The position numbers and the translations under genes are program-made. DNA of 64,000 nt from Pseudomonadales bacterium (lineage in GTDB: Bacteria; Pseudomonadota; Gammaproteobacteria; Pseudomonadales; Azotimanducaceae), in NCBI GenBank assembly GCA_028285415.1, contig JANQPF010000022.1, forward strand, positions 62,001-126,000, given 5' to 3'. Positions 1 through 64,000 of this stretch are shown in pieces. Each line of letters begins with the position of its first letter. Positions within the stretch are counted from its first letter, which is position 1. The notes under the pieces are model-generated. The model did not search any database and had not been told where the DNA came from. It worked only from the letters and a program-made list of their open reading frames with translations.

Positions 1-35
1 GGAGAATGCGGGTTCGGGGTGACAGGAGACGTTCG

Positions 36-1229
36 ATGGCGCAAGCACCATATTTTCCGGCGGCCGTTTATGCAGGCGAGCCGCACAACCAGCCCACGCC
101 GCGGGTGATGCTGGCACCGCCGAAGTACATTCAGGGCGCAGGCGTGCTCGAGCAGATCGGCCGCTATCTCGGGATATACGAATTCAAGCGCGTGGCAGTC
201 CTCGCTTCCGCCCGCGGACATGGTGCACAGGCTGCGCAGATCATCGCGCAGGTGTCAGCCGCGGGATGCGAGGCAGTGGCTGCGGTTTTTACCGGTGAAT
301 GCAGCCTGCCCGAAATTGAAGCGCGGGCCGCGGAGCTCGAGACGGCGGCGGTCGAGTGTCTCATTGCCGTTGGCGGCGGCAAGTGCGTGGATGCCGGGAA
401 GTGCGTTGCGCATCGCCTGCGCGTACCGCTTGTCGTGGTGCCGACGCTCGCTTCGAACGATGCGCCAACCTCAGCGGTTTCCGTGCTCTATACGCCCGAG
501 GGCGCGGCTTCGGGTGCGGAGTTTTTCCCCCACAATCCGATCATGGTGGTGGTGGATACCCGTGTGATCGCTGATGCGGGGGAGCGTTACCTGGTTGCAG
601 GCATGGGTGATGCGATGGCCACCTGGTACGAAGCGAAGGTCTGTATCGAAAACCCCGACGCCCGCACGGTACTCGGCGCCCAGCCGACGCTTGCCGCCTG
701 CGCCATTGGCGAAACCTGTGCCGCCACCCTCTTTACCCTGGGCCTCGATGCCGCCGCCGCGGTGCGCGAGAATCGCGTCGATGATGCGTTGGAAAGCGTC
801 GTCGAAGCCAACACGCTCCTGAGCGGGGTGGGCTTCGAAAGTGGCGGGCTCGCGGCGGCCCACGGTTTTGCGCAAGGGTATAGCACGCTGCCGGAGGTCG
901 AGCGCAACTATCTGCACGGCGAGATGGTGGCCATGGGCCTCGTGGCACAGCTCATGATGCAGGACGAGCCTGCTGAAGCGCGCCGGGTTGCCGAATTTTT
1001 CGCCGTGATTGGCCTGCCGGTGCATCTCGGTCAGATTGGTCTCGATGCCTCGCAGCATGCTCAGATTGACGCCGTCGTGGACGGGGCGCTTGCGTTCGCT
1101 CCCATACACAACCTGCCCTTTCCGGTGAACGCAGACGTAGTGAAAGCGGGTTTGCTCGCGGCGGACGAACTCGGCCGCACGGTGGCAGACGAGATGGGCG
1201 AGGCCGCGTATCAACGGTTACATGGGTGA
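36..1229 (+). CDS. Glycerol dehydrogenase-like NAD-dependent alcohol dehydrogenase
   Basis: Cytosolic metal-dependent alcohol dehydrogenase of the GldA branch of the iron-containing/3-dehydroquinate-synthase-like superfamily, about 397 residues. The nucleotide-binding GGGKCVDAGK loop and the PTLASNDAPTSA segment match glycerol dehydrogenases. Metal ligands are likely the Asp of AGMGDA and the His of LAAAHGF and LHGEM. I chose the ATG at 36 because AGGAG lies about 8 bases upstream; an in-frame ATG at 6 adds only a basic extension. The gene heads a tight run with a TauD-type oxygenase and an acyl-CoA dehydrogenase-like gene, so glycerol may not be its real substrate. The family is clear; the substrate is unknown. 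Confidence 0.85.
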   Translation: MAQAPYFPAAVYAGEPHNQPTPRVMLAPPKYIQGAGVLEQIGRYLGIYEFKRVAVLASARGHGAQAAQIIAQVSAAGCEAVAAVFTGECSLPEIEARAAELETAAVECLIAVGGGKCVDAGKCVAHRLRVPLVVVPTLASNDAPTSAVSVLYTPEGAASGAEFFPHNPIMVVVDTRVIADAGERYLVAGMGDAMATWYEAKVCIENPDARTVLGAQPTLAACAIGETCAATLFTLGLDAAAAVRENRVDDALESVVEANTLLSGVGFESGGLAAAHGFAQGYSTLPEVERNYLHGEMVAMGLVAQLMMQDEPAEARRVAEFFAVIGLPVHLGQIGLDASQHAQIDAVVDGALAFAPIHNLPFPVNADVVKAGLLAADELGRTVADEMGEAAYQRLHG

Positions 1230-1249
1230 GCCCTGAGGAGCACGCATAG

Positions 1250-2035
1250 ATGCAAGTGGAGAGAATGGCCGCGCCGCTTGGCGGTATCGTCACAGGGCTC
1301 GATGTGCGCGACGTGGACGAAGAGGCCTGGCAACAGCTGAATGCCTGGTTCTGTGAGTTCCACGTTCTCGTCTTCCCGGGGCAGGACCTGACGCCTGCCG
1401 ATCAGGTTGCCTTTGCCGAGCGCTGGGGGCCAACGATCCCGTTTCCTTACGGTGGCCTGCCGGACCATCCAAACCTCATCGAGTTGCGCAATCGCGGCAA
1501 ACGGCAGGACATCAACCAGCACTGGCACTCGGACATGACGTACAACCCGGAGCCGCCCAAGCTCACGATGCTCTACGCGCTCGAGGCACCGGCGCATGGT
1601 GGGGAAACCGCTTTTGCCAATCAGGCGCTAGCTTACGATGAGCTGTCGTCCGGTATGCGGCGGGTCATCGATGAACTGTCGGCGCTGCACAGCGCCGAAG
1701 GGTTGGCACGGGTGTACGGGGAAGATCCGCAGGCGGCACCCCGTGCGGAACATCCGGTGGTGCGCACGCACGATGAAACCGGCGCGCGGAGCCTCTATGT
1801 CTGCAAAGCCTTCACAACGCGTTTCAAAGACTGGACCCGGGAAGAAAGCAAGTGGCTGCTGAACTTCCTTTTTGAGCACGGGGTGCGACCCGAATTCCAG
1901 GCGCGCCACCAATGGCGAGCGCGTGATCTGGTGATGTGGGACAACCGCTGTCTGCTGCATTACGCGGTCCACGACCACGGTGATGATCCGCGCCTGATTC
2001 ACCGCTGTCAGGTGGAAGGCCCGGTCCCCGCATGA
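1250..2035 (+). CDS. TauD/TfdA-family 2-oxoglutarate Fe(II) dioxygenase
   Basis: Non-haem iron, 2-oxoglutarate-dependent dioxygenase of the TauD/TfdA family (261 residues, slightly short of the usual 270-300). The HxD metal pair is visible in HWHSDMTY (His93, Asp95). The distal His lies in WDNRCLLH near residue 233, and the 2OG-binding Arg is probably in the C-terminal RLIHR. Known members hydroxylate taurine, alkylsulfonates, 2,4-D or carnitine precursors. The stop overlaps the start of the next gene by four bases (ATGA), so the two are translationally coupled. The substrate cannot be told from sequence. Confidence 0.88.
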   Translation: MQVERMAAPLGGIVTGLDVRDVDEEAWQQLNAWFCEFHVLVFPGQDLTPADQVAFAERWGPTIPFPYGGLPDHPNLIELRNRGKRQDINQHWHSDMTYNPEPPKLTMLYALEAPAHGGETAFANQALAYDELSSGMRRVIDELSALHSAEGLARVYGEDPQAAPRAEHPVVRTHDETGARSLYVCKAFTTRFKDWTREESKWLLNFLFEHGVRPEFQARHQWRARDLVMWDNRCLLHYAVHDHGDDPRLIHRCQVEGPVPA

Positions 2036-2841
2036 ACGTCGATCTGCACAGGCTCCTGTCGACGACGTCAGCCGCGCAGGATGAAGCAGAGCACCGCGCG
2101 CGCTGGCTGGCAGAGGCTGCTGGCGAGGACTCACCCTTTGCCATGGCGATTGCCGGTGGGGCCAGCGCGTCGGGGTTTGCGGGAGTTTTCAGCGCGGGTT
2201 ACCAGACGGCGCTGCGCGTGACCTTCCCGGCGGTGCCGTTCCGCGGCTGGGCGGCTTTTGTCGTCTCCGAAGACGTTGGCGAAACGCCCCTGCCGGGGGT
2301 CACCTGCGCCGAGGACGGCCATCGGGTCACTTTAACAGGCTACAAAACCTGGATTGCCGCCTGCGACGTTGTCGATGAGCTGGTCGTCCGGGCAACCGAT
2401 GTGGACGGCGGTTTGCACTACTATCTGGTGCCGCGGGAAACCCCCGGACTCGAGATGACGCGTAAGCCGCAGCCATCCGTCCTGCCGGAGCTGAGCCAGG
2501 GCGCCGCGCACTTCGATGGGGTAGGGCTCGAGACCGCTGAACTCGATGCGTCACGCGTCAAGTATTTCGGCATTGTCGAACCGTTCTACATATACGTGGC
2601 GTTCCTCAGCATGGCTTACCAGCGCCTTGCCAACGAGGCGCTGCGTACGACGATTCACACCACGCTCGAGGGAGCAGCCGGCCTCGACCCGATAACCGCG
2701 CCGCCGCGCGCTCTGGCGGCATTCGACGACGTTGTGCAGAACCTGCGTCGAGGCCTGGTGAACCTCACCGACGATCTAGCCTGGCGGGCCGATGCCAAGC
2801 TCATCGCGATGTACTCCAAAGCCATGCAGAAGCGCCTTTAA
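2032..2841 (+). CDS. Short acyl-CoA dehydrogenase-like protein
   Basis: 269 residues resembling the middle and part of the C-terminal region of acyl-CoA dehydrogenases. The segment VTLTGYKTWIAACDVVDELVV corresponds to the family's beta-domain stretch reading roughly LNGxKxWITN. Family members are normally about 380 residues. Here most of the N-terminal helical domain is missing and the C-terminal helical bundle is shortened, with no catalytic Glu that I can place. It may be a divergent FAD protein, a non-catalytic partner or a decayed gene, though the frame is open and it is coupled by a four-base overlap to the upstream dioxygenase. Family assignment is moderate. Confidence 0.6.
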   Translation: MNVDLHRLLSTTSAAQDEAEHRARWLAEAAGEDSPFAMAIAGGASASGFAGVFSAGYQTALRVTFPAVPFRGWAAFVVSEDVGETPLPGVTCAEDGHRVTLTGYKTWIAACDVVDELVVRATDVDGGLHYYLVPRETPGLEMTRKPQPSVLPELSQGAAHFDGVGLETAELDASRVKYFGIVEPFYIYVAFLSMAYQRLANEALRTTIHTTLEGAAGLDPITAPPRALAAFDDVVQNLRRGLVNLTDDLAWRADAKLIAMYSKAMQKRL

Positions 2842-2892
2842 ATCGTCGGCGAAGCTGGTAGAGTCGCGCCAAATTTTCCGAAGAGTAATCTG

Positions 2893-4968
2893 ATGAAGCA
2901 CTTTGCTGTGTTGTTTGCGCTGCTGGTGGGGCTCACCGGCTGTGGTGAAAGCCCCGCTCCCGAGAGTGAAGCTCCGGTCGCCGAATCCCCGGCGACGCCT
3001 GCGCCACTGGTTGACCGCCAGTCGTTCTTCGACAATCCGGTCCGCTCGCAGGGTCGCATCAGCCCGGACGGTAAATGGGTCAGCTGGCTCGCGCCCGCGG
3101 ATGGCGTCATGAACGTCTGGGTGGCGCCGAGTGACGATCCAAGCGCCGCACACGCCGTCACGAAAGAGACTGAGCGCGGTGTGCCGGTGCACTACTGGGC
3201 GTACAACAACGAGTTTGTGCTCTACAACCAGGATCAGGGTGGTAACGAGAACTACCACATTTACTCCGTCAATCTGGAGAGCGGCGATATTGTCGATCTG
3301 ACCCCGGTGCCGGAAGGCGCTCGCGCGGTGCTGCTCGGCCGCAGCAAAGACCATCCCGGCAAAATTGCGGTGGGGCTCAACGATCGCAACCCGCAGCTTT
3401 TTGACGTCTATCACGTTGACCTCGAAACCGGTGAGCGCACGCTGGTGGCCGAAAATCCCGGCTACGCGGGCTGGGAGATCGACAACAATCTGCAGCCGCG
3501 CCTGGCGTGGCAGCAGCTGCCCGGCGGCGCGCGCAGTCTGCTGAAGCTGACGGCAGACGGCACGGAGACGCTTGCCGAGTTCGGCGTGCAGGACGTCATG
3601 ACCAGTGGCGCGTTCGGCTTTGACGGGGACAACGAGCACGTGATGATGGTCGACAGCCGCGGGCGCGATACCGCCGCGGCCGTGAAGCTCAACATTGCCA
3701 ACGGCGAAGTGACGGTGCTGGCAGAAGATGATCGGGCGGATATCTCCGACGTTCTGCTGGATCCGCAGACACGGCAGATTCAGGCCTACGCGTCGGAGTT
3801 TCTGCGCCTCGACTGGCGGGCACTCGACGACGACTTCGCTGCCAGCCTTGCCGACATCAAAGCGCAAGTCCGCGGCGATCTGACCTTCGTGGCACAGTCG
3901 CTGGATGGTAACAAGCTGGTCATGGCGGCTGACTCACCCAGCAAGCCGAGCGCGTATTACGTCTATGACCGGGCTGCGAAGACGGCAACCGAGATGTTCC
4001 AGACCCGGCCGGTGCTGGCGGACGTCTCTTTGCAAGGCATGCAGGCGCTCGAGCTCAAGAGTCGGGATGGTCTGTCCCTCACCTCTTACCTGACGCTGCC
4101 GGAAGGCGCCGACGCTGATGGCGACGGCATTCCTGAAACACCGCAACCCACGGTGCTCTATGTCCATGGCGGTCCCTGGGCGCGTGACAGCTACGGCTAC
4201 AACACCGTGCATCAGTGGCTGTCGGACCGGGGTTATGCTGTCCTTTCCGTCAACTACCGCGGCTCCACCGGTTTCGGCAAAAGTTTTCTGAATGCGGCAA
4301 AAAAAGAGTTCGCGGGCAAAATGCACGACGATCTGATCGACGCCGTGAAGTGGGCCCAGGACAGCGGAGTTTCCGGTGACGTGGCTATCATGGGCGGCTC
4401 CTACGGCGGCTATGCCACGCTCGTAGGTTTGACCTTCACGCCGGACACCTTCGCCTGCGGCGTGGACATTGTGGGTCCCTCCAACCTGATTACGCTGATC
4501 GAGAGTTTCCCGGACTACTGGCGGCCGAGCCTCGAAGGTAACTGGTACGCGTTTGTCGGCGATCCCGCCGACGAGTCGGCTCGCGCGGACATGTACAACC
4601 GCTCGCCGATTGCCAGGGTGGCCGACATCAAAGTACCGCTGCTGATTGGTCAGGGAGAAAACGACCCGCGGGTGACCAAGGCCGAATCGGATCAGATTGT
4701 TGCGGCGATGGACGAGCGGAATCTGCCGGTGACCTATCTCAACTACCCTGATGAAGGTCATGGCTTCGCGCGACCGGAGAACCGCATGTCGTTTTTCGCA
4801 ACCACCGAGGCTTTCCTGAGCAGCTGCCTGGGTGGCCGCTACCAGCCGATTGGCGAAGACTTTGCGGGCTCGTCAGTACAGGTGCTGCACGGGGCGGAGT
4901 ACGTGCCGGGCCTGGCCGAGCAGGTCAGCGGTGAGGAATCCACAGGCGCTGAAACCACCGGCGGATGA
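2893..4968 (+). CDS. S9 family prolyl oligopeptidase-type lipoprotein peptidase
   Basis: Secreted serine peptidase of family S9 (691 residues). A short signal peptide ends in a lipobox, LTGC, at about residues 15-18, followed by a Glu/Pro-rich linker, so the protein is probably lipid-anchored in the periplasm. Residues about 50-390 form the beta-propeller region. The alpha/beta-hydrolase domain carries the nucleophile in GGSYGG (Ser503), an Asp in ENDPR (Asp591) and a His in DEGHGF (His623). Such enzymes trim short peptides. The gene stands alone between an upstream operon and a convergent MaoC gene. Confidence 0.9.
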
Positions 4969-4972
4969 TGGA

Positions 4973-5470
4973 TCAGCCGGCCGCTTCCGCGGCCGGCGCC
5001 TTCGGGAACCAGTATGTGAGGTATTCGGCGTAGACGGCGTAGCCGTCGAGGCCGTCTACCTCAATCTCGTGTTTGTTCTTCAATAACCACTCACCGTTAC
5101 CTTTGTCGTCAGCCTCCATGAGGCTGATGTGGGAACGCAGGCGCACGCCGTCGCCGATGACGACCGGCTGCAGGATGCGTACCTTGTCGAGTCCGTAGTT
5201 CAGCGGATAGCCGCCGTCTTCGGGCCAGAGCTCTGCGTCCCGGTAGAAGTGTGACAACAGCGACACGACGTGAAAGCCGTGGATGAGCGTGCCGCCGTAG
5301 GGGGTGGTTTTTGCGTATTCCGGGTCGCAGTGCCCGGGCGTGCGCCAGCGTGTGACTTCGCCAAACACGTTGACCTGCACCTGGTCGATGAACACCCAGT
5401 CGCTGACCCCGAGTTTTTCACCGACGCGGTCCTGTGCATTACTCAACAGAAATGGTTCCCGATCCGTCAT
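4973..5470 (-). CDS. MaoC-like acyl dehydratase (hotdog fold)
   Basis: 165-residue single hotdog protein of the MaoC/R-hydratase type. The segments YGGTLIHGFHVVSLL and PVVIGDGVRLRSHI match the active-site and dimer regions of enoyl-CoA hydratase 2-like proteins. In the family an Asp/His pair adds water to 2-enoyl-CoA; the GTLIHGFH stretch holds the likely His. The start at 5470 is preceded by GAGGAGGG. The gene converges with the S9 peptidase, with only four bases between stops. Its promoter region is shared, head to head, with the TonB-system operon. Substrate unknown. Confidence 0.8.
   Translation of the reverse strand: MTDREPFLLSNAQDRVGEKLGVSDWVFIDQVQVNVFGEVTRWRTPGHCDPEYAKTTPYGGTLIHGFHVVSLLSHFYRDAELWPEDGGYPLNYGLDKVRILQPVVIGDGVRLRSHISLMEADDKGNGEWLLKNKHEIEVDGLDGYAVYAEYLTYWFPKAPAAEAAG
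4976..4997. terminator. GC-rich hairpin between convergent genes
   Basis: A perfect nine-base-pair inverted repeat (arms GCCGGCCGC and GCGGCCGGC, loop TTCC) covers the last codons of the MaoC gene, just beyond the stop of the convergent S9 peptidase gene. There is no T-run on either side, so it is at best a weak or factor-assisted bidirectional terminator. It could also simply reflect Ala/Gly-rich codons. Confidence 0.3.
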
Positions 5471-5595
5471 TGCTTGTCCCTCCTCGAGCTATCCCAAGTC
5501 TACGCCACGCGCGGTGATCCCGCGTAGTCCCCTTCGGGTTTCCACAGGTTCCCGATCAACCGGGCGGCTCTATGCTCGGGCCCAGGAGGGAAATA

Positions 5596-6369
5596 ATGAA
5601 AACAGTTAGCCGACTCCGCAGAGGGGCAGTGGTGAGCCTCTTTATCCTCCCCTTCGCCGGGGCGTCAGCTGAAACCGCCGTTGACGACGTTGTCGACGTC
5701 CGGACGAGTCAGCAGGAAGCCGCCCGGGCGGTCCAGCGTCAGGTCGACGATCTCGACGATGAAACCGTTGCACTCCTTTCCCAATATCACACCGAGCTCG
5801 AGCGGCTCGCAGATCTGCAAACCTACAATGCGAACATGCGCAAGATGCGCACCAGCCAGGAAGCCGAGAAGCTGCGCCTGAGCGAAGCGCTCAAAGACGT
5901 CGAAGTCGTCCGGCGTGATCTGCTGCCGCTGATGGTCGAGATGACCGACGTGCTCGAACGTTTCATCGAGCTCGACCAGCCGCTCCTGCAGGAAGAGCGC
6001 GAGGCGCGCGTCGCCGCGCTCTCCGACACGCTGACGCGATCGGACGTGGCGCTCGGCGAGAAGTACCGGCGGGTGATCGAGGCGTACCAGATTGAAGCGG
6101 AGTATGGCCAGAACATAGAGGCTTACGAAGGCAATCTGCAGAGGGACGGTAGCGAGCTCACGGTAGACTATCTCCGCGTAGGCCGGCTGGCACTCTACTA
6201 CGTCAGCCTCGACCGCAGCGAGGCCGGACTCTGGCAGCCGCAGACCCGCCAGTGGCAGTCGCTCGAAGGCGATGCCGTGGACATGCTCGACTTTGCCCTG
6301 CGCGTCGCACGCAAACAGGCACCGCCAAATCTGTTACAGCTGCCGCTGTGGACGGGGGAGGCTGAGTGA
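5596..6369 (+). CDS. DUF3450 periplasmic coiled-coil protein of TonB operon
   Basis: 257-residue exported protein matching the DUF3450 family. A signal peptide (about residues 1-23, ending GASAE) is followed by a long, Glu/Arg-rich coiled coil (about 30-170) and a C-terminal module with a GLWQPQTRQW segment. DUF3450 genes typically lie first in TonB2/TtpC-type operons of gammaproteobacteria, as here; their role is unproven but probably periplasmic scaffolding of the energy transducer. The ATG at 5596 is chosen because AGGAGGG precedes it; an upstream in-frame ATG adds eight residues. The stop overlaps the next start. Confidence 0.85.
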   Translation: MKTVSRLRRGAVVSLFILPFAGASAETAVDDVVDVRTSQQEAARAVQRQVDDLDDETVALLSQYHTELERLADLQTYNANMRKMRTSQEAEKLRLSEALKDVEVVRRDLLPLMVEMTDVLERFIELDQPLLQEEREARVAALSDTLTRSDVALGEKYRRVIEAYQIEAEYGQNIEAYEGNLQRDGSELTVDYLRVGRLALYYVSLDRSEAGLWQPQTRQWQSLEGDAVDMLDFALRVARKQAPPNLLQLPLWTGEAE

Positions 6370-7763
6370 TGAAACCACTGTTGCGGATGCTTCTGACGGC
6401 GTTCTTTGCGGTGCTGCTGGTCCCGGCGTGGGCCGCCCAGGAACCAATGGCAGGAGACACTCAGGGAGAAGCGCAAACTTTGTCGGATCTCGTGCGCAGC
6501 GTGCGCGACACGGCCGCGCGGGCCGAGGCGCGGCTCCAGGCCCGTCAGGCGGAGTTTGTCGCCGCGCGGGATGAACAGCGCAGCCTTCTGAACGACGCCC
6601 GGCGGCGACGTCAGGCCGCCGAAGCGGAAGCCGATACGCTGCGTGCGGCGTTTGAAGTAGCTGAGGAAGAGCTTTCGGATCTGGAAACCAGGCTCGACGA
6701 AAGCGCCGGTGATCTGCGCGAGGTCTTTTCTGTTGTACGCCAGGTTTCTGGAGATGCGGCGCCGGTATTACAGAACTCTCTGGTCGGCGCGCAGAATCCA
6801 GAACGCACGAGTCTCGTGGAACGGCTCGCCGCCGGGGACGCGACGCCCACCTCGTCGGATCTCCGCTCGTTGTGGCTGACGCTGCTCGAGGAGATGGAGC
6901 AGAGCGGCAGGGTGGCACGTTTCGAAGCGCCGGTAATTTCGGCTACCGGCGAGGAAGCGACGCGGAAAGTGACACGCATCGGCACGTTTACCGCGATCGC
7001 CGATGGCAGCTATCTGCGATATCTCCCCGAGAGCGGCAAACTGCTGGCGCTGGCGCGCCAGCCGGCGGGTGCAAGTGCCGCGGAGGCGCTGCAGTTCGAG
7101 CAGGCGCAGGCGCCGCTGGCGCCGATTGCAATCGACCCGTCCAGAGGATCAATCCTTGCGCTCATCGTGCAGACCCCAGAAATGTCGGAGCGGATTGCGC
7201 AGGGTGGCATCATTGGTTACCTGATTCTCATCATCGGCGCCGTTGGGCTGGCGCTTGGCGGCGTTCGTTTCGTGCGGGTGATCATGACGCACCGGCAGGT
7301 CAACTCCGAGGTTGGCGATCCCAACGCCAACCACGGGCATACCATCAGCCGCTTGCGTGAAGTGGCAGTAGATGAAGCTTATCAGGGAGATGCAAGCGCG
7401 CTGGCCGCGAAGCTCGACGAGGTGGTGGCCGCTGCGGCGGAGCGGCTCAATCGGGGTCTGCCCACGCTTGCAATTTTTGCGGCCGTCAGTCCGTTACTCG
7501 GTTTGTTGGGCACCGTGACGGGTATGATCGAAACCTTCCAGGTGATAACGCTTTTTGGGGCCGGTGACCCGCGGCTGATGTCTGGCGGGATATCGCAGGC
7601 GCTCATCACCACCCAGCTGGGCCTGGCGGTAGCAATCCCTCTGCTGCTTCTTCACAGCTTTCTGCAGAGCCGCGCGAATGCGCTCATCACGACGCTCGAT
7701 CAGACGGCAACGGATCTCTTTGCCAGCCAGCGCGGAGCGGAGGCGAACGCTGATGTTGGGTGA
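6369..7763 (+). CDS. TtpC-like MotA/TolQ/ExbB proton-channel protein with long periplasmic domain
   Basis: 464-residue inner-membrane protein. It has a signal or first membrane segment (about residues 2-22), a long Arg/Glu-rich coiled coil (about 35-130) and a periplasmic domain. A membrane helix follows near 275-300 (GGIIGYLILIIGAVG), then the MotA/TolQ/ExbB channel core at about 350-450 (SPLLGLLGTVTGMIETF). This layout matches TtpC, the third channel-like component of Vibrio TonB2 systems. The ATG at 6369 is used; a GTG lies one codon upstream. It overlaps the following exbB by 11 bases. Confidence 0.85.
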   Translation: MKPLLRMLLTAFFAVLLVPAWAAQEPMAGDTQGEAQTLSDLVRSVRDTAARAEARLQARQAEFVAARDEQRSLLNDARRRRQAAEAEADTLRAAFEVAEEELSDLETRLDESAGDLREVFSVVRQVSGDAAPVLQNSLVGAQNPERTSLVERLAAGDATPTSSDLRSLWLTLLEEMEQSGRVARFEAPVISATGEEATRKVTRIGTFTAIADGSYLRYLPESGKLLALARQPAGASAAEALQFEQAQAPLAPIAIDPSRGSILALIVQTPEMSERIAQGGIIGYLILIIGAVGLALGGVRFVRVIMTHRQVNSEVGDPNANHGHTISRLREVAVDEAYQGDASALAAKLDEVVAAAAERLNRGLPTLAIFAAVSPLLGLLGTVTGMIETFQVITLFGAGDPRLMSGGISQALITTQLGLAVAIPLLLLHSFLQSRANALITTLDQTATDLFASQRGAEANADVG

Positions 7764-8295
7764 TTGGCTGGAACAGAGTGATCTTTTCATCGCCGGTGGC
7801 TGGGTGCTACTTGCGATTTTAGTCATCTCGCTGGTCATGTGGTTTCTCATTCTGGAACGTTACCTCTTCTATTTCGTCGGCAGACCCCAGCTCGTGCGGG
7901 ACATCGTTGTCAAATGGCAACGCCAGCGCACCCGGGTGCCGGAAGTGGATGATCGCCTGCGCGAAGGTCTGACCAATCAGTTTCGCGGCCAGCTGGCGAG
8001 CTGGGTCGGCACGATCCAGGTCATTACCGCCATTCTGCCCCTGCTGGGGCTGCTCGGAACGGTGGTCGGGATGATCAAGACTTTCGAGGTCATGACAGTG
8101 TTCGGCACGGGAAATGTGCGGGGCATGGCGGATGGCATTTCTCAGGCCTTGATCACCACCATGGTAGGACTCATGACCGCGCTGGCGGGTATGTACTTTG
8201 CCAACGATCTCGAGCAGCGGATCCGCCGCGAAACGGAACATCTCACCGAAGTGCTCAACGTTGAGCCGGGCGAACTCGATGAGGCAGGCGCATGA
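7753..8295 (+). CDS. exbB: ExbB/TolQ-type proton channel subunit
   Basis: 180-residue MotA/TolQ/ExbB protein with three membrane helices: near residues 12-35, then the family core LPLLGLLGTVVGMIKTF near 95-115, and ALITTMVGLMTALAGM near 135-155. With ExbD it forms the proton channel that energises TonB for outer-membrane uptake. The start lies inside the end of the TtpC-like gene, which implies coupled translation; an upstream in-frame ATG at 7678 would sit wholly within that gene and is rejected. It is shorter than E. coli ExbB (244 residues), as usual for the TonB2-type partner. Confidence 0.9.
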   Translation: MLGDWLEQSDLFIAGGWVLLAILVISLVMWFLILERYLFYFVGRPQLVRDIVVKWQRQRTRVPEVDDRLREGLTNQFRGQLASWVGTIQVITAILPLLGLLGTVVGMIKTFEVMTVFGTGNVRGMADGISQALITTMVGLMTALAGMYFANDLEQRIRRETEHLTEVLNVEPGELDEAGA

Positions 8296-8717
8296 TGCGA
8301 CTGCATACCCGCGAAGACGGTGGCAACGCGGCCATCAATCTCACCCCGCTGATCGACATGGTGTTCATCCTCCTCATCTTTTTTGCCGTCAATTCCACGT
8401 TCGTGAAGCTGCCGGGCGTGGAAGTTGATCAGCCCAGCGCCAAATCCACCGCCGTGCAGAAGTCGACGAACATTCTCATTGCCGTCACCGATAGCGGTGA
8501 CATCTGGATTGATAAAAAGAAGCTCGACGTACGCCGGGTGCGCGGCACCATCGAGCGAATGTTCCTGGAGAGCCCGGACGCTTCCGTTGTCGTTCTGTCG
8601 GATCAGGATTCGCGCACGGGTCTCGTCGTCGAAGTCATCGATCAGGCGCGGCTTGCGGGGGCGACGAAAGTCGCCATTGCAGCCGCGGAAGCTTCTGATG
8701 AAGTCATTGGCGAGTAG
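8292..8717 (+). CDS. exbD: ExbD/TolR-type biopolymer transport protein
   Basis: 141-residue ExbD. A short cytoplasmic tail is followed by one membrane helix containing the essential channel Asp (LTPLIDMVFILLIFF, Asp near residue 22). The periplasmic domain ends with an RTGLVVEVIDQARLAGATKVAIA stretch typical of the family. The start overlaps the exbB stop by four bases and the tonB start follows the stop directly, so stoichiometry is probably set by translational coupling. Together with ExbB it converts proton flow into TonB movement. Confidence 0.93.
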   Translation: MMRLHTREDGGNAAINLTPLIDMVFILLIFFAVNSTFVKLPGVEVDQPSAKSTAVQKSTNILIAVTDSGDIWIDKKKLDVRRVRGTIERMFLESPDASVVVLSDQDSRTGLVVEVIDQARLAGATKVAIAAAEASDEVIGE

Positions 8718-9398
8718 ATGATAGCGTCAGTGCTGACACCGGGACGCATGGCGGGCATTGGTGTTGCTGCGTTTCTGATCAACGTGCTGCTGTTTGTCGT
8801 CATGGAGAACATGATTTCCCGTGATCGCGTGCGCATTGTGGACGCAATCGACGCGCAGACGATCGATTTTGTCCGCACGTCCATCGAAGATCAGACCAAA
8901 ACCAAAGACCGGCGGCGTAAGCCGCCGCCCAAGCCGAAAGAGATCAAGCGGCCGCAGGCCCGCATGGACCCCAATATTGCGGCTGATGCTGCGGAACTGC
9001 CGACGACAACCGCCATGATGAACATCACCAGCCTCCTCGGTGAGGGAGGCGGCGTTGCGCTCGGCGCGCGGCTGGTGCAGGGCTCGGGACAGGCCATGAT
9101 GGACGTGATGATGGCCAGCGAGCTGACTCCGTTGAGCCGGTTGCCGCCGCAGTATCCGCCGACGGCGCTTATGCGTGAAGTTGAAGGGTACGTCGAGGTG
9201 CTCTTCGACGTCATGGAAGACGGGAGCGTGCAGAATCCGCGGGTGATCGATTCCCAACCCGCACGCGTGTTCGACCGTGCGGCCATCAATGCGGTATCGC
9301 GCTGGCGGTTCCAGCCCGTCGTGCGGGACGGCAGACCGGTCGTGGTGCTGGCCCAGGTTCACATCGAGTTCAATCTGCCGCCGGAGGAGGCTTTCTGA
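8718..9398 (+). CDS. tonB: TonB energy transducer
   Basis: 226-residue TonB. The N-terminal membrane anchor (about residues 8-32) is followed by a Lys/Pro-rich stretch (RRRKPPPKPKEIKRPQ) and a C-terminal TonB domain with YPPTALMREVEGYVEVLF and the closing AAINAVSRWRFQPVV. It contacts TonB boxes of outer-membrane receptors. The proline-rich spacer is short, as in TonB2-type proteins. No receptor gene is in the window, so the transported ligand is unknown. The start follows the exbD stop with no gap. Confidence 0.92.
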   Translation: MIASVLTPGRMAGIGVAAFLINVLLFVVMENMISRDRVRIVDAIDAQTIDFVRTSIEDQTKTKDRRRKPPPKPKEIKRPQARMDPNIAADAAELPTTTAMMNITSLLGEGGGVALGARLVQGSGQAMMDVMMASELTPLSRLPPQYPPTALMREVEGYVEVLFDVMEDGSVQNPRVIDSQPARVFDRAAINAVSRWRFQPVVRDGRPVVVLAQVHIEFNLPPEEAF

Positions 9399-9399
9399 G

Positions 9400-10608
9400 A
9401 TGGGCCGCGTGGCGAAACTCTGCCTCACGATGCTGTGCCTGCTGCTCAGCTCGGTAGCCCATGGCGCGGAACAGCCACTCCTGCCCGAACGCATCATTAG
9501 AGACGTGGGCCGTATTCTGGAGCGCGCCGACGACGATCCGCAGGCGGCAATTGATGCGTTGTCAGACCTGTTGGAGAGACGCCAGCGCTCGAGGCAGGTG
9601 CAGGCGTACATTACCCAGCAGCAAGCGGCGCTCCTCATTCGCGAACAGCAGATTGGGCAAGCGCGTGATGCGCTGCGCAAGGTGCTTGCCGGGCAGCCAG
9701 CGGATTTTGCCCTGCCGCTGCGGCTCATGCTGGGACAGGCGTTGTTGATGCTCGACGACTATGCCGCGGGGCTTGCTGAGCTCGAAGCGTGGGCGGAAAC
9801 GGTGGCTGAGCCGGACCCGGCAGGCCTTTTCCTGCTGGGTTATGGTTATCTTCGCACCGACGATCTGGATCGGGGTATCGCTCGTCTGGAAGAGGCGATC
9901 GGGACGGCGGAAGGTAAACCGCGTAACCACTGGATCGAGCTCCTGGCCTACGCTTACGCGAGGGCGGATCGCGCTGAGGACGCGCTCAAGCTCATGCAGG
10001 ATCTCCTCGCCATAGATCCCGGACAGGAACGCTGGTGGCGCCAACTGGCTTCGGTTTTGCTCCTGATGGAAGAGATTGCCCGTGGGACCGCGGCGCTTGC
10101 CGTTGCCGAGCATGTCAAACCGGGGACGTTCGAACAACGCCGTCGCCTGGCGCGCTTTCTGGCACACATGGGTCTGCCCTTTGAAGGTGGCCAGACGCTG
10201 GCCGCGGCGCTTGTGGATCACGCCGACGAAGCGTCGGCGGATGACCGGCTCCTGCTGGCGGAGATGTGGGTGCTGGCGCGGGAGTTTGACGCCGCCACCG
10301 AAGCGCTCGAAAACGTGCAGGCGGAGCTGCCGGAAGACGGTAAGCCGTCACTCATTCTGGGCCAGCTGCATCTGCACTGGGAGCGCTACGAGGAAGCGGG
10401 CGCTGCCCTCTACAAGGCAACAGAGGTCTACGGTGAGGAGACCCCCGCGCAGATTTACTATCTCCTTGCCATCACTCACATCAACCTCGAGCAGTACGAT
10501 GACGCGCGACGCGTCCTGGTGCGCCTCGAGGCTGATGAGGAATATGCCGCCAAGGGCGCCCAGCTCGAACGTTTCCTTGCCAGCCGGGAGGCTGACGAGA
10601 ATGCCTAG
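9400..10608 (+). CDS. Exported TPR-repeat protein of the TonB operon
   Basis: 402-residue protein with a signal peptide (about 1-24, ending AHGAE) and a series of tetratricopeptide-like helical pairs through most of the chain, for example ALRKVLAGQPADFALPLRLMLGQALL and YLLAITHINLEQYDDARRVL. A TPR protein often closes DUF3450/TtpC/ExbBD/TonB operons, where it probably acts as a periplasmic assembly partner. The ATG at 9400 follows GGAGGAGG and starts just after the tonB stop. Upstream in-frame codons lie inside tonB and are not used. Confidence 0.85.
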   Translation: MGRVAKLCLTMLCLLLSSVAHGAEQPLLPERIIRDVGRILERADDDPQAAIDALSDLLERRQRSRQVQAYITQQQAALLIREQQIGQARDALRKVLAGQPADFALPLRLMLGQALLMLDDYAAGLAELEAWAETVAEPDPAGLFLLGYGYLRTDDLDRGIARLEEAIGTAEGKPRNHWIELLAYAYARADRAEDALKLMQDLLAIDPGQERWWRQLASVLLLMEEIARGTAALAVAEHVKPGTFEQRRRLARFLAHMGLPFEGGQTLAAALVDHADEASADDRLLLAEMWVLAREFDAATEALENVQAELPEDGKPSLILGQLHLHWERYEEAGAALYKATEVYGEETPAQIYYLLAITHINLEQYDDARRVLVRLEADEEYAAKGAQLERFLASREADENA

Positions 10609-10710
10609 GCGGCCGCTTCAGCCACTGTCTTTGTTGGACCTGACGGGCTCGAGGCGTGCTTGCGGGGGCGGTCTCAGGTAACCTTCTGTTTCAGTCGGAG
10701 AAGCGCACCT

Positions 10711-11810
10711 ATGTTGTTTCAATCACTGCTGCGGTGGTGCAGCGTGGTACTGGTTGCCGCGGGCGTCAGCTGGGAAGTTGCACTTGCCGCCTCCACCCCC
10801 GTCGCCGTCGCCGAAGTGACGCAAGTCGAACTGCAGGACCCGGTCAATCTGGTGGGCTCAGTGCTACCCAGACGCAACGCCATGGTCTCAGCCCAGGTCA
10901 ACGGTCTCGTCGAAGATATCTGGGTCGACGAAGGCAGCCGCGTGAACGCGGGAGACCCGCTGTTTCAGCTGGACGCTGAGCTGGCGCGCATCGGTGTTGA
11001 CCGTAGTGCCGCCCGCCTCAGGCAGGCGCGTGCCGAGTTGAAAGAAAGTGAGCGGCAGTTACGAGAAGCGCGGCGCCTGCGCGAAGCAGGCCACATACCC
11101 GTCAGCGCGCTCGAAACGGCGGAGAACAACGTTGAGGTCGCGGCAGCGGTAGTTGGTCAGAACGAAGCGGAGCTTGCATCGGCTCGAGAGACGCTCAACC
11201 GCCACAAAGTGAGCGCGCCGTTTGCCGGCGTGGTAACCCGCAAGGTGGCTGAGCTGGGCCAGTGGCTCAGTACCGGCACTCCGGCGCTGGAGCTGGCGGA
11301 TACCGATGCCGTGCGGGTCGAAGTTGCGGTGCCACAGCAATACATCGGCGGCGTGACGCTCGGCACTCAGGCGCGGATATCTCTCGATGCGCTGCCCGAA
11401 CGGGATCTGACGAGCACGGTTTTCGCCATCATTCCCCGTGACGTCGACAGCGCCCGCACGGTGCCGATCTGGCTCGAAGTTACCAACGCGGATGGCGCCA
11501 TCCTGCTGGGATGTCGGCACGCGTTTCGCTCGGCCTCGGTGAGCGTGGCGGGCTTGCACTTGCCGTTCCTAACGATGCGCTTGTCCGGCGCGCAGATGGC
11601 AGCGTGCTCCTCTGGCTGCTGCAGGAAGGTGAGCCCGACCTTACCGTCAAGCCGGTCAACGTTGCTCTCGGACGGCGCGATGCCCGCTACAGCGAAATCG
11701 TCAGCCAGGAGGTAAAGCTTGGTGACCGCGTGGTCGTGCGTGGCAACGAGTCGCTCCGCCCTGGACAGGCGGTGTACGTCGTCGAGGGTTACATGGTCGG
11801 AGGCGACTGA
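10711..11810 (+). pseudogene. RND efflux periplasmic adaptor (membrane fusion protein) with a one-base frameshift
   Basis: Periplasmic adaptor of the AcrA/MexA type: a signal peptide ends near residue 28, then come a lipoyl/coiled-coil hairpin (about 60-170) and a beta-barrel. The frame breaks at the G-run 11508-11510. In frame, the protein reads on into unrelated residues, while homology continues one frame over from an ATG at 11511 (MSARVSLGLG...) to the stop at 11810. One extra G would restore about 366 continuous residues (...AILLGMSARV...). GGAG precedes the start. The pump gene overlaps the stop by one base. This is either a real mutation, a sequencing error or recoding; no classic slippery heptamer is present. 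Confidence 0.8.
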
Positions 11811-14800
11811 TGTTTCAAGCGGCTATCTCCCGGCCGGTGGTTGTCACCGTAGGCATTCTGATTCTGTGCCTGATGGGTGCGCTTGCGGTGTTTCAGGTTC
11901 CGGTGCAGATGATCCCGGACATCGAGGCGCGCGTGCTGACGGTCGAGACGCGGTGGCCGGGCGCTACGCCGCAGGACGTCGAGAAAGAGATCATCATCGA
12001 GCAGGAAGAGTATCTGCGACGCATCCCGGGCCTCGAGCGCATCACGTCCCGGGCGGCCACCTCGCGAGCGGAGGTTGAGCTCGAGTTTCCCCTCGGCGTA
12101 GACATCAACGAAGTTCTCATCCTGGTCAACAACGCACTCTCCCAGGTGCCGAGCTATCCGGAAAACGTCGACGAGCCGCGCATCAGCACAAGCTCGGTTT
12201 CGGACAACCCGTTCATGTTCTTCAGCGTACGCCCGGTGGCGGGCAATCCCGACCAGATTGACATACGCACGCAACAGGATTTCGTCGAAGACCATGTCCG
12301 CACCCGCCTGGAGCAGGTGCCTGGCGTATCAGACGTCGGCGTCACCGGTGGCGCGGAGCGGCAGGTCAGGATTCTGGTTGATCCCTCCAAGCTTGCCGAG
12401 CGCAACTTACGTTTGATTGACGTGCGCAACGCCATTCGTGCGCGCAACCGTGACGTGTCCGGGGGTGACGTGAATGCCGGTAAGCGCCGCTACCTGCTGC
12501 GCACCGTTGGCCGCTTCGAGACCCTCGAGGACATGGAGCAGCTGGTCATTGCGCGGCGGGGTGGTGCTTTGATCCGCCTGGAAGACGTGGCTCAGGTTGA
12601 GCAGAGCTACGCCGAGATCCGCAACTACGCCTTTACGAGCAGCGAGTCCATGATTGGCATGCGTTTGCGCAAGGAAGTGGGCGCCAATGTGGTCGAGGTC
12701 AAAGCGGGGGTGCAGGAAGCCATACGCGAACTGAACGACGGCCTGCTGGCTGAGCGAGGGCTCGAGGTCAGGTTGACGTCGGACGATGTCGTTTACGTCG
12801 TCGAAGCGGTGCAGGTGGTCTGGCGGAATCTGCTGATTGGCGCGGTTCTGGCGACGCTGACCATGTTCGCGTTTCTGCGCTCGTCTTCGGCCACGATGAT
12901 CGGTGCGCTGGGCATACCCATCTGCACAATTGCCGCGTTTCTCGGGCTTCTGGTCACCGGGCGCACGATCAACGTCATTTCTCTGGCAGGCGTTGCGTTT
13001 GCCATCGGCATGACGCTCGACAACAACATTGTCGTGCTCGAGAACATTTACCGGCATCTGGCGATGGGCAAGAAACGTCTCAGTGCGGCGCTGGACGGGG
13101 TTCGCGAGGTCTGGCCCGCGGTGCTGGCATCGACGCTGACGACGGTGTTCGTCTTTCTGCCGATCGTCTTCATTCAGGACGAGGCAGGGCAGCTGTATTC
13201 GGACATTGCCATTGCCATTGCTTCGTCCATTGTCATGTCGCTCCTCGTTGCGACGCTGCTCGTGCCAACCGCGTCGGGGCGCTTGTTGCACATACCGTCC
13301 GAAGCCGCACAACATGGTAAGTGGTCTCGCTCCGGCATTGCGCTGCAGGGGCGAATCGTCGCTGCGGTCGAATGGCTTCTGCAGAGCGTCGCCCGCAGGC
13401 TTGCCGTGGTCGGGGGAGCTCTGGGGACATCGCTTCTCATCATCCTGTTCCTGACCCCGCCTGCCGAGTATCTCCCCGAGGGCGAAGAAGCCAAGGTGTT
13501 CGGCCTGATGTTTGCACCACCGGGCTACAACATCGACACCATGCGTGACGTCTACCGTGAGATTGATGGGGTATTCAGCCCCAACTTTGGCGCTGATCCG
13601 GAGGACTTTGCCGAGGGGCGCAGCAACATACCGGCAATCAAGGGCAACGTGAGCTTCGTCAGCACAAACCGCGTGTTTTACCTCGTCGAAGCGGCCGACC
13701 GGGCGCAAACCGATGCGCTAGTTGACGCCGTATCAGCGGAGGTTGGAAAGATGCCCGGGCTGCTCGCGTTCGCCAACCGGGGGAGCATATTCTCCGGCAA
13801 CTCCGGCGGCACCCGCAGCATTAACGTGGATATCAGCGCGCCAGACCTCGAAACCCTGTTTGCAGCGAGTTTCTCGGCATTTCGCAAAGCGCGATCGCTG
13901 TTCGAAAACCCTCAGGTGCGCCCTGATCCCTCGAATCTCACGATGGGCCAGCCGCTGCTCGAGGTGCGCCCCGACTGGGAACGCGCGGCTGAGCTCGGGG
14001 TGGATCCCGCAGATCTCGGCTATACGGTCTGGGCGTATTCGGACGGCGCCTTCGTGGACGAGTTCTTCATGGCGGATGAGAAGATCGACATGTTCCTCTA
14101 CTCGGCCTCGGGCAACATTCTGCATCCGCGAGACATCGATGGCGTAAGCCTTTATACCGATGCAGGTACCGTGGTGCCGCTATCGTCGGTGGCGACGGTG
14201 CGGGAGACGGTCAATACCGAGACCATACGCCGGGTTGACGGTGAGCGTACCGTCACGCTCAGCATCGTGCCGCCGCGCTCCGTTGCGCTGGAAACGGCCA
14301 TTGATCGGGTAAGAACCGAGCTCATTCAGGGCATGCGTGCCGACGGCAGCGTTCCCGAGCGTGTGCAGATGAGCATCAGTGGCGCGTCCGACAGTATGGA
14401 AACTACGAGGAATGCGCTGAGCGGCAACTTTGCCGTGGCGTTAGCGATCGCTTATCTGTTGCTCGTTGCGGTGTTTTCTCACTGGGGTTATCCGCTTCTG
14501 ATCATGACGGCCATTCCGATTGGCGTCAGCGGCGGGATTGTCGGCCTGTGGCTCCTCAATGCGTTTGGCGGTTTGCTGGGTTCCATGGGATTGCCTGAGA
14601 TTGTGCAGCCGTTCGACCTCATCACGATGCTCGGCTTTCTGGTGCTGATCGGGACTGTCGTCAACAACCCCATTCTCATCGTCGAACGCACGTTGCGAAA
14701 TCTACGTACGCATCAGGCAGGCGTCGAGGAGGCTGTCGTAGAAGCGGTCCGCAGCCGCATCCGGCCGATCACCATGTCGATGGTGACAACCGTATTTGGT

Positions 14801-14977
14801 CTGGCACCTCTCGTCTTTTTCCCGGGCTCGGGCACCGAACTCTACCGGGGCCTTGGCGCTATCGTGCTGTTCGGGCTCCTATTCTCCACGATCATTACGC
14901 TGACGTTCGTGCCCTCCGTGCTGTCGCTTGTCCTGCAGTGGCGCCGGCAGGCACGGCCGGCACTGGCGGAGGCTTAG
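11810..14977 (+). CDS. RND efflux transporter permease (AcrB/HAE family)
   Basis: 1055-residue inner-membrane RND pump with the usual 12-helix plan and two large periplasmic loops. The N-terminus AISRPVVVTVGILILCL and the TM4 segment GMTLDNNIVVLENIYRH are typical. At the AcrB proton-relay sites this protein has Asp404-Asn405 in TM4 (AcrB has Asp-Asp) and Asn952-Asn953 in TM10 (AcrB has Lys-Asn). It therefore belongs to a branch with an altered relay, as I recall for SwrC-like pumps. It is coupled to the frameshifted adaptor gene; no outer-membrane TolC partner is present. The substrate is unknown. Confidence 0.92.
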   Translation: MFQAAISRPVVVTVGILILCLMGALAVFQVPVQMIPDIEARVLTVETRWPGATPQDVEKEIIIEQEEYLRRIPGLERITSRAATSRAEVELEFPLGVDINEVLILVNNALSQVPSYPENVDEPRISTSSVSDNPFMFFSVRPVAGNPDQIDIRTQQDFVEDHVRTRLEQVPGVSDVGVTGGAERQVRILVDPSKLAERNLRLIDVRNAIRARNRDVSGGDVNAGKRRYLLRTVGRFETLEDMEQLVIARRGGALIRLEDVAQVEQSYAEIRNYAFTSSESMIGMRLRKEVGANVVEVKAGVQEAIRELNDGLLAERGLEVRLTSDDVVYVVEAVQVVWRNLLIGAVLATLTMFAFLRSSSATMIGALGIPICTIAAFLGLLVTGRTINVISLAGVAFAIGMTLDNNIVVLENIYRHLAMGKKRLSAALDGVREVWPAVLASTLTTVFVFLPIVFIQDEAGQLYSDIAIAIASSIVMSLLVATLLVPTASGRLLHIPSEAAQHGKWSRSGIALQGRIVAAVEWLLQSVARRLAVVGGALGTSLLIILFLTPPAEYLPEGEEAKVFGLMFAPPGYNIDTMRDVYREIDGVFSPNFGADPEDFAEGRSNIPAIKGNVSFVSTNRVFYLVEAADRAQTDALVDAVSAEVGKMPGLLAFANRGSIFSGNSGGTRSINVDISAPDLETLFAASFSAFRKARSLFENPQVRPDPSNLTMGQPLLEVRPDWERAAELGVDPADLGYTVWAYSDGAFVDEFFMADEKIDMFLYSASGNILHPRDIDGVSLYTDAGTVVPLSSVATVRETVNTETIRRVDGERTVTLSIVPPRSVALETAIDRVRTELIQGMRADGSVPERVQMSISGASDSMETTRNALSGNFAVALAIAYLLLVAVFSHWGYPLLIMTAIPIGVSGGIVGLWLLNAFGGLLGSMGLPEIVQPFDLITMLGFLVLIGTVVNNPILIVERTLRNLRTHQAGVEEAVVEAVRSRIRPITMSMVTTVFGLAPLVFFPGSGTELYRGLGAIVLFGLLFSTIITLTFVPSVLSLVLQWRRQARPALAEA

Positions 14978-16422
14978 GTTTTAGCGGGCCGCAACTTCAG
15001 GCAGAACCAGACGATCAGCGCGGCGAACAGGCACAAAACGCTGATGGAAACCCAGCCGAAGCTCCGAGGCAGAAAGTCGATCGTCGGGAAGATGGGCCAG
15101 ACGCCAGACACGAGATAGGCGCCAGCCGGCGTGTACAAGGCGATTCCCCAGATTAGACCGGATAAGACGCACGCCAACGCCAGGAAGCCCCGCGCCCAGG
15201 TCGCAGGTAAAGACAGGCCGTGACTTCCTTTCACAAGTCGAGCAAGGGCGCTGAGCGCAACGATCAAGGTCAGCAGGGCGGTGACGGCGGCGATGGCTTG
15301 CATCAGACGGGTGGTCTCTTGCTGGCGTTCGAAGTAGTCGCTGCAGGATGCCTCCATGGCAGCAGGGCCAAACTCCGCATCCCATCGACATGCCACCTCG
15401 TAGCCGAAAGCGCCGCCACTCTCCGAATTCGTCAGTACGACGATGCCGTCCCCGGAGGCGGGGGCAAACTGCATATTTGCCTTCCATCCAAAATTGCTGC
15501 CGCTATGGCCAACGAGAACACCGTCTTCCGATATGAAAAAACCGAGCCCAATCCGCAGGCTGCCGGTGTCTGCAATGGGCGTGTGCATGACGGTGACGTC
15601 TGCCGGACTCAACACGTCGTTCTGGCTGACATTGGCGATGACAAAGCGCGCGATATCGGGTCCGGTTGCATGCAACGAGGCTGCGGCCTGAGCACGGAAA
15701 TTGTGATGAGGAATGACGTTTCTGGTGTGTCCGTGGGGTTGGACCAGTCGTTCGCGCAGGGCCGTGTCGGGCTCGTAGCTCGAGCTGGTCATCCCCAGCG
15801 GCTCGAGCACCGCCCGTTCTGCGTACTGCGAGAACGGTTCGCCGCTGATCTCCTCCACGATGAGCTGCATCAGCGTATATCCACCACCTGAATACGAAAA
15901 CGATTCGCCGGGAGGCTGCATGACGAAAACGGCGCCGGAACCTCCGGTGTCACCGGACAACGACGCTTTGATGGAGGGCACGGGCGTGCCCTCTCGAAAA
16001 CCCGGATAGCCCGAAAGCGAAAGACCTCCGGTGTGCGAAAGCAAACGACGCAGCGTGATGCCGGTGTGGTCGAACTCCGACGGCGGCAGCTGCCAGCGGG
16101 TTAAGTAGGTTGCTACGGGTTCGTCGAGGTCGAGCTTGCCGGCGTCCACCAGCGTCAGGATTGCCCACGCGGCCACCGGTTTCGAAACGGACCCGATCTG
16201 AAACACAGAGTCCGGCGTTACCGGAGCAGCGGCGTCCGCAGCAGCATGACCCAGGGACAGCACCGCCTTGATTTCCGCGTTGTCGACAATCACCACTGAA
16301 GCGCCAACCACCTCGTGGAAAGTCATGCGCTCCTCAACGTAGGCCCGGAATGCATCCGTTTGCGCCTGGGCTGGTGCCGCCAGGAAGACGAGACCCAATA
16401 CTTGCCAGAACCGTAGTATCAC
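14974..16422 (-). CDS. CubicO/class C beta-lactamase-like serine hydrolase with membrane tail
   Basis: 482-residue exported hydrolase. A signal peptide (about 1-21, ending AQAQ) leads into a beta-lactamase/DD-peptidase-fold domain with SxxK at Ser78-Lys81 (SVSK) and a Tyr-Ser-Gly element at 177-179. About 115 C-terminal residues contain several membrane helices. Such proteins are usually esterases or peptidases rather than antibiotic-resistance enzymes. The start is inferred as GTG at 16422 because the signal peptide begins there; longer forms run into the preceding SDR gene. It converges with the RND gene, overlapping by four bases. Confidence 0.8.
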   Translation of the reverse strand: MILRFWQVLGLVFLAAPAQAQTDAFRAYVEERMTFHEVVGASVVIVDNAEIKAVLSLGHAAADAAAPVTPDSVFQIGSVSKPVAAWAILTLVDAGKLDLDEPVATYLTRWQLPPSEFDHTGITLRRLLSHTGGLSLSGYPGFREGTPVPSIKASLSGDTGGSGAVFVMQPPGESFSYSGGGYTLMQLIVEEISGEPFSQYAERAVLEPLGMTSSSYEPDTALRERLVQPHGHTRNVIPHHNFRAQAAASLHATGPDIARFVIANVSQNDVLSPADVTVMHTPIADTGSLRIGLGFFISEDGVLVGHSGSNFGWKANMQFAPASGDGIVVLTNSESGGAFGYEVACRWDAEFGPAAMEASCSDYFERQQETTRLMQAIAAVTALLTLIVALSALARLVKGSHGLSLPATWARGFLALACVLSGLIWGIALYTPAGAYLVSGVWPIFPTIDFLPRSFGWVSISVLCLFAALIVWFCLKLRPAKT

Positions 16423-16435
16423 CGGTGGCTCACGG

Positions 16436-17230
16436 TCACGAGACGACCGAACCCCCGTCACAGGTAATGACGTCGCCGACCGTGAAGCCGCTGGCTTTCG
16501 ACGCCAGGAATATGGCCAGCCCTGCAATGTCCTCGGCTTTACCGACACGCCCGCGCGGATTGCTTTTACCTACGGCGTCCCAGTCTGTGTTCTCTGCATC
16601 TCCGCCGCCACCCACGCCGGTGCTCAGCATATAGGTGGGGAACGGGCCCGGTGCAATGCCGTTGACGATGATGTTGCGTTTGATCAGGTGTGCGGCCAGC
16701 ACGCGGGTAAGGTGATGGATGGCAGCCTTGGACGGGCCGTAGGAGAAGTTGTCGAATATTGGAGTCTTGATGCCGTCTATGGAGCCGACGTTGATGATCC
16801 GCGCCGGTTCGTCGAAGGTCGCCGCCTTTTCGAGCAGCGGAAGCAGCTTCTGTGCCAGGAAGAACGGGCCTTTGACGTTCGTGTTCATGACTTTGTCCCA
16901 GCCCACTTCCGGAAACTCTTCGAGCGGCGCACCCCAGGCCACACCCGCGTTGTTGATGAGCACATCGAGGTGATCTTCGCGCTGGTTGAAGGCATCGACG
17001 AATCCCTGGATGCCTTCGAGCGTGGCCATGTCCGCCGGTAGAGACACGCACTCACCGCCGAATTCAGCCTGGAGGCGCTCTGCCGTGGCGTTGCACACGT
17101 CAGCTTTGCGCGAGCTAATATAGACCTTTGCGCCGTTGGCGAGAAACCCTGCGGCAATCATCTCGCCGATGCCGCGCGACCCACCTGTGACGATGACCAC
17201 TTTACCCTCTACTGAAAACAGGTCCTGCAT
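16436..17230 (-). CDS. SDR family NAD(P)-dependent oxidoreductase
   Basis: 264-residue classical short-chain dehydrogenase. The cofactor motif TGGSRGIG is at residues 15-22, NNAG at 93-96, the catalytic Ser near 150, and Tyr164-Lys168 in YGPSK. The family reduces ketones or oxidises alcohols of many substrates. The serine hydrolase gene follows after 13 bases in the same direction, suggesting co-transcription. A GGAGGG-like site precedes the ATG at 17230. Substrate unknown. Confidence 0.88.
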   Translation of the reverse strand: MQDLFSVEGKVVIVTGGSRGIGEMIAAGFLANGAKVYISSRKADVCNATAERLQAEFGGECVSLPADMATLEGIQGFVDAFNQREDHLDVLINNAGVAWGAPLEEFPEVGWDKVMNTNVKGPFFLAQKLLPLLEKAATFDEPARIINVGSIDGIKTPIFDNFSYGPSKAAIHHLTRVLAAHLIKRNIIVNGIAPGPFPTYMLSTGVGGGGDAENTDWDAVGKSNPRGRVGKAEDIAGLAIFLASKASGFTVGDVITCDGGSVVS

Positions 17231-17313
17231 GATTCCACCCTCCAGTTAAAACCAGGCAGTCTAAACCAAAGACGGCAGAGGTTGGCGTATACTCGCGCGA
17301 GGGAGGAAAGATC

Positions 17314-18246
17314 ATGAGCGATTCGACGGTTTACAGCGAATTCCGGCATCCGCGGCAGATGCTTGCCTCGCAGGAGTACGACGGACATCTGTCCATTCAC
17401 GACGATGCGATGGCGGAAGACCTCGGCTTTGCCGGAGCACCGATCGAAGGACCGACGCACTTCTCCCAGTTTGTGCATCTGTTACACGATGTGTTCGGTG
17501 ACGCCTGGTTCGAGCGCGGGTGTATCAGCGCGCACTACCAGAACATGGTTGTGGAAGGTGAAGAGGTCAGGGCGTTCGTCGAACCGCCCGTTGGCGGTGC
17601 CTCCGTTGCGCGCATCGGGGCGGAGAAGCGTGACGGGACACCCGTGCTCACGGGAACCGCGTCGCTGGGGCCGGATTACGGAGAGACGGAGATTGATGCC
17701 CGCATGGCGCGGCTGCGTCCCTCGGATCAGCTGGTGATCCTGAGCGAGCTCGAGGTGGGACAGAAGGGTGCCGGGAATCCTGAAACGGTGATCATGGAGA
17801 TGTATCAGCACATGGGCCATCTATATCCCTTTTCGCTGGCGCAGAAGCTCGACGCGATTACCGAAGATCACGCTTACTATCACGCGGACGGCGCCTCACC
17901 CTGGGGAGAACCGGTCATCCCGATGGAAATGATCAGCGTGCTGGTGCAATACACTTCCGATCAATCGGGCTTCCGTGCGAAAGGTCCCGCGGTTGGTCTA
18001 TTTGCAGGGCAGGAGATCCGGATGATTGCCGGACCGTTGCTGGTTGGTCGAAGCTACCATCTCGAGCGCGAGATCATTGCGCTTTCGGAAAGCAGGCGAA
18101 CGGAGAGCAACTGGATCAAAACCCGGGTCATCGACCCGGAGACCGATACGCTCGTCGCCGAAGTCATTCTGAACTCGGCGACGCTCAAAGATTCTTATGA
18201 GAACTACGCGATAGAGGCTCAGGCGCTCGGCAAGACGCTGGACTGA
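17314..18246 (+). CDS. Double-hotdog MaoC-like protein
   Basis: 310 residues that look like two hotdog halves joined. The N-terminal half contains AGAPIEGPTHFSQFVHLL, similar to MaoC-type active-site regions. The C-terminal half ends with AGPLLVGRSYHLEREIIALSESRRTES, typical of the second hotdog strand set. It may act on an acyl-CoA or other thioester or be a non-catalytic homologue. GGGAGGAAAG precedes the ATG. It lies divergent from the SDR gene and convergent with the second S9 peptidase. The fold is likely; the reaction is not known. Confidence 0.6.
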   Translation: MSDSTVYSEFRHPRQMLASQEYDGHLSIHDDAMAEDLGFAGAPIEGPTHFSQFVHLLHDVFGDAWFERGCISAHYQNMVVEGEEVRAFVEPPVGGASVARIGAEKRDGTPVLTGTASLGPDYGETEIDARMARLRPSDQLVILSELEVGQKGAGNPETVIMEMYQHMGHLYPFSLAQKLDAITEDHAYYHADGASPWGEPVIPMEMISVLVQYTSDQSGFRAKGPAVGLFAGQEIRMIAGPLLVGRSYHLEREIIALSESRRTESNWIKTRVIDPETDTLVAEVILNSATLKDSYENYAIEAQALGKTLD

Positions 18247-18259
18247 CCTGGCGGGAAGC

Positions 18260-20272
18260 TCAAGGTGATCCCGCGAAGCGCTCGAACCACTTTCTCACGT
18301 AGAGCTGCGTGCGCAGCATGTTGCTGGGCACAGACCAGGTGCCATGCCACTCTTTGTGCATGGGGATGAGCACGGTCGGCACGCCGCGGTACTTGAGCGC
18401 CTGATAAAACTCCTCCGCCTGGGCCAGCGGCGTGCGGAGATCTTCGATGCCCGTCATCAGCAGCGTTGGCGTAGTGACCTTGCCAACGTGAAATATCGGC
18501 GAGTGCTCGATCCACAACGTCGGATCTTCCCAGAACGGGGTGCGGAAGCGCTCCATCGACCAGCGTGTGATATCGGCATTACCGCCCATGGTGATCCAGT
18601 TGGTGACCGGACAGAGCGACGCAGCCGCGCGAAACCGATCCGTATGCGTCACGAGCCAGGCAGTCAGAGCGCCACCCCCGCTGCAGCCGGTTGCGTAGAG
18701 ACGCTCCGGATCGATGTATCCCCGCTCCAGGATCGCGTCAACGCCGGCCATGAGATCGTCGAAATCCACGCGTCCCGGATAGGCGTTGTCGATGGCGTCG
18801 AGAAACTCGTAGTCATAGCCGGTGCTGCCGCGCGGATTTGTGTAGAGCAACACATAGTCGTTCGCAACAAACTCCTGGAAACGAAAATTGAAATTGACCC
18901 CATACATCGCGTTCGGCCCGCCGTGGATGTGCAGGATCAGCGGGTACTTTTTCTGAGGGTCGAAACCGGGTGGCGTGACGATCCAGCCCTGTACGCGGGT
19001 ATCGTCTGATGAGTCGTACCAGATCTCTTCGACCGCCCCCAGCTCCACATCAGCCAGAACGTCGTCATTCACGTCAGTCTGCCGATTGATGGATCCGTTC
19101 CTGAGATTGATCCGAACGACGTCGCCGGGTTGATGGACGGAAGTGCTGACGCCATAGCCGACATCCTGATTCGCCGACGTGAGCTGGATACGTTGTTCTC
19201 CTTGTGTCACCTGGCGCAGGCTGCCTTGCAGATCGACAAAGTGGACGTTGTTGGAACCTTCTTTGTCCATCGTGAAATAAACGCCACGGCCGTTTCGCGC
19301 CCAGGTCAGCCCAGTGATGAACGAAGGCACGTCTTCCAGGAGTGCCCGGTCGTCCCCCCCATCGAGCCCCATGACGCGCAGCTCCACCGGGGCAAAGCTG
19401 GATTCTTTCGCCTTGGATCCCGTGTAGATGACGAGCCTGCCGTTCGGCGACACGAGCGGGCTGCCCCAGGAGCCCGCAATCCCAGAGAGTTTGCTGATGT
19501 CGCCTGTCGCGACATCAACGCGATTGATGTCGGATATTCTGCCGTGATCGGATGCCTCATCGTTGGTGGCACCGCTGAAGAGAATTGCTTCACCGTCGGG
19601 TGTCCAGCGCGGAACGTCGAGAAGGTCGACGCCAAAGAAGCCGCGCCCGACATCCCAGCTGCCCGCGGTCAGCTGACGGGGAGTGCCGCCGCCCGCGTCG
19701 ACGACAAACAGATGTCTGAAACCGGTTTTCATTCCGACCCGATCGATTCGATAGTGCATCCGTTCGATGACGGTTGGTGCCTGGGTCCACGTTGCGCCTT
19801 CCGGTGGTGCCGGCATATCAATGGTGAATTCGGCCTGCATGGCAACTTCCGCACGGAACGCGATGTGGCTGCCGTCGGGGCTCCAAACCGGCGTGCTCGG
19901 CCGTTTTGCGTGATGCGTCACCTGAGTGGTGGCTCCCTCGGCGTCCATCCAGCGAACAAAAATTTGTGGTTTCTCGTCATCGTCCGCGGCGAGATATGCC
20001 AGACGGTTGCCGCTGGGTGACCATCGCGGATTTGATCCGCCCGGCAGGAGAAAGCGATTGCGCTTGCCGTCGCTGTCCATGATCCAGAGTTCCGGCTTGA
20101 TCGTGTCTTTGACTTTGTCGACACGATTGCGCACGTAGACAACCTGTCTGCCGTCGGGCGATATTTGCGGGTTACTGACCGTTTCCCAGTTGAGATAGTC
20201 CGTCAGTTCGAGGCTGCGAGGCCATGCGGAAAGTGGTAGCAACAACAGGGCAGTCAACAATGCCTTTTTCAT
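18260..20272 (-). CDS. S9 family prolyl oligopeptidase/acylaminoacyl-peptidase-like enzyme
   Basis: 670-residue exported peptidase with a signal peptide (MKKALLTALLLLPLSAW), a beta-propeller region (about 25-400) with repeated Asp-box-like SPDG elements, and a C-terminal alpha/beta hydrolase domain. The likely catalytic triad is Ser531 (GCSGGG), Asp611 (GIEDLR) and His643 (EWHG). Unlike the S9 protein at 2893 it lacks a lipobox, so it is probably soluble in the periplasm. Both may feed on peptides taken up through TonB receptors. AAAGGA precedes the ATG. Confidence 0.9.
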   Translation of the reverse strand: MKKALLTALLLLPLSAWPRSLELTDYLNWETVSNPQISPDGRQVVYVRNRVDKVKDTIKPELWIMDSDGKRNRFLLPGGSNPRWSPSGNRLAYLAADDDEKPQIFVRWMDAEGATTQVTHHAKRPSTPVWSPDGSHIAFRAEVAMQAEFTIDMPAPPEGATWTQAPTVIERMHYRIDRVGMKTGFRHLFVVDAGGGTPRQLTAGSWDVGRGFFGVDLLDVPRWTPDGEAILFSGATNDEASDHGRISDINRVDVATGDISKLSGIAGSWGSPLVSPNGRLVIYTGSKAKESSFAPVELRVMGLDGGDDRALLEDVPSFITGLTWARNGRGVYFTMDKEGSNNVHFVDLQGSLRQVTQGEQRIQLTSANQDVGYGVSTSVHQPGDVVRINLRNGSINRQTDVNDDVLADVELGAVEEIWYDSSDDTRVQGWIVTPPGFDPQKKYPLILHIHGGPNAMYGVNFNFRFQEFVANDYVLLYTNPRGSTGYDYEFLDAIDNAYPGRVDFDDLMAGVDAILERGYIDPERLYATGCSGGGALTAWLVTHTDRFRAAASLCPVTNWITMGGNADITRWSMERFRTPFWEDPTLWIEHSPIFHVGKVTTPTLLMTGIEDLRTPLAQAEEFYQALKYRGVPTVLIPMHKEWHGTWSVPSNMLRTQLYVRKWFERFAGSP

Positions 20273-20344
20273 GATTGCGTTCCTTTGTCAGCCCTTTATC
20301 TGGAACTACACAACTTCACCCAGAGAGCGTTGAGTGTTTGACGT

Positions 20345-21835
20345 TCAGGCGGTGGTCAGCCTTGCGAGGTGATCCATCATTTCAGTGCGCGACAGCCCGT
20401 TCTGTACGCGCGCTCGTGCGTTGCGTCTGCGGCCCCGCAGCATGTACCGGAAAACGGTGCGCTTGACCGCCTTGTCCTGCAGGAACGCACCGGGTTTCTC
20501 GACGAGATTCACCGTGCGCATCATGCCGCGGAAAACGTGAATCTGCTCCCGCGCCGCAGCGGCGAGCGCGTCGCCAAACGCAAGGCCAAACCATTTTTTG
20601 AGTGAGTCTGCCTTATCACGTTCGAGACCCTGCATGACCGCCTCCGCGCGCTTGATACCGTTTCTGTCTTCGCGCAGGCTCGCATCGAAGATTGGCCGTA
20701 TGCGCGCTTCGGTTTGTGATTCGAACGCGAGCGCGCGCTTTACAGGGTCCTCGTCAGCCGCCAGCACGTCGGCCAGGATATGCGCTTGCAGAATGCCGGT
20801 GCTGCAACCCCTTCCGTAGAGCGGGTTGGTGCGCGCGCAGGCGTCGCCCACTGCAAAGAAGTTCAGTACCTCGGGCGTGTTGTCGTGCACAAAGTTGCGC
20901 CATACGGCATGGATCTCGCCAATGCCGAAGGAGGGCGTGGTTGCTTCCGCTTTGTCAGCAGCAATCCACGGCACGAGTCCGGGTACGGTGCGGCAGATGG
21001 CGTCGAACTTGTCGCCGTCTTTCACGGCCTCGCGTAACTCTGTTTCGCCGTTCGGTACGCAGATGATAACGGCGAAGTGTCCGCCTTCGCCGGGGAAAAC
21101 GCCGAACTTCATGTATCCCAGATCACCCGCGGCGGGCTCGTTTTCGTGTCGCGAGGGTTCGTTGACGCCGGGTTTCAGCTTGTAGTGGCGCGTGTAGTAG
21201 ACGATTTCGGCATCGTCGCGCGTCTCGTCGATGCTGGCACCGGCGTCGTTCAGCCATTGTCGGAATTTGCTGGAGCGCCCGCCGGCATCGACATAAACGT
21301 CTGCCTGAAACGTGGACTTTGCGTTGTTGTCAGCGCGGTCGGTCAGTTCCAGGCCCGTGACGTGGAGCTGGTTGTCCTGGCGTACGGTCAGAGCGCGGGT
21401 AACGTAGGTGGTGTTGTGGATCTGAATCCGGTCATTGCGCTCAACGTAGCGACGCAGGACCGTTTCCATCGTCGCGCGCCGACACATCAGCACCCAGAGT
21501 TTCTCGTCACCGGTTTCAGGCTCGTACTGATCGAGAAGATGCGGCGGCACCATGTCCTGGAAGTCGACGCGGCGTGCACCCGCATTGAAAAACTCTTCGA
21601 GAAGCTCGGGATAGAACTCCTCCAGCAAAGAGCACATGAGGCCGAGAAACGCATGGGGATGACGGAACTGGGCGGCACCGCGGCGCTGCCAGTCGAAGAA
21701 CGCCGCGTCCGCGTCACCTTCGGGCGGCGGAATGTCACGTTCGAAGACGGTGACCCGAAACCCTTTTCTGGCAAGCGCAAGGGATGTGCACATACCGGCA
21801 ATGCCGGCGCCGACGACGGCTACGGTTTGAGTCAT
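20345..21835 (-). CDS. FAD-dependent monooxygenase/oxidoreductase
   Basis: 496-residue flavoprotein of the PHBH/halogenase-like group. The N-terminal Rossmann motif GAGIAG is at residues 9-14, followed by the acidic end of strand 2 (VFERD). A second FAD element near residue 325 reads GDACARTNPLYGRGC. The Rossmann region and GD motif support a two-electron flavin monooxygenase or a halogenase-like protein, but I do not see the halogenase WxWxIP signature. It lies 24 bases beyond the end of the penicillin acylase-like gene region and on the same strand, so they may be co-transcribed. Substrate unknown. Confidence 0.78.
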   Translation of the reverse strand: MTQTVAVVGAGIAGMCTSLALARKGFRVTVFERDIPPPEGDADAAFFDWQRRGAAQFRHPHAFLGLMCSLLEEFYPELLEEFFNAGARRVDFQDMVPPHLLDQYEPETGDEKLWVLMCRRATMETVLRRYVERNDRIQIHNTTYVTRALTVRQDNQLHVTGLELTDRADNNAKSTFQADVYVDAGGRSSKFRQWLNDAGASIDETRDDAEIVYYTRHYKLKPGVNEPSRHENEPAAGDLGYMKFGVFPGEGGHFAVIICVPNGETELREAVKDGDKFDAICRTVPGLVPWIAADKAEATTPSFGIGEIHAVWRNFVHDNTPEVLNFFAVGDACARTNPLYGRGCSTGILQAHILADVLAADEDPVKRALAFESQTEARIRPIFDASLREDRNGIKRAEAVMQGLERDKADSLKKWFGLAFGDALAAAAREQIHVFRGMMRTVNLVEKPGAFLQDKAVKRTVFRYMLRGRRRNARARVQNGLSRTEMMDHLARLTTA

Positions 21836-21859
21836 GGGCTGGCCTGCTTCGCTGAGCGG

Positions 21860-24106
21860 TTACTCTACCAGTTTCAGTTGCCTGAGGTTTGGATCTGCTT
21901 CGATTTCAGCATCGGTAAAAGGCAGCCGGACCCAGCCGCCGGAAGCGTACAGCTCCGTCAGATCGCTGTAGTGCGGCGAGTCCGGCTCCGGAGATTGTGA
22001 ATACGTGAGCATGGCCGTGGGCTCGAGCTTCCCGTCTGCATCCCAGCTGATGACCTGGATATAGCTGTTGCCGTGGATGATGGGGTTGTAACCCCGCTCC
22101 GGCTCCAGGTTCGTTCGAATCATGCTGAACATACCGGCCCAGCCTTCGCCGCCCGGAACGGGAATTCTTTTCCCGTTGCGCTCGGCGTACTGGATCTCTC
22201 CCAGAGGTGCGTCCAGGGCCACGCCGGCGTCAGCAAGGCGGGCAACGGCCTCTACCAGAGACGCTCGGATGGCGGCGCGGACGTCGGCATCTGCAACCTT
22301 GATGCCCCTTGGCGTGTTGACCGGATCGTTTGCGTCGAACGGGATCGCGTACAGGTTGTCGATATCCCGTGCGGTGTCCCAGAACTCGCGCCAGATGTGG
22401 GAACCGACCGAGCCGGTATTCATCGTACGATCCCAGTCGGCCAGCACCGCGCAGACGCGCTGCAGGTTCTCATCGCCGTTACAGGTTTCAAGCACGTGGT
22501 CGAGCAGGAGCTCAGCCCCGAAGTTGCGGTGGTTGTACAACATGTTCTGGATGTCAGCCGGTTCGAGCTTTGCTTTTGCATCGATCATCTCTGCCATCTG
22601 CGTGAGGCCCGCGCGGGTGCGCAGGGAACGTGCGGTGCGCTCGGCTCCGATGACCGGCGAGTAGCCTTCCAGGGGTGCCATCGGGTTGGACAGCCAGTAG
22701 CTGTCGTTCGAATTGGTGACATAGTCGCCGCGTGTGAGGCGCGGCATTTTGTCCGGCGGAAGGGCACCCGGCACGCGGCTTGTCTCATCTTCGCGCCACT
22801 CGCAGCCCGAGTCGCTGCCGTTCAGAACAACCAGTCTGTCGGGTAGACCTGCCACCGGCACCGTGCAGCGGTCGAGCAGGCTGGCGTCGACGTTCGGCGT
22901 GCCGCTGATGTCCGCGTAGAATGCGTTGCCGTGGCGGTCAGCCGCTATGGTGTTGACCCAGTAGACCCCCTGCTTACTGATTGCTGCCTCCACTTCGGCG
23001 GTTGAGCCCGCCTTGGTCAACGCATCGTAGGTGTCTGCCGTGTGGTAGTTGTCGATGACCGCGTCGCGCAGCGCGTACGCGTGTTTGTCATCCCACGCCG
23101 CAGCTTCGTTTTCGATAATGGGCCCGTAGTGCGTGAAGTACACCGTGCGGGTCTCGGAGCCTTCGTCCAGATTCACCGTGACCTCGCGCGCCTCGATGGG
23201 CCGGTAGGCGCCGTCGTAGAGATATTCCCGAGGGTTTTCCGGGTTGAGGGTCAATTGGTAAAGCGTGAAGCGCAGCGCTGTGGATACGGTATGCGTCCAC
23301 GCGATGTCGTTGTTGAAGCCAATGGAGACGCGGTTGGTGGTGAGGAGGCTTGTTCCCATGACGTCCAGCTCGCCGGGAATGGTCGTATGGATGAGATGGA
23401 AACGTGAAGAACCGTGCCACGGATAGTGCGGATTGCCGAGCAGAATGCCGCGGCCGCTGGCAGACAGGTCCTTTCCGACAGCCACCGCGTTGCTGCCGAT
23501 GCCTGCGGGGAGCTGCCACTGGCTCTGGGCAATCTCCTGAGCCGGCGACACGCCGGGTCCGGCACCGGCAATCTCTTTCTGGAATCTGCCAAGGCCGTAG
23601 CGTATGCCCACGCCCATGGCGAGGCGCGTGACATCCGGTGTGGTGATGCGCTCTACCCAATCTGCACCCTGGCAGGAGGCGGGTAGATTGCCACCATGGT
23701 CGGCAAGATAGCGGTTGTAGCCGGCGACGTACCCCGCGGTGAAGAGGAGCGCTCGCTCGCTCTGGACTGCGGCGAAACCCGCCAGCTTGTCGTCAGTGAG
23801 AATGGCGCGATGGAACACATCGCTTTCGAGGTTACCCTCGTCCGGCCCGAAGTGCCGGCTCAGGTTACCGTTGACCATCTGCACGTCCCTGGCGATGACG
23901 CAGATGGCGTCAGTGGCCGTCGCGTAGGCGAAACCGTAGCCGAGGCTGCCCCAGTCTTCCGCTTTGACGTGCGGGATACCGTAGCTTGTCCAGCGGATGT
24001 CGACGTCGTAGGTGGTCTCCGGTGCCGCCGGCCGGGTGGGCTCGGTGGCGTCACCGCACCCGTTCGACAGAATTGTCAGCGCCAGAGCAATGGTCAGACT
24101 GCGCAT
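21860..24106 (-). CDS. Penicillin acylase family Ntn hydrolase (possible acyl-homoserine-lactone or amide acylase)
   Basis: 748-residue exported Ntn hydrolase of family S45. The leader (about 1-17) ends LSNGC, an imperfect lipobox, so lipid anchoring is possible. The precursor is expected to self-cleave between Gly204 and Ser205 (GIG|SNAVAVG), making the Ser the N-terminal nucleophile of the large subunit. Downstream NPHYPW and TNRVSIGFNNDIAWTHT match the family. Members cleave penicillins, acyl-homoserine lactones, or other amides. Gene order, after a GST and before an FAD enzyme, does not settle the substrate. Confidence 0.85.
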   Translation of the reverse strand: MRSLTIALALTILSNGCGDATEPTRPAAPETTYDVDIRWTSYGIPHVKAEDWGSLGYGFAYATATDAICVIARDVQMVNGNLSRHFGPDEGNLESDVFHRAILTDDKLAGFAAVQSERALLFTAGYVAGYNRYLADHGGNLPASCQGADWVERITTPDVTRLAMGVGIRYGLGRFQKEIAGAGPGVSPAQEIAQSQWQLPAGIGSNAVAVGKDLSASGRGILLGNPHYPWHGSSRFHLIHTTIPGELDVMGTSLLTTNRVSIGFNNDIAWTHTVSTALRFTLYQLTLNPENPREYLYDGAYRPIEAREVTVNLDEGSETRTVYFTHYGPIIENEAAAWDDKHAYALRDAVIDNYHTADTYDALTKAGSTAEVEAAISKQGVYWVNTIAADRHGNAFYADISGTPNVDASLLDRCTVPVAGLPDRLVVLNGSDSGCEWREDETSRVPGALPPDKMPRLTRGDYVTNSNDSYWLSNPMAPLEGYSPVIGAERTARSLRTRAGLTQMAEMIDAKAKLEPADIQNMLYNHRNFGAELLLDHVLETCNGDENLQRVCAVLADWDRTMNTGSVGSHIWREFWDTARDIDNLYAIPFDANDPVNTPRGIKVADADVRAAIRASLVEAVARLADAGVALDAPLGEIQYAERNGKRIPVPGGEGWAGMFSMIRTNLEPERGYNPIIHGNSYIQVISWDADGKLEPTAMLTYSQSPEPDSPHYSDLTELYASGGWVRLPFTDAEIEADPNLRQLKLVE

Positions 24107-24167
24107 GGTTTCTCTCCCTCTCTCGTACGCGCGTGTCCAACAATGCTCGCCGAAAGCGCAGGCCTTC

Positions 24168-24857
24168 TCAAGCCGGCGCTGCGCGGAAGTCTGCCGTTAC
24201 CGTGCCGAGAGCGGCGAGCTCATCCTCATGGCTCGGCTCACGAAACGTCTCCGCGAGCGCGGCGTCAGTCCAGCTTTGCATCCCGGGCAGGGCAAGCAGG
24301 TGGCCGACGTAGTTCGCGGCGGCCTCACGCAGCGGGAGATTGAAGGTTTGCACGCGAAAAGCGACCGGTGCAAAGAAAGCGTCCACCGCGGTGAACTTCG
24401 AACCGGCAAGATAGGGTCCGCCAAACCGATCCAGACCCTGCTGCCAGAGCTCCTGAATACGCTCGAGGTCTCTGCCGAGCGCGGCACTGATCTCAGGCAG
24501 CTCGATACGCATGCCGACCGTCATGGGGCACTCGTTTCTGAGTGCGTTGAAACCCGCGTGCATCTCGGCGGTAGCGCTGCGCGCCCACGCGCGGGCGTCC
24601 GCGTCCCCGGGCCAGACTGCAGGATGTGCTTCGGCGAGGTATTCGGTGATCGCCAGCGATTCCCAGACGACGCGCTCACCGTCATGCAGACACGGGACAA
24701 GCCCGGTCGGGGAAAAGGCGCGAAATTTGGCCCAGCTGTCACCGTCGTCAAACGGGATGAGCGTCTCTTTGAATGGCAGACCGAGCTCGGTCAGCAGGAT
24801 CCAGGGTCGCAGGGACCAGGACGAGTAGTTTTTGTTGCCAATGTATAGGGTGTACAA
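24168..24857 (-). CDS. Glutathione S-transferase family protein
   Basis: 229 residues with an N-terminal thioredoxin-like domain (MYTLYIGNKNYSSWSLRPWILL; the SSWSLR element is the glutathione-activating Ser region of this subgroup) and an all-helical C-terminal domain. It is probably a cytosolic detoxifying or isomerising enzyme. It is transcribed toward the penicillin-acylase gene. A divergent promoter region separates it from the VOC gene. Confidence 0.85.
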   Translation of the reverse strand: MYTLYIGNKNYSSWSLRPWILLTELGLPFKETLIPFDDGDSWAKFRAFSPTGLVPCLHDGERVVWESLAITEYLAEAHPAVWPGDADARAWARSATAEMHAGFNALRNECPMTVGMRIELPEISAALGRDLERIQELWQQGLDRFGGPYLAGSKFTAVDAFFAPVAFRVQTFNLPLREAAANYVGHLLALPGMQSWTDAALAETFREPSHEDELAALGTVTADFRAAPA

Positions 24858-24858
24858 A

Positions 24859-24887
24859 TTGATGCTCCGGGAATGGCGGCATAGATT
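24859..24887 (+). promoter_or_regulatory. Candidate sigma-70 promoter for the VOC gene
   Basis: TTGATG (24859-24864) and TAGATT (24882-24887) are separated by 17 bases, each matching four of six consensus positions. The site lies in the divergent gap upstream of the VOC gene, whose ATG at 24969 follows AAGGAG. This is a visual match only. Confidence 0.3.
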
Positions 24888-24968
24888 AACACCACGAGGC
24901 GTGTCCGTTTTCGTGGGTGTCGTTCGTCATATTCATACCGATCAAGAAGACAATCCAAGGAGACGACT

Positions 24969-25322
24969 ATGACCGTATCGATCGACTGGTTCGAAATACC
25001 CGTGCAGGACGTTGGCCGCGCGGTAGAGTTTTACGGCACGGTGCTCGGTGAACCGCTCGGCACCATGGACGGGCCGGATGGGCCCATGCACGTATTTCCC
25101 GGGAGCGATGGCGCAAGCGGGGCGTTGACGACGGACCTGGCGCCCGGTCAATCCGGCGTGCTGGTTTATCTCAGCTGTGACGACATCGAAGCCGCACTAG
25201 AACGCGCGACTGCCGCAGGTGGCAGCGTGCTGCAGGAAAAGACGTCCATCGGACCGTTTGGATTCATTGGGAGATTTGCCGACACGGAAGGCAACGCGGT
25301 TGCGCTGCACACCGCGCTGTAG
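24969..25322 (+). CDS. VOC (glyoxalase/bleomycin-resistance fold) protein
   Basis: 117-residue protein of the vicinal oxygen chelate fold, made of two beta-alpha-beta modules: WFEIPVQDVGRAVEFYGTVLG at the start and DIEAALERATAAGGSVLQ...FADTEGNAVALH at the end. Small VOC proteins serve as lyases, dioxygenase-like proteins or binding proteins; no specific metal set is assignable here with confidence. AAGGAG precedes the ATG. The next gene on the same strand is about 150 bases away. Confidence 0.85.
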   Translation: MTVSIDWFEIPVQDVGRAVEFYGTVLGEPLGTMDGPDGPMHVFPGSDGASGALTTDLAPGQSGVLVYLSCDDIEAALERATAAGGSVLQEKTSIGPFGFIGRFADTEGNAVALHTAL

Positions 25323-25471
25323 CGATCTTTCGTCGGTGGTGAGCCGCCGACATCAGTGTTAGTGTTCCAGGTGTGCCGCTGTTCGACCCGATCGGCGGTA
25401 GTGGACCGAGAATAACAATCATCTGCCGCGCTGCCGTCGATTGACGGCGGCGCGCACTTGGACACGATTTC

Positions 25472-26701
25472 ATGATCAACGCGCTGATCTGTCTGGTCGG
25501 TATTGCCGTGCTCATTGCGCTGGCATTTGCGCTCTCCACCGACCGTGCGGGCATCAACTGGCGCACCGTCGGCTATGCCGTCGGCCTGCAGGCGACGTTC
25601 GGTGCGCTGGTGCTGTACGTGCCGCCGGGGCAGGCGGTTCTCGCGGCCATGACGAGCGGCGTTGGCGCGGTCCTTTCCTATGCGTCCGACGGGATCGTCT
25701 TCATGTTCGGCGACATCGGTCGCGGCAACTTCGGCCTGGTGTTCGCCTTCCAGGTGTTGCCTGCCATCATTTTCTTCTCGGCCCTGATCTCCGTGCTCTA
25801 CTACGTAGGCGTCATGCAGTGGGTTGTGCGCATCATCGGGGGCCTCTTCCGCCGGCTCTTGAAGACGAGCGCTCCCGAGTCGCTGGCAGTTGCCGCCAAT
25901 ATTTTTGTGGGCCAGACGGAAGCGCCCATTGCCGTGCGACCGTTTCTCGCGCAGATGTCCCGTTCGGAGTTTTTTGCCGTCATGGTCGGCGGCCTTTCGA
26001 CGGTCGCGGGCGCCACCATGGCCGGCTACGTTGCGATCGGGGTTGAGCTCAAGTACCTCATTGCAGCGAGCTTCATGGCCGCGCCCGGTGGACTTGCCAT
26101 GGCCAAGATCCTGGTACCGGAAAAGCCCGATGCGCAGCTCGTCAATCACGTCGATGAGCTCGACTCTGCGGAACCGGTGCCGGTGAACGTCATCGACGCC
26201 GCAGCCAAGGGCGCCACCAGCGGTCTGCAACTGGCGGCGAACGTCGGCGCCATGCTCATTGCCTTCATTGCCCTCATTGCGCTCGTCAACGGCGCGCTCG
26301 GCTGGGTTGGCGGCTGGGTGGGTTTGCCGAATCTGAGCATCGAGCTGATTCTGGGGTACCTGTTCAGCCCCATCGCCTACCTTATCGGTATTCCCTGGGT
26401 AGAAGCGGTCGAGGCAGGCAGTTACATTGGCCAGAAACTGGTGCTGAACGAGTTCGTGGCCTATATCAACTTCGTGCAGAACGGCGCGGAGCTCAGTGAG
26501 CACACCAAAGCGGTGGTGACGTTTGCGCTATGCGGATTTGCCAACTTTTCATCGATTGCCATTCTTCTCGGCGGGCTCGGCGTGATGGCGCCGGAACGAC
26601 GGCCGGAGATTGCCACTTATGGCATACGGGCGCTCTTTGGCGCGTCGCTCGCGAATCTGATGAGCGCAGCCATTGCCAGCTTCTTCCTCCTGCTGGGATG
26701 A
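25472..26701 (+). CDS. Concentrative nucleoside transporter (CNT/NupC family)
   Basis: 409-residue membrane protein with about ten helices. The CNT hallmark [11 protein letters not shown] lies near residue 147, followed by [16 protein letters not shown], and the second repeat half has [13 protein letters not shown]. The family imports nucleosides with protons or sodium. No clear ribosome-binding site is seen before the ATG. The stop abuts the next start (TGA then ATG), suggesting a two-gene operon with an oxygenase of the isopenicillin-N-synthase type. Confidence 0.9.
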
Positions 26702-27649
26702 ATGACGGTGACTGATGCCAGAATACCGACAGTCGATGTCAGCAAATTCAGCGGCGAGCGGGACGCCTTCGTCGAAGCCCTGGGTCGAGGGTATGAAGAA
26801 TACGGCTTCCTGGGTGTCGTGGGGCACGAGATCGGGCAGGAGACCATCGATGCGGCTTATGCCGCGTTGCGTGAGCTGTTTGCGTTGCCACAGGCAGTCA
26901 AGGACAAGTACACGGCCGCTTATGGCGGCGCTCGCGGCTACACCGGTTTCGGCGTAGAAACCGCCAAAGACAGCGTTCATCCGGACCTCAAAGAGTTCTG
27001 GCAGGTAGGTAGGGCGCTGCCGCCGGGCGTTGAGCGGCACCCGAAAATGTTTCCCAACGTCTGGCCGGAAGAGGTTGCCGAATTCGAATCCCGCGTCTAC
27101 GGCCTCTACGAAGCGCTGGACAATCTCGGCAACCGGCTGCTCGACGCCATTGCGCTCTACCTGGATCTGCCCGCGGACTTCTTCCGCGACAAAGTCGACT
27201 ACGGCAACTCGATTCTGCGACCGCTGCACTATCCGCCCATCGAAGCGCCGGAAACGCTGTCCCTACGCTCCGCCGAGCACGAAGACATCAACCTGATTAC
27301 GCTACTGGTCGGCTCTGAAGAACCCGGGTTGGAAGTGCTTTCGCGCAGCGGGGAGTGGATAGCGGTAACCAACCCGCCTGGCACCATTGTCGCCAACATC
27401 GGCGACATGATGCAGCGGTTTACCAACCACGTGCTGCCGTCGACGACCCATCGGGTCGTGAACTCACCGGAAGCGTTTACGGGCGAGAGTCGCTACTCCA
27501 TCCCCTTCTTTTGTCATCCCAATCCGGACTTTGTGATTGCCACGCTGCCGGGTTGTATCACCGAGGACAACCCGAACCGCTACCCCGATTCCATCACGGC
27601 GGATGAATACCTGACCGAGCGGCTTCTGGAGATTGGCCTCCTCGGATAG
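26702..27649 (+). CDS. Isopenicillin-N-synthase-like 2OG-Fe(II) oxygenase
   Basis: 315-residue non-haem iron oxygenase. The metal triad is His193 and Asp195 (EHEDINLITLL) and His250 (STTHRVV), with the RxS 2-oxoglutarate motif at about 264-266 (RYSIPFF). The N-terminal DIOX_N-like stretch (PTVDVSKFSG, then YGFLGVVGH) is also present. Bacterial members act in ethylene, alkaloid-like or unknown oxidations. The start directly follows the nucleoside transporter stop. This is the third 2OG-type oxygenase gene in the window (with 1250 and 60179). Confidence 0.88.
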   Translation: MTVTDARIPTVDVSKFSGERDAFVEALGRGYEEYGFLGVVGHEIGQETIDAAYAALRELFALPQAVKDKYTAAYGGARGYTGFGVETAKDSVHPDLKEFWQVGRALPPGVERHPKMFPNVWPEEVAEFESRVYGLYEALDNLGNRLLDAIALYLDLPADFFRDKVDYGNSILRPLHYPPIEAPETLSLRSAEHEDINLITLLVGSEEPGLEVLSRSGEWIAVTNPPGTIVANIGDMMQRFTNHVLPSTTHRVVNSPEAFTGESRYSIPFFCHPNPDFVIATLPGCITEDNPNRYPDSITADEYLTERLLEIGLLG

Positions 27650-27709
27650 AACACCTGTCGGGCGGTAGCCCTTTCTGCGATACTCCGTGGTTTACGCGGG
27701 GACAAACAA

Positions 27710-28399
27710 ATGCCTGAACACAACCCGGAAACGCTGGATACGCTCGAAGATCTGGTGAAAGGACGTCATTCGGTACGCGGCTTTCTGCCCGATCGCGTAC
27801 CCCAGCCGGTCATCGACCGGATATTCGAGATTGCCCGCTGGGCGCCGTCCGGAACCAACGTACAGCCCTGGCACGTCTGCGTCGCGTCCGGGGAGGTCTG
27901 CGAACGGCTGCGGCAGGGGTTCATCGAGCGGTTTGATGCCGGTGAAAAGGTTCACACGGACCACGCGCCTGACGGTAAAACCGGCGCGCCCTGGCAGGAT
28001 CGCAAGCGTGCCTGCGCCCGGGCCTTGTACGGCGCGATGGGTATCGAGTGGGAAGATCGCGAAGGCCGGGCTTACGCTGCGCGCCGGAACTACGAGTTTT
28101 TCGATGCGCCGCACGCGGTGTTTCTCGGTATTCACGACATTTTCGGCACCCAGAGTGCGTGCGACGTCGGCATGTACGCGCAGTCGCTGATGCTTGCCAT
28201 GCACGCGCACGGCGTGGCGTCCTGTCCCCAGGGCACGCTCAGAAACTACCCGGACTTCGTGCGTGACGTGTTTGGCCTGGCACCTGAAATCAAAATCCTG
28301 TTCGGGATCAGCTTCGGCTATGCCGATCCGGGCATGGGAGTGAATACCGCGCGCACGGATAGGGCACCGCTGGCGGAGACCGTGCAGTTCATGGGATGA
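27710..28399 (+). CDS. Nitroreductase family FMN oxidoreductase
   Basis: 229-residue nitroreductase-fold protein. The N-terminal GRHSVRGFLPDRVPQPVIDRIFEIARWAPSGTNVQPW matches the FMN-binding start of the family, and the later GVASCPQGTLRNYPDF and FGISFGYAD segments support it. Such enzymes reduce nitro groups, quinones or enones using NAD(P)H. It may belong with the preceding oxygenase (60-base gap). The substrate is not evident. Confidence 0.88.
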   Translation: MPEHNPETLDTLEDLVKGRHSVRGFLPDRVPQPVIDRIFEIARWAPSGTNVQPWHVCVASGEVCERLRQGFIERFDAGEKVHTDHAPDGKTGAPWQDRKRACARALYGAMGIEWEDREGRAYAARRNYEFFDAPHAVFLGIHDIFGTQSACDVGMYAQSLMLAMHAHGVASCPQGTLRNYPDFVRDVFGLAPEIKILFGISFGYADPGMGVNTARTDRAPLAETVQFMG

Positions 28400-28411
28400 G
28401 CCCGGATTGAG

Positions 28412-28939
28412 TCAGAGGTCCTCGATAAGCGGCGTTAGATTGCGAGCGCGTGCACGCACCGAAGCGGCGTCGTCCTGCGTGGCTGCTTCTATGTCATTTA
28501 GAAGCGCCGCTTTCGGGTGACGCAGTCTCACGCCCAGGATGACTCGCGCATGGAGGCTCCACGCACGCAGAAAAGGCCGCGGATGATTGGCCAGAGAAGA
28601 CGCCCAGGTACAGAAACTGGCAGCGTCCGCAGCGTCGAAGTCGAACGCCGTGACGGACTGACAGATCGCAAGCTGACTTTGCCAGGCGGATATGTTTTCC
28701 AATTGCTCAACCAGCGCTCCGGTCACCCGTGTCCCGAATCGTGCCCCATCGTCGGCTTCGGCCTTGAGTATCCAGGCAGCCCCGTGCGAGATTGAGGATC
28801 TTTGATCGGCGCAGAGGCGAACAATTTCGTCCACAAAGCCGGGCCGGTCGCGGTGGGCTGCTCGAGTTTCGGAAAGCACGGAAACGGCGACGCCGTCGAA
28901 TTCTTGTAAGCTCGTTTCTAATTCGATGCGCAGCGACAT
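28412..28939 (-). CDS. Hypothetical helical (HEAT-like) protein
   Basis: 175 residues, predominantly helical and rich in Ala, Leu, Arg and Asp. The rhythm of paired helices (for example VDEIVRLCADQRSSISHGAAWILKAEADD and FLRAWSLHARVILGVRLRHP) resembles HEAT/ARM-like repeats. No signal peptide or catalytic motif is seen. It converges with the nitroreductase gene and follows the peroxiredoxin gene on the same strand. Function unknown. Confidence 0.55.
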   Translation of the reverse strand: MSLRIELETSLQEFDGVAVSVLSETRAAHRDRPGFVDEIVRLCADQRSSISHGAAWILKAEADDGARFGTRVTGALVEQLENISAWQSQLAICQSVTAFDFDAADAASFCTWASSLANHPRPFLRAWSLHARVILGVRLRHPKAALLNDIEAATQDDAASVRARARNLTPLIEDL

Positions 28940-28978
28940 TGGAGACTCAGCCTTAGGACAGGAGATGTCAGGTTGGTG

Positions 28979-29452
28979 TCAGGCGCTCTCGTCAGCGGGA
29001 GTTTTTCCCGCAACCGCCTTCTTCAGCAGATCCAGGTGCGAGCCGACGAAAAGATCGGAGACCACGCGATTGCGGATCGTACGCGACGCATCAATGTGAA
29101 ACGTCACTCGCCGCACGCCAAAGCCCAGCGGCCCGTCAACGCCGAAGGCGCGGATGGCAGCTTTCTTTGGGTCAGCGAGCAGCGGGAACGGCACGTTGAA
29201 CTGCTCGGCAAACTGTTTGTGCATCGTATGCCCCTGTGGGCTGATGCCGACAATTTGTATGCCCAGCGCATCGAGACCGTCGTAGTTGTCGCGGAACGCG
29301 CAGGTTTCCGCCGTGCAGACCGGAGAAAAGTCGATGGGGTAGAAGTACACGATCAGATCGCCGCTTTCTGCCAGGAGCGCGGAAAGTGTGCGCGTATTGC
29401 CGGCCTGGTCGACGAGTTCGAACTCCGGCGCCGTGTCACCTGTCTTCAACAT
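28979..29452 (-). CDS. bcp: Peroxiredoxin (BCP/PrxQ-type)
   Basis: 157-residue thioredoxin-fold peroxidase. The active region PVCTAETCAF holds the peroxidatic Cys46 and a Cys51 spaced as in BCP/PrxQ enzymes, which reduce hydroperoxides using thioredoxin-like donors. The N-terminus (GDTAPEFELVDQAGNTRTLS) is typical. It lacks any export signal, so it acts in the cytoplasm. It stands apart from the peptidase gene at 29526 by about 70 bases. Confidence 0.9.
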   Translation of the reverse strand: MLKTGDTAPEFELVDQAGNTRTLSALLAESGDLIVYFYPIDFSPVCTAETCAFRDNYDGLDALGIQIVGISPQGHTMHKQFAEQFNVPFPLLADPKKAAIRAFGVDGPLGFGVRRVTFHIDASRTIRNRVVSDLFVGSHLDLLKKAVAGKTPADESA

Positions 29453-29525
29453 AGCTGATCAACCGTACAAAGGGGCGCCCATCATACGGATCGCAGGCGG
29501 TTGTGCCAGAAGATTTTGTGCCCGC

Positions 29526-30710
29526 TCAGATGTCTTTGAGGATGCGGCTCGGCTGTCCCAGAAGCTCCTCGCTCACCGCCTTCAAATTGTCGATCTCGAA
29601 GCCACGCTCCACCATTTCACCGGCCAGGGTGTCGATGTGTTGACCTGCTGCCTGCAGCTCTCCGGCAAGTTCATGAAGGAGAAGCACGGCCGCCGCCGTG
29701 TCAGCCCCTTTGGAGGGTGAGGCGAGCTTGCCGTCTTCGTCGGCAACCCATTCGGCCAGCTGGCCGAGGCTCTGCTGAAACCGGTTTTCGCTGATACCGC
29801 CCGTGCGCTTCAGTATCAGGAGACTGTAGTACTCGGCCAGCCCTTCGACGATCCAGTCTGCATCGTCAGCGGCGGAATGCACGCCCGCCAGGTGAATGAG
29901 CTCATGAATGAGGGTGGAGGTGGCGTTCTCACTGATCAGCGGGCGCTCCACGTGCACGTAAAGCGAACCGGGCGCGGACAACCCGCCGCGCCACATCCCG
30001 GGCGGTGCGCCCACGATCAGAATGTAAGCGGGCAGGCGTGGAAACACCCTGGACAGCTCCGGCATCGTCCACCTGACGAACGCTGTGGTGTCGAGACGCC
30101 GCATGCCCGAGTTGACTGGTGCGCTGACCACAAGCTCGCGGCCGTTGATTTTCTCGCGACGGGTGCCGAGCTCGCCGCCGAGGAGCCAGCCGGTCGGGCG
30201 GTTGAAGTTGCGGTCCCCGCCGATGTCTTTGACTTTATCCTTGAGGCTGCCGTAGCGGGATTCGAAGCTCCAGTCATCGGGGCTCGTAATGTTGATGCTG
30301 GAGATGCTGCGACTGCCTTTGATGCTGCGCACGCGTGCGCCGGGAAACAGATCATCCAGGCGCATCAGCACCCAGGTGGGTGTGTGTTTGGCATCGAAGC
30401 GGTCACCTCGGTGACTGTCGATGCGCATGCGGTATCGCAGCACCCCGCCGCCTTCCGGCACCTCCCAGCGCAGGCGTCCGTCTTCGTGCTCGACGTCACC
30501 ACTGGCTTCAATGAGCTCGTATGTCTCTTCCGGTGCGTTGAAGTCGAGCTCGAGCAGCTGCGGTGAACTCTGGGTGACGCGGATGCTGGCCTCGGCAACC
30601 GCCGTTTCCGCGCCGATGTTGGCGCTGAACAGCAGATCGTAGGTACCCGCCGCGGTGGATGCGCTACCGCAGCCGACCAGCGTGCACAAGGCCAGGATGA
30701 GAAAGCGCAC
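29526..30710 (-). CDS. Lipoprotein with gluzincin-type (M61/M1-like) zinc peptidase site
   Basis: 394 residues from a GTG at 30710. A lipobox (LVGC, Cys14) gives a lipid anchor. The N-terminal half is beta-rich and resembles the front domain of M61-type peptidases. The zinc site is HELIH at 269-273 with a downstream Glu at 289 or 293 (WIVEGLAEYY). The start was chosen because the signal peptide begins there, two bases after the stop of the SnoaL-like gene; a longer form would overlap that gene. No substrate is known. Confidence 0.75.
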   Translation of the reverse strand: MRFLILALCTLVGCGSASTAAGTYDLLFSANIGAETAVAEASIRVTQSSPQLLELDFNAPEETYELIEASGDVEHEDGRLRWEVPEGGGVLRYRMRIDSHRGDRFDAKHTPTWVLMRLDDLFPGARVRSIKGSRSISSINITSPDDWSFESRYGSLKDKVKDIGGDRNFNRPTGWLLGGELGTRREKINGRELVVSAPVNSGMRRLDTTAFVRWTMPELSRVFPRLPAYILIVGAPPGMWRGGLSAPGSLYVHVERPLISENATSTLIHELIHLAGVHSAADDADWIVEGLAEYYSLLILKRTGGISENRFQQSLGQLAEWVADEDGKLASPSKGADTAAAVLLLHELAGELQAAGQHIDTLAGEMVERGFEIDNLKAVSEELLGQPSRILKDI

Positions 30711-30712
30711 GT

Positions 30713-31213
30713 TCAGCGCTTGCGGACTTTGTAGACGGCGTCGTCCGGAAAGCGCTCGCCGCGCAGCGAATCCGGGGTTTGTGTGAAATAGTCGTCCGTT
30801 GCCGGGTCGTTGCGTGCCCAATCGTTCACCTCACTTCGAAACGCAATTTTCCACTCGTCGTCGCGCTTCTCGTAGCGGTCGACGTAGCGTCCGGAGATGA
30901 AGAGATCCCGCTCTTCACTCTCCACCACAATGCGGTGAAAAGCCTGAAAGTAGATTTCACCGTAGGCAACATCGCCCTCCACGTCGATGTTGGTCTGGCC
31001 GATCATGTGATGGTTGGCCAGATGATCCTGAAGCGCGCCATACGCCATCTCGACGAACGCGTCGGGGCCGCCCTTGAAAAAACCGTAGTCGGTTTCGGCG
31101 TCGTCGTGAAACGTAGACCGAAGGAGTTCCCTGTCCAGGCGATCGAGGCCGCGCATGTAGCGACCAACGAGATCCGCGATCTCCTGTTTGGCAATGACGT
31201 CTTCGATGTTCAT
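30713..31213 (-). CDS. SnoaL/ring-hydroxylating dioxygenase beta-subunit-like protein
   Basis: 166-residue NTF2-fold protein: YMRGLDRLDRELLRSTFHDDAETDYGFFKG at the front and IGQTNIDVEGDVAYGEIYFQAFHRIV in the middle. In Rieske dioxygenases the beta subunit has this fold. The gene follows the Rieske alpha-subunit gene by four bases, which supports an alpha/beta pair. It could instead be a stand-alone SnoaL-like cyclase or dehydratase. The lipoprotein peptidase gene follows two bases downstream. Confidence 0.75.
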   Translation of the reverse strand: MNIEDVIAKQEIADLVGRYMRGLDRLDRELLRSTFHDDAETDYGFFKGGPDAFVEMAYGALQDHLANHHMIGQTNIDVEGDVAYGEIYFQAFHRIVVESEERDLFISGRYVDRYEKRDDEWKIAFRSEVNDWARNDPATDDYFTQTPDSLRGERFPDDAVYKVRKR

Positions 31214-31217
31214 AGGT

Positions 31218-32594
31218 TCAAGCCAGATAGGAGTCTAACGTCTTGTGAAAGTGCCGGATGCGGGCTTCCTGGTAGTTGCCGAGGGTCTGGCTGCCTTTCA
31301 GTGATGCTTTCATTCCCGCCCACTGACGTTTGAAGTTGTCGGTGTCCTGATCGAGCACGTAAGAAAGACGGTTCTCCTTGAAATCGGGCACGCTGACGTA
31401 GGGTTCATCCACGTCGAGAGCCACTTTCTCGACCGGTGGCGGTCGCTCGCCTTCTACCGGTACCGGACGCAGCATCATAATGTCGTGAATGCATTTGTCT
31501 ACGCCGAGCGGACGGAACCGGTAGATGAGCGGGATCACAATCCCCGGGAAAAAGCAGGCATTGGGAAAGACGTGGTATTCGATGCTGTCGAGCATTTCGC
31601 TGTTGGAGAGGTGCGAAAGATCCACGCCTATTTCCGCGCCGAAGCTATCGCGCAGAATGTCCGCGTGGGCCTGGCGGGCAGTCTTCCCTGCCGGCAGATC
31701 GTCCGGGTTGTGACCTAGAAATTCAAAGAGCTGTGCCTGCGTGAACTCCCTTTCGAAGTGCGGATTCCCGCTGGAAAGATTCTGCAGAAAGCGGCTGACA
31801 TGCGGGCTGAAGAGGTCGTATTGCGTATTGGCCCAGCCTGATGAGCGCAGGCCCTCGGGATGCGTTGCCAGCACATGATATGCCTCGAGGAAACCCTCCA
31901 TGCACATTTTCCAGTTGCCGGGCAGGACCTTTTCGGTATGCATGACCACGTAGCGCTCTTCAAGCGGCCAGCCGGCAAAATGTTCGGGCAGCACCTCGAG
32001 ATAGTCGTGCAGCGGTGGGGCGTTCTTGTCGAGATTGATGAACACGAATCCGCCCCAGACGTCGCAGGGGACTTCATCCAGCCCGAAACTGTCGTCGCTG
32101 ACGTGGGGAAAGTCCCAACGGCAGGGGATTTCGCGCAACGTGCCATCGAGGTGCCAGGACATCCCGTGGAACGGGCAGCGCAGGAACTGCTTGCCGCTGC
32201 CTTTGCTGCCAGCGTCGGCAAACTGCATGCCGCGGTGGGGGCAGGAGTTGATGAACGCACGGATTCTTTCATCGTTGCCGCGCACGACCAGGACAGAGTA
32301 GTGCGCCACGTCGTAGACGTAGAAGTCGCCGGCATCGGGGATATGCTCTTCCCGGCACGCCCACTGCCAGGTTTTCGACCACATGCGCTCGACTTCGAGA
32401 TCGTAGAACGCCTGGGACGTATAGCGCTCGAGCGAGAGGTCCTCGTTGCCGAGATACTCGTAGGCTTGCGCGCGAAGCGCCGCGGGAGGCGTATCGCCAT
32501 CCTGGTCCAGCACGTCCTGGGGGCTTGGCCCGGGGCAGCGGGCTTCACCGGGTGCCAGGTCCTCAGCTGCAGGTGCGTAAATGTCCAATGCCAC
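31218..32594 (-). CDS. Rieske non-haem iron oxygenase alpha subunit
   Basis: 458-residue aromatic-ring-hydroxylating oxygenase large subunit. The Rieske cluster ligands are Cys118, His120, Cys140 and His143 (CPHRG and CPFHG). A catalytic-domain iron site is suggested by NWKMCMEGFLEAYHVLATH. I chose the GTG at 32594 because GGGAGGT ends six bases upstream; an ATG at 32633 adds 13 residues without a clear site. The family dihydroxylates or monooxygenates rings and N-methyl groups. No ferredoxin or reductase gene is adjacent. Confidence 0.85.
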   Translation of the reverse strand: MALDIYAPAAEDLAPGEARCPGPSPQDVLDQDGDTPPAALRAQAYEYLGNEDLSLERYTSQAFYDLEVERMWSKTWQWACREEHIPDAGDFYVYDVAHYSVLVVRGNDERIRAFINSCPHRGMQFADAGSKGSGKQFLRCPFHGMSWHLDGTLREIPCRWDFPHVSDDSFGLDEVPCDVWGGFVFINLDKNAPPLHDYLEVLPEHFAGWPLEERYVVMHTEKVLPGNWKMCMEGFLEAYHVLATHPEGLRSSGWANTQYDLFSPHVSRFLQNLSSGNPHFEREFTQAQLFEFLGHNPDDLPAGKTARQAHADILRDSFGAEIGVDLSHLSNSEMLDSIEYHVFPNACFFPGIVIPLIYRFRPLGVDKCIHDIMMLRPVPVEGERPPPVEKVALDVDEPYVSVPDFKENRLSYVLDQDTDNFKRQWAGMKASLKGSQTLGNYQEARIRHFHKTLDSYLA

Positions 32595-32692
32595 GGTACT
32601 ACCTCCCGAAACTGTGCCTGCCGTGACCGACACGGCGTCTGCGTCATTGGTTATGATGACGAGATACTACGCATTCGATACGAGGAAATCAC

Positions 32693-33704
<1,012 letters not shown>

Positions 33705-33721
<17 letters not shown>

Positions 33722-33944
33722 CTTCGGTATCGCGCAGCGCGCCAACCGCGGAGTACGTAGCCACGGCGTATGGGACGCAATAGGTCAGCAGCACCTTGAG
33801 CGCGTTGATCAGTCCGAACGTCTGGTTGATGACCGCGTCGGCGTGATTAATCAGCGCGAGCAGCGTGCCCACCACCAGGGCTACTTTGAGCGCACGGTTA
33901 CGCACCTCCGGTAACAACGCAAGCTCCAGGAAGGACGCGTTCAT
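33705..33944 (-). CDS. NrtS-like small membrane protein (nitrate/nitrite transport family)
   Basis: 79 residues with two membrane helices: NRALKVALVVGTLLALINHADAVI near 16-39 and ALKVLLTYCVPYAVATYSAVGAL near 48-70. The sequence matches the NrtS family, described in cyanobacteria for nitrate/nitrite transport, though many bacterial members are untested. The start overlaps the RdhA-like stop by four bases (ATGA), so it belongs to that operon. A separate function linked to halide or anion handling is conceivable but unsupported. Confidence 0.7.
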
Positions 33945-36079
33945 TCCACGCTGACCGTTGGAATGTAGTGCGACGGTTTTGCTTCGCCCCGCGCGGACCG
34001 CGCGCGTGCCTCATCGACGGTCTCCAGCTGTGCCGCCCGGGCGATGGCATCTCTGTGGTTGGCGGGGAAAGGCTCGACGCTGTCCGGTGGCGGGTTGTCG
34101 CTGGCATGGTAGTAACCGACCGGTGACTTCTTGCCCGAGGTATCGGCGTCGAGATCCAGATCGCGCTCGTTGGTGCCGTGCACGGGGACCTTCGCGGCGC
34201 CGTCGACGATCTCGAGGTCCAGCCACCAGCGCTTCTTCGGATTGCGCCTGCCGTAACCCAGGCGGTCGTCCAGCGCAACTGCGACCGGCACGAGGAGCGG
34301 TTTCAACCAGCGGGCGTTGACGCCGAGCCACGTGCCGATGCGGTGGGCCAGGGCGCCATCGGCCGTCACCACCTTGTTCAGCGGGCACGTTTTCATGCAG
34401 CGTCCGCAGGCTGAACCTTTCGGGTTGGTCACCCGGTAGCGCGTGCAACGTTCGACGTCCGGCTTCCAGATTTCGTAGCCGTTGAACATGACCTTGTCGC
34501 CGAACGGGATGGCGTTGACCGGACACTCCCGTGCGCACTTCAGGCAGTTGTTGCAGAAATCCTGCAGGCCAAAATCGACGGGCTTGTCGGGGACCAGGGG
34601 GAGGTTCGTTGTCATGACAACGGATTTGAAGCGCGGTCCGACAAACGGGTTCAGCACCAGCTCGCCAATGCGGGAGAGCTCGCCGAGCCCCGCCCACAGC
34701 ACGAGCGGAATCTGCAGGACCTCGCTATCGGCGTTGGTTTGCGCGCGTGAGGCATACCCCTCGCCGCGCAGAAACTCCGCCATGACGCCGGCAATTTCCG
34801 CGCCGCGAATGTAGCCACGCATGGACTGACAGCCGGAAATCCAGTCGTCACCGCTTGCCCCCTCCATGGTGTCGTAGCCCTGATCGATCAGCATCACTAC
34901 GGCGTATTTATGGCGCATCTCGATCGGCTGGCCGTCGGGACCATGGCTGTACCAGGCATAGGGCGGAATCTCGCAGATACCGGTGAGGTCGGCACCCAGG
35001 TGATAGCTCAGAGATTTGATTGCGCGGCTGTTGGCTTCGGCATCCGCCAGCGCGGGATTGGCGCTGTCCGCGGTAGTCCCATCCTGGTGCGGCACCAGGG
35101 CCCGCAACGGCTTCATCATGCCGTCGGTGAGCGGGTGCTTGAACGCGAAACGTTTCACTTCGCGCTGGGCTTTGGCGCCGAGGTCTCCCATGCGTGAGCG
35201 GAAAAAGAACTCCGCCCGCTTCGGCACCCTGGGGACCTCGTCGTCGAGTATCAGCGTTGTCGGCCGCTCTACCCGCGTGACCTGCTCCATGGGGTAGCGG
35301 CTGAGGTGGCTCGGACGCCGTGCCACGCGTCTGTGTTCGCGGCCCGATACCGCGCCGTTGATGCCCCACCAGTAGCGCAGAGCGTTGGGTGATGCATCAG
35401 CAGCCAGAGGCTGATCCGGCGCGAGCGCATAGTCGGTGGCAACGACAACGGCGGCGTAGTCCGTGCCGAAAAACGGGCTGACAACGTCGCTGCCCCGGCG
35501 CTGACCGATGCCGGCGAGCACGCCGAGTTTATCGATATCGAGATCCGTACCTCCGGCTTGATGCAACGTCGCGGTAAAGCCGAGGGCGCGGATATGCCCG
35601 GTGATGGATACGCCGATCTCGAGCGCGCGCATGGTCGCAATGTCGTGGCTGGCGTGTTGCAGCCAAGCGTTCGCCAAATTGTCAGACTCAGGAAGTCTGC
35701 CATGGCGGACCCAGATGACCACGGCGTGACTCTGTTCGGCCGGTGATGTCAGCCAGGCCTGCCCTGGGATGCCTGCGATGCCAACGTGTGAGGCGTCGAG
35801 GTAGTAGGCGGCGCCTTTGATTTCCTGAGCGCGGCGCCCGAGATCCGCCGGCACCGGCGCGCGTGGCCATTCGGCGGGAGTATCACAGTCGATGAGAATC
35901 TGCGCGTAGCGCCGGGCAATGTCTGCCAGGGCCGAATCAGCCGGTGGCACTTTGTCGGCAGGCTCTAGAGCAGGCTGCGCGCTCTCGCGGGCAGCGAGGC
36001 TGGTATCTCGCGCCAGTGCCTCCAGCGGATACGGCCCGAGTTCCACACCCCGGGTGTGGGCGCGGTCGCGGAAGAGCAT
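33941..36079 (-). CDS. Reductive-dehalogenase-like cobalamin/Fe-S protein (cytosolic, NpRdhA-type)
   Basis: 712-residue protein with no Tat or Sec signal. It has an N-terminal module (about 85-215) that appears to repeat the later cobalamin-type module (about 350-495). For example, YYLDASHVGIAGIP parallels SYHLGADLTGICEIP. After it come two [4Fe-4S] motifs: Cys509/512/515/519 (CNNCLKCARECP) and Cys545/558/561/565 (CGRCMKTCP). This order matches respiration-independent reductive dehalogenases such as NpRdhA. QueG shares the B12/2x[4Fe-4S] logic but is about half as long. The HEWGH gene is 13 bases upstream. No reductase partner is adjacent. The family is fairly sure; the dehalogenation reaction is unproven. 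Confidence 0.82.
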   Translation of the reverse strand: MLFRDRAHTRGVELGPYPLEALARDTSLAARESAQPALEPADKVPPADSALADIARRYAQILIDCDTPAEWPRAPVPADLGRRAQEIKGAAYYLDASHVGIAGIPGQAWLTSPAEQSHAVVIWVRHGRLPESDNLANAWLQHASHDIATMRALEIGVSITGHIRALGFTATLHQAGGTDLDIDKLGVLAGIGQRRGSDVVSPFFGTDYAAVVVATDYALAPDQPLAADASPNALRYWWGINGAVSGREHRRVARRPSHLSRYPMEQVTRVERPTTLILDDEVPRVPKRAEFFFRSRMGDLGAKAQREVKRFAFKHPLTDGMMKPLRALVPHQDGTTADSANPALADAEANSRAIKSLSYHLGADLTGICEIPPYAWYSHGPDGQPIEMRHKYAVVMLIDQGYDTMEGASGDDWISGCQSMRGYIRGAEIAGVMAEFLRGEGYASRAQTNADSEVLQIPLVLWAGLGELSRIGELVLNPFVGPRFKSVVMTTNLPLVPDKPVDFGLQDFCNNCLKCARECPVNAIPFGDKVMFNGYEIWKPDVERCTRYRVTNPKGSACGRCMKTCPLNKVVTADGALAHRIGTWLGVNARWLKPLLVPVAVALDDRLGYGRRNPKKRWWLDLEIVDGAAKVPVHGTNERDLDLDADTSGKKSPVGYYHASDNPPPDSVEPFPANHRDAIARAAQLETVDEARARSARGEAKPSHYIPTVSVE

Positions 36080-36092
36080 GTCAGCCCGACGC

Positions 36093-36722
36093 TCAGCTCA
36101 CGCTGGCCAGGGCAAAAAGACCGGCGATGGTGCCGATGACGGTTGCCTGACGCAGGTCTTTCTTGCTCAACGCCTGCAGGCGGGTCTCGGGGTCCTCGCC
36201 TTCCCGGGTGTCTTTGACGATGTTGTATTCGATGACGGTGGCAAACACGATGAAACCAAAAATTGCGCTGACGAGGGCAATTCTGCCGAGGGTGTCGAGC
36301 GGCACCATGATGAGCAGCAGAATGAGAATCGACCAGTGCGCGACGTGACCGCCGTAGGTCATCCAGTGAAACTGCCGCACGTCGTTCTCGGCATAGTTGA
36401 ACGCGAAGCGGAAAAAGCTGAGCGACTTCGGATAGGTTCGGGTCGTAGAGGCCCCGCTTGCCACGGCGCCTGCGTAGTGGCCCCATTCGTGAAAGAGCGC
36501 TGCCAGCAGCAGCCCAACGAGGACAGCGTCGCCGATCGCAACCACCTGGGCCAGCCAGAGCCCCGTCACCTGATACCAGGTGTCTGCCGCCGCCCACAGC
36601 GACAAAGCGGCGAAAATGATGGCCGTGTCTTTCAACAGCATGCCAACCAGGCTCGGCTCATCGGTGGTGACCGTTTCCGCGGCGCTCGGCGCACCGCTCA
36701 GATTTTCTGTTGCTTCCGCCAT
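36093..36722 (-). CDS. Polytopic membrane protein with HEWGH (M50-like) motif
   Basis: 209 residues with about five membrane helices. A HEWGH motif at 78-82 sits at the end of one helix (LLLAALFHEWGHYAGAV), as in M50 site-2 proteases, but the distal NPxDG-type motif is not obvious. It could be a peptidase, or a heme- or metal-binding membrane protein. It is the first gene of the operon with the RdhA-like protein (13-base gap). It ends ...DLRQATVIGTIAGLFALASVS. Confidence 0.6.
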   Translation of the reverse strand: MAEATENLSGAPSAAETVTTDEPSLVGMLLKDTAIIFAALSLWAAADTWYQVTGLWLAQVVAIGDAVLVGLLLAALFHEWGHYAGAVASGASTTRTYPKSLSFFRFAFNYAENDVRQFHWMTYGGHVAHWSILILLLIMVPLDTLGRIALVSAIFGFIVFATVIEYNIVKDTREGEDPETRLQALSKKDLRQATVIGTIAGLFALASVS

Positions 36723-36820
36723 GGAATATCCCCCCAGATGTCACGGCATATCAGGCGCGGCGGATAGGGCCGCAGGGCCGGAGATGTTAGCCCAACTGGT
36801 CAGGCCCGGCAAAGCATGAC

Positions 36821-36841
36821 GGGTGGTGTCTGACACCACCC
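36821..36841. terminator. Perfect inverted repeat in gap between SDR and HEWGH genes
   Basis: Arms GGGTGGTGTC and GACACCACCC flank a single T, giving a perfect 10-base inverted repeat (stem of about nine with a CTG loop). It lies 10 bases beyond the stop of the SDR gene at 36851 and upstream of the HEWGH operon. No T-run follows on the minus strand, so it could be a weak terminator or an operator/protein site. Confidence 0.4.
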
Positions 36842-36850
36842 GCCACAGCT

Positions 36851-37684
36851 TCACTCCATGCCTTTTTTGCCGGCCTCACGGAAAAGCGGTTCGTACTCTG
36901 CGAACGCAATTGGGTTGGTAGTGGCGCCAATGGTGGTGCCGGCGTCCGTGGTCAGGGTGTGGCCGGTGGTGTAGCCGGATTCGTCACTGGCAAGCCACAG
37001 GGCGGCGTTGACGACGTCTTCAGCCAGCCCCGGACGCCCCTTGAGCGGTGAGTTTTGCGCCAGGATCTTTTTAGTCTCTTCGATTGCGTCGGGATCGCCC
37101 GTCGACACGTTGGCAACCATCGCGGTGGCCATGCCCGCTGGAGCAATCGCGTTGGCGCGAATGTTGTAGTGGCACAGCTCGGCGGCAACGCCCTTGGTCA
37201 GGCCGACAACGGCATGTTTACACGCGGTGTAGCAGTGTGGTCCGAGCCCGCCCAGAATGCCCGCGGTGCTGGCCATGCTGATGATGGAGCCGGAACCCTG
37301 CGGCATCATCACGCGTGCCGCGTGCTTGCATCCGTAGAAGACGCCGTTCAGGAGAATGTCCACAGTGAAACGCCATTCGTCTCCGGGCGTGCTGGATATT
37401 GGACCTACGGCTCCGACGATGCCGGCGTTGTTGTACATGACGTCGAGCTTGCCGAACTCGGAGACTGCGGTATCCACCATGTTGGCGATATGCTCTTCGT
37501 TCGTGACGTTGCAGTCCACGTAAATGGCATTGGCGCCGAGTTCGGCGGCAACCGCCTTGCCGGCTTCTTCCTGGATATCGCCAAGAACGACCTTGGCACC
37601 CTCTGCAACGAACCGCCGTGCAGCGCCCGCACCGAAACCGCTGGCCGCGCCGGTAATGGCGGCCACTTTACCTTCGAGTCTCAT
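36851..37684 (-). CDS. SDR family oxidoreductase
   Basis: 277-residue classical SDR. The cofactor motif GAASGFGAG is near 16-24, an NNAG motif near 85-91, and the active-site Tyr-Lys lies in CYTACKHAV. Family members of this size act on sugars, 3-alpha-hydroxysteroids, cis-dihydrodiols or acyl intermediates. In this setting, downstream on the strand of the 2-hydroxyacid dehydrogenase and hydratase, a dihydrodiol or alcohol dehydrogenase role is plausible but not shown. The stop is followed by the inverted repeat at 36821. Confidence 0.88.
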   Translation of the reverse strand: MRLEGKVAAITGAASGFGAGAARRFVAEGAKVVLGDIQEEAGKAVAAELGANAIYVDCNVTNEEHIANMVDTAVSEFGKLDVMYNNAGIVGAVGPISSTPGDEWRFTVDILLNGVFYGCKHAARVMMPQGSGSIISMASTAGILGGLGPHCYTACKHAVVGLTKGVAAELCHYNIRANAIAPAGMATAMVANVSTGDPDAIEETKKILAQNSPLKGRPGLAEDVVNAALWLASDESGYTTGHTLTTDAGTTIGATTNPIAFAEYEPLFREAGKKGME

Positions 37685-37708
37685 AGCTCCCCCTCGATCG
37701 TGTTTAAA

Positions 37709-38683
37709 TCAGTAACCCTGTGTTTTATCGATAATACCTTCTAAGGGTTCACCGCGTACAAATTTTCCCAGGTTGTCGACGAAACGCTGCAGGTTCCGCT
37801 CGGCCCGGTACTGACTCGCGCCTGCCGTGTGCGGTGTCATCACCACATTCGGCAACGCCCACAGCCGGCTCTCGGATGGCAGCGGCTCACGCGGCGCAAC
37901 GTCCAGCCCGGCACCGGCGATGGTGCCGTTCTCCAGAGCGTCAACCAGCGCGGCTTCGTCCATGATTTCGCCGCGTGTGACGTTGATGAGAATGGCGTTG
38001 GCTCTGCACAGTTTCAGGGTCTTTTCGTTGATCAGTTTGTTGGTCGCTTCTGTGAGCGGGCAGCACACCGCAACCACGTCGCTTGCGCCCAACACGTCGG
38101 CGAGGGCGCTTTCCGGCTCGACGAGGTCGACACCCTCGCCGGGCGCTACGGGATCCTTGTCCAGCGCGCGTACGTGCATGCCGAACGCATGTGCCCGCCG
38201 CGCCATTGCGCGGCCCGTGCCGCCGAAGCCGATGATGCCCATCGTCAGCCCGGTGAGCTCGAATTCCTGGCGGCGCAGCTCCGGGCGGTGATTCCAGGCT
38301 TCCGGGCCGAGGTCTCGAGCGGCGGCAAGCTGCCGCGTCAGCATGAGAAGAAGGCCAAACCCATGGTCGGCCAGGTGTTCGCCCACCAACCCCTTTTCGC
38401 TCGTGAGAATGACGGGGCTGTTGATGAACTCGGGGTACATGAAGGCGTCCACGCCGGAAGAAATGGACTGGACCCATTTGAGCTGTGCCGCCGCGCGGAA
38501 GAGCTTTGGCGGCACAATGCCGAGGATCACGTCGGCATCGCCGATGTGGTTGACCGCGTCGGCGTACTCCGACACGACGACGGTTGCGTCTGCACCCGCG
38601 GCGCTGTGGACATCGGCCAGCGCCGCGTCGGAAATGGTGGGGAGCGTGAGGCCCGGAATGATCAGTACTTTGATAGTTGTCAT
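37709..38683 (-). CDS. D-2-hydroxyacid dehydrogenase family protein
   Basis: 324 residues from ATG 38683 (a GTG at 38692 adds three). It has the NAD-binding GIIGFGGTGRAMARR motif in the middle, and conserved elements NVTRGEIMDEAALVDAL and TPHTAG containing the family's Arg, Glu and His region. The family oxidises or reduces 2-hydroxy/2-keto acids; phosphoglycerate and phosphite dehydrogenases are relatives. It overlaps or nearly abuts the hydratase gene upstream, so the pair probably handles a 2-keto acid intermediate. Specific substrate unknown. Confidence 0.88.
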   Translation of the reverse strand: MTTIKVLIIPGLTLPTISDAALADVHSAAGADATVVVSEYADAVNHIGDADVILGIVPPKLFRAAAQLKWVQSISSGVDAFMYPEFINSPVILTSEKGLVGEHLADHGFGLLLMLTRQLAAARDLGPEAWNHRPELRRQEFELTGLTMGIIGFGGTGRAMARRAHAFGMHVRALDKDPVAPGEGVDLVEPESALADVLGASDVVAVCCPLTEATNKLINEKTLKLCRANAILINVTRGEIMDEAALVDALENGTIAGAGLDVAPREPLPSESRLWALPNVVMTPHTAGASQYRAERNLQRFVDNLGKFVRGEPLEGIIDKTQGY

Positions 38684-38692
38684 GCGTGGCAC

Positions 38693-39457
38693 TCAGGCAA
38701 GGTTGACCGCGACGCTGCCGACGCTCTGATCAAAATCGCCGCGGTACGACCCATGTGCGAAGGGGGTCTTGCCGTAAGCGCCGGTGATGACCCGCTGCCC
38801 CGCTTCGAGCTGCTGGCCGTACTCAGCCAGGCGTCGTGCCAGCGTTGCCAGGGATTCGAAGTGATCGTCGATGTGTCCGGGGCTGCTGACGCTCTCGATG
38901 ATCCGGTCTTCGCCATTGTGCTCGGCCACCAGGGTGACGGTCATTTCGTTGAGCGCAACAGGGATAGGCGCTGCCTCACCGACAACAATCCCCCAGTTGG
39001 ATAAGTCGTCCGCCACCCTGAGCCCCGGGCCGGCACCGCCGGTCAGACGTTTCTGGTTGACTTCGAAGGCGGGCGCGATGCCTGCTACAGCGTTCCTGGC
39101 GGCCTCGGTCGTGGCGCCCGCGCCGAGCTTGCTACCCATCACAAGGCACAGTTCGTTTTCGACCTGTCCACGATGCAGTTTGTCGAGCGGCAGCGTGGCG
39201 CCGCTGTCGAAAATGCGATCGGCAAGGATGAAGCCGAACGGCCGCAGACCCTCGCCCATGGCGTTTCTGGACGCACCGCTCGTCATGCCGATTTTCCAAC
39301 CGCCGACGACCTTGCCTTCCTCCAGCCAGCGGGCGAGCAGCTCCAGCTGGAGCGCTTGACCTTCGTCGAACGGAACGTCGAGTTCCGCAAGCGCAGCCTC
39401 GTGCCCGCCGCCGGGATCGTTGTGCACGCGCCACAGCAGATCGACGATGTCTTGCAT
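38693..39457 (-). CDS. 2-keto-4-pentenoate hydratase/fumarylacetoacetate hydrolase-superfamily protein
   Basis: 254-residue protein with GWKIGMTSGASRNAMG near residues 53-68, matching hydratases such as MhpD that act on 2-hydroxypenta-2,4-dienoates after meta-cleavage of catechols. Metal ligands of the family (Glu/Asp in the FEVNQ region, GAGPGLRVADD) are partly seen. The next gene on the strand is a 2-hydroxyacid dehydrogenase (stop to start nearly touching). A LigW/ACMSD-type amidohydrolase lies divergently upstream. This set suggests aromatic-ring breakdown. Confidence 0.8.
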   Translation of the reverse strand: MQDIVDLLWRVHNDPGGGHEAALAELDVPFDEGQALQLELLARWLEEGKVVGGWKIGMTSGASRNAMGEGLRPFGFILADRIFDSGATLPLDKLHRGQVENELCLVMGSKLGAGATTEAARNAVAGIAPAFEVNQKRLTGGAGPGLRVADDLSNWGIVVGEAAPIPVALNEMTVTLVAEHNGEDRIIESVSSPGHIDDHFESLATLARRLAEYGQQLEAGQRVITGAYGKTPFAHGSYRGDFDQSVGSVAVNLA

Positions 39458-39586
39458 TCGTACTCCCCTCCAGAGGAGGCCTCACTGTACTGGATAACGG
39501 CGGGGAAATGAAAAGCGCCGGATTTCCAACGCTGGACGACTTTAGTAGGGTGCTGATTGGGGATTGTCATCAGTGGGGGAAGAACG

Positions 39587-40699
39587 ATGCGCAACGGCCT
39601 CAAGGTCCTGGACACGGACGCTCACCAGATGGAACCGCCGTCGATGTGGGCAAAGTACATGGATCCGACCTTCGCCGACCGGGCGCCGGCTATCGGTGAC
39701 ATGGGCAACGGGGAGAAGGGCATGATGTGCGAGGGCGAGCCGCTGGCCAAGCAGGACGGTTCGTATCCGATGCATTCCGAAGAGTTTCTTGCTGCCTCGC
39801 GACGTGCCATGGCGCGATTCGAACGTGCTCGCGCCCAGGGTTTCAATGCCGCGAGCCGGCTCGAGGACATGGATGAAGAGGGCGTAGACGCCCAGGTGAT
39901 CTATCCGACCGTCGGCGGACAGTTGCTGGGTAAACCCTTCCACGATACGGAGCTTCTGGCGGCGTCGTGTCGGGCCTACAACGACTGGAGCCTCGAATAC
40001 TGCAGCGCAAATCGGGAAAGGCTGCGCATGGCCGCAATGCTGCCCGTGCAGGCACCCGATCTCGCCGTTGAAGAGGTGCAGCGCACCGATGCGCTGGGTG
40101 CCGCTTGTTTTTATGTGCGCCCCAATCCGGTGGCGGGTAGAAATCTGTATCACAGCGACTACGACCCGCTGTGGCGTGCCATCGCGGCGACCAACAAACC
40201 CATCTGCATTCACGATTCCGGCTCGCCGTACTGGCCAAGCTATGGTGAACGCATGGACACGCATACCGCGGGACACATCATTGCCCATCCGTTCGAAGCG
40301 ATGGTTGCGATGATGTCGCTCATCTGGTTCGGCGTGATCGAGCGCCATCCGGGACTCAAGGTTGTGCACGTGGAGGCAGACGCGGGCTGGCTGCCGTACT
40401 GGCTGCAGCGCATGGAACAGCACTACGATTTCTCCGGTCAGGCTGAGCATCCGGAGCTGAGGCAGCGGCCCACCGCCTATTTCAAGTCGAACTTTCTCGT
40501 CGCCGCCCGGGGTGACGAGATGACGTTGCCGGCGGCGGTGGCGCTCGTTGGTGAGGACTATCTGACGTTCAACACGGACTATCCACACCCTGATGGCACC
40601 TGGCCGGCAGGTATGTCCGATCTCGAGCATCAACCGATCACCGATGACGCGCGGCGCAAGATTTTCTGGGACAACGCGGCGCCGCTGTTCGGTCTGTAA
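39587..40699 (+). CDS. Amidohydrolase (PF04909-type, LigW/ACMSD-like)
   Basis: 370-residue TIM-barrel amidohydrolase. The N-terminal LDTDAHQMEPPSMW is the family's metal-binding start, and CIHDSGSPYWPSYGERMDTHTAGH and FNTDYPHPDGTWP hold further metal/active-site residues near the C-terminus. Known relatives decarboxylate hydroxybenzoates or 2-amino-3-carboxymuconate semialdehyde. The ATG at 39587 follows GGGGGAAG; a longer in-frame start exists but has no ribosome site. It lies divergent from the hydratase gene. A second such gene is at 48236. Confidence 0.85.
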   Translation: MRNGLKVLDTDAHQMEPPSMWAKYMDPTFADRAPAIGDMGNGEKGMMCEGEPLAKQDGSYPMHSEEFLAASRRAMARFERARAQGFNAASRLEDMDEEGVDAQVIYPTVGGQLLGKPFHDTELLAASCRAYNDWSLEYCSANRERLRMAAMLPVQAPDLAVEEVQRTDALGAACFYVRPNPVAGRNLYHSDYDPLWRAIAATNKPICIHDSGSPYWPSYGERMDTHTAGHIIAHPFEAMVAMMSLIWFGVIERHPGLKVVHVEADAGWLPYWLQRMEQHYDFSGQAEHPELRQRPTAYFKSNFLVAARGDEMTLPAAVALVGEDYLTFNTDYPHPDGTWPAGMSDLEHQPITDDARRKIFWDNAAPLFGL

Positions 40700-40982
40700 A
40701 CGGTATCGCGTGGCCGAGTACGCCGGTACGCAGACAAGGCGACTAACTGACTGCCTCGTATATACCGAAAAAGGCTTAACCTCCGTTCTTTATGCCGAAA
40801 TCCCATTAGCCATGTGAGACAAATTGTCGGACACTTTGCGAACGGGAGAGGCTGAGATCAAGGAGCGCCGGAGTCGGGAGCGTAGGTTGCGCACCTGACT
40901 CTCAGTCGACGCTTAGCTGTACCTTCCTTTCAACCTCCTTTGCGTTTTTCGATTGATAAACTTGTTAAAGGAGACTCTTGAA
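40700..40982. other. Longest intergenic region (283 bases)
   Basis: No gene, repeat or RNA is recognised. It contains a short palindrome GACAAATTGTC (40818-40828), a few T-rich stretches, and AAGGAG near 40967-40973, which is the ribosome site for the GTG at 40983. No convincing promoter boxes or terminator were found. Confidence 0.5.
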
Positions 40983-41753
40983 GTGAAAACAACAAGAAAT
41001 TTCGTTTCTTTCCTATCTGTGATTCTGCTGGCTGGAGTGCCGGTGTTGAGTCACGCCGACAATCACGCGCCGCCACCGCCGGGAGTACTCGAAACCTGGG
41101 CGTGCTCATACAACCCTGGTCAGGATCAAGGGGATTTGATGGCCGCGCGTGATTACCTGGTCAAGCAGGCGGAAAAAGCCGGGGTGTCGTTGCAGCCGGC
41201 CTATGTCTGGAACGCCCTCAAAGGCGGCGTGCCGATGGATTTTCTGTGGATGTCTCCACACGAAAACCTCGATGCCTTTGCGGCAGCGATCGACGAGTTT
41301 GCGGCTGCACCGGATCTTTCCGGTGTGCAGGCGCGGTTCGATTCGGTAGCCGACTGTCAGCCGGGCCTGAATCAGACGATGCTCGTCCACTCGCGCGAAG
41401 CGGCGGAAGACTCTGACGATGCCGCCCACATCGTGTCGTTTGCCTGTGACATCAACCACGGTATGAGCAGCAGCGACCTGCCGGATCTGCGTGGCCATAT
41501 CGGTAGCGTCATGGAAAGCATGGGCGACAACTCACCCAACTTCTCCGTGATGGTGCAGCCTATTACCGGCGGAGCCAACGTGCGGGACGTATACATGTTC
41601 AGCGTCTACAACAACGTATCTGCGTGGTCGAAGTTCGTCGGCGAGCTGCTGCCCAGTGAGGCGGGGCAGTCGATGATCCGCCACTTCAACGTCGTGCTGA
41701 GTTGTGATCAGACGATGTGGACCGGCATGCAGGTCATCGGCGACGACGCTTGA
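40983..41753 (+). CDS. Secreted protein of two similar halves (function unknown)
   Basis: 256 residues from GTG 40983, with a signal peptide (about 1-25, ending SHADN). After it are two related segments: about 39-134 and about 153-250. Each begins with a Cys (Cys41, Cys155) and closes with another (Cys125, Cys241) in a similar setting (ADCQPGLNQTM and LSCDQTMWTGM). The spacing suggests one disulfide in each half and a dimeric alpha-beta-barrel-like fold, though this is not certain. It is a probable extracytoplasmic binding or scaffold protein. No homolog is recognised. Confidence 0.7.
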   Translation: MKTTRNFVSFLSVILLAGVPVLSHADNHAPPPPGVLETWACSYNPGQDQGDLMAARDYLVKQAEKAGVSLQPAYVWNALKGGVPMDFLWMSPHENLDAFAAAIDEFAAAPDLSGVQARFDSVADCQPGLNQTMLVHSREAAEDSDDAAHIVSFACDINHGMSSSDLPDLRGHIGSVMESMGDNSPNFSVMVQPITGGANVRDVYMFSVYNNVSAWSKFVGELLPSEAGQSMIRHFNVVLSCDQTMWTGMQVIGDDA

Positions 41754-41759
41754 TGCACG

Positions 41760-42845
41760 CTATCGAGGCACTCCGTCTCCATAGACGTTGATAGCCTTGT
41801 TAAAGGGCGCCAGACGGTCTTCGTCATAACCGGATACCGCTGGCGCCACCGCCTGCCAGAGAATCTCCGCCTCGAGCCCAGGCAGGTGCCCGCGAACGAT
41901 GGATTGGTCGGCCTCATTGAGCGCAGCGAAGCGTTCGCGGAGTTGTTCGAGGCACCAGACCCGATAGCGTGAGACGGGGAGGCTGCGATAGGTACATCCC
42001 TGAACAGTCATATCAAAGTGCGGTGCCTGCGCGGCGTAGGCGGTAGCGTTGTGGGCGAGCTGCACGAGATGCGTTTCAGCGATCTCTTTCAGCATGGCTG
42101 CCGCACTTGCGGGTACGTGCTGCACAAAACTCACATGCTGGGTCGTGGCGTGTGCGTTCCACACTCTCGATAACCAGTCGAAAACCTCAGGCGCTTCGTT
42201 GCGCATGATTTCGGCCGGGGTTGGATCCTGGCCAAAATGTCTCAGCATGGGTCCCATCAGGCCAAAATCAGCGATGCTCGGCGCGGTGCCGAGGAGATAA
42301 GGCGTATCCGATAGCATTGCCGTCATGTTGGCCAGCGCGTTTCGGTAACCCTGTTCGACATGTTCCCGCGTGTCTGCGGTGACGCCGTCGTTGACGACAA
42401 ATCCTATCCGTTGTCTGCGCTTGACCATGTTGCGCCGCAGAAACCGCGGCAGCGGCAGATGCGCAGCTGTCTCGTCTGCGAGAATGCGCGACAACAGCTC
42501 CCGGTCGTGCTCGTAGCTCCAGCGGTAATGCATGGCGGCGCGCCACAGCCATTCGTCCGCGTAGTCTTCAATCAAGAGAGCAATGAAGCGGACGACGGCA
42601 TTGTCCGGCAGGATGGGCGGCTCCGGATACTCCTCTTCGAGTTGGAGCAGCATGGGCGTGGTATCGGACATCCAGCGGCCGTCGTCGCGTTCAACGATGG
42701 GGACCTGGATTGCGCCAACCTTTTCTTTGATGCGCTGCTGGTCCGCAAACGGATGATCGTTCATCTCGTAAGCGATGCCTTTGTAACGCAGATACGCTTC
42801 GAGTTTGCCGGTGTAGTAGGAAACCGACACGCCGTAGACTTTCAT
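41760..42845 (-). CDS. Glutathione S-transferase-like protein
   Basis: 361 residues: an N-terminal thioredoxin-type domain (MKVYGVSVSYYTGKLEAYLRYKGIAYEMND, with a Tyr-rich stretch at the usual glutathione site) and a long helical C-terminal part with a central GST_C region (YLLGTAPSIADFGLMGPMLRH). It is longer than ordinary GSTs (about 220), so the last 120 residues are extra. It converges with the two-half secreted protein, only six bases apart. Cytosolic role unknown. Confidence 0.75.
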   Translation of the reverse strand: MKVYGVSVSYYTGKLEAYLRYKGIAYEMNDHPFADQQRIKEKVGAIQVPIVERDDGRWMSDTTPMLLQLEEEYPEPPILPDNAVVRFIALLIEDYADEWLWRAAMHYRWSYEHDRELLSRILADETAAHLPLPRFLRRNMVKRRQRIGFVVNDGVTADTREHVEQGYRNALANMTAMLSDTPYLLGTAPSIADFGLMGPMLRHFGQDPTPAEIMRNEAPEVFDWLSRVWNAHATTQHVSFVQHVPASAAAMLKEIAETHLVQLAHNATAYAAQAPHFDMTVQGCTYRSLPVSRYRVWCLEQLRERFAALNEADQSIVRGHLPGLEAEILWQAVAPAVSGYDEDRLAPFNKAINVYGDGVPR

Positions 42846-42882
42846 GCGCCTACTCTAGCGGAACGCGCTCGGGAATTCGTGC

Positions 42883-45309
42883 CTACTCGTAGCGCAGAGC
42901 GTGAATCGGGTTGGCGCGGGCAATACGAAACGCGTGTATGCCGACGATGACCCAGGCAAACACGACGGATGCGATACCGGCGACACCGACAATGCCTTCC
43001 GGGAAGGCGATGCGATCGGCAAAAAACGAGAGGAACTGGTCCGAGGCGAAGTAAGCCGCAGGAAGAGCAAAGAGCAGCGCCCACATGACCGGCCGTGAGA
43101 ACTGCCAGATGAGAAGTCGCGCAATTTGCGGAATGCTTGCGCCCATGACTTTGCGTACACCAATTTCTTTGGTGCGGGTTTCAGCCATGAACGCTGCCAG
43201 ACCGAAAAGTCCAATGAGGCTCAGCGCCATGGCAACAAAAGCAAAACCGGCCAGAATATTCGAAAGGCCCGTGTAGATTTCGAAGCTTTCCTGGAAATCG
43301 TCCTCGAGGAAATCGGTCTGGATGGGATAGTCGTTGATCAGCTTGTCCCAGACCTCCTCGACCGCCTGCAGCGCGGACGCCATGGCAATACCCTCCACGC
43401 GCACGGACCCCAGGCGCGCCGAGTTTTCCATCATGAAAAACACCGTGGGTTTGATCTGATTGTGGAAGCCCTGAAAGTTTTGATCAGGCATTACGCCGAC
43501 GATGGTGTAATCCCGCGGTTCGCGTGAATCGGCGAAGTCGTAAAACGTCTCTCCCAGCGCTTCCTGCGCGGTACCGAAACCGAGCTGCTGTGCCGCCAGC
43601 TCGTTGATGATGACGTTTGCCGCCGACACGCCTTCGCGGACCGTATCGTTGCCGACGCTGCGATCGAGGTTTCGCCCCGTGATCAGTGGAATGTTGTAGG
43701 TTTCCAGAAAATGCTCGTCCACGAGGACCTGGTTGATCAGCATGGATTGGTCTTCGTCGCCTCTGACGGGTGAGACGCCGAACGAGGAGTTGCTCTGCTC
43801 GTAGGGGATCAGCGTCGAGAACGTCACGTTTTCGATGCCGGTTACGTTCATCAACTCGTTACGCAGGGTGTCCAGCTTGTCGCGTATCGACTCGACGTTG
43901 AGGCGCTTCAGAATGATGAGCTGGGATTTGGGGTAAATCTCCGCCGATTCGGCGATTTTATTGTTCTGCAGATACATGACCATGACCATGGCCAGCATGA
44001 AAATGGAAATTGAAAACTGCACGACCAGCATGAGGTTTCGGAAAATGCCGCCCTTGCCGCCTTTTTTATTGCCATCACGAAGCGCGTCAATGGGGCTCGC
44101 GCGGGTAATGAGATACGCGGGGTAGGCTCCCGCAACCAGGCCCACCGCAACCGCTGTCAGCACGAACCACGGCGCGAGGCTTAGGTAGGGAATGGTCAGA
44201 CCTTTGTCGGCGGCGCTGTTGAATACCGGCACGAAGAGCGCAAGCAGCACCAGCGCAATCACCATCGCGATGGCTGCCACGCACAGGCTCTCTACGAGAA
44301 ACTGTGCGATCAGCTGAGTGCGGGAGCCGCCCATGGTTTTCCTGAGACCAATCTCCCGCGACCGCCCCAGGGACTGCGCCGTCGCGAGGTTGGTGTAGTT
44401 CACAATGGCAACGATCAGGACCAGGAAACCCAGCAGGCGAATGGAATCGAGGATCGGGAGTCCAACGGCGTCCCAGAGGATCGTGTTCGCCTCCACCAGC
44501 GGACGCACGTTGACGCCTTCTATGAATTCCCTGCTGTCGTCGGGGAAATGGCGATCGAAGACGCCATCAATGCTCTGCTGCAGCCAGTCTCGGTCTTTGC
44601 CCGGGTCGAGCAGCATGTAGGTGAAGTCGCCGCTCGAGAGGTTGTTGAAGTTGCCGGCCAGGTCGTATTCGGTGGCACGATTCAGGGCCTGCAGCGGTGC
44701 CAGCACGTCCAGCTCGCCGCTGCCGATGATCGAGGAGCTGAAGTGGGTGTTTTTCGGCATGTCCTCGATCACCGCGGTGACGTTCAGCACCACGTTGTGA
44801 TCGAGCGTCAGCGTTTTGCCCTGCGCGGATTCGTTGCCAAAGAACTTCTCCGCCATGCTTCGGGTAAGCACAACTCCCGACGGGTCGTCGAGGGCCGTGT
44901 CATCCCCCTCGATGTAGGTGAAATCGAATATTTTGGTCAGGGCCGGATCGGCAAACCGCACGCGCTCGTAGAAGTGATCGTTCTCGTGGGAGAGAAGAAA
45001 CTCGCGGCCGACGGTGCGGGCGATCTCTTCCACCTCTTCGATTTCGGCATCGATGAAAGGCGCAAACGCCGTATAGATACCGTCCGTTTCCCCGACCCCG
45101 ATGTTGGCGGCAGGGCCGAAGAGCGTACCGGCTGTGAAGATACGATCCGTGTGGGCCCAAGCGGTGTCGTGGCTGCGCTCGTAGGCAACGAGCAGCACGC
45201 CAAAGAGAAAAAAGGCGAGGCCAACCACGAGCCCCAGCACGTTGATTGCGGCGTACAGCTTGTTTTTCAGAAGCTGGCGGAACGCGATGACAAAGTAGTT
45301 TTTGATCAT
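42883..45309 (-). CDS. MacB/FtsX-type ABC transporter permease
   Basis: 808-residue permease with a MacB_PCD-like periplasmic domain and FtsX membrane units. TM1 is at about 19-40 (NVLGLVVGLAFFLFGVLL), followed by a large extracytoplasmic region (about 45-285). Three helices surround 285-420, a second extracytoplasmic region follows, and three helices close the chain (NILAGFAFVAMALSLIGLFG, ...). It is the two-FtsX-domain form of about 800 residues. With the ATPase and adaptor it forms an efflux complex. Substrate unknown. Confidence 0.88.
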   Translation of the reverse strand: MIKNYFVIAFRQLLKNKLYAAINVLGLVVGLAFFLFGVLLVAYERSHDTAWAHTDRIFTAGTLFGPAANIGVGETDGIYTAFAPFIDAEIEEVEEIARTVGREFLLSHENDHFYERVRFADPALTKIFDFTYIEGDDTALDDPSGVVLTRSMAEKFFGNESAQGKTLTLDHNVVLNVTAVIEDMPKNTHFSSSIIGSGELDVLAPLQALNRATEYDLAGNFNNLSSGDFTYMLLDPGKDRDWLQQSIDGVFDRHFPDDSREFIEGVNVRPLVEANTILWDAVGLPILDSIRLLGFLVLIVAIVNYTNLATAQSLGRSREIGLRKTMGGSRTQLIAQFLVESLCVAAIAMVIALVLLALFVPVFNSAADKGLTIPYLSLAPWFVLTAVAVGLVAGAYPAYLITRASPIDALRDGNKKGGKGGIFRNLMLVVQFSISIFMLAMVMVMYLQNNKIAESAEIYPKSQLIILKRLNVESIRDKLDTLRNELMNVTGIENVTFSTLIPYEQSNSSFGVSPVRGDEDQSMLINQVLVDEHFLETYNIPLITGRNLDRSVGNDTVREGVSAANVIINELAAQQLGFGTAQEALGETFYDFADSREPRDYTIVGVMPDQNFQGFHNQIKPTVFFMMENSARLGSVRVEGIAMASALQAVEEVWDKLINDYPIQTDFLEDDFQESFEIYTGLSNILAGFAFVAMALSLIGLFGLAAFMAETRTKEIGVRKVMGASIPQIARLLIWQFSRPVMWALLFALPAAYFASDQFLSFFADRIAFPEGIVGVAGIASVVFAWVIVGIHAFRIARANPIHALRYE

Positions 45310-45317
45310 TGTTCCGC

Positions 45318-46001
45318 CTATACGGCCGCGCGCAGGTCTTCGGTGACCACTTCCCCGTCAAAGAGGTTGATGGTCCGCTTCGCGTACTCAGCGTGGCTCG
45401 GGCTGTGCGTCACCATGACAATGGTGGTGCCTTCACCGTTCAGCCCCTGCAGCATTTCCATCACCTCCTGGCCATGGGCGCTGTCCAGGTTGCCGGTGGG
45501 CTCGTCCGCGAGGATGAGCTTCTGATCTCCGACAATTGCGCGTGCCACCGCAACGCGCTGCTGCTGGCCGCCGGAAAGCTGTGACGGCTTGTGTTTGGCA
45601 CGATGGCTGATGCCTACTTTCTCCATGATGTGGCCCACCCGGTCGCGGCGATCACCCGCGGCGATCTTGTGGTACAGGAGCGCAAGCTCGATGTTTTCTG
45701 CCACCGTCAGCTCATCGATGAGGTTGAATGACTGAAAGATGAAGCCGATGTTGTGCTTGCGGATCTCGGCGAGCTTCGCCTCGCCGTACCCGGCAACGTT
45801 TTCGCCGGCGAACCAGTAGCTGCCTGCGCTCGGGCTGTCGAGCATGCCGACAATGTTCAGGAGAGTCGACTTGCCGCATCCGGACGGACCCATGACGGCG
45901 ACGAATTCACCGGCCTCGATGTCGATGTTGACGGCGTTCAGAGCAACCGTCTCCACCTCGTCGGTGCGGTAGAGTTTGGATAGGTCTTCGAGCTTGATCA
46001 T
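45318..46001 (-). CDS. ABC transporter ATP-binding subunit (MacB/LolD-type)
   Basis: 227-residue ATPase. Walker A is GPSGCGKSTLLN (about 38-49), signature LSGGQQQRVAVARA (about 141-154) and Walker B LILADEPTGNLD. It matches the MacB/LolD subgroup. It lies between the adaptor (11-base gap) and permease (8-base gap) genes, so the three form an operon. It powers the neighbouring permease and adaptor. Confidence 0.93.
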   Translation of the reverse strand: MIKLEDLSKLYRTDEVETVALNAVNIDIEAGEFVAVMGPSGCGKSTLLNIVGMLDSPSAGSYWFAGENVAGYGEAKLAEIRKHNIGFIFQSFNLIDELTVAENIELALLYHKIAAGDRRDRVGHIMEKVGISHRAKHKPSQLSGGQQQRVAVARAIVGDQKLILADEPTGNLDSAHGQEVMEMLQGLNGEGTTIVMVTHSPSHAEYAKRTINLFDGEVVTEDLRAAV

Positions 46002-46012
46002 GGCGGTTCCCG

Positions 46013-47338
46013 TCAGTCGGCCGTCAGCGTGAGACGGTCCATTTCTTTGAATGCGGAGTAAGGGCTGGTGATGATGCGCTCACCGGCTTCGAGGCCGTCG
46101 AGCACCTCGATGTATTCGGAATTGCGGCGCCCGAGGCGTACGCTGCGGCGGACCGCTTCGGTGCCCGCGTCGTTGACGACAAACATCCAGTTGCCACCGG
46201 TGTCCTGAAAGAAGGCGCCGTTGGGAACGAGGAGCGCACGGCTGGAATCGCCCAGCGTCAGCGTTGCCTGCAGCGTCTGGCCGCGGCGGATATCGTTCGG
46301 CTCTTCCCCGTCGAAGAGAAGGTCCAACTCAAACTGACCGTTGTTGACCTGCGGGTAGATCTTGCTGACCGTCAGCGTGTAGTTCCGGCCCCGGTCGAGC
46401 TCGGCAGCCTGGCCGATGTCGACGCGGTTCAGGTAGTACTCGTCGACCTCAACCCGTAGCTTGAAGCTGTCCGGATCGTCTATCTGACCAAGACGGCCAC
46501 CGCGCTGGATGCTCTGGCCAATCTCGACGTCGAGACCCGAAAGCTTGCCGGATACCGGGGCGCGCACGTTGAGCGCGTCGAGATTCTTGCGCGCAAGCTC
46601 GAGATTGGCCTCGAGCTGGGAGCCGGATTCCTGCAGGAACGCGAGCTGCGTTTCCTGGAGACGGGCATCCGTCGCCTGGCTCTCGAGCGTCACCTCCCGC
46701 AGATTTTCGAAGTAGACGAGCTCGTCCTGTGCGTCCTCCAGCTGACTTTTGATGGCAAGCCCGGCGGTATCTAGACTCGATAGGCGCTCGATTTCACGTC
46801 GCAGGCGGGTGATCTGGTAATCCATCTCTACCAGATTGCGCTTGTGCTGCAGGCGATTCTGCTCGAGCTGCAGCTCGATGGTACGCATGTTGTTGAGCTG
46901 CTCGGTGACCATCGCTTCGTTGCGGGTGACATCGAGCTGCAGGGAGGTGTTGTTCAGCGTGACGATGAGGTCTCCTGCCTCGACCGTCGCACCGTCGTCG
47001 ACGTAGCGTCTTTCCACCTGGCCGCCTTCGATGACGTCGAGATAGACCGTCTGGCGCGGCGTCACGCGACCACGAATCGGAATGAAATCGTCGAAGGTGC
47101 CCTGCACGACCGGTGAGACCACCACGCGGCTGCCTTCGAGGACGAACGTGCGCGCACCGGCGCGGTCCCACCAGTAGAAAACGGCGAGAGCGAGCACGAC
47201 GACAACCACGGCCGCAGCGCCGATTCTCGACCAGGGGAGCGTGCGTTTTTCGATGACGCGATCCATCCCTGCCCCGGACAGGCTGGTAATGGCATCGCTG
47301 GATTTGTCGACGGCTTTCATTGAAGTTGTTGGTGCCAT
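46013..47338 (-). CDS. Periplasmic adaptor (HlyD/MacA-type) of ABC efflux operon
   Basis: 441 residues: a cytoplasmic N-terminus, one membrane helix (about 38-56, IGAAAVVVVVLALAVFYWW), a lipoyl-like half (ETVYL-type region near 95-125), a long coiled coil (about 130-250) and beta-barrel segments. The adaptor links an inner-membrane ABC exporter to an outer-membrane channel, but no TolC gene is here. The start at 47338 is used; an ATG at codon 7 is possible. Confidence 0.85.
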   Translation of the reverse strand: MAPTTSMKAVDKSSDAITSLSGAGMDRVIEKRTLPWSRIGAAAVVVVVLALAVFYWWDRAGARTFVLEGSRVVVSPVVQGTFDDFIPIRGRVTPRQTVYLDVIEGGQVERRYVDDGATVEAGDLIVTLNNTSLQLDVTRNEAMVTEQLNNMRTIELQLEQNRLQHKRNLVEMDYQITRLRREIERLSSLDTAGLAIKSQLEDAQDELVYFENLREVTLESQATDARLQETQLAFLQESGSQLEANLELARKNLDALNVRAPVSGKLSGLDVEIGQSIQRGGRLGQIDDPDSFKLRVEVDEYYLNRVDIGQAAELDRGRNYTLTVSKIYPQVNNGQFELDLLFDGEEPNDIRRGQTLQATLTLGDSSRALLVPNGAFFQDTGGNWMFVVNDAGTEAVRRSVRLGRRNSEYIEVLDGLEAGERIITSPYSAFKEMDRLTLTAD

Positions 47339-47395
47339 GCCAGACTAGGTCGCGGCACGGTCGCAAATAGTTTGTCGTTTGCCTTATTTATGGCG

Positions 47396-48145
47396 CTACA
47401 GGCCGCCGGTGACGTACAGGCACTGGCCGGTCACCCAGCTCGAAGCGTCAGACGCCATGAAAACGACGGCGTTGCCGATGTCTTCCGGCGCCCCCAGACG
47501 TCCCAGGGGTACCCGCAGAATCTGCTCCAGCGGCTGATCGTCCGGGAAGTTGGTCGACTCGTTGAAGTTGTCCGTCGGAATGGGTCCCGGCGCCACCGCG
47601 TTGACCCGGATGTTCGGCGCAAGCTCAATCGCAAACGTCTGGGTCAGGTTGTTCACGGCTGCCTTGGATGGTGCATAGGGTCCGTTTTTGATCGACGCGC
47701 CCATGGCCGCGCGGGACGAGATGTTGATGATTGCACCCTTGTCCATGGCCTCGGCGGCAACCTGGCAGGCGAGAAATACCGCCCGCAGATTGAGGTTCAT
47801 CTGATCGTCCCACTTTTCCGGTGGGGTGCGGGTGAGGTAGCGCGGCGTGGCGTCCGGCAGGCCCCCGGCGTTGTTGACCCAGATGTCGATGCCACCGGCG
47901 TCTTTGCCGGCGGCGGCAATGGCTTCGAGCTGCTCGAGCTCCGTGACGTCGGCGGTCACGCAATAGGCAGTGCGGTCGAGGGCTTCGATTTCCTCAGCGA
48001 GCGAGTCGAGGTCCGCGCGCGTGCGCGAAGAAACGACCACGTCGGCACCGGCCCTGGCCAGCTGCAGCGCGATGCCGCGTCCAATGCCTTTGCCCGCGCC
48101 GGTAACGACCGCCAGCTTGCCGGTCAGATCAAATGGATTGTTCAT
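47396..48145 (-). CDS. SDR family oxidoreductase (GolD/FabG-like)
   Basis: 249-residue classical SDR: cofactor motif TGAGKGIGRG at about 15-24, NNAG near 92-95, catalytic Ser near 143 and Tyr-Lys in YAPSKAA. The most similar named types are FabG-like ketoreductases. The substrate is not evident. It is preceded by a divergent region toward the amidohydrolase at 48236 and followed by the ABC operon on the same strand. Confidence 0.9.
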   Translation of the reverse strand: MNNPFDLTGKLAVVTGAGKGIGRGIALQLARAGADVVVSSRTRADLDSLAEEIEALDRTAYCVTADVTELEQLEAIAAAGKDAGGIDIWVNNAGGLPDATPRYLTRTPPEKWDDQMNLNLRAVFLACQVAAEAMDKGAIINISSRAAMGASIKNGPYAPSKAAVNNLTQTFAIELAPNIRVNAVAPGPIPTDNFNESTNFPDDQPLEQILRVPLGRLGAPEDIGNAVVFMASDASSWVTGQCLYVTGGL

Positions 48146-48235
48146 ATTCCCTCCTCAAAGATGTCGGACATTATGGCGCGTGGCAGGCCGCGGCGAAACG
48201 CGGTAAGTTTGTGCCTCGAATTCGGGGAGAACCTC

Positions 48236-49411
48236 ATGGCATATGCACCAGACGCGCGTCCGTTCTACGACGCCGACAGTCACATCATGGAACTGCCGGA
48301 CTTTCTCAAGAAGTACGCTGATCCGGGTATCCGCGACGATATTCCGGAGGTGAGCTACAGCGCCTCGATCGTCACCGACGAGGAAGTTGCAGAAATCATG
48401 TCCCAGGGTGGTCGCCATAGTGATGCACATATCGCGGAGCAGGTGGCGCTCGGCGACAAACTCATCGAAAGCTCCAAGGAAATCCAGGCGCTCGGCGCGT
48501 TCAACGCCGACGATCGAAAGGTTGCAATGGATCTGCTCGGCTTCAAGAAGCAGCTCGTTTTTGCGACGCACTCCGTGGCGTTTCCGTTTCACCCGAGCAG
48601 TAAAAAAGAGCCGCATTTGCGCTATGGCGCCACGCGTGCGCACAACCGCCACATGGTGGATTTCTGTGGCGACGATGATCGGTTCATGGGCGTGGGCGTG
48701 GTTCCGCTCGACGTCCCGGAGCTTGCGATCGAGGAGGCGAAGTGGGCCATTGAGCAAGGGCTCGAAGCCCTGTGGGTGCCGCATCGCGCGCCGCTTGGTC
48801 ACGCACCGGGACACGTGGATCTGGAACCCTTCTGGGCGATGCTCGCCGAGGCTGGGGTACCCTTCCTGCTGCACGTTGGCGGCGCGCCGCTGCAGGTGTC
48901 CAAAGACTGGGGAAACAACGGCCGCGGTCCCACCAAAGACTGGCTGGGTGGCGGCGAGAACGTGCGTACCAAAGACGCCACCGTGATGCACCAGGCGCCG
49001 GAGATGTTTCTGAGCATGCTGGTCATGGACGGCGTCCTGGACCGCCATCCCACGCTCAAGGGTGCTGCGGTCGAGCTCGGCGCCGGCTGGGTACCGGAAA
49101 TGCTGCGACGGCTCGATGCCGTGGCCAAGGTCTACAGCCGTAACGACACGTCGGTTCGGTTCGATCGCAAACCGAGCGAGCAGATCACCGAGCAGATGGG
49201 TTTTACCCCCATGCCACATGAAGACGTTGGCAACATGATTGCGCAGTCGAATGCCGATCTTTATCTCTTCTCCAGCGATTACCCGCACATCGAAGGCACC
49301 CGGGATCCGATTGCCCGCTTCGAGCGCACGCTCCCGGAAAACGACGAGACGGTGCGTACGCAGTTTTACAGCGAAAACTTCCTGCGACTCTTCCCCGAGG
49401 CCCGGGTCTGA
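48236..49411 (+). CDS. Amidohydrolase (PF04909-type, second copy)
   Basis: 391-residue TIM-barrel amidohydrolase. The N-terminal PFYDADSHIMELPDFL is the metal-binding start; FLLHVGGAPL and FSSDYPHIEGT supply later His and Asp. GGGGAGA precedes the ATG at 48236; long upstream in-frame extension into the SDR gene antisense region is rejected. It differs clearly from the first copy (39587), so the two probably serve different substrates. The next gene follows after two bases. Confidence 0.87.
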   Translation: MAYAPDARPFYDADSHIMELPDFLKKYADPGIRDDIPEVSYSASIVTDEEVAEIMSQGGRHSDAHIAEQVALGDKLIESSKEIQALGAFNADDRKVAMDLLGFKKQLVFATHSVAFPFHPSSKKEPHLRYGATRAHNRHMVDFCGDDDRFMGVGVVPLDVPELAIEEAKWAIEQGLEALWVPHRAPLGHAPGHVDLEPFWAMLAEAGVPFLLHVGGAPLQVSKDWGNNGRGPTKDWLGGGENVRTKDATVMHQAPEMFLSMLVMDGVLDRHPTLKGAAVELGAGWVPEMLRRLDAVAKVYSRNDTSVRFDRKPSEQITEQMGFTPMPHEDVGNMIAQSNADLYLFSSDYPHIEGTRDPIARFERTLPENDETVRTQFYSENFLRLFPEARV

Positions 49412-49413
49412 TC

Positions 49414-49875
49414 GTGAAGATCCTGCTATCGGCGCTGGTGGTGATTGCTGTGGTTGGCGGAGCGGCCTTCTGGTTCGTCTGTCCCTGCGCCACCGTGCCG
49501 GGTGGCCCGTTGGCCGGAGAGGCGGCCCCGGCGCCGGTCTCGGACTGGACGTTCGTCAATGACGTTGGCCTTTGTCAGGTGGAAGTGGATCGTGGCCTGC
49601 CGTGGTCGATCAACCTGAACTGCATGTCGAGCGAAGGTGCGCTCTATGTCAGCTGCTCGCAGTGCGAGGGTAAAGGCTGGTCGGGGGCGGCGCTCGACAA
49701 TCCCAGCGGGTTCATCCGCGTGCGCGAGACGGTTTACCCCGTCACTCTGACAAGACTCATCGATTCGCAGGCGCTCGATGTCGCCTGGGCCGCGCGGGTT
49801 GCCAAGCTTGGCCTCGAACCCGACACCCCTCGACCCGGACACTGGTGGTCGTTCCAACTCACTTCCCGGACGTAA
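49414..49875 (+). CDS. Membrane-anchored Cys-containing protein of unknown function
   Basis: 153 residues from GTG 49414. An N-terminal membrane helix or uncleaved signal (about 2-22) is followed by CPC (Cys23, Cys25), then Cys54, Cys70 and a CSQC pair (Cys81, Cys84). The C-terminal region reads YPVTLTRLIDSQALDVAWAARVAKLGLE. The Cys pattern could bind metal or form disulfides. It is read in the same run as the amidohydrolase (two-base gap) and monooxygenase (five-base gap). No known family recognised. Confidence 0.65.
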   Translation: MKILLSALVVIAVVGGAAFWFVCPCATVPGGPLAGEAAPAPVSDWTFVNDVGLCQVEVDRGLPWSINLNCMSSEGALYVSCSQCEGKGWSGAALDNPSGFIRVRETVYPVTLTRLIDSQALDVAWAARVAKLGLEPDTPRPGHWWSFQLTSRT

Positions 49876-49880
49876 TAGCG

Positions 49881-51491
49881 ATGGAAAAGTTTGACGCCGT
49901 CATTGTCGGCGCGGGTTTCGGCGGCCTGTACATGTTGTATCGCCTGCGCAAGCTGGGATTGAACGCGGTGGTGCTCGAGATGGGCGACAACGTCGGCGGC
50001 ACCTGGTACTGGAACCGCTATCCCGGCGCGCGCTGTGATGCGGAAAGTCTGGCTTATTCGTTTTCGTTCTCGGAAGACCTGGAACAGGATTGGACCTGGA
50101 GCGAACGCTACGCCACCCAGCCCGAAATTCTGCGTTATGCGCAACACGTGGCGGAACGCTTCGATCTATATCGCGACATCCGCTTCGACGAGAAGGTCAA
50201 TCACGTCCATCTGGTGGACGGTGTGTGGCAGGTGACAACCGAAGCGGGGACAAATGTCGAAGCGCCGTGGTGCATCCTCGCGACGGGCTGTCTGTCAGTC
50301 CCTCAGCTCCCCGCCATCGATGGTATCGATGATTTTGCCGGTCCGGTGTATCGCGCAAGCCTCTGGCCCCATGAAGGCGTGGATTTCAGTGGCCGCACGG
50401 TCGGTATCATCGGCACCGGCTCTTCGGGCATACAGGCCATCCCGGTCATTGCCGAGCAGGCGGAGCATCTGTACGTCTTCCAGCGCACGCCGAATTACAG
50501 CGTCCCGGCGGTCAACGGGCCGCTCGACGATGATTGGGTATCGCAGTTCAAGACCAACTACCGTGAACACCGCCGGTATCACAAAGAGGGCTTGAGCTCA
50601 GGCTTTGGTGACCTCGAGATTGCGCCGAAGCCCCGCACGCCGGCGGCGGAAAGCGCCGCCGGCATGACGCAGGCAGAGGTCAATGACATCCTCGAGCCCT
50701 ACTGGCAGCGCGGCGGTGCCTTTTTCTTGAGCGCGTTCGCCGATTCCCTCATGAATCCGGAGACGAATGCAAAAATTGCCGAGTTTGTGCGCGGCAAGAT
50801 CCGCAGCATCGTCAAAGATCCGGCGACTGCTGAAGCGCTCTGCCCGACGGACCACCCCATCGGCAGCAAGCGGATCTGTGTCGACACCGACTACTACGCC
50901 ACGTACAACCGCGACAACGTCACCCTCGTGAACGTGCGCGAAGATCCGATCACGCACGTCACGGCGTCGGGACTGCAAACCGCCGGCCGCGCGTACGCGT
51001 TCGACGATCTTGTCCTGGCCACGGGCTTCGACGCCATGACGGGAGCGTTGCTCAACATGGACATCGTCGGCGAGGGTGGCGTACGCCTGGCGGACAAGTG
51101 GTCAGCGGGGCCGCGCACCTATCTGGGTATCGGCATGGTGGGTTTCCCCAACCTCTTTACGGTGACCGGTCCGGGGAGCCCATCAGTGTTGAGCAACATG
51201 CTCGTTTCGATCGAGCAGCACGTCGATTGGATGGTGGACTGCCTGCAGCACATGCGCGCCAACGGCTATACGCGGGTCGAACCCGATCAGGTGGCGGAAG
51301 ACCAGTGGGTCAATCACGTGAACGAGATTGCCAACGCCACGCTCTTCCCCGAAGGGGGATCCTGGTACCTCGGTGCCAACGTTGCGGGTAAACCGCGGGT
51401 GTTCATGCCGTATGCAGCCGGCGTCGGCGCGTATCGCGAGATCTGCGAAGACGTAGTCGCTGACGGCTACCGGGGATTCAAATTCAGCTGA
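49881..51491 (+). CDS. Baeyer-Villiger-type flavin monooxygenase (FMO-like) with altered fingerprint
   Basis: 536-residue flavoprotein. The FAD motif GAGFGG is at 10-15, the NADP motif GTGSSG at 178-183, and the N-terminal segment GGTWYWNRYPGARCD is characteristic of cyclohexanone/steroid monooxygenases. The BVMO fingerprint FxGxxxHxxxWP reads FAGPVYRASLWP at 152-163, so the usual His is Arg158. Family members oxidise ketones to esters or lactones. The ATG at 49881 is used; a longer in-frame start overlaps the preceding gene. The altered residue may change activity. Confidence 0.88.
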   Translation: MEKFDAVIVGAGFGGLYMLYRLRKLGLNAVVLEMGDNVGGTWYWNRYPGARCDAESLAYSFSFSEDLEQDWTWSERYATQPEILRYAQHVAERFDLYRDIRFDEKVNHVHLVDGVWQVTTEAGTNVEAPWCILATGCLSVPQLPAIDGIDDFAGPVYRASLWPHEGVDFSGRTVGIIGTGSSGIQAIPVIAEQAEHLYVFQRTPNYSVPAVNGPLDDDWVSQFKTNYREHRRYHKEGLSSGFGDLEIAPKPRTPAAESAAGMTQAEVNDILEPYWQRGGAFFLSAFADSLMNPETNAKIAEFVRGKIRSIVKDPATAEALCPTDHPIGSKRICVDTDYYATYNRDNVTLVNVREDPITHVTASGLQTAGRAYAFDDLVLATGFDAMTGALLNMDIVGEGGVRLADKWSAGPRTYLGIGMVGFPNLFTVTGPGSPSVLSNMLVSIEQHVDWMVDCLQHMRANGYTRVEPDQVAEDQWVNHVNEIANATLFPEGGSWYLGANVAGKPRVFMPYAAGVGAYREICEDVVADGYRGFKFS

Positions 51492-51497
51492 TCCAGC

Positions 51498-51857
51498 TCA
51501 CGCATCGGGTGAAAAAAAGTGACCCCGCGCGATGCCCTCGTCGTCGTAGACGGGCTCCTCGAAGTCGACTCGATATTTCTTGATCGGTGCAGCACGGGGT
51601 TTCCTTGGGAACTTCGCGAGGTAAGCCCCCATGTCACGGTACCAGTGATCGTTGAGGTGGGCTTCGAGCGTCGCGGACGACGTCCACTCCTCGTAGACGT
51701 GCACGCGACCCGGGACGCGATGGTCCTCGGTCCAGTCATACGCAATACAGCCTTCCTCGGTCAGTGCGCCTTCGATGAGCGGTGCGGCGCCCCGCAGAAT
51801 CTCGGGAACGCGTTCCGCATCCTCGAAATCGAAACTGCCGGCTATGATGACTTTCAT
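51498..51857 (-). CDS. Antibiotic-biosynthesis-monooxygenase-fold (ABM) small protein
   Basis: 119 residues. The front (MKVIIAGSFDFEDAERVPEILRGAAPLIEGALTEEGCIAYDW) and middle (RVHVYEEWTSSATLEAHLNDHWY) match the ABM dimeric alpha-beta-barrel family. The ATG at 51857 follows GGAGG; upstream in-frame residues form a basic extension of no known relation. Such proteins can be quinol monooxygenases or heme-degrading enzymes or have no known activity. It converges with the monooxygenase gene, seven bases apart. Confidence 0.8.
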   Translation of the reverse strand: MKVIIAGSFDFEDAERVPEILRGAAPLIEGALTEEGCIAYDWTEDHRVPGRVHVYEEWTSSATLEAHLNDHWYRDMGAYLAKFPRKPRAAPIKKYRVDFEEPVYDDEGIARGHFFSPDA

Positions 51858-51879
51858 TGATTCCTCCAGGAGTTGAAGC

Positions 51880-52983
51880 TCATGACAAGGTGGGCAAAAC
51901 GCGACGTTTCTGGAGATCACGCAGCCAGAAACAGAAGCTCTCTTCGCTGTTGCAGGTTGCCGTGAATCCGGCTTGCTTGATCTTGACGGTGCTGACGAAT
52001 GTGGGCGCCGGTGGCGTCTCCACACCGTGGGCGAAGCAGAGATCAGCGTAGAAATGTGATTCACCGAGAAGCGTGCTCAGCGCAATGGGCTGCAGATCGT
52101 AGCGGGTGATGATCTCCTGCCACTGCAGCTCACGCGTGCTGAGATAGGCGGCGACGCTCGAGGGTTCGTCGGGACCCACCTCGACGCCCAGCGTGTCCGC
52201 GATGGCAGGCCACATGTCCCGCCAGAGGAACACTTCACCGTTGGTCAAATTGAACGTTTCTCCCGCAGCCGTGTGCGAGGTTGCCGCCCACAGGCAGGCA
52301 TCGCCGACGAGACGCGCATCCACCGCCTCCCACACCCAGTCCGGTCCGCCGGGAAAGCTGAACGGCAACCCCTCGTGGTGGCGTAACGCCGCCCAGGCGC
52401 CGACGACCGGCGGCAGGTTCATGACCACGCCGTGGTTCGGGCCGACAATCAGCTGCGGCCGCAGAATGGTCAGTCGAAATCCGTGGCGAGCGGCGCGTGC
52501 GCGTAGATCGTCCTCCTGAACCCAGTAGAAGTTGGGGTGCTCAACCCGGGGCTGGTTCTCTCTCGCCGGAACGCGCATGGGTTTCACCGCAGCGCCGTAG
52601 GCTTTGGTGCCCTGCAGCAGCGTGACGTGTTGCAGGTTGCCGAGTGCCGCAAGTGGATCGATGAGGTTGCGCAGCATCTGTCCGTTGGTTTCGATCTGGT
52701 CCGGGTCCGACCAGCCGGCAATCAAACCCGGTAACTCGTAGACCGCGGTGTAGACGACGTGGGTCACGTCGCCCAATTTGCTGATAGCGCTTGCGCAGGC
52801 CTCTGCGTTCTTGAGGTCGAGGGCGAGATGCGTGACGTTATCCGTGTCCGCGAGGAGCTCGGGGATGCGGCGCGAAACGGCGACGACAGCCCAGCCGTCT
52901 GCGGCAAACGCTTTTGCTGCGGCGGTGCCGACGAGACCGCTCGCCCCAACGATCAGTACCGTTCCCGTTTCGTCGGCGCGCAT
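51880..52983 (-). CDS. PRISE-type NAD(P)H enone reductase (progesterone 5-beta-reductase/iridoid-synthase-like SDR)
   Basis: 367-residue extended SDR with GASGLVG at 13-19. The family-specific active-site pair is visible: Lys127 in QGTKAY and Tyr153 in NFYWVQED, matching the TGxKHY and FYY.xED elements of PRISE enzymes. These reduce the C=C of enones such as progesterone or oxo-geranial. The ATG at 52983 follows GGGAGGAAACGGC. Substrate here is not known; the neighbouring BVMO suggests ring ketones or terpenoids. Confidence 0.78.
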   Translation of the reverse strand: MRADETGTVLIVGASGLVGTAAAKAFAADGWAVVAVSRRIPELLADTDNVTHLALDLKNAEACASAISKLGDVTHVVYTAVYELPGLIAGWSDPDQIETNGQMLRNLIDPLAALGNLQHVTLLQGTKAYGAAVKPMRVPARENQPRVEHPNFYWVQEDDLRARAARHGFRLTILRPQLIVGPNHGVVMNLPPVVGAWAALRHHEGLPFSFPGGPDWVWEAVDARLVGDACLWAATSHTAAGETFNLTNGEVFLWRDMWPAIADTLGVEVGPDEPSSVAAYLSTRELQWQEIITRYDLQPIALSTLLGESHFYADLCFAHGVETPPAPTFVSTVKIKQAGFTATCNSEESFCFWLRDLQKRRVLPTLS

Positions 52984-53037
52984 GCCGTTTCCTCCCATGT
53001 CCCCAACCGCGGTGGCCGGAAGTGTTATAAGGCATGC

Positions 53038-54195
53038 ATGAGCGAGGTGCAAAGCGTAACCACCCGGCAGCCTTCATATCTCACCGCTGTGTTCCTCGGC
53101 AGCTCGGCGTTCGTGTTTCTGAACTTCGGCTTGCCGATACGGGCGGACGATCTCGGCATATCGGCGTTTGGCATCGGCGGGATGTATGCAGTCTTCACCG
53201 GCACCATGCTGTTGGTCAGGCCGGTGGTGGGTTACTGCCTCGACAGGCTGGGTCGGCGCTGGTTTTTCACCGCGGCGTTTCTCTTCTACACCGGCGCCAT
53301 GGGTGTACTCGCCCGTAGCGACACCGTCGAGGAGTTCTATCTCGCGCGCTTTCTGCAGGGATTGGGCGCATCGCTCATGTGGGTGTCGGCACGTACGGTC
53401 ATTGCCGACTTGCACGATGCCGCGGGCAGAGGCCTGGCCATGGGGCGGCTGACGTCAACCTCGGTGCAGGGCAGCATGCTGGGTGCGGTGTATGGATTTA
53501 CGCTCCTCGGCATGATGCCGATGGCCGAAGCGTGGTTCTGGGCGTTTGCGGGCTACGCGGCGGCGGCGTTTCTGGGCTTCGTCTGGGCATCGCTTTTCAT
53601 GCGCGAAACCCGACATGCGCCCGCGCAGAGGCCGGTGATCAAAGTGGTCTGGTCGCCGGAACTCAGGAAGGTCCTCATCGTTGTGTTCCTGTCGGCGTTT
53701 GCGAGTGCCCTCATCGAGCCGATTTACCTGATCTTTCTGAAAAACAAGTTTTCGCTCGGTATGCATATGCTCGCGTTTGCCTTTCTGCCTGCCGGCCTCG
53801 TCTTTGCGGTCCTGCCGCGTTACAGCGGCCAGTGGTCTGATCGATTCGGCCGCAGCCGTCTCATTGCCGTTGGCATTGCGTTTGCGGGATGCGTCTCGAT
53901 AGCGCTGCCATTCTGGCCCAGTCTCGTCTTCGTTGCCGCGTCTTATATCCTCTTCGCGGTGGGCTGGGCGATGGCAAGTCCGGCAGAGGACGCGCTCGTT
54001 GCAGACCTTGCGCCACCCGAAGCACGCGGCACGGTCATCGGTGCGAAAGAGGGTGCCGCCGGTGTGGGCGCTGCGTTGGGGCCGTTGCTCGGGGGTTACG
54101 TCTATGATCATTGGGCGCCGGAATGGGCGTTTGCGCTGAACGGCCTCTTGCTGCTCGGCACGGCTGTACTCGTGCTGGTCTGGTTCAGGCGCTAG
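53038..54195 (+). CDS. MFS transporter
   Basis: 385 residues with 12 predicted membrane helices. The A-type motif between helices 2 and 3 is DRLGRRWFF, and the second half repeats it as SDRFGRSRLI. It probably exports or imports a small organic molecule. It lies divergent from the PRISE gene and converges with the SDR at 54185, overlapping by 11 bases. The ATG at 53038 is used; the long in-frame extension upstream is antisense to PRISE. Confidence 0.9.
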   Translation: MSEVQSVTTRQPSYLTAVFLGSSAFVFLNFGLPIRADDLGISAFGIGGMYAVFTGTMLLVRPVVGYCLDRLGRRWFFTAAFLFYTGAMGVLARSDTVEEFYLARFLQGLGASLMWVSARTVIADLHDAAGRGLAMGRLTSTSVQGSMLGAVYGFTLLGMMPMAEAWFWAFAGYAAAAFLGFVWASLFMRETRHAPAQRPVIKVVWSPELRKVLIVVFLSAFASALIEPIYLIFLKNKFSLGMHMLAFAFLPAGLVFAVLPRYSGQWSDRFGRSRLIAVGIAFAGCVSIALPFWPSLVFVAASYILFAVGWAMASPAEDALVADLAPPEARGTVIGAKEGAAGVGAALGPLLGGYVYDHWAPEWAFALNGLLLLGTAVLVLVWFRR

Positions 54196-54985
54196 CGGTT
54201 GGCTCTTCGAACATGGCTGTCCGTCCGCCATCGATCACAAGATCGTGACAGGTAACAAAACGGCCTGCATCACTGGCCAGGTACAATGCGCCTTCAGCGA
54301 TGTCCTCCGCCAGGCCGGTTTCCTTGAGCGGCACGGCATGGGCCAGGTTACCTTTCAGCTTTTCCATCTTCCGCGCGTTCTCTTCGTCCGAGAGCTTGTT
54401 TGCCCGGGCGGACCCGCCGTAGAAGATTGGCGTGGCAATGGCACCGGGGGAGATGGCGTTGACGCGGATCTTGTGCGCCGCAAGCTCGACGCCGCTGATC
54501 TTGGTGTAGTGCGTTACTGCGGCTTTGAGCGCGGAATAGAGTGCGTCGCCCTGACGGTAGCGGATCGCCGCCACGCTCGAGTTGTTGATGATGGCGCCAC
54601 CGCCGCGAGCCTTCATTGGCTCGATCGCGTAGCGCGTGCCGAGGATGACGCTGGACAGTAACAGCTTCACGCCATAGTCGATGTGATCCTGGCTGAGCTG
54701 ATCGACGGGTGCGCCGACCGGACCGCCGGCGTTGTTGAAGAGGATGTCGAGGCCACCGCAGGCGGATACCGTCTCCTCAATGGCGCCTGCGATGTCAGCC
54801 TCCACGGTAACGTCGACCTTGATGTAAGTTGCACCGATAGACTCGGCCAGGGCGGCGCCCTTTTCTTCGGACCGTCCGGCAATGGTCACGTTTGCGCCCT
54901 CTCTGGCAAAGAGCGCTGCCGTTGCCGCGCCAATGCCGCTGGTACCGCCGGTAATGAGCGCTACCTTGTTCTGCAGCCGTCCCAT
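54185..54985 (-). CDS. SDR family oxidoreductase
   Basis: 266-residue classical SDR: cofactor motif TGGTSGIG at about 13-20, NNAG near 88-92, and an SSV segment with catalytic Ser. The usual Tyr-xxx-Lys lies near GDALYSALKAA. GAGAGGGGGAAAC precedes the ATG at 54985, which I preferred over the in-frame codons upstream. It converges with the MFS gene (11-base overlap) and follows the malic enzyme gene by 19 bases. Substrate unknown. Confidence 0.88.
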   Translation of the reverse strand: MGRLQNKVALITGGTSGIGAATAALFAREGANVTIAGRSEEKGAALAESIGATYIKVDVTVEADIAGAIEETVSACGGLDILFNNAGGPVGAPVDQLSQDHIDYGVKLLLSSVILGTRYAIEPMKARGGGAIINNSSVAAIRYRQGDALYSALKAAVTHYTKISGVELAAHKIRVNAISPGAIATPIFYGGSARANKLSDEENARKMEKLKGNLAHAVPLKETGLAEDIAEGALYLASDAGRFVTCHDLVIDGGRTAMFEEPTASA

Positions 54986-55004
54986 GTTTCCCCCTCTCTG
55001 CTTC

Positions 55005-56684
55005 TTATGATTCGGTTTTGATGTCCGGGTATGCCGGCTCCCACATGTCCGTTTCGAGGTGTGCATCAACCGCCTCGATGGACGCGTTGGTCAGACCCGC
55101 TTCGATGGCTTTCTCCGCGACCGCGTGAGCAACGTTTCTGGTGACCAGCCGCAGTCGGGAAATATCCGGATACAGCATGCCGTCGGCAAGCTCCTCATCT
55201 GTCACAGCCTGCGCGACGGCGTCGGAAGCAGCCGTCACCATGTCGTCGGTTACGGCGCTCGACTGCGCAATCAGCGCCCCAAGGCCCAGCCCGGGAAAGA
55301 TGAACACGTTGTTACCCTGACCGATGCGATGCACCCGGCCGTTCAGTTCAACAGGCTCGAACGGGCTTCCGGTTGCGACGAGTGCCTGGCCGTCAGTCCA
55401 GCGCAGCACGTCCTCCGGGGTAGCTTCGGTCAATGCGGTCGGGTTGGAGAAAGGCAGAATGATCGGCCGCTCGGTGTTCTCGAGCATGCTCCGCACGATC
55501 TCCTCAGTGAATGCGCCGGGCTGGCCGGACGTGCCGATCAGCACGGTCGGTTTGTAGTGTGTCATGACGTCGGCAAGCTGGCGCTTGTCGGGGTCCGTCA
55601 ACCCATGCTGCCTGGCAAGCGATGCCTCCCAGGCGAGTTCCACTTTGTAGGTATCCCGCGGCGGCTGGTCGTCGACCAGGAGCCCGCGGCTGTCGAGCAC
55701 CGCAAGGTGCTGGTGAATGTGTTCAAGATCGAGTCCGCTTTCCGCAAGCGCGGCTCTGATCTGTCGGGCAATGCCGAGACCCGCCGCTCCAGCACCGTAG
55801 ATGACTATGCGCTGGTCCTGGAGATCCGCTTCGGCGATGCGTAGCGCACTGAACAAACCCGCCAACGCGACCGCGCCGGTCCCTTGAATATCGTCGTTGA
55901 ACGACAGGACTTCCTGCTGATGCCGTTCCAGGATTGCCAGGGCGTTGTCCTTGCGGAAGTCCTCCCACTGCAGGAGCGCTGAGGGGAACACCTCACGCAC
56001 CGCGTCGACAAACTCGGCAACGAAGCTGTCGTACGCCTCACCCGTCAGGCGTTTTTCCGGCCAGCCGAGATACAGCTCGTCAGCCAGGAGGTCCTCGTTG
56101 TTGGTGCCAACGTCCAGACTGATCGGCAGGGTCTCGGCAGGGTGGATACCCGCGCCCGCGACGTACAGCGCCAGCTTGCCGATAGAGATCGCCATGCCGC
56201 CTGCACCCTGATCGCCGATGCCGAGAATGGACTCGTTGTCCGTTGCGACAATGAGCTTGATGGCTCGATCGCCCATTGCATTGCGCAGGACTTCGGCAAT
56301 CCTGCCGCGCATGCTGGGGTTCAGCCAGATGCCCCGGCCGCGCTGGAAGACGTGGCTGTACTGTTGCGTTGCGAGCCCAACCGTCGGCGTATAGACAATG
56401 GGCATGTACTCGGTCATGTGGTCGAGCAGGACGCGGTAAAACAGATGTTCGTTGCGATCCTGCAGGGCGGAAAACCCAACGTACTTGTCGAGCGGTTCAC
56501 TCAGGCGCCGCAGCGAATTGTGTGCCCGCACCGCCTGCTGTTCCAGCGTGTTGAACCCCGGCGGTACCAGGCCGTGCAGACCGAGCGCGTTGCGTTCGGC
56601 GTCTGAAAAGCCGCTGCCTTTGTTGAGCAACGGATCCTGAATGACCGCGCGGCCGCGTTTGTCTGTTGTTTTGTCAATGGTCAT
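55005..56684 (-). CDS. maeA: NAD-dependent malic enzyme
   Basis: 559-residue large-subunit malic enzyme. The sequence begins MTIDKTTDK and reads through the Tyr-containing YTPTVGLATQQYS active region (Tyr near 112), then GIGDQGAGGMAISIGKLALYV and a NAD-binding GAGAAGLGIARQI motif. Its size matches E. coli MaeA (565). It converts malate to pyruvate with NAD reduction and CO2 release. AGGA precedes the ATG at 56684; upstream in-frame residues overlap the intergenic gap. It lies 19 bases after the NDH-2 stop, so the two are probably one operon. Confidence 0.93.
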   Translation of the reverse strand: MTIDKTTDKRGRAVIQDPLLNKGSGFSDAERNALGLHGLVPPGFNTLEQQAVRAHNSLRRLSEPLDKYVGFSALQDRNEHLFYRVLLDHMTEYMPIVYTPTVGLATQQYSHVFQRGRGIWLNPSMRGRIAEVLRNAMGDRAIKLIVATDNESILGIGDQGAGGMAISIGKLALYVAGAGIHPAETLPISLDVGTNNEDLLADELYLGWPEKRLTGEAYDSFVAEFVDAVREVFPSALLQWEDFRKDNALAILERHQQEVLSFNDDIQGTGAVALAGLFSALRIAEADLQDQRIVIYGAGAAGLGIARQIRAALAESGLDLEHIHQHLAVLDSRGLLVDDQPPRDTYKVELAWEASLARQHGLTDPDKRQLADVMTHYKPTVLIGTSGQPGAFTEEIVRSMLENTERPIILPFSNPTALTEATPEDVLRWTDGQALVATGSPFEPVELNGRVHRIGQGNNVFIFPGLGLGALIAQSSAVTDDMVTAASDAVAQAVTDEELADGMLYPDISRLRLVTRNVAHAVAEKAIEAGLTNASIEAVDAHLETDMWEPAYPDIKTES

Positions 56685-56703
56685 CGAGCGTCCTGTCACC
56701 GAT

Positions 56704-58314
56704 CTACTGTTCCCGATGGGGGCGCAGGGACGGTGGATAAATCTTCTCCGGTATATGTTCAAGATAGTCGGCAAACGGCGGGAGCGCCTGCCGGAGTCTC
56801 GAAAAATCTGCGCTTTCGAGCACCAGCAATTCGCTGTCTTCAACCGCTGTCAGCTTACCTAACGTCGGGGTTCCTTCGGTCAGACAGCGCTCACCCCAAT
56901 GATCCCCGGGCCCGAGGATGCGGACGAAGTCCTCACCTCCAGTCATCGGGACCCGCGATTCCAGGGTCCCGTGCACAACCATATAAAACCCGTCGACTAT
57001 CTGGTCGGGCGCGAATAATACATCGTCTTTCGCAAAATGGACGACGCGCACGCCGGAATTTGTTCGCGTTTTCACCTGCACGATGCTGCGCGGCAGGAAG
57101 TAGTCGAAGAGCCAGTTCAGCGCCACGCGCAGACGTGTCGAGAATCCGGGCAGCATGCCGATATAAAAACTGCGCCACAAAAGCCAGGCGGTGAGTCCCG
57201 AAATTTTTCGTCCGTAGACCTCAGCTACGGCTCGATAGTGCCCGATAGAAGCCATGGTGCCGCGCGGCGCATAAGAAAACGGTCGGGTAGGGCGCTCCTC
57301 AAGCGTTGCCACCAGGTTGGCCGCCAGACACCTGGCTTCGCGCACGGCAAACTGAGCGGTTGTCGGCGCAGATTCAGCCTCGCCGACTGGAATCAACGCG
57401 GCGTCGCCAAGCGCCCAGACGTTCGTGTGTCCGAGCACCCGCATGTCGGCTTCGGTCTGAATGCGGCCGCGTTGCATGGGTAGATCGAGGGTTTCCACCA
57501 GCTCGGTGGGTCCGTTGCCGATGGTGGTGATCAGGGTGTGTGTAGGAATGATTTCACCGTCTCGTGTATACACGGCGGTGCCCGTGGCGCGGGCGAGGCT
57601 GGTGCCGAATCGAACCTCAATACCGTATTTCTGCATCTTGTCGGCGGCGTATTCACCGAGTGCGGGAGATAGCTCGGGAAGGATGCGCTCACCACGCTGC
57701 ACGAGAATGGTCTTGATCTCATCGCGGTTGATCCGCGGGTAGTGTTTGAGCGTACGCTGCAGCATCTCGTGGAGCTCACCGGCAATCTCTACGCCGCTGA
57801 AACCGGCGCCGGCGATGACAAAGGTCAGCAGCCTCGCCTTCAGCGTTGGATTCTCCGTCACGTCAGCATGCTCCAGGCACTGAATGACATGGTTGCGCAG
57901 CTCGTGCGCGTGGGCGAGATCGCGCAGGCAGAAACTGTGCTCGGCAAACCCTTCGAAACGGTCCAGAACCGTGCGCTGGCCAAGTGCAATCACGAGGTGG
58001 TCGTAGGTTCGATACGCCGGGATGCGGCGCGAACCCTGCGCAAGCTGCACAGTCTGGTTGGTGAAATCGATGTCGCGCACTTCACCCATGCGCACGGTGA
58101 TGCCCTTGAGCAGAAGACGCAGCGGGGTAACGGCGTCCTGTGCGTTGATGGTGCCGGCCGCCACCTCTGCCAGCAGCGGCTGGAACACAAAGTAGTTGCG
58201 ATCGCTGATGAGCTCAATTTCCACGTTGCGCGGAGCGCGCTTGTGGAGGTGGCGGGCCGTGAACGCGCCCGCAAATCCGCCGCCGAGAATGACGATGCGC
58301 CTTTTCTGCTCCAT
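56704..58314 (-). CDS. ndh: Type II NADH:quinone oxidoreductase (NDH-2) with C-terminal cyclic-nucleotide-binding-like domain
   Basis: 536 residues. The NDH-2 part is about 1-410: FAD motif GGGFAG near 11-16, second nucleotide motif GAGFSG near 169-174, and a C-terminal membrane-binding region. About residues 420-515 form a cNMP-binding-like domain (DGFYMVVHGTLES, GDHWGER). Its phosphate-binding cassette has Gly-Glu but lacks the usual Arg-Ala element, so cAMP/cGMP binding is doubtful. The ATG at 58314 follows GGAGAG. Together with malic enzyme it links malate oxidation to quinone reduction. Confidence 0.85.
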   Translation of the reverse strand: MEQKRRIVILGGGFAGAFTARHLHKRAPRNVEIELISDRNYFVFQPLLAEVAAGTINAQDAVTPLRLLLKGITVRMGEVRDIDFTNQTVQLAQGSRRIPAYRTYDHLVIALGQRTVLDRFEGFAEHSFCLRDLAHAHELRNHVIQCLEHADVTENPTLKARLLTFVIAGAGFSGVEIAGELHEMLQRTLKHYPRINRDEIKTILVQRGERILPELSPALGEYAADKMQKYGIEVRFGTSLARATGTAVYTRDGEIIPTHTLITTIGNGPTELVETLDLPMQRGRIQTEADMRVLGHTNVWALGDAALIPVGEAESAPTTAQFAVREARCLAANLVATLEERPTRPFSYAPRGTMASIGHYRAVAEVYGRKISGLTAWLLWRSFYIGMLPGFSTRLRVALNWLFDYFLPRSIVQVKTRTNSGVRVVHFAKDDVLFAPDQIVDGFYMVVHGTLESRVPMTGGEDFVRILGPGDHWGERCLTEGTPTLGKLTAVEDSELLVLESADFSRLRQALPPFADYLEHIPEKIYPPSLRPHREQ

Positions 58315-58475
58315 TTGGTCTCTCCGAAGGTGCGCAGGTTGGACCTGAGCATTGGACATACGTTCAACTGCTGTTCGTGAGTTGTATCGATGACCGCGGT
58401 TTCGAGGTGGCGTCTACACAACCTGAATTAGGTCTGTCACTATCTGCGCATCGTTGGGTGAATGGGGAGAGACGA

Positions 58476-58886
58476 ATGAGCGCAACGGGAAAGTGCCTCT
58501 GCGGCGCGGTGACCTTCACGGCTGAGGAAGTCGAAAAACACGTTCACGCGTGCCACTGTTCCATGTGCCGGAGCTGGACCGGCGGACCGATGCAGGCTGC
58601 GCGGTGCGACGGGGTGAGTTTCGACGGCGCGGAGCACATCAAGACCTTTCAGTCCTCAGAGTGGGCGGAACGGGGTTTCTGCAGCGTGTGCGGTAGCAGT
58701 CTCTTCTATCGCATGCCTGAAACCGGGATGACCATGATGGCCCTCGGAGCTTTCGACGAGCAGGATCAATTTGACCTTGCCGGTGAGATATTCGTCGACG
58801 AAAAGCCGGCGGGCTACAATTTTGCCGGCAACCATGAACGGCTGACCGCAGCGGAGTTCATGGCTTCCATCGGCGCCGGGGAGTAG
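58476..58886 (+). CDS. GFA family zinc protein (glutathione-dependent formaldehyde-activating-like)
   Basis: 136-residue protein with three Cys motifs: CLC near 7-9, HACHCSMC near 27-34 and FCSVCG near 68-73. These form zinc sites of the GFA/CENP-V fold. True formaldehyde-activating enzymes are only a small part of the family; most members are uncharacterised. The ATG at 58476 follows GGGAGAGAC; a longer in-frame form overlaps the gap. The CoA-transferase gene follows 18 bases later. Confidence 0.87.
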   Translation: MSATGKCLCGAVTFTAEEVEKHVHACHCSMCRSWTGGPMQAARCDGVSFDGAEHIKTFQSSEWAERGFCSVCGSSLFYRMPETGMTMMALGAFDEQDQFDLAGEIFVDEKPAGYNFAGNHERLTAAEFMASIGAGE

Positions 58887-58904
58887 CGCGCAAAGGAGAT
58901 TGTC

Positions 58905-60176
58905 ATGCCCGAACCGCTGGAAGGCATCACCGTCGTTGAAATGACCATTGCCGTGCAGGGGCCGGCCGCCGCGCTCTACCTGCGCGACATGGGCGCCGAC
59001 GTGATTAAGGTGGAGCCGCCGCTTGGCGACCCCAGCCGCTACGGGCGTGGCCGCAACAACGAAACGCCGGACGGCACCATGGGCCCCCAGTTCGTTGCGG
59101 TCAATCGCGGCAAGCGATCAGTTTGTGTCGACTTGTCGACGGAGCTTGGCCGCGAAGCGTTGCACAAGCTCCTGGCAACGGCGGACGTATTCCTCACCAA
59201 CTACAGGCGGCCTGCGCTCAGCAAGATGAGCCTCGATTACGAGAGCCTGCACGATCGTTACCCGAATCTGATTTATGCGGCGGTGAACGGGTTTGGTCCC
59301 GCAGGTGAAGACGCTGACAAGGCGATGCTGGACGGTGCTGCGGTCGCCAGGGGCGGGCTGGTGTCGGCGACTGGATATCCGGATCGCGTCCCTTCGGTAC
59401 CCGGAGCCATCATTGGCGACACCGCGGGTGCCATGCATCTGGCGCTGGGAGTTGTCACCGCGCTTTTTGCGCGGGCGCGGCACGGTGGTGGGCAGAGTGT
59501 CCTGACCAGCGCGCTGGGGACCCAGCTCTGGCTGCAGCAGTGGGAACTCACCCACGTTGCGATGACCGGCACGGACCTCGACCGGGACGGCAATCACCAT
59601 CCGAACATTCGCGGTCCATACGGGGTCTACAAAACGAAGGATGGTGGCGCCATCCTCATTGCGCAGACGATGGAGCAGGATAACTGGGATGCCTTCTGCA
59701 TTTTTGCCGACATCCCCGAGATGGCGTTCGACCCGCGGCTTCAGTTGCCGGGCCAGAGACTTGGCGAAGGATTGACCGATGCGGACTCGGACGAGTTCAG
59801 GGCCAAGCTCGAAGCGGCGTTTCTGCAGAAAACCGCCCGCGAGTGGGACGATTTCCTGCGTACGCAGCCTGAGATCATCTGGGAGCGGGTGCGGTCCTGG
59901 AGCGAGGTGCTGGAAGATCCGCAGAATCTCGTCAACGAATACGTAATCCGCGTTGATGTGCCGGGTGTGGGCAGCGTGCGGACGGTCGGTAACCTCGTGC
60001 ATCTGAGTGAAACACCGGGTTCGGCGAAGGGTGATCCACCCGAGCTCGGCGAAGCCAACGCGGAGCTCCTGGGACTCGCCGGTATGAGCGCCGAAGCGCT
60101 GGAGGAGATTGTCACTCGCGCCGATGCGGTGCGCGAAGAAGCAATGGCATTGCTGCTGGACATGCAGGAGAAATAA
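58905..60176 (+). CDS. Class III CoA-transferase (CaiB/BaiF family)
   Basis: 423-residue CoA-transferase. The catalytic Asp is Asp172 (IIGDTAGA); the N-terminal EGITVVEMTIAVQGPAAALYLRDMGADVIKVEPP and the later GLVSATGYPDR segments are typical. It moves CoA between carboxylic acids, a common activation step for carnitine, oxalate, bile acid or other acids. AAAGGAG precedes the ATG. The PhyH-type gene follows after two bases. Confidence 0.92.
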   Translation: MPEPLEGITVVEMTIAVQGPAAALYLRDMGADVIKVEPPLGDPSRYGRGRNNETPDGTMGPQFVAVNRGKRSVCVDLSTELGREALHKLLATADVFLTNYRRPALSKMSLDYESLHDRYPNLIYAAVNGFGPAGEDADKAMLDGAAVARGGLVSATGYPDRVPSVPGAIIGDTAGAMHLALGVVTALFARARHGGGQSVLTSALGTQLWLQQWELTHVAMTGTDLDRDGNHHPNIRGPYGVYKTKDGGAILIAQTMEQDNWDAFCIFADIPEMAFDPRLQLPGQRLGEGLTDADSDEFRAKLEAAFLQKTAREWDDFLRTQPEIIWERVRSWSEVLEDPQNLVNEYVIRVDVPGVGSVRTVGNLVHLSETPGSAKGDPPELGEANAELLGLAGMSAEALEEIVTRADAVREEAMALLLDMQEK

Positions 60177-60178
60177 CG

Positions 60179-61345
60179 ATGGCGAAACCGGAGTTCTATA
60201 CCGCGGCCCAAGTTGACTATGGCGAGCACGAAAGCGCCATGCAGGCTTATCTCGAGCGTGGGACGGAGCGTGCAATGGGGCTTGGGAACCGCGGACCGAT
60301 CCACTACACCGACGACGGCAGCGTTCATCCCGATATTGTCGCTGCCTACAACGAACACGGTTTCTACGTCTTCGAAGGTGTGATCAACGCGTCCGAGCTC
60401 GACGACATCGAGCGTGACGTCGTCGACATGTGGGAGCGTGCTCCGGCGACAAAAGGTGCACAGGAAGACAAGCAGGGCCGACCGGCGCTAGCGAGTGACT
60501 GCGAAGCGCGGGTGCTGTCCTGGGTGCGGCCCTTGAGCGATCCGATAGGAGGCACCACGCTGAACCACGGTCGTCATCCGGCGAAGATGATCGAGCCTGA
60601 AGTGCCCGACGATGCGCCCGAACACGTGCTGCAACTGGTGCTTGGATCGCTGCAGTTTTCCGATGCACATCTGCGCCTCTACGCGCACCCCGATCTCCTG
60701 CGCGTTGCTGCCGCCATCCTGGGTGACGACTTTGTGCCCTTCAACGAAGGCATCTGGGTGAAGCACCCGGGATTGGGCGGCTCGGTGGCCTGGCATCAGG
60801 ACGGCTGGACGCATTGGGAGTCGCCGGATCTCGACGAGAACACACACGGTTTCAACTTCATGGCCCAGCTCTACGGCTGCAGTGCCGCCAACGGGCTCTG
60901 GGTCGTGCCGGGATCACATAGGCAGGGCAAGGTTGATATCAAAGCGATGGTGACCGCCGCCGGCTCCGATCGGCTGCCGCAGGCGGTCCCGATGATCTGT
61001 GCGCCGGGGGATGTGGGCATCTGCAATCGCCAGGCCATCCACGGATCTTTTGCCAACACGAGTCCCGACATCCGGGTCACGATCAATTTCGGCTTCCACA
61101 GGCGCCAGTCGGTGCTGGGCGTGCAGAGCGGCGGCATTCACAACCCGGTCGCGGAGTACACCGCCGAGCGTATCCACGAGCGGGCGAAAATGATTGCATA
61201 CGGTATCAACGCGCGCAGCGAGCGCTTCCCGGACGAGGCGCCCTACGTCTATGAACCGCTGGCCGGCGAAATGGAAGCCTACGCCTGGAACGATGCGGCC
61301 CGGGCTGCCATCAAAGACTACAACCTGCTGGACCTGGGGATCTGA
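60179..61345 (+). CDS. Phytanoyl-CoA dioxygenase (PhyH) family protein
   Basis: 388-residue 2OG-Fe(II) oxygenase. Metal ligands His206 and Asp208 (AWHQDGW), with the third His near 285 (QAIHGSFAN). PhyH proteins hydroxylate acyl-CoAs or other substrates at alpha or remote carbons. The gene starts two bases after the CoA-transferase, so the two may act on one acid: CoA activation followed by hydroxylation. That is inference, since PhyH members vary widely. Confidence 0.87.
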   Translation: MAKPEFYTAAQVDYGEHESAMQAYLERGTERAMGLGNRGPIHYTDDGSVHPDIVAAYNEHGFYVFEGVINASELDDIERDVVDMWERAPATKGAQEDKQGRPALASDCEARVLSWVRPLSDPIGGTTLNHGRHPAKMIEPEVPDDAPEHVLQLVLGSLQFSDAHLRLYAHPDLLRVAAAILGDDFVPFNEGIWVKHPGLGGSVAWHQDGWTHWESPDLDENTHGFNFMAQLYGCSAANGLWVVPGSHRQGKVDIKAMVTAAGSDRLPQAVPMICAPGDVGICNRQAIHGSFANTSPDIRVTINFGFHRRQSVLGVQSGGIHNPVAEYTAERIHERAKMIAYGINARSERFPDEAPYVYEPLAGEMEAYAWNDAARAAIKDYNLLDLGI

Positions 61346-61362
61346 TCCGTGAAGCAGGCGGA

Positions 61363-62391
61363 CTAGTCGGCGAGCAGGGCGAATGCGTCGAGCTCGATGA
61401 GCGAGCGCATCGCATTGCCGAACAGAGTGCGGCCAAGCTGCATGCCGCGCTCGTTGCCGAGATCGAGCGTTCCAGCAATGACCACGGCGTAGCAGAGCAG
61501 ATACAGGGCGCTGACCCGATAGCGCTCGCGACAGGCTTCCAGACTGTAGTCGTCGATACCCGCGGCAACCAGAGTTTGATGGTAAAGCGCAACCCAGTCC
61601 GCCGCGTTACGAACCTCGTCGGACAGGCTCTGAGTCACGAAATACGCAAGATCCTGTTCCGGGGCGGACGTGCAGACGGACTGCCAGTCCACCAGCGCAA
61701 TTTCGTCGTTGCCGAAGAAAATATTGTCGAGGCGCACATCAGCGTGAACGATGCTGATGGGACCGTCCGTCATGCGGTTGAGCAGCTCTTCGACCTTGTC
61801 CGGCACGTTTGCCGCGAGGATAGCGACGTCCTCCGGGATGAATTCCGGAAATTGCTGCTGCACAACGGGCCAACCCATCTGAAATCCAGCAATCATGCCG
61901 TCGCGCTGTCCCGGGTTGTTGTGTGAGACGATGAGCTGAGTAGTGCGCCAGGTGCTCGCGTGAAAGCGGGCAATCCCCTCTACCACCAGCCGCGCGTCCG
62001 CTTCGCCGCACCCCGCCACCTGATCACCGATGCGCATACCCTGCAGGTCTTCCATCAAGAGCACAAACTCCGATCTTTCCGGATCGAACTCAGCGTAATA
62101 ACAATCTGGCACACGCAGATTGATGCGGTGGGCAATCTGCTGATAGAACTGAATTTCCCGATGGTACATGTCGTAGGTAGCGGCCACCGCGCGGTTTTCC
62201 TCCGCGGGCGAGGGAAACTTGGCAATGATGGTTGGGGGCGCTTCAGGACCCGTCAGGTGGAGACGTGTCACCATGCCGATGATGCCGGCGCCTTCACCGA
62301 AGTGTTCGACGCGGAATTCTTCTATAGAAGTATTCAGCGCTCTACTCAGCCATTCGGTGGTCAGATCTTCTGGTGCTGCGGGAAATGTCAT
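61363..62391 (-). CDS. EcKinase/APH-like phosphotransferase
   Basis: 342-residue protein kinase-like enzyme. The HADVRLDNIFF catalytic loop (HxDxxxxN) and LVDWQ (metal-binding Asp) match ecdysteroid-kinase-like and aminoglycoside phosphotransferase families. It has no regulator nearby. Its likely role is to phosphorylate a hydroxylated small molecule. It converges with the PhyH gene at 61345 and follows the EthD gene by eight bases. Confidence 0.83.
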   Translation of the reverse strand: MTFPAAPEDLTTEWLSRALNTSIEEFRVEHFGEGAGIIGMVTRLHLTGPEAPPTIIAKFPSPAEENRAVAATYDMYHREIQFYQQIAHRINLRVPDCYYAEFDPERSEFVLLMEDLQGMRIGDQVAGCGEADARLVVEGIARFHASTWRTTQLIVSHNNPGQRDGMIAGFQMGWPVVQQQFPEFIPEDVAILAANVPDKVEELLNRMTDGPISIVHADVRLDNIFFGNDEIALVDWQSVCTSAPEQDLAYFVTQSLSDEVRNAADWVALYHQTLVAAGIDDYSLEACRERYRVSALYLLCYAVVIAGTLDLGNERGMQLGRTLFGNAMRSLIELDAFALLAD

Positions 62392-62399
62392 GCTTCGCT

Positions 62400-63173
62400 C
62401 TAACGTCTATCGATGATGGTGTGTTCTTTGCCGAACCAGATGGTAGAACGCTGCATGTCGATGAAGTTGTGCTCGTCTTCGATAAACGTCTGATTGGCCA
62501 GACGAGCCTCCGCCGTGGCGGGCGCGCTGCCACGATCAATCCATGCTTCCGCGTGGCCCAGATACGATTCGACCTTCGTGCCGCGGGATTCCTGCAGCGC
62601 CTGGTCCAGCGGTGAATTGGCCCGATGCACCTGCCGGTAGCAGAGCATGCCAGTAGCCTCGGCATGCGAGCGGACGATGGGCCCGTGCTGCGTCAGCCAG
62701 TAGTGACGCGCCGCATCCTCGGAGATTCGTGCCTGATGGCGCAGCGGGAAGAACACACGCACGACGTTGCTCTTGACCTTTGCCACAACGTTTTCGGGGA
62801 CGGGGTTGACCTGCGGATACTCATAGGCGAACCAGAGGGGTGATTCGGGCAGGTCGATGAACCTGCCTTCGTCTTCGAGGAGTGCCGTGCCGGCCGCCTG
62901 GCCGGCTTCACTCTGCATGGCTGCTTCGAGCTCGGCTTCCGTCGACCACCAGAGTTCTGCGACGCCGTCGTAGTGTGGCTCCATTGCACCGCGTGCCTGT
63001 TGCGCGGCCTCGTTGCCCGGATCTTCGAGCGTGTGCGTCTGCACGTAGCGCAGAATGTTGAGGTCCGTCGCAAAGCCAGCGACCAGCGGCGCGTGTTGCT
63101 CGAGCCAGTAGTCCTGGAATTCAGCCAGCGACATGCCGGCTTTCCGGCGTAAACAAAAGACCAGACGAATCAT
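62400..63173 (-). CDS. Tandem EthD-domain protein
   Basis: 257 residues made of two related dimeric alpha-beta-barrel halves (about 1-115 and 125-245). The first contains MSLAEFQDYWLEQHAPLVAGFATDLNI; the second repeats it in ARISEDAARHYWLTQHGPIVRSHAEAT. EthD proteins occur in ether, quinone and other oxidative pathways, often with an unknown role. The single chain replaces the usual homodimer. The EcKinase-like gene follows 8 bases downstream. Confidence 0.8.
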   Translation of the reverse strand: MIRLVFCLRRKAGMSLAEFQDYWLEQHAPLVAGFATDLNILRYVQTHTLEDPGNEAAQQARGAMEPHYDGVAELWWSTEAELEAAMQSEAGQAAGTALLEDEGRFIDLPESPLWFAYEYPQVNPVPENVVAKVKSNVVRVFFPLRHQARISEDAARHYWLTQHGPIVRSHAEATGMLCYRQVHRANSPLDQALQESRGTKVESYLGHAEAWIDRGSAPATAEARLANQTFIEDEHNFIDMQRSTIWFGKEHTIIDRR

Positions 63174-63314
63174 GACCCCCTCTCTTGCAGCGCCATTCGC
63201 GTTGCATGTTCAGCTCAGGTCAGATTAGCATCTTCGCGAGGGGCAGACCACGAAACGCTGGTTTGTTGCGAGCGGCGGCGCCCGGGTGCTGAATACAAAC
63301 TGGTGGAGGGTCTT

Positions 63315-64000
63315 GTGAGCGACAAATTCAGTCGGGCGTATCTGTGGTACGTAGTCGCCGTTTTGACGCTGGCGTCGACGTTTTCGATCATCGACCGGCA
63401 GATTCTCAACGTCATGATCGGTCCGGTGAAACGCGACCTGGGCGGCATCACCGACTTTCAGGTTTCGCTCATCATGGGGTTCGCCTTTACGTTCCTCTAC
63501 AGCATCTTGTCGTATCCGGCCGGCTGGATCGCCGATCGCTACAACCGGCGTAACCTCATGGCAGCGGGCATCGCCAGCTGGAGCCTTCTCACGATGGTCT
63601 GCGGGACCGTGAGCCAGTACTGGCATCTTTTTCTCGCGCGCATGGGCGTCGGCGTGGGTGAAGCGACGCTCGGCCCGGCAGCCAACTCGGCGCTGGCCGA
63701 CTATTTCGACGCGACGCGGCTGCCTCTGGCGATAGGCATCGTGTCCTCTGCGCCGTTCATCGGCCAGGGGCTGGCCAATATTGCTGGTGGTCCGCTCATC
63801 GACTACCTGGAAGCCACGCCCAATTTTGTACTGCCGGTCATTGGCGAAGTGTTTTCCTGGCAGATGGTGTTCATCATCGTTGGTGCGCCGGGGCTCCTCG
63901 TCGCGCTTGCGGTATGGGGACTGCGGGAGCCGGGTCGGCGCGGCCGACTGGATGCGAATCGCAAAGGCGCACCGCTTTCGGAGGTCCTTGCGTTTGTGCG
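63315..64000 (+). CDS. MFS transporter, truncated by the window edge
   Basis: The visible 228 codons encode at least six membrane helices, with the loop motif DRYNRR between helices 2 and 3, and an N-terminal helix DRQILNVMIGP typical of spinster-like MFS members. The frame is open to the last base. The start at GTG 63315 follows GGAGG; a GTG at 63303 is in frame. It is divergent from the EthD gene. Substrate not identifiable. Confidence 0.85.
   Translation, partial: MSDKFSRAYLWYVVAVLTLASTFSIIDRQILNVMIGPVKRDLGGITDFQVSLIMGFAFTFLYSILSYPAGWIADRYNRRNLMAAGIASWSLLTMVCGTVSQYWHLFLARMGVGVGEATLGPAANSALADYFDATRLPLAIGIVSSAPFIGQGLANIAGGPLIDYLEATPNFVLPVIGEVFSWQMVFIIVGAPGLLVALAVWGLREPGRRGRLDANRKGAPLSEVLAFV

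Follow-up and report, generated by a model that had tools for sequence, protein, structure and literature searches.

A predicted soluble reductive dehalogenase of the NpRdhA type lies between two membrane-protein genes of a genus-level catabolic cluster in a Pseudomonadales bacterium

Reductive dehalogenation of the NpRdhA type is known to tolerate oxygen. The closest described system to the one reported here is NpRdhA of Nitratireductor pacificus pht-3B (PDB 4RAS, 6ZXU, and 6ZXX), in which specific residues have been given phenol-binding and proton-donor roles (excerpt of PMC7565698). Two further enzymes, JtRdhA and BhbA, are likewise catabolic, cytosolic, and of the ortho-halophenol type but are self-sufficient, carrying a fused phthalate-dioxygenase-reductase domain. 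According to the part of PMC10463259 consulted, every catabolic RdhA characterized to date is specific for ortho-halogenated phenols. Respiratory RdhA proteins such as PceA have a cobalamin and double [4Fe-4S] core in common with residues 261 to 622 of the protein that we describe. Here, we analyzed a 64,000-nucleotide stretch of a Pseudomonadales genome (the window), in which a gene for an RdhA-like protein of 712 amino acids is flanked by genes for two membrane proteins. We judge it likely that the protein is a soluble, respiration-independent RdhA that dehalogenates ortho-halophenols, and that its two membrane-protein neighbors are genes of a catabolic cluster that it does not need.

All three genes are on the minus strand. 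The first encodes a 209-residue membrane protein (36093..36722), here called HEWGH after its residues 78 to 82; the second encodes RdhA (33941..36079), which ends at residue 712 without a fused reductase; and the third encodes a 79-residue protein of the NrtS family (33705..33944). The preliminary description placed the three open reading frames correctly and was also right about their tight spacing, with 13 bases between the end of the HEWGH gene (36093) and the ATG of the RdhA gene (36079) and a 4-base ATGA overlap (33941-33944) between the RdhA and NrtS genes. They complete a same-strand run whose upstream genes (36851..39457, minus strand) encode, in order, a hydratase/decarboxylase relative (38693-39457), a D-2-hydroxyacid dehydrogenase (37709-38692), and an SDR (36851-37684). 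The gap of 128 bases between the SDR and HEWGH genes holds a strong hairpin (36813..36850, minus strand) without a T-run, so the trio could be transcribed either by itself or with the upstream genes; the terminator search gave no terminator-like match at this hairpin, and the whole gap folds little better than shuffles (z = −1.26). On the opposite strand, an aldo/keto reductase gene (32693..33721, plus strand), a frequent neighbor in the genus, converges on the trio.

The central protein matched the reductive dehalogenase family TIGR02486 at 189.4 bits, over the cut-off of 160.35; PF13486, the Pfam domain named for an RDase in the available part of PMC13101508, was absent at E ≤ 1 in a Pfam scan. 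Residues 75 to 235 align with residues 342 to 514 at 27% identity (E = 5e-15), which marks an internal duplication whose N-terminal, vestigial copy (about residues 75 to 235) is encoded at 35375..35857. Downstream of the duplication are two [4Fe-4S] motifs, the first, CNNCLKCARECP, with cysteines 509, 512, 515, and 519 (34520..34555) and the second with cysteines 545, 558, 561, and 565 (34382..34447), and all eight cysteines are kept in 91 of 91 aligned rows. Reading of the N terminus (MLFRDRAHTRGVELG...) revealed no twin-arginine signal. Sequence and predicted structure both support a reductive dehalogenase of the NpRdhA type that has a duplicated module and two clusters but no Tat signal, and so bear out the architecture and the soluble enzyme class first proposed for it.

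The resemblance to NpRdhA extends over length, duplicated module, both cluster motifs, the lack of a fused reductase, and the equivalents of S422, M423, Y426, K488, and R552, as well as the predicted fold, which aligns over model residues 1 to 699; identity is about 46 to 47%. The equivalents of S422, K488, R552, and Y426 (S419, K485, R549, and Y423 in the window) do not vary in any of the 82 rows compared. By alignment, and with roles taken from the excerpt of PMC7565698, Tyr423 (34811..34813, minus strand) would correspond to the proton donor Tyr426, Lys485 (34625..34627, minus strand) to the catalytic, phenol-oxygen-binding Lys488, and Arg549 (34433..34435, minus strand) to the phenol-oxygen-binding Arg552. 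The tyrosine is kept in all 54 close rows, all 26 NpRdhA-like rows, and both fused rows. JtRdhA key residues reported in the part of PMC10463259 consulted also match those of the window protein. Because three pocket positions differ from NpRdhA (A419 to Gly, P311 to Ala, and K307 to Val), with Gly at the A419 position in 54 of 54 close rows, substrate preference may differ from that of NpRdhA.

In a tree of 85 RdhA rows built with a quick method, the window protein falls within a clade of 57 rows (support, 99), a sister to and apart from the 24-row clade of NpRdhA (support, 100), and, inside it, within a 7-row set from its own genus (support, 99) that represents six genomes, one entered twice. 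The 57-row clade is mostly from Gamma-, Alpha-, and Betaproteobacteria, as labeled in the records, and we recognized no characterized enzyme in it. Of the 54 close loci, 47 had their open reading frames listed, 40 of them uncut by a contig end; the 40 complete frames encode 685 to 915 amino acids, some being mechanically over-extended at the start, and none is long enough for a fused reductase. Two relatives in the same order have open frames of 1,065 and 1,114 amino acids and are probably fused proteins. The gene is intact, conserved, and under purifying selection, with dN/dS values of 0.113 in one pair and of 0.055 and 0.070 in two others, whose synonymous sites are near saturation. The sister clade of NpRdhA is thus broad, and its enzymes could serve to test substrate range and to search for the natural electron donor. 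The result also suggests that halophenols undergo B12-dependent dehalogenation in gammaproteobacteria that are represented mainly by metagenome-assembled genomes.

On the basis of these residues and the predicted fold, the B12 enzyme predicted in the window very probably strips halogens from phenols. By homology, cobalamin would occupy the active site, and the two [4Fe-4S] clusters would relay electrons to it. Ser419, Lys485, and Arg549 would hold the phenolate oxygen of an ortho-halogenated phenol such that the halogen contacts cobalt and Tyr423 supplies the proton. Halide and the dehalogenated phenol would then be released, and the surrounding catabolic genes could take the phenol on. In addition to the same-strand run, these surroundings include a Rieske oxygenase, a nitroreductase, and an amidohydrolase; the hydratase is related to meta-cleavage hydratases but scores below its curated cut-off.

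The electron source would be an NAD(P)H reductase encoded elsewhere in the genome, probably acting via ferredoxin. Ferredoxin and reductase genes lie alongside NpRdhA (PMC10463259, in the part consulted) but were not found beside the window gene: no ferredoxin-reductase-type reductase is present among the 20 neighboring window genes scanned, and a genome-wide search for PF00175 reductases gave four, all on other contigs. The absence of an adjacent reductase partner, remarked on at the outset, therefore stands. One of the four is PaaE-like (408 bits, just under the cut-off of 420.8), two are of the FNR/BoxA and flavohemoprotein/PaaE-like types (both far under their cut-offs), and the fourth, over its cut-off, is NqrF. 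Since spinach ferredoxin and an E. coli flavodoxin reductase support NpRdhA activity in vitro, as the same excerpt of PMC10463259 describes, the PaaE-like and FNR-like reductases are, by analogy, the best candidate donors. No B12 receptor in the genome exceeded the curated cut-off (best match, 251 bits versus 599.7).

An alternative that we consider unlikely is that the three genes form a dedicated unit, with a cytosolic RdhA, an NrtS protein that provides the exit for halide, and a HEWGH protein that anchors or matures the enzyme. The tight spacing in the window and the name of the NrtS family, that of an anion transporter, speak for such a unit, as does the adjacency within the genus, for which 40 genomes were searched. 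A long RdhA is present in six of these (G000, G308, G312, G313, G316, and G320); a seventh (G317) contributes an N-terminal piece located at the end of a contig, an eighth (G319) has a remnant in the form of an in-frame 211-residue frame that retains only the N- and C-terminal ends, and another three gave nothing beyond weak matches, in frames the size of QueG. Among these eight loci with RdhA or a remnant, HEWGH is adjacent in five (G000, G308, G312, G313, and G320) and NrtS in four (G000, G312, G316, and G319). However, G317 and G319 lack an adjacent HEWGH, which is cut off in G316, and G308 and G313 lack an adjacent NrtS, which is cut off in G317 and G320. The trio is thus complete in two of the eight loci, broken in four, and cut by contig ends and unscorable in two. 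Also against a dedicated unit, HEWGH lies next to NrtS in five genomes in which RdhA was not found (G039, G179, G200, G297, and G310), the NrtS gene of G200 being cut by the contig end; G299 has HEWGH without adjacent NrtS. As the RdhA-free genomes are drafts, 93 to 99% complete, and two of the five HEWGH-NrtS loci are on short contigs, an individual absence could reflect a gap. In a tree of the aldo/keto reductase (9 rows), and also in one of HEWGH (15 rows, weak support), the RdhA-free genomes form a group, so that either one gain or one loss of RdhA fits, the root not being placed.

Beyond the genus, the linkage disappears. The neighborhood survey covered 80 RdhA loci, which were the top 80 among 577 relatives from one scan, and took HEWGH and NrtS matches at E ≤ 1. 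HEWGH was near RdhA in two loci (L002 and L007) and NrtS in two (L003 and L007), and these three loci are members of the window genus (L002, L003, and L007 being G308, G316, and G312, respectively). Neither gene was found in the other 77, of which 58 (59 of the full 80) extend for 1 kb or more on each side; L050, which is among the 77, was not long enough for the tree and could be a genus member. The same NrtS query recovers 30 of 30 NrtS loci of the order previously found by the family model, and the HEWGH query recovers 30 of 30 HEWGH loci, 29 at E ≤ 0.001, these loci having originally been found with the same protein. Approached from the other side, RdhA adjoins only 1 of the 30 NrtS loci of the order, the window. 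Among 55 fetched HEWGH loci, with flanks of about 1.5 kb (the NrtS gene of the window is beyond that flank), RdhA adjoins one, again the window, and NrtS adjoins five, all of the genus. The membrane pair had been put forward as a possible part of the dehalogenase system and a neighborhood survey suggested as the check; with 77 of 80 loci lacking both genes, the trio often incomplete in the genus, and the pair present without RdhA in five genomes, the survey found no conserved linkage except for the genus-level association. A conserved three-gene dehalogenase system is rejected for want of recurrence across lineages: the trio is a genus-level arrangement and not a conserved machine. This removes the HEWGH-NrtS pair as candidate universal partners of dehalogenases.

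The pair instead belongs to a catabolic cluster at the level of the genus, in which RdhA is optional. Mapping of genes between the window and its relatives assigned to this cluster the hydratase, HEWGH, NrtS, the aldo/keto reductase, an FAD oxidoreductase, SDRs, an amidohydrolase, and a GST. Between the RdhA-free relatives and the window, corresponding genes share 71 to 83% identity (amidohydrolase, 74%; SDRs, 83% and 71%). For the aldo/keto reductase, identity is 78% between G039 and G316 and 78 to 82% between the window and G308, G313, and G319. Comparison of genomes with and without RdhA shows that the enzyme gene stands where HEWGH and NrtS otherwise meet, and a TauD-type dioxygenase directly follows NrtS in four of the RdhA-free genomes (G039, G179, G297, and G310), the contig of the fifth, G200, ending there. 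RdhA would thus sit between HEWGH and NrtS without needing either. At ≥60% identity, none of the cluster genes tested was found in the 77 loci other than an SDR in L005 and L035, near relatives of each other in the RdhA tree; it is 71 to 72% identical to the window SDR, lies directly beside RdhA in convergent orientation on the opposite strand, and is the only cluster gene found with RdhA outside the genus. Nor did a conserved neighbor name the substrate: among the 40 clusters of neighbors listed, from mechanically picked frames of which some are not genes, every family is limited to 6 or fewer of the 54 close loci.

It is very unlikely that capture of RdhA between HEWGH and NrtS created a young, genus-made unit for dehalogenation and halide export, in which an NrtS-type channel clears released bromide or iodide and NrtS proteins are general small-anion channels rather than nitrate transporters. 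NrtS is by name a family of anion transporters, with work on it in cyanobacteria. The window protein is over the curated cut-off of NF038050 (48.3 bits versus 25), but no nitrate gene was found among the scanned neighbors, and the assignment here is, by sequence match, one of family name only. Of the 30 NrtS loci in the order, seven adjoin a Pyr_redox_2 disulfide oxidoreductase (six of one kind, plus L140), one (L131) adjoins a glutaredoxin, and one (L113) adjoins an NnrS gene, the one hint of nitrogen-oxide metabolism observed; the remaining loci were read by eye. Our literature search found no link of a reductive dehalogenase with NrtS, the M50 family, a halide exporter, or bromide efflux.

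We give equally little weight to a role for this RdhA homologue on a nonhalogenated substrate, for example, in a reductive step on an oxidized phenolic intermediate. The cluster persists both where RdhA is present and where it is absent, so its principal task need not involve halogenated substrates, and the glycine that replaces A419 throughout the close rows would also suit this reading. Against it, the phenol-oxygen and proton-donor residues are invariant in all 82 rows compared, and the characterized catabolic RdhAs are all ortho-halophenol specific in the excerpt of PMC10463259. That the protein is a relative of QueG or of the B12-handling CblC, rather than a dehalogenase, is scarcely credible, since the match to the QueG family TIGR00276 is far too weak (24 bits versus a cut-off of 200), and the family assignment, the full-length match, and the predicted fold are those of an NpRdhA-type dehalogenase.

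Whether or not the dehalogenase accompanies it, HEWGH is an HExGH membrane protein without an accepted family. Across 46 rows, H78, E79, W80, H82, N113, and G125 are invariant, the first, second, and fourth of these forming an HExxH zinc motif, and Q117, F118, and E165 are nearly so. The M50 membrane metalloproteases also have an HExGH motif in a helical membrane protein, and 14 of the 46 homologues match PF02163 (Peptidase_M50) at E ≤ 0.1 (best, 7.1e-05), but the window protein itself falls well short of the Pfam cut-off (11.9 bits versus 27.2). A search of the PDB with the HEWGH profile returned no relative better than E = 0.6, with RseP at E = 2 over the motif only, and an AlphaFold model built from 3 sequences was discarded (pLDDT, 47.6). 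HEWGH proteins are found in 62 of 150 genomes of the wider family, in varied surroundings.

In the residue alignment, the site in the second-halogen pocket that corresponds to position 419 of NpRdhA, the Nitratireductor pacificus pht-3B enzyme, is occupied by glycine in all 54 close rows, drawn from the clade sister to that of NpRdhA to which the window's predicted catabolic reductive dehalogenase (RdhA) belongs, and in 20 of the 26 NpRdhA-like rows; the alanine of NpRdhA is the minority state.

Within the window's genus, one genome (G319) retains an RdhA remnant at L214 (5709-6344), an in-frame open reading frame of 211 amino acids comprising only the N- and C-terminal ends, which is still followed by an NrtS gene whose product is 71% identical to the window NrtS. 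A second genome of the genus, G313, carries the window-type RdhA alongside a second, more distant RdhA present as fragments (about 30-43% identity) at L229 on contig C53 (3-1409) and at G313:C266:4047-4526.

The SDR gene beside the trio is the only cluster gene that we saw accompanying RdhA beyond the genus. At two loci outside the genus set, relatives with 71-72% identity to the window SDR directly adjoin RdhA in convergent orientation (L005, 3073-3894; L035, 8114-8935). The window cluster also includes a hydratase gene (38693-39457) related to 2-oxopent-4-enoate and 2-oxohept-4-ene-dioate hydratases, with scores under the curated cut-offs, and this kinship hints that aromatic meta-cleavage may be encoded within the cluster.

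Across the order, NrtS is directly adjoined by a Pyr_redox_2 disulphide oxidoreductase at seven loci (L115, L116, L119, L123, L125, L130, and L140), by a glutaredoxin at L131, and by an NnrS gene at L113, neighbors hinting that NrtS here has a role related to redox or to nitrogen oxides.

The window's own genome is rich in TonB-dependent receptors; the TonB-dependent B12 receptor model matched 67 stretches genome-wide, none over the cut-off. The same genome encodes another HEWGH-family protein, a distant one sharing about 26% identity, at L156 on contig C30 (5997-6599).
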